From Streptomycetaceae bacterium (GTDB taxonomy: Bacteria; Actinomycetota; Actinomycetes; Nanopelagicales; Nanopelagicaceae): a stretch of 35,347 bases of DNA. The stretch spans positions 1 through 35,347 of the forward strand of contig JAIXTW010000007.1 of NCBI GenBank assembly GCA_027483765.1, in the 5' to 3' direction. Made by a program: the position numbers and the translations under genes. Below the pieces are notes generated by a model, which did not search any database, was not told the DNA's origin, and worked only from the letters and a program-made list of their open reading frames with translations. Positions 1-35,347 of the stretch are shown piece after piece (the stretch's first letter is position 1; each line of letters starts with the position of its first letter).

Positions 1-156
1 GCTCCAAAGCGTCGTAAGAAGGCAGCAGCTAAGAAGGCTGCTCCAAAGCGTCGTAAGAAGGCAGCAGCTAAGAAGGCTGCTCCAAAGCGTCGTAAGAAGG
101 CAGCAGCTGCAACAGCTGCTCCAAAGAAGCGCCGTCGTAAGAAGGCAGCTGCTAAG
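1..156 (+). repeat. Four tandem 39-bp coding repeats
   Basis: Units lie at 1-39, 40-78, 79-117 and 118-156. The first two are identical at the nucleotide level. The third diverges only in its last codons (GCAACAGCT), and the fourth carries an extra basic codon (KKRRRKK). The array probably continues to the left of the window. Near-identity at DNA level suggests recent unit duplication or recombination, so tail length may vary between strains. Confidence 0.9.
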
Positions 157-159
157 TAA
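1..159 (+). CDS. C-terminal Lys/Ala/Arg-rich tail of a histone-like nucleoid protein (5' truncated)
   Basis: Only the last 52 codons are in the window; the frame is open from base 1 to the TAA at 157-159. The peptide consists of four 13-residue units of the type APKRRKKAAAKKA. Such highly basic, alanine-spaced tails are known on actinobacterial HU-type (HupB/HupS-like) and H1-like DNA-binding proteins, where they are disordered and wrap or compact DNA. The folded domain that would prove an HU protein lies upstream of the window, so HU is an inference; a ribosomal protein or another H1-like protein is the alternative. A strong terminator follows directly. Confidence 0.7.
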   Translation, partial: APKRRKKAAAKKAAPKRRKKAAAKKAAPKRRKKAAAATAAPKKRRRKKAAAK

Positions 160-172
160 TTCATTTACTTAT

Positions 173-206
173 AAAAAACCCCGCCAGGTAACTGGCGGGG
201 TTTTTT
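173..206. terminator. Bidirectional intrinsic terminator
   Basis: A perfect stem (A-tract plus CCCCGCCAG, loop GTAA, CTGGCGGGG plus T-tract) has T runs on both strands. It terminates the histone-like gene from the left and the MarR gene from the right. The MarR stop codon (205-207 on the minus strand) lies inside its T-tract. Confidence 0.95.
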
Positions 207-687
207 ATTCCCGTGGAGGATTCTCTTTGAGTGATTGCGTAACGCGTTCAAATATTTCTGCTAATACCTTCTGATCATCTCGGGTTAAGTGATCAAGGAA
301 TCTAGTGCGAACACTTTCGACATGATCAGGTGCCGCCGCCACAATCGCTTTCCATCCCTTAGCCGTCATTACCGCAAAGAAGCCGCGCTTATCGTCGGGG
401 CAGGCCTCACGCTTTACCCAGCCCGCCTTCTCCATCACCTTGATGCGGTGAGAAAGGCGCGAGCGCGAAAGTAGTGCCACATCGGCCAGTTCGCTCATAC
501 GCATCCTGCGATCTGGGGCATCGCTGAGCGCGGCTAAAACTTCGTAATCAGCTATTGAGAGTTCGTGACTTTCTAAATCAAGGTCGAGTGATTCCAATAA
601 TCTGCGGCTAGCGATGATGTACCGGCGCCAAGCCTTCATTTCGGCAGGGTTTAACCAGCGCGGTGTTGTAACGTTTTGCCCTGTCAT
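205..687 (-). CDS. MarR-family transcriptional regulator
   Basis: This 160-aa protein has the usual MarR length and layout. Dimerisation helices lie at both ends, and a winged helix-turn-helix runs over about residues 60-110 (MSELADVALLSRSRLSHRI, then a wing with DDKRG). MarR proteins are dimeric repressors, often released by small aromatic ligands or oxidants. The gene is divergent from the M13 peptidase, and a 16-bp inverted repeat sits in between, so autoregulation and control of the peptidase are likely. The ATG at 687 has the hexamer TAGTAT 7 nt upstream on its strand, suggesting a leaderless mRNA. The ligand cannot be read from the sequence. Confidence 0.9.
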   Translation of the reverse strand: MTGQNVTTPRWLNPAEMKAWRRYIIASRRLLESLDLDLESHELSIADYEVLAALSDAPDRRMRMSELADVALLSRSRLSHRIKVMEKAGWVKREACPDDKRGFFAVMTAKGWKAIVAAAPDHVESVRTRFLDHLTRDDQKVLAEIFERVTQSLKENPPRE

Positions 688-694
688 AGCGGCA

Positions 695-723
695 ATACTA
701 CGCCTAGAATCGACAAAGTTGAA
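695..723 (-). promoter_or_regulatory. Putative leaderless promoter of the MarR gene
   Basis: On the minus strand TTCAAC (718-723) and TAGTAT (695-700) are 17 bp apart, and TAGTAT ends 7 nt before the ATG. The -35 hexamer is half of the inverted repeat at 717-732, which would explain repression by a bound regulator. Confidence 0.5.
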
Positions 724-732
724 CTTTCAACT
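717..732. promoter_or_regulatory. 16-bp inverted repeat, candidate MarR operator
   Basis: Perfect 7-bp arms AGTTGAA and TTCAACT flank CT in the divergent MarR/peptidase spacer. Size, symmetry and position match MarR-family operators. On the plus strand a TAGAAT hexamer (705-710) could serve the peptidase, putting the repeat at its transcription start, while on the minus strand it covers the MarR -35. Confidence 0.6.
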
Positions 733-759
733 ACTTTTGAACACGAAGAAATGGAACTC

Positions 760-2715
760 ATGAGCCCCCTCAAATCTGGAATCGAATCCTCAGCCCTCGA
801 TCCGAAGGTTCGTCCGCAAGATGACCTCTTCCGTCATTACAACGGCAAGTGGATTACTGAGTACCAGATGCCCGATGACCGTTCTAGCGATGGCATCTTT
901 CGCAAATTACATGATGCTGCCGAAGCGCAGGTTCGCCAGATCATTGAAAACTCACATGGCAGCGGTGAGGCGCAGAAAATTGGTGACCTCTATAAGTCAT
1001 TCATGGATACCGATGCAATCAAGGCCCGCGGTATTTCACCTATCGTCGATGATTTAGTCGCTATCGATGGCATCAGAAATTTAGAAGAGTTCATCACCGT
1101 CTTGGCACGCCTTGAGATGCGTGGCATTGGCGGAATCTTTGGAGCAGCTATCTATCCCGATGCCATGGATTCCAATACCAATATTCTCTATCTCGGTCAG
1201 GGCGGTTTATCTCTGCCTGATGAGTCCTATTATCGCGAAGATCAATTTGCTGAGATTCGCAAGGCCTTTGTCGAACACGTCGCCAAGATGTGCGCCCTGG
1301 TTGGAATTGCAGATGGCGCGAAATTGGGTTCCCAGATTCTGGAACTTGAAACAGAAATCGCGAGCCATCATTGGGATCAAGTGAAAGACCGCGATGCGAC
1401 TTTGACCTATAACAAGTACAGCCGGGCGGAGCTAGAAAGCCTTGCCCCACACTTCTTATTTGATCTCTGGGCCCAGCACGCCAAAGTGCCGGCCAAGGCA
1501 CTGGAAACTCTGGTTGTCTGCGAACCATCATTTTTTGAATCCGTCTCTGCCATGCTCGGTGATTTTGCAGCCCACCGCGATTCATGGGTGGCCTGGCTTA
1601 AACTCAATTTAGTATCTTCGAGTGCAGCATTTCTCACCGATGACATCGTGCAACAGAACTTCGAGTTTTACGCCAAGACGCTATCTGGCACTCCGCAAAT
1701 TCGCGATCGCTGGAAGCGCGCCGTATCAGTAACTCAGGGCGCACTCGGTGAAGCGATCGGCAAGGTGTACGTCGAACAGCATTTCCCAGAAAAAGCTAAG
1801 ACCGAGATGAAGGTGCTCGTTGATTATTTACTTGAGGCATATCGCCTGAGCATTATTGATCTGCCCTGGATGTCGCAGGCCACGAAAGCTAAGGCACTCG
1901 AGAAGCTAACCAAGTTCACTCCCAAGATTGGCTACCCAGATAAATGGCGCGACTACTCCACGCTAGAAATTTCTGCCAGCGATCTGATTGGTAACTTGTG
2001 GCGCATTGCTGAATTCGATCATGCCTATGCCATCGCCAAGATCGGCGCCCCGGTCGACCGCGATGAGTGGCATATGACCCCGCAGACGGTAAACGCGTAT
2101 TACAACCCGCTGGCGAACGAGATTGTCTTTCCGGCGGCAATCTTGCAACCGCCTTTCTTTGATTTAGAGGCTGATATCGCGGCTAATTACGGAGGCATCG
2201 GCGCAGTCATTGGCCACGAAATCGGTCACGGCTTCGATGATCAAGGTTCGAAATATGACGGTGATGGAAATATGGTCGATTGGTGGAGCGATGAAGACCG
2301 CACCAAATTCGAAGCCCTCACCGCTGTACTCGTTCAGCAATTCGATGCGCTCTCACCTGAAAGCACTCCCGATATCCACGTCAATGGCGCCTTTACCTTG
2401 GGTGAAAACATTGGAGATCTCGGTGGGCTGGCAATCGCTTACAAAGCGTGGAAATTGGCTCTCAATGGGGCCGAGAGTCCGGTCATTGACGGACTTACCG
2501 GCGAACAACGATTCTTCTTGTCATACGCACATTCCTGGCGCAATAAGAACCGCCCAGAAGAAGTACGTCGCCGTATTGCAACTGACCCACACTCCCCTGA
2601 TGAATTTCGATGCAACCAGATTGTGCGCAATGTGCCCGAGTTCTATGAAGCATTTGGTGTCAGCGAAAACGATGAACTCTGGTTAGCTGCCCACGAACGT
2701 GTGCGGATTTGGTAG
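760..2715 (+). CDS. M13-family zinc metallopeptidase (neprilysin/PepO type)
   Basis: This 651-aa zinc endopeptidase acts on short peptides. The catalytic motif HEIGH is at residues 486-490 with the third zinc ligand in ENIGD at 549-553. The substrate-cleft signature NAYYNP...NEIVFPAAILQPPFF precedes it, and the conserved C-terminal W is present. The family's N-terminal domain starts with SGIESSALDPKVRPQDDLF. No signal peptide or membrane anchor is seen, so the protein is probably cytoplasmic, unlike animal neprilysins. The frame is open upstream to a TTG at 676, but family similarity begins just after the ATG at 760; an ATG at 751 would add three residues. Divergent from a MarR regulator that probably controls it. 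Confidence 0.93.
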   Translation: MSPLKSGIESSALDPKVRPQDDLFRHYNGKWITEYQMPDDRSSDGIFRKLHDAAEAQVRQIIENSHGSGEAQKIGDLYKSFMDTDAIKARGISPIVDDLVAIDGIRNLEEFITVLARLEMRGIGGIFGAAIYPDAMDSNTNILYLGQGGLSLPDESYYREDQFAEIRKAFVEHVAKMCALVGIADGAKLGSQILELETEIASHHWDQVKDRDATLTYNKYSRAELESLAPHFLFDLWAQHAKVPAKALETLVVCEPSFFESVSAMLGDFAAHRDSWVAWLKLNLVSSSAAFLTDDIVQQNFEFYAKTLSGTPQIRDRWKRAVSVTQGALGEAIGKVYVEQHFPEKAKTEMKVLVDYLLEAYRLSIIDLPWMSQATKAKALEKLTKFTPKIGYPDKWRDYSTLEISASDLIGNLWRIAEFDHAYAIAKIGAPVDRDEWHMTPQTVNAYYNPLANEIVFPAAILQPPFFDLEADIAANYGGIGAVIGHEIGHGFDDQGSKYDGDGNMVDWWSDEDRTKFEALTAVLVQQFDALSPESTPDIHVNGAFTLGENIGDLGGLAIAYKAWKLALNGAESPVIDGLTGEQRFFLSYAHSWRNKNRPEEVRRRIATDPHSPDEFRCNQIVRNVPEFYEAFGVSENDELWLAAHERVRIW

Positions 2716-2746
2716 CTCTGCCACACTTACCTAATGGTGGCCAAGC

Positions 2747-3997
2747 ATGACTAAGTCGGAAAAGGGTTTCTCGTTTGAGATTAACCACGCGGCTGATTCT
2801 GGTTTAGCACGCGTTGGAACTATCTCAACTCCACACGGTGATATTCAGACACCGGCCTTTATTCCGGTTGGCACAAAGGCAACGGTAAAAACCGTCCTCC
2901 CGGAAGCGATGGCTGATCTCGGTGCTCAAGCGCTGTTATCGAACGCCTACCACCTCTACTTACAACCAGGTCCCGATGTATTAGATGAAGCGGGTGGCCT
3001 GGGCGCTTTTATGAATTGGGATAAGCCCACATTTACCGATAGTGGTGGCTTTCAAGTGCTCTCACTTGGCGTTGGGTTTAAGAAAGTCTTGGCAATGGAT
3101 GCGCAGACTTTCCGCTCTGACCAAGTGATTGCAAAGAATAAAGAGCGCCTGGCTCATGTCGATGATGAAGGCGTAACTTTTAAGAGCCACCTCGATGGAT
3201 CGATGCATCGCTTTACCGCCGAAGTTTCGATGCAGATCCAACATAAGTTGGGCGCCGACATTATCTTTGCCTTCGATGAGTGCACCACTTTGCATAACAC
3301 TCGCCCCTACCAAGAGCTCGCTATGTCTCGTACCTACGACTGGGCTATTCGTTGCCTTGATGAACATAAACGACTCACAGACGAGCGATCAACTAAGCCG
3401 TATCAAGCCCTCTTTGGCGTAATTCAAGGCGCGCAGTATGAGGATTTACGTAAGAAGGCAGCTAGCGATTTAGGCACCATGAGTTCATCGGGAATTGAAT
3501 TCGATGGCTTTGGAATTGGTGGCGCACTCGATAAAGATTCACTCGGCACCATCGTGGGGTGGGTTAACTCCACGCTTCCGCAAGAAAAGCCGAAACACTT
3601 ACTTGGAATCGGTGCCCCGGAAGATCTATTCGTTGGTGTTGAAAATGGTGTCGATACCTTCGACTGTGTTCTGGCTTCACGCATCGCTCGCACCAGTGCG
3701 GTCTACACAATGGAAGGTCGCTTTAACGTCTCTAACCAGCCATTTATTCGCGACTTCAACCCTATCGATGATGAATGCGATTGCTACACCTGCACGCATT
3801 ACACCCGCGCATATCTCTGCCACCTATTCCGCGGAAAAGAGATGGTCGCGGGCACCCTGGCCACGATTCATAATGAGCGATTTATTGTGCGCTTAGTTGA
3901 TCAGATGAGACAAGCGTTACTCGATGGCAACTTCCAGGATATGAAAAAAGAATTTATGGGCCGTTATAAGCACAAGTCAGGGCAGTCTCGCGACTAG
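2747..3997 (+). CDS. tgt: tRNA-guanine (queuine) transglycosylase
   Basis: This 416-aa TGT exchanges guanine-34 of GUN-anticodon tRNAs for preQ1 or queuine. Visible motifs are DSGGFQVLSL (substrate-pocket Asp), GFGIGGAL, the nucleophile region VDTFDC, and the zinc site CDCYTC with a later CH pair and IHNERF. The protein is slightly longer than the E. coli enzyme because of an insert after VGFKKVLAMDAQTF, which I think is usual in actinobacteria. No other queuosine gene is nearby. It starts 31 nt after the peptidase, so co-transcription is possible. Its stop overlaps the zwf stop on the other strand (shared CTAG). Confidence 0.95.
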   Translation: MTKSEKGFSFEINHAADSGLARVGTISTPHGDIQTPAFIPVGTKATVKTVLPEAMADLGAQALLSNAYHLYLQPGPDVLDEAGGLGAFMNWDKPTFTDSGGFQVLSLGVGFKKVLAMDAQTFRSDQVIAKNKERLAHVDDEGVTFKSHLDGSMHRFTAEVSMQIQHKLGADIIFAFDECTTLHNTRPYQELAMSRTYDWAIRCLDEHKRLTDERSTKPYQALFGVIQGAQYEDLRKKAASDLGTMSSSGIEFDGFGIGGALDKDSLGTIVGWVNSTLPQEKPKHLLGIGAPEDLFVGVENGVDTFDCVLASRIARTSAVYTMEGRFNVSNQPFIRDFNPIDDECDCYTCTHYTRAYLCHLFRGKEMVAGTLATIHNERFIVRLVDQMRQALLDGNFQDMKKEFMGRYKHKSGQSRD

Positions 3998-5382
3998 TGC
4001 GCGCCCTTATTTATTTCATCTGCTTCAGTGCCGACTTTGGTCCAACCACCAGGAACTAGATCATCGGCCTCAGTAGGTCCCCAGCTTCCGCCTTCATAAC
4101 CGATGACGGGGCTAGGGTTTTTCAAGAGGTCTTCTAAAATCTGCCAGGATTGCAACACCGCATCGATACGAGTGAAGCGGAAATGATCACCAAGCATCGC
4201 TGCGCGAAGTAAACGCTCGTATGGGCCTTGGCGGTCACCAAATTCGGCGACAAACTCAACTGAGAGATCGACCGACTCTGTAACCAACTTGGTTCCTGGC
4301 TTCTTCGCTTGTAACGAAATATCGACGCCATCCTTAGCGCCCAATCTAAAGCGCACATGGTTTGAGGCAGCTTTCCCAAAAAGTGCGCGAGGTGGTTGCT
4401 TAAATTCAACAATTACCTCAAGTACGGTCTCTGGCATCTTCTTACCTGTGCGCAAATAAATTGGCACGCCAGCCCAGCGCCAGTTATCAATAAACATCTT
4501 CATAGCCACGAATGTTTCGGTGTCAGAATTTTCATTTACGCCGGCTTCATCGAGATATCCCTCGAACTGCCCGCGGACAACATCATTCTTATTGATATCA
4601 CGGATGGCCGAGAGCACCTTAATCTTTTCGTTCTGCATCGCATCCGATGTCATATCAATAGGTGGCTCCATCGTGAGCATCGTAAGCACCTGCAAGAGAT
4701 GGTTTTGAAGTACGTCACGAGTGGCACCAACACCATCGTAGAACTTACCGCGACCTTCAATTCCAAAGTTTTCCGCCATCGTCATCTGAATACTTGAAAC
4801 GTAGTTACGGTTCCAGACTGGTTCAAAAAGGGTATTGGCAAAGCGGAAGACCAAGAGATCTTCGACCGCTTCTTTACCTAAATAGTGATCAATGCGGTAA
4901 ATCTGCTCTTCCGGGAGAATTGTTTTCAATTCGGCATCGAGCGCTCGGGCGCTATCTAGGTCACGACCAAAAGGTTTTTCGACAACAACTCTTGCTCGTT
5001 TTGTGATGCCTACTCGGTCGAGTTCGTAGGCAATTTTTGCGAAGTACTCAGGAGCAATCGCTAGGTAGATCACTGGCAATTTGAAATCTTTAATTGCTTC
5101 CGCTAGCGCAACAAATGTTTGCGGATCTTCATAATCTCCAACAATGAGCTGCATTTCGCCAAGCAGTTTATTGAGGGCAGCCTCATCGACCTCAGGTTTG
5201 CGGGCCCGAACAGCGCTCTCAACATTTTCTTTAAATACTTCTTGCGTCCACTTTGATGATGCGACTCCAAATATTTGTACATCAAGCTCGCCGAGATCTT
5301 CCAAATCGTAGAGGGCAGGAAATAACTTCTTTTTAGCTAAATCGCCAGTAGCGCCGAATAAAACCAGTGCATCTGCCTTCAT
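3994..5382 (-). CDS. zwf: Glucose-6-phosphate 1-dehydrogenase
   Basis: This 462-aa enzyme oxidises glucose 6-phosphate to 6-phosphogluconolactone, the first step of the oxidative pentose phosphate pathway. The dinucleotide-binding motif GATGDLAKKK is at residues 10-19, EKPFGRD at 135-141, and the active-site signature RIDHYLGK at 163-170. A second conserved His lies in NHLLQ (H228). It starts 2 nt after the gnd stop, so the two are co-translated. Cofactor preference (NADP or NAD) cannot be decided by eye. The opcA gene often found after zwf in actinobacteria is absent here. Confidence 0.97.
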   Translation of the reverse strand: MKADALVLFGATGDLAKKKLFPALYDLEDLGELDVQIFGVASSKWTQEVFKENVESAVRARKPEVDEAALNKLLGEMQLIVGDYEDPQTFVALAEAIKDFKLPVIYLAIAPEYFAKIAYELDRVGITKRARVVVEKPFGRDLDSARALDAELKTILPEEQIYRIDHYLGKEAVEDLLVFRFANTLFEPVWNRNYVSSIQMTMAENFGIEGRGKFYDGVGATRDVLQNHLLQVLTMLTMEPPIDMTSDAMQNEKIKVLSAIRDINKNDVVRGQFEGYLDEAGVNENSDTETFVAMKMFIDNWRWAGVPIYLRTGKKMPETVLEVIVEFKQPPRALFGKAASNHVRFRLGAKDGVDISLQAKKPGTKLVTESVDLSVEFVAEFGDRQGPYERLLRAAMLGDHFRFTRIDAVLQSWQILEDLLKNPSPVIGYEGGSWGPTEADDLVPGGWTKVGTEADEINKGAH

Positions 5383-5384
5383 CG

Positions 5385-6371
5385 TTACGCCTTGTTACCT
5401 GATTGTGGCTTTTCATTATGTCCACCAAATTTGTATCTCATCGCGCTCAGTACTCGATTGGCAAACTCATCATTGTTACGTGATGCAAAACGCGCATACA
5501 AGGAAGCGCTCAGCACATGTGCTGGAATTCCGGCCTCAATTGCTGCTTGTACTGTCCAACGACCTTCTCCACTATCACTGACCTGTGTCGAGTATTCGGT
5601 AAGTTCAGCGGACTCGACTAAAGCTTGCGCAGTGAGATCTAGTAGCCACGATGCCACAACACTTCCACGGCGCCAGACTTCAGTAATTGCTGGAATATCT
5701 AGCTCGTAAGCTGGATTCATCTCATCGGCTGCTTCAAAGATTGCAAGACCTTCGGCAAATGCGGCCATCATTCCGTACTCAATTCCGTTGTGAATCATCT
5801 TTACGAAGTGACCTGAACCCACAGGACCGCAATGCAAATATCCGTATTCGGCTTGTTCTGGTTCACCGGTGCGACCTGGTGTGCGGGGGGCTGATTCGAT
5901 TCCTGGGCAGAGCGCTTTGAAGATTGGATCAAGCGAAGCGACAACCGAATCATCGCCACCGATCATGAGTGAGTAACCGCGCTCTAGACCATACACGCCA
6001 CCGGATGTTCCAACGTCGACAAAGTTAATTCCTTGCGCCTTTAGCAATTCTGCGTTCTTGAGATCGTTCTTGTAATAACTATTTCCGCCATCAATAACTG
6101 TGTCACCGGGCTGGAGGTGTTTAGCCAGCTCAGCAATCGTGGAATCAGTTACTGCCGCCGGCACCATCACCCAGACTGTACGAGGAGTGGCAAGTTTGGA
6201 GGCGAAATCGGCCATATCAACAGAACCGACTGCACCCTCGGCAGCTAGCACTTTTACGGCATCGGGGCTGACATCAAAGACGGCAGAAGTGATTTCATGG
6301 CGAGCAAGGCGGCGAACAATATTTGCGCCCATGCGACCAAGGCCGATCATTCCAAAATTTGTGGTTGTCAT
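5385..6371 (-). CDS. gnd: 6-phosphogluconate dehydrogenase, decarboxylating (short GntZ/YqeC type)
   Basis: This 328-aa enzyme oxidatively decarboxylates 6-phosphogluconate to ribulose 5-phosphate. The N-terminal Rossmann motif GLGRMGANIVRRL (residues 8-20), the substrate loop GTSGGVYGLERGYSLMIGG, and the catalytic helix KMIHNGIEYGMM are all present. Its length fits the short form, about 300-330 aa, rather than the 470-aa E. coli type. Short forms are often NAD-dependent, but that is not shown here. It lies 63 nt downstream of pgl and directly before zwf. A weak TAGGCA hexamer lies 6 nt before the ATG and could be an internal promoter. Confidence 0.95.
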   Translation of the reverse strand: MTTTNFGMIGLGRMGANIVRRLARHEITSAVFDVSPDAVKVLAAEGAVGSVDMADFASKLATPRTVWVMVPAAVTDSTIAELAKHLQPGDTVIDGGNSYYKNDLKNAELLKAQGINFVDVGTSGGVYGLERGYSLMIGGDDSVVASLDPIFKALCPGIESAPRTPGRTGEPEQAEYGYLHCGPVGSGHFVKMIHNGIEYGMMAAFAEGLAIFEAADEMNPAYELDIPAITEVWRRGSVVASWLLDLTAQALVESAELTEYSTQVSDSGEGRWTVQAAIEAGIPAHVLSASLYARFASRNNDEFANRVLSAMRYKFGGHNEKPQSGNKA

Positions 6372-6434
6372 CTGTGATGCCTATTCGCTTGAAAACGCTC
6401 AACGCTGAGGCTCGTAGTCTATCCGAAGCTCTCC

Positions 6435-7166
6435 TTATTCGGTAAAAAACGCCTCGGTATCAACGATGAGGCGAGTATGCGAATTTCCACGTACATAGCT
6501 CGCAGGTATTGAAAGATCTCCCTCAATCATCTTGGTGACTGCCTCGGCTTTACTTTCACCAGCAGCAACAATCCAGACCTCTTGTGCGCTATTGATTTGC
6601 TTCATAGTAAATGAAAGGCGAACTGCGGGAGGCTTCGGCGAATCTGTAATTGCAAATACTGATCGCGTGTCATCTATATCGGCAAGTCCAGGAAACAAAG
6701 ATGCGACATGACCATCGGGTCCCAAACCTAAAATGTTTAAATCAAGATCAACATTTTCAAGTGCGAGAGCATAATCATTGACCGCTTCTTCAATGCTGCC
6801 AGCTACATCACTGGCCAGCCCTTGGTGTACCTGAATATTTTTATTGAGCAGATTGCCCTCGAACGGGAATGCATTCCGTTCGACACTCGTTCTCTCTACA
6901 AATCGCTCGTCACTGAACCAGATATGAAGGCCCTTAAAGGAATCAAGGTCGGCGTTAAATTCCTTGATTAGCGTCTCTGAAATCAATGTTCCTAAAGTGC
7001 CACCAGTGAGTACGAGATGGAAGGTGTTCTTAAGTTTGAGCCCTTTTTCAATAGCGGCAAGAGCCGAAACCACAATCTCTTCTGCGAGTTCGCCCGCATC
7101 TGCGTAAAGCGTGAGATCAAGTTCGTCGTCGATGTCTCCGACTATCTCTTCAAATTCATCACTCAT
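6435..7166 (-). CDS. pgl: 6-phosphogluconolactonase
   Basis: This 243-aa DevB/SOL-type lactonase of the glucosamine-6-phosphate isomerase fold hydrolyses 6-phosphogluconolactone. Signature blocks are VLTGGTLGTLISE, WFSDERFVERTSVERN and LGLGPDGHVASLFPG; the last is the diagnostic loop holding the catalytic His. The ATG is preceded by a GAGGGG ribosome binding site. With gnd and zwf downstream it completes the oxidative branch of the pentose phosphate pathway. It starts 42 nt after the LAL regulator on the same strand, so the four genes may form one transcript. Confidence 0.95.
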   Translation of the reverse strand: MSDEFEEIVGDIDDELDLTLYADAGELAEEIVVSALAAIEKGLKLKNTFHLVLTGGTLGTLISETLIKEFNADLDSFKGLHIWFSDERFVERTSVERNAFPFEGNLLNKNIQVHQGLASDVAGSIEEAVNDYALALENVDLDLNILGLGPDGHVASLFPGLADIDDTRSVFAITDSPKPPAVRLSFTMKQINSAQEVWIVAAGESKAEAVTKMIEGDLSIPASYVRGNSHTRLIVDTEAFFTE

Positions 7167-7208
7167 GCTTGCCCCTCGAGAAAAGTCGTTGGCCGAATTA
7201 TCTCACGG

Positions 7209-9836
7209 CTACAAAATATAGTTTGCTTTAGCCTTTTCTACCGCAGCGATACGGCCATCGACTTCCATCTTGCGGTACAAATTCTTCAAATGGGTCTTCA
7301 TCGTGTTGTGAGAAATATGTAGAGTCGTCGCAATTGAACTTATTGGCCGCTCGGTAGATAAATGCCGCAAAACCTCTAATTCACGCTTGGTCAAAGGTGC
7401 TGAGACTTCGGAAGAGTGTGCACGTCGATTCTTTATCTTCTCTGCGATGCTAGTCGCTAGATCTTCGAGGTAGACAGTTGGGCTGTCGGTCGCAATTTTC
7501 AAAATTAGGTTTCCCATCTCATCAGATTGTCGCAAGAAAATTTCCTTAGCCCCTACGCGTGATCCAATCTCAAGCGCCTTTTTCATCTCCAGAAGAGCGG
7601 CACGCTCTTGATCAATGACTCCACCAACCATGGCCAGGTGCTTAATAATGTGTTCTCGCGGGGTTCTATCGGGTAAAGAGTTCACAAGTTCACTCGCATT
7701 TGTCTTGCCTGCCTGGCGAGCTAGCGCCAACTTGATGAGTTGAACTTGCGGCACTTCAGGGGCGCGTTCGACGAGCTTTACGAGTCGGTCATAATCTTTG
7801 ATTTCATATCGAACATTTAATTCCGCTAAATCTATAAGAGTCTCGATGCCCTTTGAGAACGATAATTCCGATGCTTTCGCCCGCATGCCATTGATTGCAT
7901 CCACGGCGCCTCGGGCATCTCCTTGTAGCGCTAAGCCTCTTGCAAGATAGCCATCTGCCAGAAAATACCAGTGCCACTGTTTCCAGCTCTGCGCTAAAGA
8001 TTTAATCTGCTTGAATCGTTCTTCGGACTCTCGAATCTGCAAAAACTCACGTTCGCACCGAGCCATGACGAGGAGTGATTCCAGCGGCCCAAAAATTCCC
8101 ACATATCCCAGCTTTGTAAATTGGAAACTGCAGTTTTGGGCAACCTCATAAGCCCGTCGATAGTCACCAATCTCTAACTGGAGCATCGCGTTAATCGACA
8201 TAAGTATGAGATTGGTCTGAGAAATTTTCGATGAGATTACTAAATCTTTTGCTTCTTCATAAATCTTTTCAAGCTCAGAAGTCTGACCAAAAATGAAGGC
8301 GCGAATAGCAGCCAGTCTGTGAAGGGCGAGCTGTTCCTCAACTCCGAGCATCAACGGATCAGTAGTTGGGCGCATCGCTAGCCAAAAATCTTCTTGGAAT
8401 TCTTCAAACTTGCCTTGGGCAATATCAACATAGGCTCTTGCAGCATGAGTAATTTGGCTGATGAATCCTTCGAGTGCGGTTCCTTTGGCATCGATGGCCA
8501 TCTGGTCAGCCATAGTGCGCACATCGGCGAATTCCAGGTTAGCTAGTCTCCCCGCTAGTTCTACCGTAGATCTCTTAAGCAGACCAAGCTGTGATGAATC
8601 ACCAGCGAAGATCGACCACCTAATTAGTTCTCGACCTTTTCCTGTGGCCTGCAGAATCCGGGCCGCATCAGGAAAAAGCTCGCCGACTTTTTCATAATCG
8701 TCCGCTAAATAAGCATGCTCCAGCGCCAAATTTGGTTCGTTTCGATTCTCGTGAAATTCCAGAAGTTTTGCGTGTTTGCGCTTTTTTCTAAACTTGTCGG
8801 CGCGTAATTCTGTTAGAAGTAACTCGCGAAAGATTGAATTAAATTCAAATGTAACTTCCGGAGATCCAGTTTGGTAAAAGATACTGCCATCGAGTGCGTG
8901 TTGATTTATCTCATCGTAAGAGTATTCATCTTCCAGAATGACCTGCGCCTGATCGTGAGTAAATTCATCAACCACGCTCAGTGACTGTAATTTTATTCGA
9001 AGCGGAGCTGGAATCGAATCTAGAACAGATAACGCCAAGACTCTCAATGGGTTTGATTGTGATGCCAATACTTTTTCAAAATCAATTTCCGCCACTGACC
9101 CTGTTAATTGATGTGCAATCATGGATACAGCTGCTGGCCAACCTTGAGCCGAATTCAGAGCCGACGCTATATTGGGATTAGATAGGTCTAAGGAGTATTG
9201 ACTGGCGAGCGCTTGAATTTCATTCTCAGAAAATGCTAACTCGTTCTTACCTACAATTGCCAGTGGCCCGCGAGATGAGAATGTGGCATATACGGTTTCA
9301 ATGGAATCTCTACGGATCGTAATAAATTGTAAATTTGGCGGAAACTGTTCGATTAATTTCACGGCAATATCTACATCTCTTGCAGTGTGCTGACGCAAGT
9401 TATCAATAACTAATATGTAATCCTTGCCTGTTGCAATTAATTCATTACCCCAGCGGCGAACATTTTCTACCGGGCGAATCCCAGGCTCCTGGTCAAACCA
9501 TGGTGCAAAACCAGGAATAACATTTCGCGTTGCCTGTATAAAGATCTTCGACATCTCTTCCAAGGAATCACTCTCAGTCAAAGTCACCCAGATCACTCGG
9601 TCGCTTTGCGTACCTGCCCATTGGGCGACCAGCGAAGTTTTTCCATAACCTGCCGGCGCGAGCACCACTGTTGTGTGCGGTACAGGATGTTGTAATAAAT
9701 GAAATAGGTGTTTGCGAGAAAGATAGTTGGGGGGCAGGGTGGGAATGACTGTGCGTGAAAGGGTCACCCCCGAGGTCACCTCAAATTGGGTGAGAGCCTC
9801 ACCTTTTACCTGCGCCATGGCCCTAGCGTGAGGCAT
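7209..9836 (-). CDS. MalT-like (LAL) STAND ATPase, LuxR-type transcriptional regulator
   Basis: This 875-aa large LuxR-type activator has a STAND NTPase domain with Walker A APAGYGKTS at residues 60-68 and a Walker B-like YILVIDNL near residue 140. A long helical, TPR-like sensor region with little sequence signature follows. The last 61 residues (815-875) form a GerE/LuxR helix-turn-helix beginning LTKRELEVLRHLS. Such proteins bind ATP and an inducer, oligomerise and activate transcription (MalT, AlkS, AcoK). The start is supported by AAGGG just upstream. It sits between gabT and pgl-gnd-zwf on the same strand, so pentose phosphate genes are candidate targets. The inducer is unknown. Confidence 0.9.
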   Translation of the reverse strand: MPHARAMAQVKGEALTQFEVTSGVTLSRTVIPTLPPNYLSRKHLFHLLQHPVPHTTVVLAPAGYGKTSLVAQWAGTQSDRVIWVTLTESDSLEEMSKIFIQATRNVIPGFAPWFDQEPGIRPVENVRRWGNELIATGKDYILVIDNLRQHTARDVDIAVKLIEQFPPNLQFITIRRDSIETVYATFSSRGPLAIVGKNELAFSENEIQALASQYSLDLSNPNIASALNSAQGWPAAVSMIAHQLTGSVAEIDFEKVLASQSNPLRVLALSVLDSIPAPLRIKLQSLSVVDEFTHDQAQVILEDEYSYDEINQHALDGSIFYQTGSPEVTFEFNSIFRELLLTELRADKFRKKRKHAKLLEFHENRNEPNLALEHAYLADDYEKVGELFPDAARILQATGKGRELIRWSIFAGDSSQLGLLKRSTVELAGRLANLEFADVRTMADQMAIDAKGTALEGFISQITHAARAYVDIAQGKFEEFQEDFWLAMRPTTDPLMLGVEEQLALHRLAAIRAFIFGQTSELEKIYEEAKDLVISSKISQTNLILMSINAMLQLEIGDYRRAYEVAQNCSFQFTKLGYVGIFGPLESLLVMARCEREFLQIRESEERFKQIKSLAQSWKQWHWYFLADGYLARGLALQGDARGAVDAINGMRAKASELSFSKGIETLIDLAELNVRYEIKDYDRLVKLVERAPEVPQVQLIKLALARQAGKTNASELVNSLPDRTPREHIIKHLAMVGGVIDQERAALLEMKKALEIGSRVGAKEIFLRQSDEMGNLILKIATDSPTVYLEDLATSIAEKIKNRRAHSSEVSAPLTKRELEVLRHLSTERPISSIATTLHISHNTMKTHLKNLYRKMEVDGRIAAVEKAKANYIL

Positions 9837-9847
9837 TCACCCTTGAT

Positions 9848-9879
9848 TGGGAAGAAGAAATCACCCCTTGAGGGGTGAT
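9848..9879 (-). terminator. Intrinsic terminator after gabT (or regulatory palindrome before the LAL gene)
   Basis: Arms ATCACCCC (9860-9867) and GGGGTGAT (9872-9879) flank a 4-nt loop. On the minus strand they are followed by TTTCTTCTTCCC, a fair U-tract. The element lies 27 nt after the gabT stop. A TAATAT hexamer (minus strand, 9878-9883) abuts the first arm, so the same palindrome could instead be an operator at a LAL promoter. A partial second copy (TCACCCTTGATTGGG) follows at 9837-9850. Confidence 0.6.
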
Positions 9880-9905
9880 ATTACGCGGTGATTATCGCGG
9901 CCAGT

Positions 9906-11246
9906 TTAGAGCGAGGCGAAACCCTCAGCCAATACACCGAGTGCATCTTTAAGAAGTTCATCGGTAATGACGACAGGTGGCAAGAAGCGAATCACGTTGC
10001 CGTAGGTGCCGGCGGTCAAGATGAGTACGCCTTTACTCTGACAATACTTAATTACCTTGGCCATCGCCTCCGGGTTCGGATCCTTCGTTCCGGCATGTAC
10101 TAATTCCATTGCCACCATCGCACCGCGTCCGCGAACTTCACCAATGATTGGGTACTTCGCCTGCAAGGCATGCAGGGCGTCAACGAGAATTTTCCCGACA
10201 TGTGCTGCGCGCTCGAGCAACTTATCTTCTTCGATTGTTTCAATCACAGCAAGAGCTGCCGCACATGCAATTGGATTTCCACCATAGGTACCGCCGAGGC
10301 CGCCTACGTGTGAGGAATCCATGATTTCTGCACGAGCAGTTACTGCAGCTAGTGGAAGTCCGCCAGCAATTCCTTTAGCCGAAATGATCATGTCAGGTTC
10401 CATGCCTTCATGTTCGACGGCAAACATTTTTCCGGTGCGAGCAAAACCTGATTGCACTTCATCGGCGATAAAGACAATCTTGTTCTCGGTTGCAAACTTC
10501 TGTAGCCCTGGCATAAAGCCCGCCGGTGGCACGATAAATCCGCCTTCGCCAAGTACTGGCTCAATCAAAATTGCGGCAACATTCTGTGCGCCAATTTCTT
10601 TCTCAATCTTATGGATTACTAAATCGAGTGCATCCTCGGTGATAGTTTCAAGGTTTCCCTGCCAACGATATGAATAAGGCATAGGCATTCGGTAAATCTC
10701 ATTTGCAAATGGGCCAAATCCATCTTTATACGGCATGTTCTTTGCAGTCAGCGCCATAGTTAAGTTTGTGCGGCCGTGATACGCATGCTCAAAGACAACA
10801 ACTGCTTGACGCTTTGTGTAGTGGCGCGCAATCTTGATTGCATTTTCTACTGCTTCGGCGCCAGAATTTTGCAAAATTGATTTCTTAGCAAACTTACCTG
10901 GGGTCAGACGGTTAAGCGCTTCGCAGACTTCGATATATCCCATGTATGGGGCGGTGGTGAAGTTGGTATGGGTAAATCGCGCAGCTGCTTCTTGTACCGC
11001 TGCAACTACGCGAGGTGCGCTATTTCCAACGGTGACAACACCAATGCCTGCTCCGAGATCGATAATTCTGTTGCCGTCGATATCTTCAATAATCGCATCG
11101 TGTGCGCGAGAAACAATCACCGGCATCGCAGTTCCTAGTCCCCCAGAAACCGCCTCATTACGTCGCTGCATTGCGGCAGTCGATTTAGGCCCTGGGATTT
11201 CGGTAGCCAGGTGGCGAGTTTGTGGAAGTCGATCCTGTGATGTCAT
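9906..11246 (-). CDS. gabT: 4-aminobutyrate aminotransferase family (class III, PLP)
   Basis: This 446-aa class III aminotransferase transfers the amino group of GABA, or a similar omega-amino acid, to 2-oxoglutarate. The cofactor-binding block SGAEAVENAIKIAR, the acidic PLP partner D262 in FIADEVQSGFARTG, and the Schiff-base Lys K291 in IISAKGIAGGLP are all present. The overall pattern, including LIEPVLGEGGFIVPP, is that of GabT rather than ArgD. No gabD is adjacent. It is divergent from an Orn/Lys/Arg decarboxylase-family gene, which suggests linked amino-acid or polyamine turnover. Exact substrate is inferred. Confidence 0.88.
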   Translation of the reverse strand: MTSQDRLPQTRHLATEIPGPKSTAAMQRRNEAVSGGLGTAMPVIVSRAHDAIIEDIDGNRIIDLGAGIGVVTVGNSAPRVVAAVQEAAARFTHTNFTTAPYMGYIEVCEALNRLTPGKFAKKSILQNSGAEAVENAIKIARHYTKRQAVVVFEHAYHGRTNLTMALTAKNMPYKDGFGPFANEIYRMPMPYSYRWQGNLETITEDALDLVIHKIEKEIGAQNVAAILIEPVLGEGGFIVPPAGFMPGLQKFATENKIVFIADEVQSGFARTGKMFAVEHEGMEPDMIISAKGIAGGLPLAAVTARAEIMDSSHVGGLGGTYGGNPIACAAALAVIETIEEDKLLERAAHVGKILVDALHALQAKYPIIGEVRGRGAMVAMELVHAGTKDPNPEAMAKVIKYCQSKGVLILTAGTYGNVIRFLPPVVITDELLKDALGVLAEGFASL

Positions 11247-11252
11247 GGCGTA

Positions 11253-11258
11253 ATTCTA
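11253..11258 (-). promoter_or_regulatory. -10 box of leaderless gabT promoter
   Basis: TAGAAT on the minus strand ends exactly 6 nt before the gabT ATG. No ribosome binding site is possible in this spacing, and no clear -35 box is seen. Confidence 0.55.
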
Positions 11259-11305
11259 AGCCACTGATTTCACACCAGCGGCCCTGAGTTACTCGCTGCA
11301 CGAGT

Positions 11306-11311
11306 TAGGCT
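11306..11311 (+). promoter_or_regulatory. -10 box of leaderless decarboxylase promoter
   Basis: TAGGCT ends exactly 6 nt before the ATG at 11318, the same geometry as the divergent gabT promoter 71 bp away. Confidence 0.45.
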
Positions 11312-11317
11312 TGCCAC

Positions 11318-12769
11318 ATGAGCAGCCCTGAAGCCAACACACTGCGAGATGGTGCACCGCTACTCGATGCCTACCTCGCTTACTTTGAGAGCTCCAGAAC
11401 TCCATTCACAATTCCAGGACATAAGCAGAAGACCAGCACACTCGATGCGGGGCTAGGCGCAGTCGTTGATTCAGATACACCTTTGTACGGTGGACTCGAT
11501 GAAATTAAGTTAACGAATCAAACGTTGAAATCCGCTGAATCCCTCGCTGCCAAGTTATGGGGCGCGGATTACGCCCGCTTTTCCACCGGTGGTTCCACAC
11601 ATGCAAATCAAGCAATTATCTTCGCACTCGGTCAACCTGGCGATAAAGTCGCAGTAACCAGAACTGCGCATCGTTCGGTCTTAAGCGCACTCGTTCTCGC
11701 TGGCCTGGAACCGATCTGGATGTCTCCTGAAATTGATACAGCAACCGGCGTTCCGATTGGAATTACAAAAGCCGAGCTTGCCCAAGCCTTACTTGAAAAC
11801 CCTATTGCCGTATTGCTCACCGAACCGGGATATCTCGGAACGATCTCAGATCTACCGGCGCTGATTGAACTTTCACATGCGCAGCGCGTTCCGGTCATCT
11901 TGGATGCCGCATGGGGTGGGCACTTTGGTTTTCATCCAGATCTGCCACGCCATGCTTTTCAATTAGGTGCAGATGCACTAATTACCAGCACACATAAAGC
12001 ACTTCCTGGATATAGCGCATCGGCGCTCCTGCTAGCTCGCACATCTTTACTTAGCGCCGAACGTTTAGAACAAAGTTTTGAAACAACTCACACAACATCA
12101 CCAGCTGGTGCACCTCTTGCTTCCATTGACGGCGTGCGGGCACTGTTAGAAACACGTGGCGAAGAGTTAATCTCAAAGTTGCTTGAAAATGTCAGCCACT
12201 TTAAAGAGACGGTACAGGCAGAATTTGCACTGCCAATCTTTCTCTACCCAAATGATTTCGCTGCCGGCCGCTTTGATGCCTCGAAAATCGTGCTACGCGT
12301 GCAGCAATTGGGAGCATCTGGGGTAGAGATTGAACAGGATTTACAGAGCGCTGGAATCCGCATTGAGATGGCTGATCGGGACACCATTGTTTTTCTAGGA
12401 ACCATCGCCGACACTCGAGCAGATTTTGATCAACTCGCAGACGCCCTAATTCCAATTCTCAAACGTCGACAAGAACAACGCCGGGAAAGTGCAACTGCGC
12501 TGAGCTGGTCAGTTGTTCCACAGCGTGCAATTTCAATGCGAGATGCCTACTTCGCAGAGACAGAGTTGGTAACAGCTGCAGATGCGATAGGTCGAGTTTC
12601 AGCGGACCTGATTGCGCCTTACCCGCCAGGAGTTGCTGTTGTCGCACCCGGTGAGGTTCTGACCGCTCAGATTGTTGAAGGGTTGAGCGCTTCGCGGGCA
12701 GCAGGTGTGCGCATTGCCTACGCCACCGATCCCACCCTTGCGAAATATCGGGTGGTTGTCACTTCTTAA
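11318..12769 (+). CDS. Orn/Lys/Arg decarboxylase-family PLP enzyme
   Basis: This 483-aa fold-type I PLP enzyme belongs to the bacterial basic amino-acid decarboxylase family. The N-terminal motif PFTIPGHKQK (residues 29-38), the phosphate-binding segment FSTGGSTHAN (88-97), D196 in VILDAAWGGHFGFH, and the PLP lysine K227 in STHKALPGYSAS are visible. A short C-terminal domain ends with APYPPGVAVVAPGE, the family's product-channel block. It lacks the N-terminal wing domain of E. coli CadA/SpeF, like the short Gram-positive forms. The substrate (arginine, lysine or ornithine) cannot be told. Its stop abuts the stop of the convergent SDR with no spacer. Confidence 0.87.
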   Translation: MSSPEANTLRDGAPLLDAYLAYFESSRTPFTIPGHKQKTSTLDAGLGAVVDSDTPLYGGLDEIKLTNQTLKSAESLAAKLWGADYARFSTGGSTHANQAIIFALGQPGDKVAVTRTAHRSVLSALVLAGLEPIWMSPEIDTATGVPIGITKAELAQALLENPIAVLLTEPGYLGTISDLPALIELSHAQRVPVILDAAWGGHFGFHPDLPRHAFQLGADALITSTHKALPGYSASALLLARTSLLSAERLEQSFETTHTTSPAGAPLASIDGVRALLETRGEELISKLLENVSHFKETVQAEFALPIFLYPNDFAAGRFDASKIVLRVQQLGASGVEIEQDLQSAGIRIEMADRDTIVFLGTIADTRADFDQLADALIPILKRRQEQRRESATALSWSVVPQRAISMRDAYFAETELVTAADAIGRVSADLIAPYPPGVAVVAPGEVLTAQIVEGLSASRAAGVRIAYATDPTLAKYRVVVTS

Positions 12770-13525
12770 TTACAGCGGTTGTCGATAAACCTTATGTACC
12801 TGGGCTTGGGCAACTGGTCTAATCATTAAGCAATCCACATTGAAGTGGCTAGGAAGCATGACAGACCATCTAATTGCCTCGGCAACATCTTCAGCCACCA
12901 GTGGTCGAGTAACGCCTTCATAAATCTTCGCCGCCTTCTCGGTATCGCCTTGAAAGCGTTGTATCGCAAACTCATCTGTCTTCACCATTCCTGGTGCGAT
13001 TTCAGTGACACGAATTGGTTGACCATTAAGTTCAAGTCGAAGTGTTTCCACAAGTGATGTTTCGGCAAATTTTGCAGCAACATAACTTCCGCCATTTTCA
13101 TAAACGCGGTGTCCGGCAGTTGATGAAATCATCACAATATGTCCCCGGCCAAATGCTTGCATTAGCGGAGTCATCGCTTTGACCATGCGCACCGAACCCA
13201 CAACATTGATGTCGTACGTCTTCTTCCAAATTTCAGGATCAGATTCATTAATGGAATCTGCATCAAATGCACCACCAGCACCGTTGATGAGTATGGAGAC
13301 CGGCTTGCCCTGTAAGTGCAAAGTCAGCGCATCGATTGATTCTTGCTTGGTGACATCGAGTGTGAACGCTTCGATATTCTCATCTTCTTGTGCCAGAGCA
13401 GCTAAGCGATCCGCACGTCGAGCGGCAGCGATAACGTGATAACCATTTTTTGCCAATAGTCGTGCTGTGGCTGCGCCGATTCCGCTACTTGCTCCAGTAA
13501 TTACCGCATATTCACGTGTGCTCAT
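12770..13525 (-). CDS. Short-chain dehydrogenase/reductase (classical SDR)
   Basis: This 251-aa classical SDR has the NAD(P) motif TGASSGIG near residues 10-17. An NGAGG motif follows in the middle, then SSTAGH with the catalytic Ser and YVAAK with the catalytic Tyr/Lys pair. Basic residues at the end of the second strand (AARRADR) favour NADP. The frame is open 7 codons upstream, but the ATG at 13525 is preferred. It has TACTCT exactly 6 nt upstream, and it begins right at the Rossmann fold (MSTREYAVITGASSG). The substrate is not predictable. Confidence 0.88.
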   Translation of the reverse strand: MSTREYAVITGASSGIGAATARLLAKNGYHVIAAARRADRLAALAQEDENIEAFTLDVTKQESIDALTLHLQGKPVSILINGAGGAFDADSINESDPEIWKKTYDINVVGSVRMVKAMTPLMQAFGRGHIVMISSTAGHRVYENGGSYVAAKFAETSLVETLRLELNGQPIRVTEIAPGMVKTDEFAIQRFQGDTEKAAKIYEGVTRPLVAEDVAEAIRWSVMLPSHFNVDCLMIRPVAQAQVHKVYRQPL

Positions 13526-13531
13526 GGGGAA

Positions 13532-13554
13532 AGAGTACATGTGCAAGATAGACT
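13532..13554. promoter_or_regulatory. Back-to-back leaderless promoters within 35 bp
   Basis: The spacer between the divergent start codons at 13525 and 13561 is 35 bp. The minus-strand TACTCT (13532-13537) ends 6 nt before one start and the plus-strand TAGACT (13549-13554) ends 6 nt before the other. Any -35 contact for each would fall between the -10 and the start of the other, so the two cannot easily be used at once. Confidence 0.5.
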
Positions 13555-13560
13555 GAAGTT

Positions 13561-14145
13561 ATGAGCAAACAAATTAAAACAGATGTGGAAATCAACTATA
13601 AGAAGCGCAATAAGGCCACCGTCTTTTGGCGTGGAATTCTCGTATTCCCGGTATTGATATTTGTCGGCTCCTTCGCTATTCAGACCAACTCTGGCTTTGC
13701 TGCCGGGTTCATCATTCTGCCGCCATTGCTGGCTCTTGTTTTCCGTGGGGTGTATCCAAGCTACTTGCTCACTTTCAACCACGAATTCTTAGAGCTGCAG
13801 GTGCGCGTTGCCTCCTACGTTCTTTTGCTTACTGATGACTACCCATCCATTGAACGAAATAAAAATATTGAGGTAACTTTCCCTGAGATCAAGGGCGGAA
13901 AAGCGCTTAATCGTTTCCTCCCATTAGTTAAATGGTTCTTAGCAATTCCACTCATCATCGTTGGAATCATCTACGTACTTATCGCCCTAGGAATGACCTT
14001 CATTGCTTGGATTATGACTTCCTTTACTGGCAGATATCCAAAGTGGGCCGGTAGGTTTGTACTTAAGACAATGCAATTTTGGAACCGTATCAATGGGTAT
14101 GCATTTCTCTTGGTCTCAGATAAGTACCCTTCATTTGCACTCTAA
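13561..14145 (+). CDS. DUF4389 membrane protein
   Basis: This 194-aa membrane protein has a basic N-terminus (KKRNKATVFWRG) and two closely spaced hydrophobic segments at about residues 27-65. A second pair lies at about 122-155 (WFLAIPLIIVGIIYVLIALGMTFIAWIM). The repeated element ending in LLTDDYPSIE and again LLVSDKYPSFAL, with FTGRYPKWAGRF between, is typical of DUF4389. The function of that family is unknown. The stop codon overlaps the GNAT start (TAATG), so the two genes are translationally coupled. Confidence 0.8.
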   Translation: MSKQIKTDVEINYKKRNKATVFWRGILVFPVLIFVGSFAIQTNSGFAAGFIILPPLLALVFRGVYPSYLLTFNHEFLELQVRVASYVLLLTDDYPSIERNKNIEVTFPEIKGGKALNRFLPLVKWFLAIPLIIVGIIYVLIALGMTFIAWIMTSFTGRYPKWAGRFVLKTMQFWNRINGYAFLLVSDKYPSFAL

Positions 14146-14591
14146 TGTCGCTAGAGATTAGAGCTGTACGCACTGCTGATAAAGAACAATGGCAAGTTCT
14201 GTGGCAGGGTTATCTCGACTTTTACAGAACAGAGTTATCGCCAGCGCAGAGTGAAATGACTTGGAGTCGAATAATCGACCCGGAGTTCAATATCAATTGC
14301 GCGATTGCAACTCTCAATGGCGACGTTATTGGATTTGTTACTTACAACCTGCAGAACTCCACCTGGTCAGAAAATGGACACTGCTATCTGGAAGATTTAT
14401 TTGTAGCTAAGTCAGTCCGTGGACAGGGGGCAGGGCGCGCCCTGATTGAGTTCGTGAAGTCTTTCGCAGTTGAAAAGAAATGTTCGCGTCTTTACTGGAA
14501 TACTGATGAAGATAACGCGACTGCCCGAAGACTCTATGACACCTACGCTTTAGAATCCGGTAAACGTCAATACCGAATTCCGCTTATTTAA
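14145..14591 (+). CDS. GNAT-family N-acetyltransferase
   Basis: This 148-aa single-domain GNAT has the acetyl-CoA pyrophosphate-binding loop VRGQGAGRALIEF (motif A) at about residues 90-102, after a CYLEDLFVAKS strand. The C-terminal NTDEDNATARRLYDTYAL helix is typical of the family. The acceptor is not predictable; small amines or antibiotic-like molecules are common. It is coupled to the DUF4389 gene by a 1-nt overlap and converges on the PGPGW-like gene with an 8-bp overlap of coding ends. Confidence 0.88.
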   Translation: MSLEIRAVRTADKEQWQVLWQGYLDFYRTELSPAQSEMTWSRIIDPEFNINCAIATLNGDVIGFVTYNLQNSTWSENGHCYLEDLFVAKSVRGQGAGRALIEFVKSFAVEKKCSRLYWNTDEDNATARRLYDTYALESGKRQYRIPLI

Positions 14592-14880
14592 TATCTGGCT
14601 CTTTAGTATCTGGGTTGTTCGGCTTTCGCTTTAATAACTTTCGTGGGTCAACTTTTGATCCTTGCGCTTTTACTTGATCAAGCATTCTGTCAGCCCATGC
14701 AAATTCCAGCCCAAGGACTACAAGTCCCAGGATGAGAAATGGCAGAGTAAACGGACCAGGCAACACAATCAGAAGCATTCCTACGGTGATTAAAGTGAAG
14801 CCAATAACCGAAACAATTACCTTTCGCAGTTGCCTAGGAAGTGTTTTCCAGGTGGCGAGGAATTTACTCTTCCGGCTCAT
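14584..14880 (-). CDS. PGPGW-type small transmembrane protein
   Basis: This 98-aa protein has a basic N-terminus and two hydrophobic helices (about residues 21-42 and 46-62) around LPGPFTLPFLILGLVVLGLEFAWA. That is the pattern of the actinobacterial putative transmembrane protein family PGPGW, here with PGPF in place of PGPGW. The C-terminus is charged (KRKPNNPDTKEPDIK). It overlaps the end of the TerC gene by 17 nt, so it is co-transcribed and probably expressed under the same metal-responsive leader. Function unknown. Confidence 0.75.
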   Translation of the reverse strand: MSRKSKFLATWKTLPRQLRKVIVSVIGFTLITVGMLLIVLPGPFTLPFLILGLVVLGLEFAWADRMLDQVKAQGSKVDPRKLLKRKPNNPDTKEPDIK

Positions 14881-15853
14881 GACCTGATGTTACCCGCCCA
14901 GCGTGTGCCCGCGCAGCAGGATCTGATTTAGATTTAATCAGACTTGCCACCGTTGAAATCACGAGGATTCCAGCAATGACGAGTAACCCAATATTGGTAG
15001 GAATCTTCGGAACTGAATCAAACTGCTCGTGCAGGTAAGTCATGATGAGTTTGACGCCGATAAACATCAAAATGATGGAGAGCCCAAGTGACAGGTAAAT
15101 GAGTCGATCCAGTAAGCCTTTGACTAGGAAGTAGAGAGCACGTAGTCCCAGCAGTGCAAATGCGTTAGCTGCAAAGACTAAGAATGTTTCAGATGTCACT
15201 CCGAATGTTGCGGGGATGGAGTCCAGCGCAAAGAGAAGATCGGTTGAACCGATTGCAATCATGACCAAGAACATTGGTGTGGCAACTCGTTTGCCATCAA
15301 TGCGAATGAACATTTTTGAGCCATGGTATTCATCAACCATCTTGATGCGAGCCCTGATTCGCTTCACAACCGCGTTATCACCAGGTTCTGGATCTTCATC
15401 CCAATGCTTAAAGAGACCGACACCAGTCCAGATAAGAATTGCACCGAAGATTACGAAAGTGAATGAGAATGCAGCAAGTGCCGCAGCGCCCACAGCGATA
15501 AATATTCCACGCAAGACCAGCGCCAAAATTACGCCAATGAGGAGAATTCGCTGGTGATAGATACTCGGGACAGCAAATTGAGCCAGAATGATTACGAAGA
15601 CAAAGAGATTATCAACCGAGAGCGATTTCTCAACTAAGTACGCAGCAAAGTACTCGGTGCCAGCTGTACTTCCATACTGTTGCCAGACCCAGATTCCAAA
15701 TGCAACGGCAATGCCCACATAGAAAAGTGACCAGCTCGCTGCCTCTTTAAATTTAACCTCATGCGGTTTAGAACTCACTGTAAATAAATCAACTGCAATC
15801 AGAGCAACGATGGCTCCGATAGTTACAGACCAAACGAGTACTGATACATCCAT
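14864..15853 (-). CDS. TerC/Alx-family integral membrane protein
   Basis: This 329-aa membrane protein has about eight to nine hydrophobic segments. The family's conserved acidic motifs inside membrane helices are present: EKSLSVDNLFVFVII and STDLLFALDSIPATFG. TerC-family members (Alx, YceF, MeeF/MeeY) are implicated in manganese export and metal loading of exported enzymes. A yybP-ykoY-like riboswitch lies directly upstream, which supports a manganese role rather than tellurium resistance. The end overlaps the PGPGW gene. A GAGAG-type ribosome binding site (CAAGGAGAG) precedes the ATG. Confidence 0.92.
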   Translation of the reverse strand: MDVSVLVWSVTIGAIVALIAVDLFTVSSKPHEVKFKEAASWSLFYVGIAVAFGIWVWQQYGSTAGTEYFAAYLVEKSLSVDNLFVFVIILAQFAVPSIYHQRILLIGVILALVLRGIFIAVGAAALAAFSFTFVIFGAILIWTGVGLFKHWDEDPEPGDNAVVKRIRARIKMVDEYHGSKMFIRIDGKRVATPMFLVMIAIGSTDLLFALDSIPATFGVTSETFLVFAANAFALLGLRALYFLVKGLLDRLIYLSLGLSIILMFIGVKLIMTYLHEQFDSVPKIPTNIGLLVIAGILVISTVASLIKSKSDPAARAHAGRVTSGHEPEE

Positions 15854-15879
15854 AGTTTTCTCTCCTTGACGCGCGTATG

Positions 15880-15980
15880 TAGCAACGGAGTCAAGGTCTT
15901 CCTAACCGAATCTCGGCCAGCGCCCCGGGTTTTCACACCGTATTGACGAGGTAGCTGTATCTAGGTACTCCCCTTAAGTG
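15880..15980 (-). ncRNA. yybP-ykoY-like Mn2+ riboswitch
   Basis: Read on the minus strand, the leader starts AAGGGGAGTA at 15977. It has a variable stem with GGTGTGAAAACC, then GCTGGCCGAGATT (about 15910-15922), and a closing strand AAGACCTTGACTCCG. GGGGAGTA, CCGAGA and the closing AAGACCTT are the conserved parts of the yybP-ykoY element, which binds Mn2+ and commonly precedes terC/mntP genes. The TerC ribosome binding site is about 15-20 nt downstream, which suggests control of translation or of a nearby terminator. A covariance-model search would confirm it. Confidence 0.75.
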
Positions 15981-15986
15981 ATGCAG

Positions 15987-16015
15987 AGAATACGGCAAAG
16001 AGAAGACAGAAACAA
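15987..16015 (-). promoter_or_regulatory. Promoter of the TerC riboswitch transcript
   Basis: TTGTTT (16010-16015) and TATTCT (15987-15992) are separated by 17 bp on the minus strand. The expected start near 15980 coincides with the first bases of the riboswitch. Confidence 0.6.
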
Positions 16016-16017
16016 AG

Positions 16018-16023
16018 TAAAAT
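16018..16023 (+). promoter_or_regulatory. -10 box of leaderless AlkD promoter
   Basis: TAAAAT ends exactly 6 nt before the ATG at 16030. It overlaps the region of the divergent TerC promoter. Confidence 0.55.
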
Positions 16024-16029
16024 CGCTTC

Positions 16030-16713
16030 ATGGCGGGATTTAAAACGCAATGCGTGCAAGCGCTTACTGAGCAACTGCCGCGACTTGGTAATAAGAAGGT
16101 TGCATACGGGGCGCATGCCTATATGAAAGGCATCGCGCCTTTTCTTGGGGTACAGGCACCTGAACGTCGCAAACTCTTTAAAGAGATTTTTAAGACCTTG
16201 CCAATCCCTACATCAAATGAATTAGGACTTACCGCAAGAGCCCTCTGGAAATTACCAGAGCGCGAGTACCACTATGCCGCCTGCGATCTCATCGATTACT
16301 TCATTGATTGCGCCGATAAGAATTTCTTGGCAGATCATGTCGAATTCTTGATCACACAGAAATCATGGTGGGACACAATCGACACCTTGGGCTCTGTCGC
16401 CATCTCGCCATTGACTATCAAATATCCATCAGTAAAGCTGATGCGAAGTTGGAATAAGAGTTCAAATATGTGGCTCAACAGAGCTGCAATTCAACATCAG
16501 CGCGGTCGCAAATCTGAAACAGATATCGCCCTGCTCTTTGAATTCCTAGATGACCATGCTCATGAATCAGAGTTTTTTATCGCAAAGGCAATCGGTTGGG
16601 CGCTTCGCGATTTATCACGAATTGATAACAGGGCAGTTAAGAAATTCTTAGCAGATCATCCAGAGTTAAATCGAGTAGCGGTTCGCGAGGCGCTGAAATT
16701 AGGCTTCAAGTAA
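16030..16713 (+). CDS. AlkD-like DNA alkylation repair glycosylase
   Basis: This 227-aa HEAT-like repeat protein of the AlkD/AlkC family excises N3- and N7-alkylated purines without base flipping. Family blocks present are GVQAPERRKLFKEI near residues 38-51, REYHYAACDLIDYF, and WWDTIDTLGS with the active-site Trp/Asp. MWLNRAAIQHQ carries the conserved Arg, and FIAKAIGWALRDLSR follows. Length is normal. It is a single gene with its own leaderless-type promoter, unrelated to the iol operon that starts 76 nt later. Confidence 0.9.
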   Translation: MAGFKTQCVQALTEQLPRLGNKKVAYGAHAYMKGIAPFLGVQAPERRKLFKEIFKTLPIPTSNELGLTARALWKLPEREYHYAACDLIDYFIDCADKNFLADHVEFLITQKSWWDTIDTLGSVAISPLTIKYPSVKLMRSWNKSSNMWLNRAAIQHQRGRKSETDIALLFEFLDDHAHESEFFIAKAIGWALRDLSRIDNRAVKKFLADHPELNRVAVREALKLGFK

Positions 16714-16757
16714 CTTCTCTTTCATTTCCGAGACTTCCTATAGGTGCTCATTCGAAA

Positions 16758-16784
16758 TAGTATGTGACCCTGTCAATCGAGGAG
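16758..16784 (+). promoter_or_regulatory. Putative promoter and ribosome binding site of the iol operon
   Basis: TAGTAT (16758-16763) is a possible -10 with a short leader. The GAGGAG at 16779-16784 lies 5 nt before the iolA ATG, the strongest Shine-Dalgarno in the window. No convincing inverted-repeat operator and no local IolR regulator is seen. Confidence 0.45.
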
Positions 16785-16789
16785 AATGC

Positions 16790-18280
16790 ATGAGCGTCGT
16801 CGTAAACCATTGGATCAATGGCCGCGAATTTGTCAGCACTTCTGACCGCACCTCTCCTGTGTATGACCCAGCACTTGGTACCGAGACAAAACGTGTAGCT
16901 CTGGCAAACCAAGCAGAGATTTCGTTGGCGATTAAAGCTGCCAAAGATGCTTTCCCGGAATGGCGCGATACCTCCCTGGCTAAACGCCAACAGATCATTT
17001 TCACATTCCGCGAGTTACTCAATGCACGCAAAGATGAGCTTGCTGAAATCATTACTAGCGAACATGGCAAGGTGCTCTCTGATGCTCTCGGTGAAATCAC
17101 GCGTGGACAAGAAGTTGTCGAGTTTGCAGTCGGGATTCCTCATCTTCTAAAGGGCTACTACTCCGAGAATGTTTCCACCGGTGTTGATGTCTACTCGACA
17201 CGTCAACCACTCGGAGTCGTCGGAATCATCAGTCCATTTAATTTTCCAGTCATGGTTCCCATGTGGTTCTTTCCGATTGCTATCGCAGCGGGAAATACAG
17301 TCGTACTCAAGCCATCAGAGAAAGATCCGTCCGCTTCTATGTGGATTGCACAGCTGTGGAAGGATGCAGGGTTGCCTGATGGCGTATTCAATGTTCTGCA
17401 TGGCGACAAAGAGTCGGTCGATGGTCTGATTGATAGCAAAGATGTTGAGTCGATTTCGTTTGTGGGCTCCACTCCAATTGCGCAGTACATCTATGAGAAC
17501 TCTGCTAAACGCGGCAAGCGAGTACAAGCCCTCGGTGGAGCAAAGAATCACATGCTGGTCTTGCCCGATGCTGACCTTGAACTCGTTGCTGATTCAGCTA
17601 TCAACGCAGGTTTTGGCAGCGCCGGCGAGCGTTGCATGGCAATCTCGGTCGTTGTTGCCGTCGAACCCGTTGCCGATCAACTTATCGAGAAGATTGTTTC
17701 GCGCATGGGCAAACTTGTTACGGGCGACGGCCGACGTGGTTGCGATATGGGCCCACTTGTTACCGGCGAACACCGCGACAAAGTTGCTTCATATATTGCA
17801 ATCGCCGAAGCAGATGGCGCCACGGTTGTTGTCGATGGTCGCAACCCACAGGTCAATGGCGAAGCTGGTGGATTCTGGTTAGGACCTACTCTGATTGATC
17901 GGGTACCCACAACGTCAAAGGTTTACACCGAAGAAATCTTCGGACCTGTCCTCTCTATAGTGCGCGTAAAGAGCTTTGATGAGGGCGTTGCGCTCATAAA
18001 TAGTGGTGCCTTCGGAAATGGCACGGCAATCTTTACCAACGATGGTGGCGCTGCCCGTAGATTCCAAAATGAAATCGAGGTGGGAATGATTGGAATCAAT
18101 GTTCCAATTCCTGTGCCTGTTGCCTATTACTCATTCGGAGGCTGGAAGAACTCACTCTTCGGCGATACCAAAGCACATGGCACAGAAGGTGTGCACTTCT
18201 TTACGCGCGGCAAAGCAATTACATCTAGATGGCTTGATCCAAGCCACGGTGGAATCAATTTAGGTTTCCCACAGAATTAA
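16790..18280 (+). CDS. iolA: Methylmalonate/malonate-semialdehyde dehydrogenase (CoA-acylating)
   Basis: This 496-aa member of the ALDH superfamily, MmsA/IolA subgroup, converts malonate semialdehyde (or methylmalonate semialdehyde) plus CoA to acetyl-CoA (or propionyl-CoA) and CO2. The oxyanion Asn is in SPFNFPVMVPMWF (N151 or next to it), and the catalytic Cys C282 lies in FGSAGERCMAISVVV. The C-terminus VPVAYYSFGGWKNSLFGD is typical of MmsA. It is the first gene of the inositol operon and its last catabolic step. It could also serve valine degradation. Confidence 0.93.
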   Translation: MSVVVNHWINGREFVSTSDRTSPVYDPALGTETKRVALANQAEISLAIKAAKDAFPEWRDTSLAKRQQIIFTFRELLNARKDELAEIITSEHGKVLSDALGEITRGQEVVEFAVGIPHLLKGYYSENVSTGVDVYSTRQPLGVVGIISPFNFPVMVPMWFFPIAIAAGNTVVLKPSEKDPSASMWIAQLWKDAGLPDGVFNVLHGDKESVDGLIDSKDVESISFVGSTPIAQYIYENSAKRGKRVQALGGAKNHMLVLPDADLELVADSAINAGFGSAGERCMAISVVVAVEPVADQLIEKIVSRMGKLVTGDGRRGCDMGPLVTGEHRDKVASYIAIAEADGATVVVDGRNPQVNGEAGGFWLGPTLIDRVPTTSKVYTEEIFGPVLSIVRVKSFDEGVALINSGAFGNGTAIFTNDGGAARRFQNEIEVGMIGINVPIPVPVAYYSFGGWKNSLFGDTKAHGTEGVHFFTRGKAITSRWLDPSHGGINLGFPQN

Positions 18281-18291
18281 ATTACTCATTC

Positions 18292-19203
18292 ATGACTACT
18301 ACACAGAGCCGCTGGTACTTTAAAAAGGGAGAACTTGCGCAGGGCTCGTGGGATATTCACCTTGATCCAGCGAACCCTCCCACCACAGATTGGGCATTTA
18401 CTGGTCTACGCGTTGGCACTCTTGTGGCAGGTGCAACTCTTGAAATACCCGCAGATCACAACGAGCGAGTTATTTTTATCTTGCAGGGTGAAGAAATCAC
18501 TGTTCAATACACACACGCTGGTGAAGTGATTTCACAGAAGTTGCACGGAAGAAAATCTGTCTTTCATGGTCCCGCAGATGTCTTGTATCTATCCATAAAT
18601 ACTTCTGCCATCATCACAGGTGTAGGACGCATTGCAGTCGGTGAAGCACCGGCAACGCAGGTAAAACCCGCAAAGTACACACCGAAAGCGGAAGTACCAG
18701 TACAGATGCGCGGTGCGGGGCGCGAAACAAGGCAAGTACATAACTTTGGTATGCCTGAGACGTTAGATGCTGATCGCTTAATTGTTTGCGAAGTCATTGT
18801 GCCTGCTGGTAATTGGTCTGGTGCGCCATCGCATAAACATGATCACTATCTGCCAGGAAAAGAATCAAACCTTGAGGAAATTTATTACTTCGAATCTGCA
18901 GTCACTCGCGGTGCAGGTGCAATAAAGGATGCAACGCCATTTGGTTATTTTCGCGGATATGCATCAGATGCTCGCCCATACGATGTTGCCGAAGAGATTC
19001 ATGCAGGTGATGTGGCCCTTGTTCCTTATGGTTGGCATGGACCGGCGGCGGCTGGCCCTGGTTATGACCTCTACTTCTTTAACGTCATGGCTGGTCCTGA
19101 TCCAGATCGCACGTGGAATGCAACAGATGACCCGCACCAAGCTTGGATCCGAGATAGTTGGCAGAATCAGCAGCCTGACCCACGATTGCCATACGGAGAG
19201 TAG
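18292..19203 (+). CDS. iolB: 5-deoxy-glucuronate isomerase
   Basis: This 303-aa bicupin of the KduI/IolB family converts 5-deoxy-D-glucuronate to 2-deoxy-5-keto-D-gluconate. The N-terminus reads GSWDIHLDPANPP...TDWAFTGLRV. The metal site lies in the second cupin: SHKHDHYLPGKESNLEEIYYFE gives the two His and the Glu, and the last His is in VALVPYGWHGPAAAGPGYDLYFFNVMAGP. It follows iolA by 11 nt. No good ribosome binding site precedes the ATG, so translation may depend on coupling. Confidence 0.94.
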   Translation: MTTTQSRWYFKKGELAQGSWDIHLDPANPPTTDWAFTGLRVGTLVAGATLEIPADHNERVIFILQGEEITVQYTHAGEVISQKLHGRKSVFHGPADVLYLSINTSAIITGVGRIAVGEAPATQVKPAKYTPKAEVPVQMRGAGRETRQVHNFGMPETLDADRLIVCEVIVPAGNWSGAPSHKHDHYLPGKESNLEEIYYFESAVTRGAGAIKDATPFGYFRGYASDARPYDVAEEIHAGDVALVPYGWHGPAAAGPGYDLYFFNVMAGPDPDRTWNATDDPHQAWIRDSWQNQQPDPRLPYGE

Positions 19204-19209
19204 ATAGAG

Positions 19210-21123
19210 ATGACAACAAGAAGAATGACTGTGGGCCAAGCTGTTGTTGAATTTTTAGCTCACCAATACACAGTCGATGGCAACCATCGCGAACGCACCA
19301 TTCCTGGAATCTTCGGAATATTCGGCCATGGAAATGTCGCCGGCATCGGTCAAGCGCTCAAGCAATTCTCACTAGAAAATCCATCGCTTATGCCGTACCA
19401 CCAAGCACGTAACGAACAAGCGATGGTGCACGAATCATCAGCTTTTGCTCGCATGAAAAGACGACGCGCAACATTTGCCTGTACCGCTTCTGTTGGCCCA
19501 GGTGCCACAAATATGCTCACGGGCGCAGCCGTTGCTACAACTAATCGATTGCCGGTGCTTCTTTTGCCATCGGATACATTTGCTAATCGCGCAGCAGATC
19601 CAGTTTTGCAACAGTTAGAAGTTCCGCACGATGCAACGCTGTCAGTAAATGATGCATTTAAGCCACTCTCTCGATTCTTTGATCGCGTGCAACGTCCAGA
19701 ACAGTTGTATTCAGCTCTGCTTAGCGCCATGCGTGTGCTCAACGATCCAGTGGAAACTGGCGCGGTCACCATCGCACTTCCTGAAGATGTACAGGCCGAA
19801 ATGATTGATGTCCCAGCAGAGTTCTTAGCCGATCGCGAATGGCATATTCGCAGGCCACGTCCCGATGCCGGGCTCACCAAAGAAGTTGCTCGTATCATTC
19901 GCGCTTCTAAGAATCCGATGATTATCGCTGGTGGTGGAGTTGTTTACTCAGATGCGCATGCTGCATTGAAGAATTTGGTTGAACTCACCGGTATTCCAGT
20001 CGGAGTTTCACAGGCAGGAACCGGATCGCTTAATTGGGATCATCCGCAAAACTTAGGTTCCGTGGGAGCTACTGGCACAACTGCCGCTAATCGCATCGCA
20101 GCTAAAGCCGACCTCATCATTGGAATCGGCACTCGCTACAGCGATTTCACCACCGCAAGTCGTTCTGCTTTCCAGAACCCGAACGTTCGTTTTATCAATA
20201 TAAATATTGCATCCTTTGATGCCTTCAAGCATGGCAGCGCGCTTCCAGTGGTAGCCGATGCGCGAGAAACTCTTACTGAGCTCATTGGTGATCTGCCGGG
20301 TTATTCAGTCAGCACCGATTTCGCAGCGCAGATTAAAGAAGAGAAAGAGAAATGGGATTCAGTAGTGGATGCCGCTTTCGTGGATCAAAAGCGAGCACGA
20401 CCAAGTCAGACCGAGATTATTCATGCGGTGCAATCAGCATCTGATGCCAACGACACAGTTATTTGCGCCGCTGGTTCATTACCGGGTGATCTTCACAAAC
20501 TCTGGCGCGTGCGTTCGCCTATGGGTTATCACGTTGAATATGCCTTTAGCTGTATGGGATATGAGATCGCGGCTGGTATTGGAGCTGCCCGCGCCGGTGC
20601 AACACCGATTGTGATGGTCGGCGACGGTTCGTACCTCATGATGCATACCGAGATTGTCTCGGCCGTTGCCGAAGGAATTAAATTCATTATTGTGCTTATT
20701 CAAAATCACGGTTACGCATCGATTGGTCATCTTTCCGAGACTATCGGTTCGCAGCGTTACGGAACTCAGTATCGTTTCCGCTCTGAAGCTGGAAACAATT
20801 TCGAGGCAGGTGAGATCTTGCCGGTTGATCTAGCGGCAAATGCAGCAAGTCTGGGTATCGATGTCATTCGCATTGAGGAAAGTACAGATGCAATCGCAGA
20901 TTTACATAAAGCGGTCAAGCAGGCAAAGAGCTCTAAGAACGCGACTTTGATTCACATCAATAGTGATCCACTTCTGTATTCTCCAAGTGGCGAAGGATGG
21001 TGGGATGTACCTATCGCACAGGTTTCAACGATGCCCAGCACACAGCAAGCACTAAAAAATTACCAAGAAGCAATTAAGCAACAACGCCCATTGCTCGGCA
21101 ATGGCGCCAAAGATCGGGAATAG
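19210..21123 (+). CDS. iolD: 3D-(3,5/4)-trihydroxycyclohexane-1,2-dione acylhydrolase
   Basis: This 637-aa thiamine-diphosphate enzyme opens the carbocyclic ring of diketo-inositol to give 5-deoxy-glucuronate. The N-terminal Pyr domain has the catalytic Glu in QARNEQAMVHE followed by FACTASVGPGATNM. The central domain has NPMIIAGGGVVYSDA. The C-terminal PP domain has the Mg/ThDP motif from GDGSYLMMHTE to the N of IQNHGYASIG. Length and order match IolD. It lies between iolB and the TIM-barrel gene with spacers under 10 nt, so they are one transcript. This gene makes the inositol assignment of the operon firm. Confidence 0.95.
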   Translation: MTTRRMTVGQAVVEFLAHQYTVDGNHRERTIPGIFGIFGHGNVAGIGQALKQFSLENPSLMPYHQARNEQAMVHESSAFARMKRRRATFACTASVGPGATNMLTGAAVATTNRLPVLLLPSDTFANRAADPVLQQLEVPHDATLSVNDAFKPLSRFFDRVQRPEQLYSALLSAMRVLNDPVETGAVTIALPEDVQAEMIDVPAEFLADREWHIRRPRPDAGLTKEVARIIRASKNPMIIAGGGVVYSDAHAALKNLVELTGIPVGVSQAGTGSLNWDHPQNLGSVGATGTTAANRIAAKADLIIGIGTRYSDFTTASRSAFQNPNVRFININIASFDAFKHGSALPVVADARETLTELIGDLPGYSVSTDFAAQIKEEKEKWDSVVDAAFVDQKRARPSQTEIIHAVQSASDANDTVICAAGSLPGDLHKLWRVRSPMGYHVEYAFSCMGYEIAAGIGAARAGATPIVMVGDGSYLMMHTEIVSAVAEGIKFIIVLIQNHGYASIGHLSETIGSQRYGTQYRFRSEAGNNFEAGEILPVDLAANAASLGIDVIRIEESTDAIADLHKAVKQAKSSKNATLIHINSDPLLYSPSGEGWWDVPIAQVSTMPSTQQALKNYQEAIKQQRPLLGNGAKDRE

Positions 21124-21132
21124 GGACATCAC

Positions 21133-22047
21133 ATGACAAATCAAATCCGCGTAGGTACAGCTCCTGACTCTTGGGGAGTCTGGTTTCCCAACGAACCGCA
21201 CCAAGTCCCCTGGAACCGCTTTCTCGATGAGGCGGTAGAGGCTGGGTATCACTGGATTGAACTCGGTCCCTATGGATATTTACCGACCGATCCCAAGCAA
21301 CTTGAAGATGAATTAGGTAAGCGCAATTTAGAGATGACAGCCGGAACGGTATTTACTGGTTTCCATAAAGAAGATGAGAGCCAATGGCAACGCGCATGGG
21401 ATCAAGCACTCGCTGTTGCAACCTTGGTCTCAAAGTTAGGCGTTGAACATCTGGTTGTTATTCCTGATTTGTGGCGTGATGATAAAACTGGTCAAGCCCG
21501 CGAATCTCGCACACTTACTAATGAACAATGGAAGCGACTAGCTGCCGGCCATGACAAGCTCGGTAAAGCGCTGCTGGAGGAGTTTGGCATTCATCAGCAA
21601 TTCCACTCACATGCAGATAGCCATATTGGTACCTATCAAGAGGTGGAACGCCTACTGCAAGAGACGGATAAGAAGTACACCAACCTATGTCTAGATACCG
21701 GTCACTTTGCCTACTATCTTGGCGACAATATCAAGATGATGAATGCATATCCTGAGCGCATCGGTTACTTGCACCTTAAGCAGGTGCATCCAGATATTTT
21801 GGCTGATACGTTGAAGAATGATCTTCCATTTGTTGATGCGGTATCAAAAGGTGTGATGACAGAGCCTGGCTTTGAAGGGGTACCTAAATTTGCACCGATT
21901 ATTGAACGTGCACTTGAAATTAACCCTGACATCTTTGCAATCATTGAACAAGATATGTATGGCTGCCCGGTTGATATGCCATTTCCCATTGCGCAAAGAA
22001 CTCGCGAGCATATCTTGGCTGCTACCCGCGCAGCACGCGTTAAGTAA
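21133..22047 (+). CDS. IolE/IolH-like TIM-barrel protein, probable inosose dehydratase
   Basis: This 304-aa xylose-isomerase-like TIM barrel (sugar phosphate isomerase/epimerase superfamily) begins VGTAPDSWGVWFP...QVPWNRFLDEAVEAGYHWIELGPYGYLP. Metal-site candidates are QQFHSHADSHIG, CLDTGHFAYYLGD, YLHLKQVHPD and IIEQDMY. IolE dehydrates 2-keto-myo-inositol to the diketone used by IolD, and IolH, of unknown role, has the same fold. The operon has no other candidate for the dehydratase step, so I favour IolE function by context. A good AGGGAC ribosome binding site precedes it. Confidence 0.75.
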   Translation: MTNQIRVGTAPDSWGVWFPNEPHQVPWNRFLDEAVEAGYHWIELGPYGYLPTDPKQLEDELGKRNLEMTAGTVFTGFHKEDESQWQRAWDQALAVATLVSKLGVEHLVVIPDLWRDDKTGQARESRTLTNEQWKRLAAGHDKLGKALLEEFGIHQQFHSHADSHIGTYQEVERLLQETDKKYTNLCLDTGHFAYYLGDNIKMMNAYPERIGYLHLKQVHPDILADTLKNDLPFVDAVSKGVMTEPGFEGVPKFAPIIERALEINPDIFAIIEQDMYGCPVDMPFPIAQRTREHILAATRAARVK

Positions 22048-22073
22048 TTTCATACCAATACATAGGAGCCCCG

Positions 22074-23150
22074 ATGACAACTTCACCTTTTCTCTATATG
22101 AAAGAGAACTCACCCACAGTTCTGTGGAATGACTCGGCAGATCCAAAGGAGCTCACCGATGCGCTCTCATGGGGAATCGTTGGTGCCACGTGTAATCCGG
22201 TAATTGCGCTCAGCGCGTTGAAGGCTGATAAAGATTATTGGACCGGTCAGATAAAGAAATATGCAGCATCACATCCCATCGCCACCGAAGATGAAATTGG
22301 CTGGGCGATGGTGAAAGAACTTTCCATCAACGCGGCAAAGCTCTTAGAAGGCGAATTTGAAAAGCACAACGGGCGCAACGGACGACTCTCGATTCAGACT
22401 GATCCACGTAACTTTCGCAATACCGGGGCCCTCGCTTCACAAGCAGTGGAATTTTCGAAGTTGGCCAAGAACATTATTGTGAAAATCCCGGTAACGACTG
22501 AGGCAATTGCAGCATTCGAGGAAGCGACCTACCAAGGCGTCAGTCTTAATGCCACTGTTTCCTTCTCAGTTGCGCAGACAATTGCAGTTGCCGAAGCAGT
22601 TGAACGCGGGCTCAAGCGACGCGAGGCAGAAGGTCTTGATATCTCTCAGATGGGACCTGTCTGCACCATCATGGTTGGTCGGGTTGATGATTGGGTAAAG
22701 GTTTCGGCCGAAAAATCTAGCGCTGCGATTGATCCAGGAATTATGGAATGGGCTGGCGTTGCCGTATTTCGTCACGCTCACAAGATTTACCAAGAGCGCG
22801 GATATCGCACTCGTTTACTCTCAGCTGCATTTCGCAATCACATGCACTGGAGTGAAATTTTGGGTGGAGACTCCGTTATCTCACCTCCCTACGCCTGGCA
22901 GGTTCGCATTAATAAATCAGGGATAAAGCCAAATCTCAATAGCGTCAATGAACCCGTTGCCTCTCATATTCTCGAGCCGTTGCTTGAACATCTTCCTGAA
23001 TTTAGAAAAATGTACGACGTGGATGGACTTAAAGTTGAAGAGTTTACAAACTTTGGTGCAACCCTTCGCACGCTTCGTGGATTCTTGCAATCAGTCAACG
23101 ATCTCGAATCATTTGTCCGTGATGTCACCGTTCCTAATCCGGACAAGTAG
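22074..23150 (+). CDS. Transaldolase-family protein in the iol operon
   Basis: This 358-aa class I Schiff-base aldolase-type barrel has transaldolase landmarks in order. LWNDSADPKEL comes first, then VGATCNPVIAL (the TSNP-like motif) at about residues 37-45 and GRLSIQTDPR at 103-112. The presumed catalytic K137 is in IIVKIPVT, and GVSLNATVSFSVAQ follows. Transaldolases normally move a dihydroxyacetone unit. Here, inside an inositol operon that lacks IolJ, it could cleave 2-deoxy-5-keto-gluconate (6-phosphate) to malonate semialdehyde; that is inference. An ordinary pentose-phosphate role is the alternative, as zwf/gnd/pgl are in the same window. AGGAG precedes the ATG. Confidence 0.8.
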   Translation: MTTSPFLYMKENSPTVLWNDSADPKELTDALSWGIVGATCNPVIALSALKADKDYWTGQIKKYAASHPIATEDEIGWAMVKELSINAAKLLEGEFEKHNGRNGRLSIQTDPRNFRNTGALASQAVEFSKLAKNIIVKIPVTTEAIAAFEEATYQGVSLNATVSFSVAQTIAVAEAVERGLKRREAEGLDISQMGPVCTIMVGRVDDWVKVSAEKSSAAIDPGIMEWAGVAVFRHAHKIYQERGYRTRLLSAAFRNHMHWSEILGGDSVISPPYAWQVRINKSGIKPNLNSVNEPVASHILEPLLEHLPEFRKMYDVDGLKVEEFTNFGATLRTLRGFLQSVNDLESFVRDVTVPNPDK

Positions 23151-23165
23151 AGATAAGTTAGCGCG

Positions 23166-24188
23166 ATGACAACACTTCCAAAGCCGCATCTATTTCGCCC
23201 AGAAGATTCCAAGCCGCTACGATGGGGAATCTTTGGTGCTGGTTGGATAGCCGAACAGATGATCAAGACTGCTCAAAAGAATTCGCAGCAGAACTTTGTA
23301 GCCGTTGCATCTCGTACTCCGGGTAGGGCCGAAGCGTTTGCAAAAACTTTTAGCGTTGCGCATTCCTATGACTCGTATGAAGAGCTAGCGGCACGTTCAG
23401 ATATCGATGCGATTTATATAGCAACCCTGCCTTCGGATCGGCTTGAGGTCGCACTCATTGCCATCAACGCAGGCAAGCATGTCTTGATTGAGAAACCAAT
23501 CACGATGGATCTTGGTGAGGCTGAGCAAATTTATGCCGCTGCGAAATCAAAGAAGGTTCTTGCTGTTGAGGCGATGTGGACTCGCTTCTTGCCTCACATG
23601 GATATTGCGCGACAGTTAGTTGCCGATGGCGCTATCGGAGAAGTTGAGCTCGTTGTCTCCACCTTCTGCCAAGCAAACCTCGGCGTTCCTCGACTCTTTA
23701 CACTCGGTGGCGGCAATCCAATTATTGATATGGGTATCTACCCGATTGCACTCTCGCAGCAATTCTTAGGTGATCCCAATGAAATTCATGGCTTTGGGAA
23801 ATTACATCCCAATCAAATTGATGAAGAGACACATACCTTCATGAGATTCGACAGTGGGGCGCGTTCTAACTTTGTACTCTCTGCTCGAACTGCAATTCCG
23901 ATAACAGCAGCGATTTCAGGCCCCAAGGGCAGCATCTCCTTTGGAGCGCCCTGGTTTACCTCCTCATCGGTAACGCTCAATGGAAATGGTCTCTATGAGC
24001 CACTTGCAACTTGGAAAGATGAATCAGGTCTGACTGAACATATTGGACTGGTTCATCAGGTCAACGCGTTTGCACAGTATGTTGAGCAGGGCCTCTTAGA
24101 AGCTCCGTTATATACACACCAGCAATCACTTGCCAATATCAAGACTGCAATCACCATTGGTTCACAAATTGGGACTCGATTCAAATAG
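23166..24188 (+). CDS. Gfo/Idh/MocA oxidoreductase, dihydrodiol-dehydrogenase-like
   Basis: This 340-aa NAD(P)-dependent sugar-type oxidoreductase has an N-terminal Rossmann motif IFGAGWIAEQM near residues 20-30. The EKPITMD motif holds the conserved Lys near residue 113. The run EAMWTRFLPHM followed by GGNPIIDMGIYPI marks the dimeric dihydrodiol-dehydrogenase / xylose-dehydrogenase branch rather than IolG. In this operon it could oxidise an inositol isomer or a keto intermediate. It starts 15 nt after the transaldolase stop. The substrate is unknown. Confidence 0.87.
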   Translation: MTTLPKPHLFRPEDSKPLRWGIFGAGWIAEQMIKTAQKNSQQNFVAVASRTPGRAEAFAKTFSVAHSYDSYEELAARSDIDAIYIATLPSDRLEVALIAINAGKHVLIEKPITMDLGEAEQIYAAAKSKKVLAVEAMWTRFLPHMDIARQLVADGAIGEVELVVSTFCQANLGVPRLFTLGGGNPIIDMGIYPIALSQQFLGDPNEIHGFGKLHPNQIDEETHTFMRFDSGARSNFVLSARTAIPITAAISGPKGSISFGAPWFTSSSVTLNGNGLYEPLATWKDESGLTEHIGLVHQVNAFAQYVEQGLLEAPLYTHQQSLANIKTAITIGSQIGTRFK

Positions 24189-24208
24189 AGAGAAACAGGA
24201 ATACATTC

Positions 24209-25216
24209 ATGGCTAAGAAACTACGGTTCGCAATCATCGGCGCTGGTCGCATTGGATATGTCCATGCTGGCTCGGTTTACGATAACCCAGATGCGGAACT
24301 TGTTTATGTGGTCGATCCATTTGTCGAGTCTGCAACGAAAGTTGCCGCCGCATTTGGCGGAAAAGTTTCGAGTGACCCAGAAGCGGTCATCAACTCTGGT
24401 GAAATCGATGCTGTAATTATTGGCTCGCCTACCCCAACCCACGTACCACTTCTTGCAACTGCCATTAAAGCGGGCGTGCATGCCCTCTGCGAAAAGCCAA
24501 TCGATCTCGATATCGCTAATGTGGATTCACTGCGCCCTATCGCAAATGGCGCAAAAACAAATGTGACAATTGGTTTCAACCGTCGTCAAGACCCACAATT
24601 CAAAGCGGTTAAGGCTCGCGTTGATAAAGGTGAAATCGGAAAAGTTGAGCAAGTAGTCATCACGAGCCGCGACCCAGGACCTGCTCCACAGGCTTACATC
24701 GCAGTATCGGGTGGAATATTTAGAGATATGACGATTCATGATTTCGATATGGCTCGCTATTTTGTGCCAAACATTGTTGAAGTATCGGCAGTCGGCGCCA
24801 ACAGTTTCTGCGATTACATTAAAGAAGAGGACGACTTCGATAGCGTCAGCGTGATTCTCAAGGGTTCTGCAAACGAGATAGTAACAATCGTCAATTCGCG
24901 ACATTCAGCATACGGTTACGACCAGCGGCTAGAAGTCTTTGGTGACAAAGGAATGCTTCAAATCCGCAATCTGACAGATACGACTGTTCAATTGTTCTCT
25001 AAAGATGTTTCTGCGGCCGGCGAGCCATATATGGACTTCTTCCTAGAGCGTTACGCCGCTGCATATCGCAATGAATTAGCGCTCTTTATCGAAGGTATTG
25101 GCGCTGGAAAGAACTTAGGTTCTACCTACGACGATGGTCGCGCAGCACTAATCTTGGCCGATGCGGCACACGAATCTGCACGCACCGGCAAGGCGGTTCG
25201 AGTAAAACTCGACTAG
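24209..25216 (+). CDS. iolG: Inositol 2-dehydrogenase
   Basis: This 335-aa Gfo/Idh/MocA oxidoreductase oxidises myo-inositol to 2-keto-myo-inositol with NAD, the first step of the pathway. The Rossmann motif IIGAGRIGYVHA is at residues 9-20, and the catalytic triad candidates are K96 (EKPI), D173 and H177 (FRDMTIHDFD). ITSRDPGPAP is characteristic of IolG. It is the last gene of the operon. Its TAG stop shares CTAG with the stop of the convergent ABC ATPase, and no terminator lies between them. Ribosome binding site AGGA upstream. Confidence 0.9.
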   Translation: MAKKLRFAIIGAGRIGYVHAGSVYDNPDAELVYVVDPFVESATKVAAAFGGKVSSDPEAVINSGEIDAVIIGSPTPTHVPLLATAIKAGVHALCEKPIDLDIANVDSLRPIANGAKTNVTIGFNRRQDPQFKAVKARVDKGEIGKVEQVVITSRDPGPAPQAYIAVSGGIFRDMTIHDFDMARYFVPNIVEVSAVGANSFCDYIKEEDDFDSVSVILKGSANEIVTIVNSRHSAYGYDQRLEVFGDKGMLQIRNLTDTTVQLFSKDVSAAGEPYMDFFLERYAAAYRNELALFIEGIGAGKNLGSTYDDGRAALILADAAHESARTGKAVRVKLD

Positions 25217-26262
25217 GCGTTGGCAAAAAAGCGAATAGGTCCGCGGTGTTCGACCTTCACTAAATCCCCCACCGCAAAATCCATAGGACCAGCAACTCGG
25301 GCGCGAATAATTTCTGAGCTATCTGAAAGTTTTACCACCAACATCGCATCGTGGCCGTAATAATCTAACTGAATCAGAGTTCCAGCAACACCAGCTGCTG
25401 AACTTTTGGAAACCGAAATCTCTTCCGGGCGAATAACAACATAACCATTGTTAGTTGAGACGGCACCTGTTGGCGCGCTCAAGGTTGCAAGTGCATATGA
25501 GGTGCTTCCATCTTTAGCTTGGTGAGCGCTTAGTACTAATGCATCACCAGTGCTGACGGCTACAGAAGGTGAAATAGGTGATTCATAGACTTCTTCCGGT
25601 GATCCATACTGCGCAATCTTTCCATCTCGCATCAGAACGACTTTGTCGGACGAGACCAGCGCTTCTTCTCGATCGTGTGTTACCAAGATTGCTGTTGTGC
25701 CCTGAGCCCGCAGTAGTGCAACAACTTCTGAGCGAAGTTCATTTCGTAGCTCTGCATCGAGTGCCGAGAACGGTTCATCGAGCAGAACCATCTTTGGCTT
25801 AATGGCCAGAGCTCGAGCAAGAGCAACACGTGTTTGTTGACCACCAGAAAGTTCGGTAGGCATTTGATTCTCATAACCAGGCATGCCAATGAGTGCGAGC
25901 ATCTCAGAGATTGTCTTGGTGATTTCTGCTTGCGAGAATTCCTTCTTGCTAAGTCCGAAAGCAATATTCTGAGCAACGTTTAAATGTGGAAATAGGGCGC
26001 CTTGTTGCGGCACATACCCAGTGCGGCGTTTATTCGGTGGAAGTACAACCGATGAAAGTCCAACCAGTTGAGTTCCAAGTCGAATAGTTCCCTCGCGCGG
26101 TTGTAAGAGGCCCGCTATCGCTCGCAGCAAAGTTGTTTTCCCGCAACCAGATGGTCCAAGTAAGGATGCAATCTCTCCGGCTTGTAATGTGAATGAGAGA
26201 TCATTAATGACGGTGCGATCGCCGAAGTTGACGCTGAGATGAGAAACATCAAGTGAGGTCAC
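25213..26262 (-). CDS. Ferric-iron-type ABC transporter, ATP-binding protein
   Basis: This 349-aa ATPase is of the FbpC/PotA class. Walker A GPSGCGKTT is at residues 36-44, the signature ELSGGQQTRVALARAL at about 137-152, Walker B with DEPFSALDAELR near 162-173, and the switch His is in VTHDREEAL. A C-terminal TOBE-like domain follows from about residue 240 (VVIRPEEI near 275). It is the last gene of a three-gene operon with its fused permease and binding protein. The start overlaps the permease stop (ATGA). Iron is inferred from the partners. Confidence 0.9.
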   Translation of the reverse strand: MTSLDVSHLSVNFGDRTVINDLSFTLQAGEIASLLGPSGCGKTTLLRAIAGLLQPREGTIRLGTQLVGLSSVVLPPNKRRTGYVPQQGALFPHLNVAQNIAFGLSKKEFSQAEITKTISEMLALIGMPGYENQMPTELSGGQQTRVALARALAIKPKMVLLDEPFSALDAELRNELRSEVVALLRAQGTTAILVTHDREEALVSSDKVVLMRDGKIAQYGSPEEVYESPISPSVAVSTGDALVLSAHQAKDGSTSYALATLSAPTGAVSTNNGYVVIRPEEISVSKSSAAGVAGTLIQLDYYGHDAMLVVKLSDSSEIIRARVAGPMDFAVGDLVKVEHRGPIRFFANA

Positions 26263-27866
26263 ATCAGGCTCCCAACTCGTGTCTTAGTTCCATCTGCTTT
26301 AGATTCCCAATCTCCCCAAGGCAGGCTGAGAAGAAATGTTGGAATGGCTGCAATAAGAACTAAGAGTAAGGCGTAGGGGGCTGCATCATTAAATCGATTG
26401 ATTGCGGCATAGCTCCAGATCTGCGTTGCCAGCGTATCCATGCCAGTTGGGCGCAGCATGAGTGTTGCCGGAAGTTCTTTCATCGCTGTGAGAAAGACCA
26501 GGAGCGTACCTAGGCCAATGCTTGGAAGTGCGATCGGAATGACAACGGATGTAGTTACTTTGGTCTTGCTCTTTCCCAGGGTTGCCGCAACCTCTTTGAG
26601 AACTTGTGGCACCAGTTGCAGTGAGAAAGTCATTGAAGCTACCGCTTTTGCAAGGAAAAGTAGCGCGTATGCGAAAGCAAGGAGAAAAATTGATTGATAG
26701 ATGGGACCAAGTTTTGAACCAAGCGAGACCAGCGCCAGACCAATAACCACACCAGGTAGTGCATGGCCAATAAGAATGATTCGCTCTGAAACTCGTGAGA
26801 ATCTTCCGGCATGTGTAGCTATCAAAAAGCCGAGCGGGGCCGAGAAAAGAAGTGCGATAAGCGCACCAAGTGCTGAGACTGTAACTGTCGAGATAGCAGC
26901 ACTTGCTAGCCCAGAGATATCAAGTGGGTTTGGATTTCCAATAAATCTAGAAATCAATACATAGATGGGAAGAAATAGCGCCAGGGTTACATAAATACCA
27001 AGTGCAGAAATGAGTAAAGTCTTGAGGGATGCACTCTTGATTCGGGAGTCGTCAGTCGATAGTCGTTTAAAGACATTCTCTTTTGCTTTCTTATCTTTGA
27101 TTCTTTCATCAACCGAGATAAAGATAATGGAAGCCAGAATGAGCAGAAGAGAAATCACTGAGGCCGCGCCACGATCGTAGGAAGACTTAAACATATTTTG
27201 AATAGAGACCGTCAGTGTCTCAACATTAAGAAGAGAGACTGCTCCAAAATCACTGAGCACATAGAGTCCCGATAACAGGGCGCCAGCGCTGATGCTTCCT
27301 CGAATCTGTGGCAGAACTACTCGGAAGAAGATTTGAGTGCGTGTTAGTCCGAGGGTGCGAGCAACTTCAATAAACCCGCTATCAATTCGGCGAAGTGAGA
27401 CCAAAATTGCGAGCAGCATATAAGGCAAAGTTGTCAGAATTAATATGAAGGCAGCCGCGAATACTCCCGAGAGTGAAGGAATCAGCGCTAGCCAGGTGTA
27501 GGTGAAAACATAGGACGGAATCGCCAGCGGAAGTACAGCCGGCACAATGAGCAAATGCGCACGAGGCATGCGAACAAAGTGAATACCAGCAGCTATCAGC
27601 GTTCCAAGAAATATATTTACGATGACAACCATCGCCAACAAGGCAGTGGTTGTGCCCAGTACTTCAAGAGTCTTTCCCCGCAGCAGTAACTGAGCTATCT
27701 CAGGTAACGGCTTTTCGAAGGCGCGAATAATGAGGTAGATAAAGGGAATTAGAACAACGGCAAGGAGCAAGCCGACTAAGGCTAAGAGCGCTGGGTGAAT
27801 CGAAGCCGGTTCTCCACGTGAAGTGGAAAACCGGTGAGCGAGACCGTCCTTAACTCCTGTCGCCAT
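26259..27866 (-). CDS. Ferric-iron-type ABC transporter, fused two-domain permease
   Basis: This 535-aa permease has two tandem transmembrane domains and about 12 hydrophobic segments, as in FbpB/SfuB/CysW-fused iron permeases. Each half has an EAA-type coupling loop: IEVARTLGLTRTQIFFRVVLPQIRG in the first and LKEVAATLGKSKTKVTTSVVIPIALP in the second. Being a fusion, it needs no second permease gene. It lies between the binding-protein gene, 5 nt upstream, and the ATPase, which overlaps it by 4 nt. Confidence 0.9.
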   Translation of the reverse strand: MATGVKDGLAHRFSTSRGEPASIHPALLALVGLLLAVVLIPFIYLIIRAFEKPLPEIAQLLLRGKTLEVLGTTTALLAMVVIVNIFLGTLIAAGIHFVRMPRAHLLIVPAVLPLAIPSYVFTYTWLALIPSLSGVFAAAFILILTTLPYMLLAILVSLRRIDSGFIEVARTLGLTRTQIFFRVVLPQIRGSISAGALLSGLYVLSDFGAVSLLNVETLTVSIQNMFKSSYDRGAASVISLLLILASIIFISVDERIKDKKAKENVFKRLSTDDSRIKSASLKTLLISALGIYVTLALFLPIYVLISRFIGNPNPLDISGLASAAISTVTVSALGALIALLFSAPLGFLIATHAGRFSRVSERIILIGHALPGVVIGLALVSLGSKLGPIYQSIFLLAFAYALLFLAKAVASMTFSLQLVPQVLKEVAATLGKSKTKVTTSVVIPIALPSIGLGTLLVFLTAMKELPATLMLRPTGMDTLATQIWSYAAINRFNDAAPYALLLVLIAAIPTFLLSLPWGDWESKADGTKTRVGSLM

Positions 27867-27871
27867 AGGAA

Positions 27872-28894
27872 TTACAGCAATCCGACCTTCACCAAAAGAT
27901 CTTGTGTCTTTTGAATATCTTTAAGCGCGTTGAGATCCACTGATGGAGCTCCAATATCGGTAAGGACCGGTAGGCCAGCTGGAGCTTTGGCTCCATCAAT
28001 CAATGAGTACTCGTGTGTCTGGGCAACGAACTGATCTTGGGTCTTTTGTGATGTGAGAAAGTTGATTAACTCTTGCGCAGCCGCGTACTTCTTACTTGAT
28101 GTCAGCACTCCAGCTCCGGAGACGTTAATCATATTTCCAAGATCACCAGATTTGAAGAAACCATTTTTTACATTGATTTCTCTTCCGAGGCCTTCTGAAA
28201 CTTCCCAGATGTAATAGTGATTGACAAGCCCGATAGAAATCTCTTTCTTATCGATGGCTTCTACGATTGCGCTGTTCTTTGGATAGATACGCACATCATT
28301 CGCCTTGAGATCTTCCAACCACTTCTGGGCAAAGTCAGCGCCCTGCGCATTGATGAGCGCTGTTACAAATGCCTGGAATGAAGCGTTGCTTGGTGCAATT
28401 CCGAGTTTGCCCTTGTATGCAGCGTTACCAAGTTCGGTGACAGATGTTGGCAAAACTTTGAGTAAATCAGGGTTGTAAGCAAATACGCGAGCGCGACCGG
28501 TAACTCCTACCCAGTTTCGATTTGCTGCTACATATGTTGCGGGAATGCTCTCTGCGACATCATTCGGTAGCTCAATAAATAGATCTGCCTTGGCTACCGC
28601 ACCGAGTGAACCCGCATCCTGTGAAAGGAAGAGATCTGCTGGTGAATTAGCGCCCTCTTCTAAGATCTGGGCTGCAAGCTCTGCCGAATCTCCGTAACGA
28701 ACATTGAGCTTGATGCCTGCGGACTGTTCCCATTCAGCAAAGAATGGAGCGATAAATTCTTCCGAGCGACCTGAGTAGACAGTGAGTTCGGTGGCGTTGG
28801 CGACCTGTTCCTCAGAGCTGGAACAGCCCGTCATGAGGGATGCTGCAATGACTGCAGCAGTTGCGACAACGAGCGCTTTGAGCGACTTTTTCAC
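27872..28894 (-). CDS. Ferric-iron-type ABC transporter, substrate-binding lipoprotein
   Basis: This 340-aa protein has a lipoprotein signal peptide: basic MKKSLK, a hydrophobic run, and a lipobox ending at C24 (LMTGC). The mature part has the class II binding-protein pattern of FbpA/FutA (LTVYSGRSEEFIAPFFAEWEQ, LFLSQDAGSLGAVAKADLF). The adjacent Tyr pair in VNHYYIWEV matches the iron-coordinating tyrosines of that family. It captures ferric iron outside the membrane and hands it to the fused permease. The start codon is GTG, with AAGGGG 8 nt upstream. An operator-like palindrome overlaps its promoter. Confidence 0.9.
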   Translation of the reverse strand: MKKSLKALVVATAAVIAASLMTGCSSSEEQVANATELTVYSGRSEEFIAPFFAEWEQSAGIKLNVRYGDSAELAAQILEEGANSPADLFLSQDAGSLGAVAKADLFIELPNDVAESIPATYVAANRNWVGVTGRARVFAYNPDLLKVLPTSVTELGNAAYKGKLGIAPSNASFQAFVTALINAQGADFAQKWLEDLKANDVRIYPKNSAIVEAIDKKEISIGLVNHYYIWEVSEGLGREINVKNGFFKSGDLGNMINVSGAGVLTSSKKYAAAQELINFLTSQKTQDQFVAQTHEYSLIDGAKAPAGLPVLTDIGAPSVDLNALKDIQKTQDLLVKVGLL

Positions 28895-28951
28895 TGGTGA
28901 AACCCCTTATTTAGACCTCAGCTTGAGGGGCTATCTGCCCTCAGATGAGCG

Positions 28952-28980
28952 ACAGTAGTGGAGAATGGCGAAATACGCAA
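28952..28980 (-). promoter_or_regulatory. Promoter of the iron ABC transporter operon
   Basis: On the minus strand TTGCGT (28975-28980) and TACTGT (28952-28957) are exactly 17 bp apart. The leader of about 50 nt contains a small hairpin with arms CCTCA and TGAGG, near 28917-28929, before the ribosome binding site. Confidence 0.65.
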
Positions 28981-28995
28981 CATAAGTGTTGCGTA
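28974..28995. promoter_or_regulatory. 22-bp perfect inverted repeat, candidate shared operator
   Basis: Arms TACGCAACA and TGTTGCGTA (9 bp each) flank TAAG. The left arm contains the -35 box of the iron transporter promoter. The right arm lies just upstream of a possible heliorhodopsin promoter (TATATC at 29007-29012). It does not match the DtxR/IdeR or Fur consensus that I know, so the regulator is unidentified. Confidence 0.7.
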
Positions 28996-29054
28996 AATAC
29001 AAGGGGTATATCTTTGCCTCATTGCATAAATATTCAGCCTTAAGGAGAAGTTAC

Positions 29055-29849
29055 ATGTCATCAACAAGCACCGCAGTTGCAACCGGAGTAACTCCGGAAA
29101 AACTAGCCAACGTTCGCACATGGAATATCTCCCTCACTGTTTTGCACCTGGCTCAGGCTGTGGCGATGTTGCTGCTCACCAACGACTTCGCAATTAAGGT
29201 TTTGAATTCCTCACCCGACGGTCCCCCAGGCACTGAGGGTCTAGTGACAACAACTCTCTTTGAAGTTCGCATTGGTTGGGTGATTGCTGCATTTCTAGCG
29301 CTCGCTGGTTTAGATCACTTAATTACATCAACATTTGCCCGCAAGACATATGAAGCAGATCTCAAGAATGGAATCAACCGCTTCCGGTGGGCTGAATATT
29401 CCATAAGCGCATCTCTCATGGTTGCCGTCATCAGCATGTATTGGGGAATCTTGACCCTTTCCGCTTTAATCGCAGTTGTTGGTGCAAATATTGCAATGAT
29501 TCTCTTCGGTTGGTTACAAGAGAAGATGAATCCCCCAGGACGCACATCAACGACGATGATGCCATTCTGGTTTGGCACACTTGCTGGAATAGCACCTTGG
29601 CTCGCGATGGTGGCAAATATCTCGCAGGTCCCACTTGGTGAAGCTCCTGATGGACTTTTCCTAATCATGCTCGTTCAAGCAATTTTCTTCTTCTGCTTCG
29701 GCCTTAACCAATGGTTGCAATACCGAGGCATTGGAAAGTGGACTAGCTACATGTTTGGTGAGAAGACTTATTTGATCTTAAGTCTTGGTGCTAAATCGTT
29801 ATTGGCATGGCAGATCTTCGCGGTCTCACTTATTCCACTAACTAACTAG
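29055..29849 (+). CDS. Heliorhodopsin
   Basis: This 264-aa seven-helix retinal protein belongs to the heliorhodopsin family, which inserts with its N-terminus in the cytoplasm, opposite to type 1 rhodopsins. The retinal Schiff-base lysine is K247 in LGAKSLLAWQIF, and the counterion is E114 in RWAEYSISASLMVAVI. Two family histidines fall at H31 and H88. Heliorhodopsins show slow photocycles without ion pumping; a sensory or enzyme-regulating role has been proposed. The frame is open 23 codons upstream, but AAGGAGAAG (29042-29050) fixes the ATG at 29055. It is divergent from the iron transporter and shares its operator region. No retinal-synthesis gene is in the window. Confidence 0.95.
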   Translation: MSSTSTAVATGVTPEKLANVRTWNISLTVLHLAQAVAMLLLTNDFAIKVLNSSPDGPPGTEGLVTTTLFEVRIGWVIAAFLALAGLDHLITSTFARKTYEADLKNGINRFRWAEYSISASLMVAVISMYWGILTLSALIAVVGANIAMILFGWLQEKMNPPGRTSTTMMPFWFGTLAGIAPWLAMVANISQVPLGEAPDGLFLIMLVQAIFFFCFGLNQWLQYRGIGKWTSYMFGEKTYLILSLGAKSLLAWQIFAVSLIPLTN

Positions 29850-29853
29850 CGCT

Positions 29854-30648
29854 TCACACACCAGCCGTCTCTTTAATGAGCTTTATCGTGGTCTCACGGT
29901 GGTTCCACATAATCACGTGTGCGCAATTTGGTACCCGGATGAACTTTGCATGCTCTGGTAGGTAAGACTTTTCCTGCGCCAACGGCGCTGGCAGCGTTAA
30001 ATCACTACTTCCAAAGACGATGGAAACATTTACCCGCGAATCAATCTTCGAATCAAATCGTTTGCTTTTCATACCTTCCCACAATGGCTTGTAGCCTTTC
30101 GAACGAGCCATGGCAATGACTGAGTCTTTGCATGTTTCATAACTAAGGTCGCGCCACAGATGGGTAATTTTTCGGTAACCAATCGCCTTCAACGCCGGTA
30201 AGTGAAAAGCGATGGGCATAAAAAATTGCGTAATCTTGGCCAGGATTCTGGAATCAATACTCGGTGGAATCCTCATTGTTGGACCCTCCAGCCATAAACC
30301 AGCTGGGGCTAAAGCCGTAACGCTGGCAACACGTGTTGGTGCTAGCGCCGCCATTTCCAGGGTAATCCAGCCGCCAAGTGAGTTTCCGGCAACGTGCATC
30401 TCCTGCACATTATGAACTTCGTGCATGTGCCGCAAAATCATCGCTCCCAGCGAACGCGGATCATATTCCTCACCATTTACGAGAGCTGCTTCACCATGTC
30501 CAGGAAGATCAATGGAATAGACGGTGAATTCGTTTTTCAGTTCAGGAATCAGGCTCTTCCAAATCGTTCCAGCAGAACCTAGCCCATGGACTAATACAAG
30601 AGCTGGTTTAGAGTCGTGGCTCTTCGAAACCTTACTTGCAATACTCAC
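29854..30648 (-). CDS. Alpha/beta-hydrolase
   Basis: This 264-aa alpha/beta-hydrolase has the oxyanion motif HGLGSAG at residues 21-27 and DLPGHGEA. The nucleophile elbow GNSLGG gives S90, the acid lies in VFGSSDLTLP, and the catalytic His is in NCAHVIMWNH. It is the epoxide-hydrolase / esterase / MhpC type, without a signal peptide. The start codon is GTG with CATAAT exactly 6 nt upstream (minus strand, 30655-30660), so it is probably leaderless. The stop lies 4 bp from that of the convergent heliorhodopsin. The substrate is not predictable. The 131 bp upstream (30649-30779) hold nothing else that I can recognise. Confidence 0.88.
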   Translation of the reverse strand: MSIASKVSKSHDSKPALVLVHGLGSAGTIWKSLIPELKNEFTVYSIDLPGHGEAALVNGEEYDPRSLGAMILRHMHEVHNVQEMHVAGNSLGGWITLEMAALAPTRVASVTALAPAGLWLEGPTMRIPPSIDSRILAKITQFFMPIAFHLPALKAIGYRKITHLWRDLSYETCKDSVIAMARSKGYKPLWEGMKSKRFDSKIDSRVNVSIVFGSSDLTLPAPLAQEKSYLPEHAKFIRVPNCAHVIMWNHRETTIKLIKETAGV

Positions 30649-30779
30649 GCGCTAATTATGGCGCAGGTAGCTAGAAAACTTTAAAAATAACTGTGAATCG
30701 CGGGCCAGCAACGACAGGCCTTACGCCAGTATCAATAAAGGCAAGTCGAGGTGTAGCAACGCTCGGATAATTGTGAGCT

Positions 30780-31070
30780 TTACACACCCGACCAGTGGTC
30801 GACTTGAGGTGGGCTCGCGAAGTATTCGCCGATAGCTGCTCGCCATTGGATAAATGCATCGCTCTGACGAAATGCTACGGTGTGGTCTTCCAGGGTTTCC
30901 CAGTGAATAAGCAATGTGTATGTGTTGGCTCGCTCAATTCCCTTGTGCATTTCGAAATCGATAAATCCTTTGGATTTGGACAAGATTTCTGAGACTGCCT
31001 TCTTTACTGCGGCTTCGAATTTCAGATGGCTCTCAGGTAAGACTTCCATAAAGGCTATTTCAAGAATCAT
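30780..31070 (-). CDS. Antibiotic-biosynthesis-monooxygenase (ABM) domain protein
   Basis: This 96-aa protein is a single ferredoxin-like ABM domain: ILEIAFMEVLPESHLKFEAAVKKAVSEIL, then GFIDFEMHKGIERANTYTLLIHWETLEDHTVAFRQSDAFIQW. The second run, ending in the WETLEDH pattern, is diagnostic. Such small dimers include quinol monooxygenases, haem-degrading enzymes and uncharacterised proteins. The frame is open six codons further up, but a perfect TATAAT (31077-31082, minus strand) ends 6 nt before the ATG at 31070, which fixes a leaderless start there. Confidence 0.85.
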   Translation of the reverse strand: MILEIAFMEVLPESHLKFEAAVKKAVSEILSKSKGFIDFEMHKGIERANTYTLLIHWETLEDHTVAFRQSDAFIQWRAAIGEYFASPPQVDHWSGV

Positions 31071-31103
31071 TGCTGAATTATAAGGCACGTTAACCTAGAC
31101 AGA

Positions 31104-32138
31104 TCAGCCTTTAATGAATCCATTTTTAATCAAGTAATCCGCAGATTCTTTCAAGGTGACTTCGACAGGAATAAAATGAATACTCAATAAGCGCTGGGCT
31201 TTAGCCGAGCTGACATTCATCGGCTTTCCTAATTGAGGCAAAATAGCCTTTATTGAACCATCGAATAGTGAAAGCAAGCGAATAACGAATGTTGGCGCCT
31301 GCGCTGACTTGACCTTACTCTTTGGATACATGCTCTTTAACAACTGAGCTATCTCAACAAATGATCTTGATTCCGAGGAAGCAATTACGCGTTCACCTTT
31401 TGTATTTTCACTCTTGATAGCGTCAACGTGCATCTTGGCAACGTCTCGTACATCTACGATTGCGAATTTGAGATCCGGCAACATGGGATCACTTCCGTTT
31501 AAGATTCGTTCCACAACCGATATTGATGAGCCAAAGTTCTTATCTAATGGCGCGCCAAGCACGAGCACCGGATTGATCGTTGTTAGTGCGATTTCAGGGG
31601 CATCACTTTTGATGAAATCCCAGGCTGCCTTTTCAGCCAAAGTCTTCGACTTTGTATAAGCCACGCGCCCAACAGGATGCTCAACATCAGTCCACATGGT
31701 TTCGTCATATGCCAAAGCACCGGAAGTTAATTCACGCCCATAAATCGCTGCGACCGACGACGTAAGAATTACTCGCTTAACTCCAGCGCTTTTTGCAGCT
31801 CGTAGTGCTCTCAACGTGCCTTCGACAGCCGGGCGAATTAAATCATTCTCGTCTTTCGGCGAGGTGAGTGGGAAAGGCGATGCAGTGTGCATGAGCACAT
31901 CAATACCTTTGAGAGCAGAATCCCATCCTGAATCCTTCTCGAGATCTAACTCAATAAATGTTAGACGAGAATCTAATTTCGCACTGTCTAAAAGATGTGG
32001 AGTGACCGCATCACGAACTTCTGATGACTTTGAAAGCTTGCGGACTGAAGCGCGAACTTCATACCCCTGATTGAGTAATTGCAGTGTGATGTGCTTGCCG
32101 ATATATCCGCTTGCACCTGTGAGAAGTACGGTTGTCAT
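31104..32138 (-). CDS. NAD-dependent epimerase/dehydratase, dihydroflavonol-reductase-like
   Basis: This 344-aa extended SDR has the Rossmann motif LLTGASGYIGKH near residues 5-16, VLMHTASPFPL, and VILTSSVAAIYG with the catalytic Ser. YTKSKTLAEKAAW carries the Tyr/Lys pair. The order and the NPVLVLGAPL block resemble the dihydroflavonol-4-reductase / cinnamoyl-CoA-reductase branch. In bacteria such proteins reduce assorted ketones and aldehydes, and the substrate is unknown. TAGATT (32145-32150 on the minus strand) ends 6 nt before the ATG, indicating a leaderless mRNA. The leftmost copy of the 26-bp dispersed repeat is just upstream. Confidence 0.88.
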   Translation of the reverse strand: MTTVLLTGASGYIGKHITLQLLNQGYEVRASVRKLSKSSEVRDAVTPHLLDSAKLDSRLTFIELDLEKDSGWDSALKGIDVLMHTASPFPLTSPKDENDLIRPAVEGTLRALRAAKSAGVKRVILTSSVAAIYGRELTSGALAYDETMWTDVEHPVGRVAYTKSKTLAEKAAWDFIKSDAPEIALTTINPVLVLGAPLDKNFGSSISVVERILNGSDPMLPDLKFAIVDVRDVAKMHVDAIKSENTKGERVIASSESRSFVEIAQLLKSMYPKSKVKSAQAPTFVIRLLSLFDGSIKAILPQLGKPMNVSSAKAQRLLSIHFIPVEVTLKESADYLIKNGFIKG

Positions 32139-32167
32139 AAGGGAAATCTATTCCACAATTCGGGATA

Positions 32168-32193
32168 AAAGAAGAGTCGCCGAAAAAGCCAGG
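32168..32193 (-). repeat. RNase P 3'-end-like repeat, copy 1 (most diverged)
   Basis: The plus strand reads AAAGAAGAGTCGCC, then GAAAAA, then GCCAGG. The first 14 bases match copies 4 and 5, while the middle hexamer and end differ. It lies between the epimerase promoter and the SRPBCC stop. Confidence 0.75.
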
Positions 32194-32213
32194 TTAAATC
32201 TATGTGAAGACCT

Positions 32214-32696
32214 CTACTTCGCTTCAGCTGCTGCTTTAAGTCGAACTAAAGACTTCGCCACAGCAATCTGTGTCCACGGATATGCCTTGCGGAAGTTAAG
32301 CCATATCTGAGCAATTGCAGGGGCGAAAGTTCCATCAAAAGTCTCGGTCACTTCAGTTGAGCCGTTGCCAAGATCCACTAATTCATATCGCCATCTCCAG
32401 CGTCCAAGGTGGCGCCATGCAATCAGTTCATCTTTCTTATACTCAACAACTGTGTTTCTAATCCAATATGTAATACCCAGTCGCATCTTCATCCCAAATT
32501 TAGAACCAAGGACCAAAGTCTCTGGGCCACTGACATGGGCAGCAACCGTTGCACTCCCGTCAATATCTTTATGTCTCTTTGGATTACTCAGCAGACTAAA
32601 GATCTTGGATGGGCTTGTCTCAACAACGATTCGAGCAGATTTAACTTTTGGGTTACCAGTTTCCAGAATCACGGAACGCACCTTGTCAGTACTCAT
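32214..32696 (-). CDS. SRPBCC-family (START-like) protein
   Basis: This 160-aa protein has a START/SRPBCC fold pattern: SARIVVETSPSKIFSLLSNPKRHKDIDGS at the start of the domain, and WRHLGRWRWRYELVDLGNGSTEVTETFDG in the second half. Such proteins bind hydrophobic ligands or act as small cyclases and dehydratases; function unknown here. The frame is open 15 codons upstream, but TATACT (32703-32708, minus strand) ends 6 nt before the ATG at 32696, a leaderless arrangement. Its promoter touches repeat copy 2, and its stop lies 20 bp from copy 1, so the gene fills one inter-repeat segment. Confidence 0.82.
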   Translation of the reverse strand: MSTDKVRSVILETGNPKVKSARIVVETSPSKIFSLLSNPKRHKDIDGSATVAAHVSGPETLVLGSKFGMKMRLGITYWIRNTVVEYKKDELIAWRHLGRWRWRYELVDLGNGSTEVTETFDGTFAPAIAQIWLNFRKAYPWTQIAVAKSLVRLKAAAEAK

Positions 32697-32707
32697 GCCT
32701 TGAGTAT

Positions 32708-32733
32708 AAAGAAGGGTCGCCCTATAAGCCGGA
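32708..32733 (-). repeat. RNase P 3'-end-like repeat, copy 2
   Basis: Plus strand AAAGAAGGGTCGCCC followed by TATAAGCCGGA; one difference from copy 5 over 26 bp. The flanking TTGAGTAT is also shared with copy 5, which has one extra base. Confidence 0.88.
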
Positions 32734-32800
32734 GACGACATTGTTACGCATGAATTCAGGCAAAGAAATGCAATCGTCCTGATTGTTTGCCCCTAAAGAA

Positions 32801-32829
32801 TTGTAAAGAATGGCGTATTTACATATAGT
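32801..32829 (+). promoter_or_regulatory. Promoter of the MFS transporter
   Basis: TTGTAA (32801-32806) and TATAGT (32824-32829) are 17 bp apart. The -10 ends 10 nt before the ATG at 32840, so the leader is only a few nucleotides long. It excludes the in-frame ATG at 32810, which lies in the spacer. Confidence 0.6.
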
Positions 32830-32839
32830 TTGGAATCTT

Positions 32840-34048
32840 ATGAAAAAGAAGCTCCCAGTCGCACTTCATCAACTATCAAATTTTTCCTCGGCACTAGGCA
32901 ATTCGATTGTCATGATCACAATTCCGTGGTTAATTCTTGAAGAGACCGGTTCCCCGGCATTTGCCGGATTAGTTGCAGCGGTTTCTGCACTGCCTGGGTT
33001 GTTGATCTCCCCTATTGGAGGATGGCTGGTTGACCATATTGGTCGCCGCACGGTGAGCGTCGGGGCAGACTTACTCTCAGCTGTAGCGGTAGTTGCATTT
33101 CCGATTGTTGCTTTAACTTCAGGACTTACAAGCACGACAATTTTTGTCATCGCTGTTATCGGTGCAGTCTTTGATCCCGCAGGCTACACAGCACGGAAAA
33201 CGCTATTGGCTGATGTTGCAAAGGCTTCAGATATAGAACTTGATCGACTCAATGGAGTCCACGAGGGCTTTATGGGAGTTGCGTGGATTTTTGGTCCTGC
33301 TGTTGGAGCCAGCTTAATTTCCACAGTCGGTGCGGTTAATTCATTCTGGGTCGCAGGCGGACTCTTCATTTTTGCAGCACTGACTATCGCATTCTTGCGA
33401 GTTGGTAATCTCGGCAAAGACGCACGTGATTTGGCCGAAGAAATGGGAGAAAAGACAAATCGAAGTATTCGCGTGGGCTTTCAGGTTCTTTGGAAAGACA
33501 AACTGCTTCGCACTTTAACTATTTCTATTCTCATCATTGCAGCCGTTTATCTGCCAACTGAGACAGTTGTCTTGTCGACCTACTTTGAAGATTTAGGTCA
33601 GCCCGCCAGTCTCGGAATTGTTATCTCAGCCCTTGCTGCAGGATATGCAGTTGGATCCTTTGGTTATGGATGGGTAAGCGCTCGACTCAAACGCAAGAAT
33701 CTTGTACGCACAACTTTCATCGGAGTTGCTCTCAGTATTATTCCGATGGCGTTTCTGCCACCTTTGCCGATCCTTGCCGTGGCTGGATTTTTTCTAGGTT
33801 TGTTCTGGGGACCATTCACTCCCCTTATAACCACGCTTATTCAGCAGAGAGTTCCGGCTGATCAACAAGGAAGAGTTTTTGGAGTACAGACTGCAGTTTT
33901 TTATGCTGCCCCACCACTCGGAATGGTCTTAGCAGGGCTTTCAGTGGAAAGTTTTGGAGTTCGCACTACTTACATGGTTCTTGCCGCAATACTTTCAGTG
34001 ACAACAATCTTTGCACTTTTAACGAAGTCACTACGTTCAGACTTCTAA
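32840..34048 (+). CDS. Major facilitator superfamily transporter
   Basis: This 402-aa transporter has about 12 hydrophobic segments and the loop 2-3 motif GGWLVDHIGRRTVSVGADL, the MFS motif A (GxxxDxxGRR). In the second half GYGWVSARLKRKN occupies the matching loop. It resembles the multidrug / enterobactin-exporter-like MFS-1 group (RND-unrelated), with LITTLIQQRVPADQQGRVFG near the end, a typical EntS/YxiO-type stretch. The substrate is unknown; efflux is likeliest. The promoter fixes the start at 32840 rather than 32810. The gene fills the segment between repeat copies 2 and 3. Confidence 0.88.
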   Translation: MKKKLPVALHQLSNFSSALGNSIVMITIPWLILEETGSPAFAGLVAAVSALPGLLISPIGGWLVDHIGRRTVSVGADLLSAVAVVAFPIVALTSGLTSTTIFVIAVIGAVFDPAGYTARKTLLADVAKASDIELDRLNGVHEGFMGVAWIFGPAVGASLISTVGAVNSFWVAGGLFIFAALTIAFLRVGNLGKDARDLAEEMGEKTNRSIRVGFQVLWKDKLLRTLTISILIIAAVYLPTETVVLSTYFEDLGQPASLGIVISALAAGYAVGSFGYGWVSARLKRKNLVRTTFIGVALSIIPMAFLPPLPILAVAGFFLGLFWGPFTPLITTLIQQRVPADQQGRVFGVQTAVFYAAPPLGMVLAGLSVESFGVRTTYMVLAAILSVTTIFALLTKSLRSDF

Positions 34049-34063
34049 CTCAACTTAGCGCCT

Positions 34064-34089
34064 AAAGAAGAGTCACCCTGTGTGCCAGT
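34064..34089 (-). repeat. RNase P 3'-end-like repeat, copy 3 (diverged)
   Basis: Plus strand AAAGAAGAGTCACCC, then TGTG, TGCCAGT. The left 15 bases match copies 4 and 5 with one change; the right half is diverged. It lies in the 66-bp gap between the MFS stop and the next minus-strand gene's stop. Confidence 0.78.
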
Positions 34090-34114
34090 CAATCTCGGAA
34101 TCGGTAGCTAGGTG

Positions 34115-34531
34115 TTAATTGTTTGGAATTAACAGACTAACTCCCACGCCAAGCGTGCTGATTGCCAGAACAATTGCCCCTGTTGGAATCAACTTAATTA
34201 GAACGCCCGGTCTATCTCCTTGCTTCCTTGGCGCTCCGCCAAAGAATCCACCGGACATCAAGAGTGGAGCAGCAAACAATCCAATACGTAGCGCCCAAGT
34301 AATCGACTCATTAAATCTCGAGTTATCAAGAATCAGTTGTGCAACGATGGCTAGAAGCACTAAAACTCCGGCATGTGCATGTCCTGCTCGGAAATAATCT
34401 CGCTGTTCAGTGGTGATGTTCTCTGTGCCGACTTGGCGTTTAAGAATTGACAGTAAAAAGTAACCGCCAAAAGCGATACTTGGTAGGGATATAAAGGCAA
34501 GTGCGATCATCCAACGAGCTGCATCAGACAT
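34115..34531 (-). CDS. Small four-helix membrane protein of unknown function
   Basis: This 138-aa protein has about four hydrophobic segments (residues about 8-28, 51-66, 80-100 and 112-134). Notable features are FRAGHAHAGVLVLL, with two His and a Gly-rich face in helix 2, and GGFFGGAPRKQGDRPG between helices 3 and 4. I do not recognise a named family with certainty; the HAHAG motif occurs in small actinobacterial membrane proteins. AAAGGAGAAG precedes the ATG, and TATAAC upstream may be the -10. It fills the segment between repeat copies 3 and 4. Confidence 0.75.
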   Translation of the reverse strand: MSDAARWMIALAFISLPSIAFGGYFLLSILKRQVGTENITTEQRDYFRAGHAHAGVLVLLAIVAQLILDNSRFNESITWALRIGLFAAPLLMSGGFFGGAPRKQGDRPGVLIKLIPTGAIVLAISTLGVGVSLLIPNN

Positions 34532-34646
34532 TTCTTCTCCTTTGTCGAGTTATATGGAGTGGCTCTCGTCCTCGGCTAATTTTAGAGGAGTTTTGCCCAG
34601 GAATTACTGCCTGTCACATTTGTTCTCGATTTCTCTCGCCTGTACT

Positions 34647-34672
34647 AAAGAAGAGTCGCCCTACAGGCCGGA
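34647..34672 (-). repeat. RNase P 3'-end-like repeat, copy 4
   Basis: Plus strand AAAGAAGAGTCGCCC then TACAGGCCGGA; two differences from copy 5 over 26 bp, both in the middle (TATAAG versus TACAGG). Confidence 0.88.
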
Positions 34673-34680
34673 GGAATTGG

Positions 34681-34704
34681 AAAAGGCCCCGATCTCTCGA
34701 GGCC
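34681..34704 (-). terminator. Intrinsic terminator downstream of the tRNA-like gene
   Basis: On the minus strand GGCCTCGA, loop GAGA, TCGGGGCC (one G-U pair) is followed by TTTT. It lies about 70 nt after the end of the tRNA-like gene and immediately before repeat copy 4. Confidence 0.7.
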
Positions 34705-34772
34705 CTCCCATGCAAAGCTGATTCAACTCTTTTGACCATTACCAATAGGTCGAGTTAAAACATCTAAGACTG

Positions 34773-34847
34773 TGGTGGAGACGACGGGGTTTGAACCCGC
34801 ACCGGTGGTTCGGTAAACGACCAGGCTACCAATTACAACACGTCCCC
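34773..34847 (-). tRNA. tRNA-like gene with weak D and anticodon arms
   Basis: This is a 75-nt molecule with acceptor stem GGGGACG paired to CGTCTCC (one G-U), A73 and an encoded CCA. The T arm is canonical (GCGGG, TTCAAAC, CCCGT), and the D loop is AATTGGTA. The overall spacing is that of a tRNA-Gln. The D stem (TTGT versus GCCT) has only two pairs. By position the anticodon stem has a C-C mismatch, and its loop TTACCGA would give anticodon ACC, which is not a normal bacterial anticodon. It may be a degenerate or borrowed tRNA; the identity is unassigned. It is followed by a terminator. Confidence 0.6.
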
Positions 34848-34930
34848 ATCACGAGAGCGAAGTTAGGACGTTATCCACTATCGAAACGATGTGATGAAAG
34901 GGCTTGTGGATGAAATATGACTGTGGAAAA

Positions 34931-35096
34931 GCAAAAAGGACTTGGAATTAACCAAGTCCTAATTACTACCAAACCACCGTAGCAGAAGTATTGCACATAA
35001 CTTAAGAGTTGGAATAGAAAGCAAAAGGGACCTGGTGATTAACCAAGTCCCGATTACTACCAAGTGATCGTGGTGAAAGTATTACACGGATGCACA
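34931..35096. repeat. Two tandem copies of a 90-bp-period hairpin unit
   Basis: Copies start at 34931 and 35021. Each has GCAAAA, a hairpin (34937-34960 and 35027-35051), then ATTACTACCAA and an AAGTATT.CAC block. On the minus strand the hairpins read AGGACTTGG/CCAAGTCCT and GGGACTTGG/CCAGGTCCC, each followed by T4-5, so they look like two intrinsic terminators. An A-T pair in one is G-C in the other. No coding sequence is seen between 34532 and 35156 apart from the tRNA-like gene. Confidence 0.75.
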
Positions 35097-35121
35097 GTTA
35101 CTCGCAGTAACTTTGAGTATG

Positions 35122-35147
35122 AAAGAAGAGTCGCCCTATAAGCCGGA
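35122..35147 (-). repeat. RNase P 3'-end-like repeat, copy 5
   Basis: Plus strand AAAGAAGAGTCGCCC then TATAAGCCGGA. On the minus strand it begins TCCGGCTTATAGGGCGA and ends CTCTTCTTT. It lies 9 bp after the HMA-domain stop. Confidence 0.88.
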
Positions 35148-35156
35148 CTTGCTGTT

Positions 35157-35347
35157 TTAATGCACCAGGGAATATCCAGCTGCCCGCACCGCAGTTTCAA
35201 TAGCATCCCCAGATATTTCAAGATCAGTTGTAATTATTGCCTGTGCTTTCTCAGCACTCGCAACCACTGTTACTACACCTGGAATTGCCATGATCTCTGC
35301 GTTCACACGGCCTTCACAGTGGCCACAGGTCATTCCCGTTATTGCAA
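35157..35347 (-). CDS. Heavy-metal-associated (HMA) domain protein, CopZ-like (5' truncated)
   Basis: The last 63 codons are in the window, ending with TAA at 35157-35159. They encode GMTCGHCEGRV (the CxxC copper-binding motif of the HMA fold), followed by IPGVVTVVASAEKAQAIITTDLEISGDAIETAVRAAGY, a complete betaalphabetabetaalphabeta domain. Because the protein stops right after the domain, it is more likely a CopZ copper chaperone than the N-terminus of a copper P-type ATPase. The first residues are beyond the right edge. It appears to be the outermost visible cargo of the repeat-delimited array. Confidence 0.85.
   Translation of the reverse strand, partial: AITGMTCGHCEGRVNAEIMAIPGVVTVVASAEKAQAIITTDLEISGDAIETAVRAAGYSLVH

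Follow-up and report, generated by a model that had tools for sequence, protein, structure and literature searches.

Iron regulation usually falls to Fur, and the DtxR/IdeR iron box of actinobacteria has a consensus that resembles the 19-mer TTAGGTTAGGCTAACCTAA. In other bacteria, iron uptake is controlled by RirA and IscR, Fe-S regulators of the Rrf2 family. SufR is described as a regulator that is dedicated to the suf operon, and for Corynebacterium glutamicum these accounts give no other known targets (PMC8593673, PMC11995493). Its site in cyanobacteria and in Streptomyces avermitilis was reported to be CAAC-N6-GTTG (PMC8593673, PMC11995493). ChIP-seq of the Mycobacterium SufR gave sites at four other genes, none of which that account names as iron uptake, and the protein was shown to need three cysteines, C203, C216 and C244 (PMC6034842). 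A search of the open-licence literature gave no report of SufR controlling efeU or fbpA, nor of an iron regulator in the order to which our sequence belongs. The group that contains the genus studied here is abundant in lakes.

We analyzed a palindrome in a stretch of 35,347 nucleotides (the whole of it is called the window below) that lies between an iron transporter gene and a heliorhodopsin gene. The comparison of genomes suggests that this palindrome is a conserved DNA switch by which tiny freshwater actinobacteria control iron uptake, and that its most likely reader is the iron-sulfur-cluster sensor SufR. The operator goes with the iron genes and not with heliorhodopsin.

The operator and the putative fbpA promoter

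As originally described, the heliorhodopsin gene (ATG at 29055, plus strand) and the gene of an iron-binding protein (GTG at 28894, minus strand) diverge from a single gap of 160 bp (28895-29054). The latter gene, fbpA (27872-28894, minus strand), encodes the ferric-iron-binding protein of an ABC transporter and matches Pfam SBP_bac_6. Its best solved relative, 7w3w (E 3e-67), is the iron-binding protein of a ferric iron ABC transporter and its best solved hits are ferric-binding proteins; no NCBIfam model scored above cut-off for this product. The protein has NHYY at residue 225, and its tyrosine pair, a feature of FbpA ferric-binding proteins, was found in 18 matches over 20 loci. The transporter is completed by the permease gene fbpB (26259-27866, minus strand; Pfam BPD_transp_1 in two stretches) and the ATPase gene fbpC (25213-26262, minus strand; Pfam ABC_tran and TOBE_2). 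The divergent neighbour (29055-29849, plus strand), probably no target of the operator, encodes a heliorhodopsin with 291.5 bits to Pfam Heliorhodopsin and 248 bits to NCBIfam HeR (cut-off 100). At the other end of the window there is a terminator-like inverted repeat (171-208) with 17-bp arms and runs of A and T at its flanks, which adjoins a MarR-family gene (205-687, minus strand).

The palindrome, TACGCAACA-TAAG-TGTTGCGTA (28974-28995), had been called perfect over 22 bp; it is real, yet its centre is imperfect, with a non-palindromic 4-nt spacer between 9-bp arms. It is the inner part of a longer, 30-bp operator, GAAATACGCAAC-ATAAGT-GTTGCGTAAATA (28970-28999), for which we propose a SufR type. 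The family consensus, GAWTTACGCAAC-N6-GTTGCGTAAWTC, was derived from 68 unique iron-gene sites. In agreement with the original prediction, the palindrome fits no DtxR/IdeR box and no classical Fur box, and it covers the putative -35 box of the iron transporter. This box, TTGCGT (28975-28980, minus strand), lies inside the gene-side arm of the operator and is followed after 17 bp by a putative -10 box, TACTGT (28952-28957, minus strand), which in the nearest fbpA relative (G070) reads TACAGT at equal spacing. A sigma-70 consensus scan called no promoter in the gap, and both boxes are deduced from the sequence and from a spacing pattern that fbpA promoters have in common with those of efeU, the gene of a permease that is unrelated to FbpA. 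Counting exact-core sites only, with duplicates removed, TTGCGT with TANNNT at 17 or 18 bp was found in 32/33 fbpA and 108/110 efeU promoters; neither set has it on the other side of the operator (0/33 and 0/110). The efeU start is placed 29 or 30 bp past the core in 102 of the 110, and therefore the efeU mRNA would be leaderless.

Conservation at iron importer genes

Of the 296 genomes that represent the order, 227 have the exact core of the operator, ACGCAAC-N6-GTTGCGT (85 of the 108 good genomes and 13 of 17 genera), and the other 69 lack it (23 of the good ones). Because of this conservation the palindrome can be placed beyond chance. The core is nearly always present as a single copy per genome, with two copies in G064, G084 and G193, and the reversed control pattern occurred only in G039 among the genomes listed. 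Within the genus, a search with a 16-letter pattern with ACGCAACA arms and up to 2 mismatches found the core in 125 of 135 genomes and in all 44 good ones.

By looking at the genes next to these sites it can be seen that the operator is constant while the importer gene varies. Thirty pattern-found loci of the genus comprise 28 at efeU, one at fbpA and one at neither (L087, with 2 mismatches), and 30 loci from other genera comprise 23 at efeU, six at fbpA and one at a contig end. The extended site occurs in exact form at least 120 times in named genomes, and among the matches listed 85 are at efeU, 23 at fbpA and 12 elsewhere. In the loci inspected, the importer next to the operator is efeU in most relatives and fbpA in the window. 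For one efeU locus (L062) the assignment is given by NCBIfam EfeU with 323.8 bits against a cut-off of 255. The two importers replace each other: 19 of 21 genomes with fbpA are without efeU, which is present in 104 of 114 other genomes. In four loci (L042, L044, L045 and L046) fbpA adjoins a thiolase gene, as efeU does in L062, and this common neighbour points to an exchange of importers at an operator that stayed in place. The gene opposite fbpA varies between genomes.

The 12 exact sites away from efeU and fbpA among the matches listed are mixed. Four are at transport genes, namely an ABC-transporter ATPase (L176), a periplasmic binding protein of siderophore type (L188), FecCD (L215) and FeoB (L243); a fifth locus (L185) is truncated where its contig stops and has a neighbour as at the fbpA locus L035; a sixth is L247; and the remaining six (L175, L212, L231, L232, L245 and L276) have no iron gene and were taken as chance. 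Recurrent sites with 2 mismatches within a cytochrome oxidase reading frame (L154, L155 and L156) and one inside a gene (L157) were rejected. In a sample of the class, a match with at most one mismatch was found in 51 of 394 genomes: 40 in this order, eight in the genus g53 and three others, of which G428 has its site next to an EfeU-like gene and the remaining two look like chance. The eight g53 genomes (L317-L324) all have an asymmetric one-mismatch site beside an oxidoreductase-like ORF. Five lake MAGs titled Bifidobacterium breve (L195, L219, L226, L234 and L240) contain the operator of this order, which in L219 at any rate stands at fbpA; their titles are probably wrong.

SufR as the probable regulator

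The core in the window, CAAC-ATAAGT-GTTG, fits the published SufR core. In this genome a SufR-like gene heads a sufR-B-D-C-S-U operon; at L112 sufR is followed by SufB-, SufD-, SufC-, cysteine desulfurase- and SufU-like ORFs, which were named by eye from the sequence. In the same locus (6290-6390) sufR and a ctaA-like ORF are divergent, with less than 100 bp between their inferred starts. Of 40 loci caught by the search pattern, which missed L313, 39 encode a SufR-like protein with the motif Cys-X3-Cys-X12-Cys-X27-Cys, and its Cys-X12-Cys-X27-Cys part has the spacing of C203, C216 and C244 as reported for the Mycobacterium SufR (PMC6034842). The protein scored 76.6 bits to NCBIfam TIGR02702, the cyanobacterial equivalog, with a cut-off of 178.8, and it is therefore called SufR-like and placed outside that equivalog; none of 61 genomes reached the TIGR02702 cut-off, and searches with the protein gave neither a Pfam match nor a relative of solved structure.

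A diverged copy of the operator is found at the sufR start. A scoring matrix built solely from the 68 iron-operator sites was run over 677,601 other windows, and only 24 scored above zero: seven variants of the iron site, 16 sufR starts and one intragenic window (1.5 bits). All 16 sufR loci, in 14 genomes, were between 1.7 and 16.9 bits, the next window being at -7.5; the sufR start was thus picked out in 14/14 genomes of the genus, with low scores in two (5.2 and 1.7 bits). In the genus of the window the sufR site has ACAC, not CAAC, in its left half. In the sister genera g2 and g5 a site is present at the sufR start in 20/20 loci, with the form TTACGCAAC-N6-GTTGTG in g2 (19 loci) and the ACAC form in g5 (L308). 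Across the order, the sufR-site pattern, allowing up to 2 mismatches, matched 180/296 genomes and, in the genus g9, 0/25. These counts spoke against a SufR regulator, and for this reason 200 kb of one g9 genome (G202) was scored by the matrix; there the best window is the sufR start with 20.9 bits, followed by -1.9. The sufR operator of L112 overlaps the GTG start, and so sufR may be leaderless. In five other actinobacteria that carry the exact operator (Arthrobacter twice, Timonella, Demequina and a Promicromonosporaceae) a site with 5-6 mismatches of 18 is placed upstream of sufR in 5/5, which is mild support because 106 of 1976 random windows match equally well. The site upstream of sufR in L309 looks like chance.

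Based on these data, we consider it likely that the palindrome belongs to the operator of the iron-uptake promoter, and that it is bound by the Fe-S repressor SufR, which would repress iron uptake together with its own suf operon. The sequence itself shows the operator, its position over the putative -35 box, its conservation next to importer genes and its diverged copy at sufR; SufR as the binding protein, repression as its mode of action and the signal that it would sense in this organism are inferences. When iron and Fe-S clusters are ample, holo-SufR would occupy the operator and mask the importer's -35 box, in front of fbpABC in this genome and of efeU in most of its relatives. It would also occupy the sufR start, so that iron import and cluster assembly would both be held down. 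When clusters are scarce or damaged, SufR would release the DNA and both the importer and the suf operon would be made.

Alternative readings and known systems

The original prediction held that one regulator could control heliorhodopsin and iron uptake together, and asked whether the palindrome is conserved in relatives. Conservation was confirmed upstream of fbpA, where the operator is present at 19 of 19 other loci (15 exact and four with one mismatch; L050, which has no upstream DNA, is not counted), whereas upstream of heliorhodopsin it failed, since with up to two mismatches the operator is absent from all 29 other heliorhodopsin loci examined. Joint control is not supported by these counts. 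In L009, one of the heliorhodopsin loci, a site with 3 mismatches lies some 1.4 kb downstream of heliorhodopsin. The divergent pair was not found in any other genome searched; in 17 other genomes of the genus with both genes these are never on the same contig, as judged from draft genomes, and the heliorhodopsins nearest in sequence, three with 86-88% identity, are flanked by other genes and lack the operator. Of the two sides of the operator, the iron side alone has a putative -10 box with a spacing of 17-18 bp. We therefore reject heliorhodopsin as a target of the operator; it is probably a chance neighbour of the operator in this genome. The tempting link between light and iron is left unsupported, because the pair was not found in another genome and no operator accompanies the most similar heliorhodopsins. 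One may still suggest that in this single species heliorhodopsin was captured by the operator, so that SufR would also control a light-sensing protein. The end of the operator is 55 bp ahead of the heliorhodopsin ATG, and the sole nearby TANNNT (29009-29014) would place a -35 region on the operator, where a bound repressor could block it. However, this candidate -10 box is at 14 bp from TTGCGT rather than at 17-18, and, as no other genome was found with the pair and no operator is present at the most similar heliorhodopsins, such a capture is quite unlikely. Several other features were seen around heliorhodopsin genes. Four genomes, that of the window (29055-29849) and those of L003, L004 and L005, share a divergent heliorhodopsin, with at most 49% identity to other heliorhodopsins, in place of the common one. 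At L118 and L120 (G131 and G006) the heliorhodopsin gene directly follows a glutamine-synthetase-like ORF, and a gene of the Fur family, 3-5 kb away, overlaps one for a ZIP zinc transporter. A Fur-type gene at this distance occurs in many relatives; a regulatory link was rejected, and the gene is a probable Zur because it adjoins the zinc transporter. A window gene (16030-16713) with a weak likeness (22% identity) to the neighbour of heliorhodopsin in relatives led nowhere.

The main rival hypothesis is that the operator is read by a different regulator, most plausibly the Fur-family protein encoded beside YgfZ (G000:C8:138775-139107), which would control iron uptake and suf. Fur-family proteins scored above cut-off in 49/61 genomes and in 19 of 20 good ones, this genome included, and Fur was reported to control suf in Escherichia coli (PMC6034842). 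Yet the site contains G and C, has 12-bp half-sites around an N6 centre and agrees in core and spacing with the SufR site from the literature; a 12-kb region around the fur-like gene (L113) gave no operator-like window; and the second Fur type of the genus, not seen in G000, adjoins a ZIP zinc transporter, which points to Zur. We find a Fur-type reader unlikely on these grounds. DtxR/IdeR was rejected as the regulator, with none above cut-off in 61 genomes (weak hits in eight) compared with 12 of 14 control genomes above it. Boxes resembling the DtxR consensus, with up to 6 mismatches, were near 1 of 75 operators of the order, which is like the frequency in random windows (8 of 400). As for a palindrome that arose by chance, or a transcription-terminator hairpin, in either case without regulatory meaning, the bare repeat is only mildly unusual: when the 160-bp gap was simulated 3000 times by a first-order Markov model, 21 versions contained an inverted repeat whose arms were 9 bp or longer and no more than 10 apart, and the window has 4 such repeats compared with 0-6 in 8 Markov versions of it. 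Against this origin are its conservation at iron genes across the order, its fixed promoter geometry, the lack of a T-run and a search for terminator-like sites that gave none there, so that we hold such an origin to be practically negligible.

A SufR-type operator may also be placed in the history of the group. In the five other actinobacteria at least four of the operators are at transporter genes, with three clear iron families (PF01497, PF01032 and PF02421), and a DtxR-like box with up to 6 mismatches is near the exact operator in 4/5, a count from which L214 and L283, where such a box is visible by eye, were excluded. Since the operator stands beside a DtxR box in four of these five Micrococcales-type loci, dual control by SufR and DtxR would have come first. 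It may equally well be right or wrong that the whole order of streamlined freshwater actinobacteria then lost DtxR/IdeR and controls iron uptake by SufR alone, with sufR-suf and a single iron importer as the only kinds of target promoter.

Compared with known systems, the DtxR/IdeR box has the same job as this operator, the repression of iron uptake, and a different sequence. RirA and IscR are alike in that Fe-S status controls iron uptake, whereas the regulator proposed here, SufR, is unrelated to them and its operator is different. A SufR operator at the importer would explain how iron is sensed in the genus and would extend the role of SufR beyond the suf operon. The core and spacing of the window site are identical to those of the SufR operator as reported for cyanobacteria and S. 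avermitilis, and the sufR site here overlaps the start and the -10 region as described for S. avermitilis; in contrast to the published operator, the one studied here is longer, with 12-bp half-sites, and is found at iron importers, over the putative -35 box (PMC8593673, PMC11995493).
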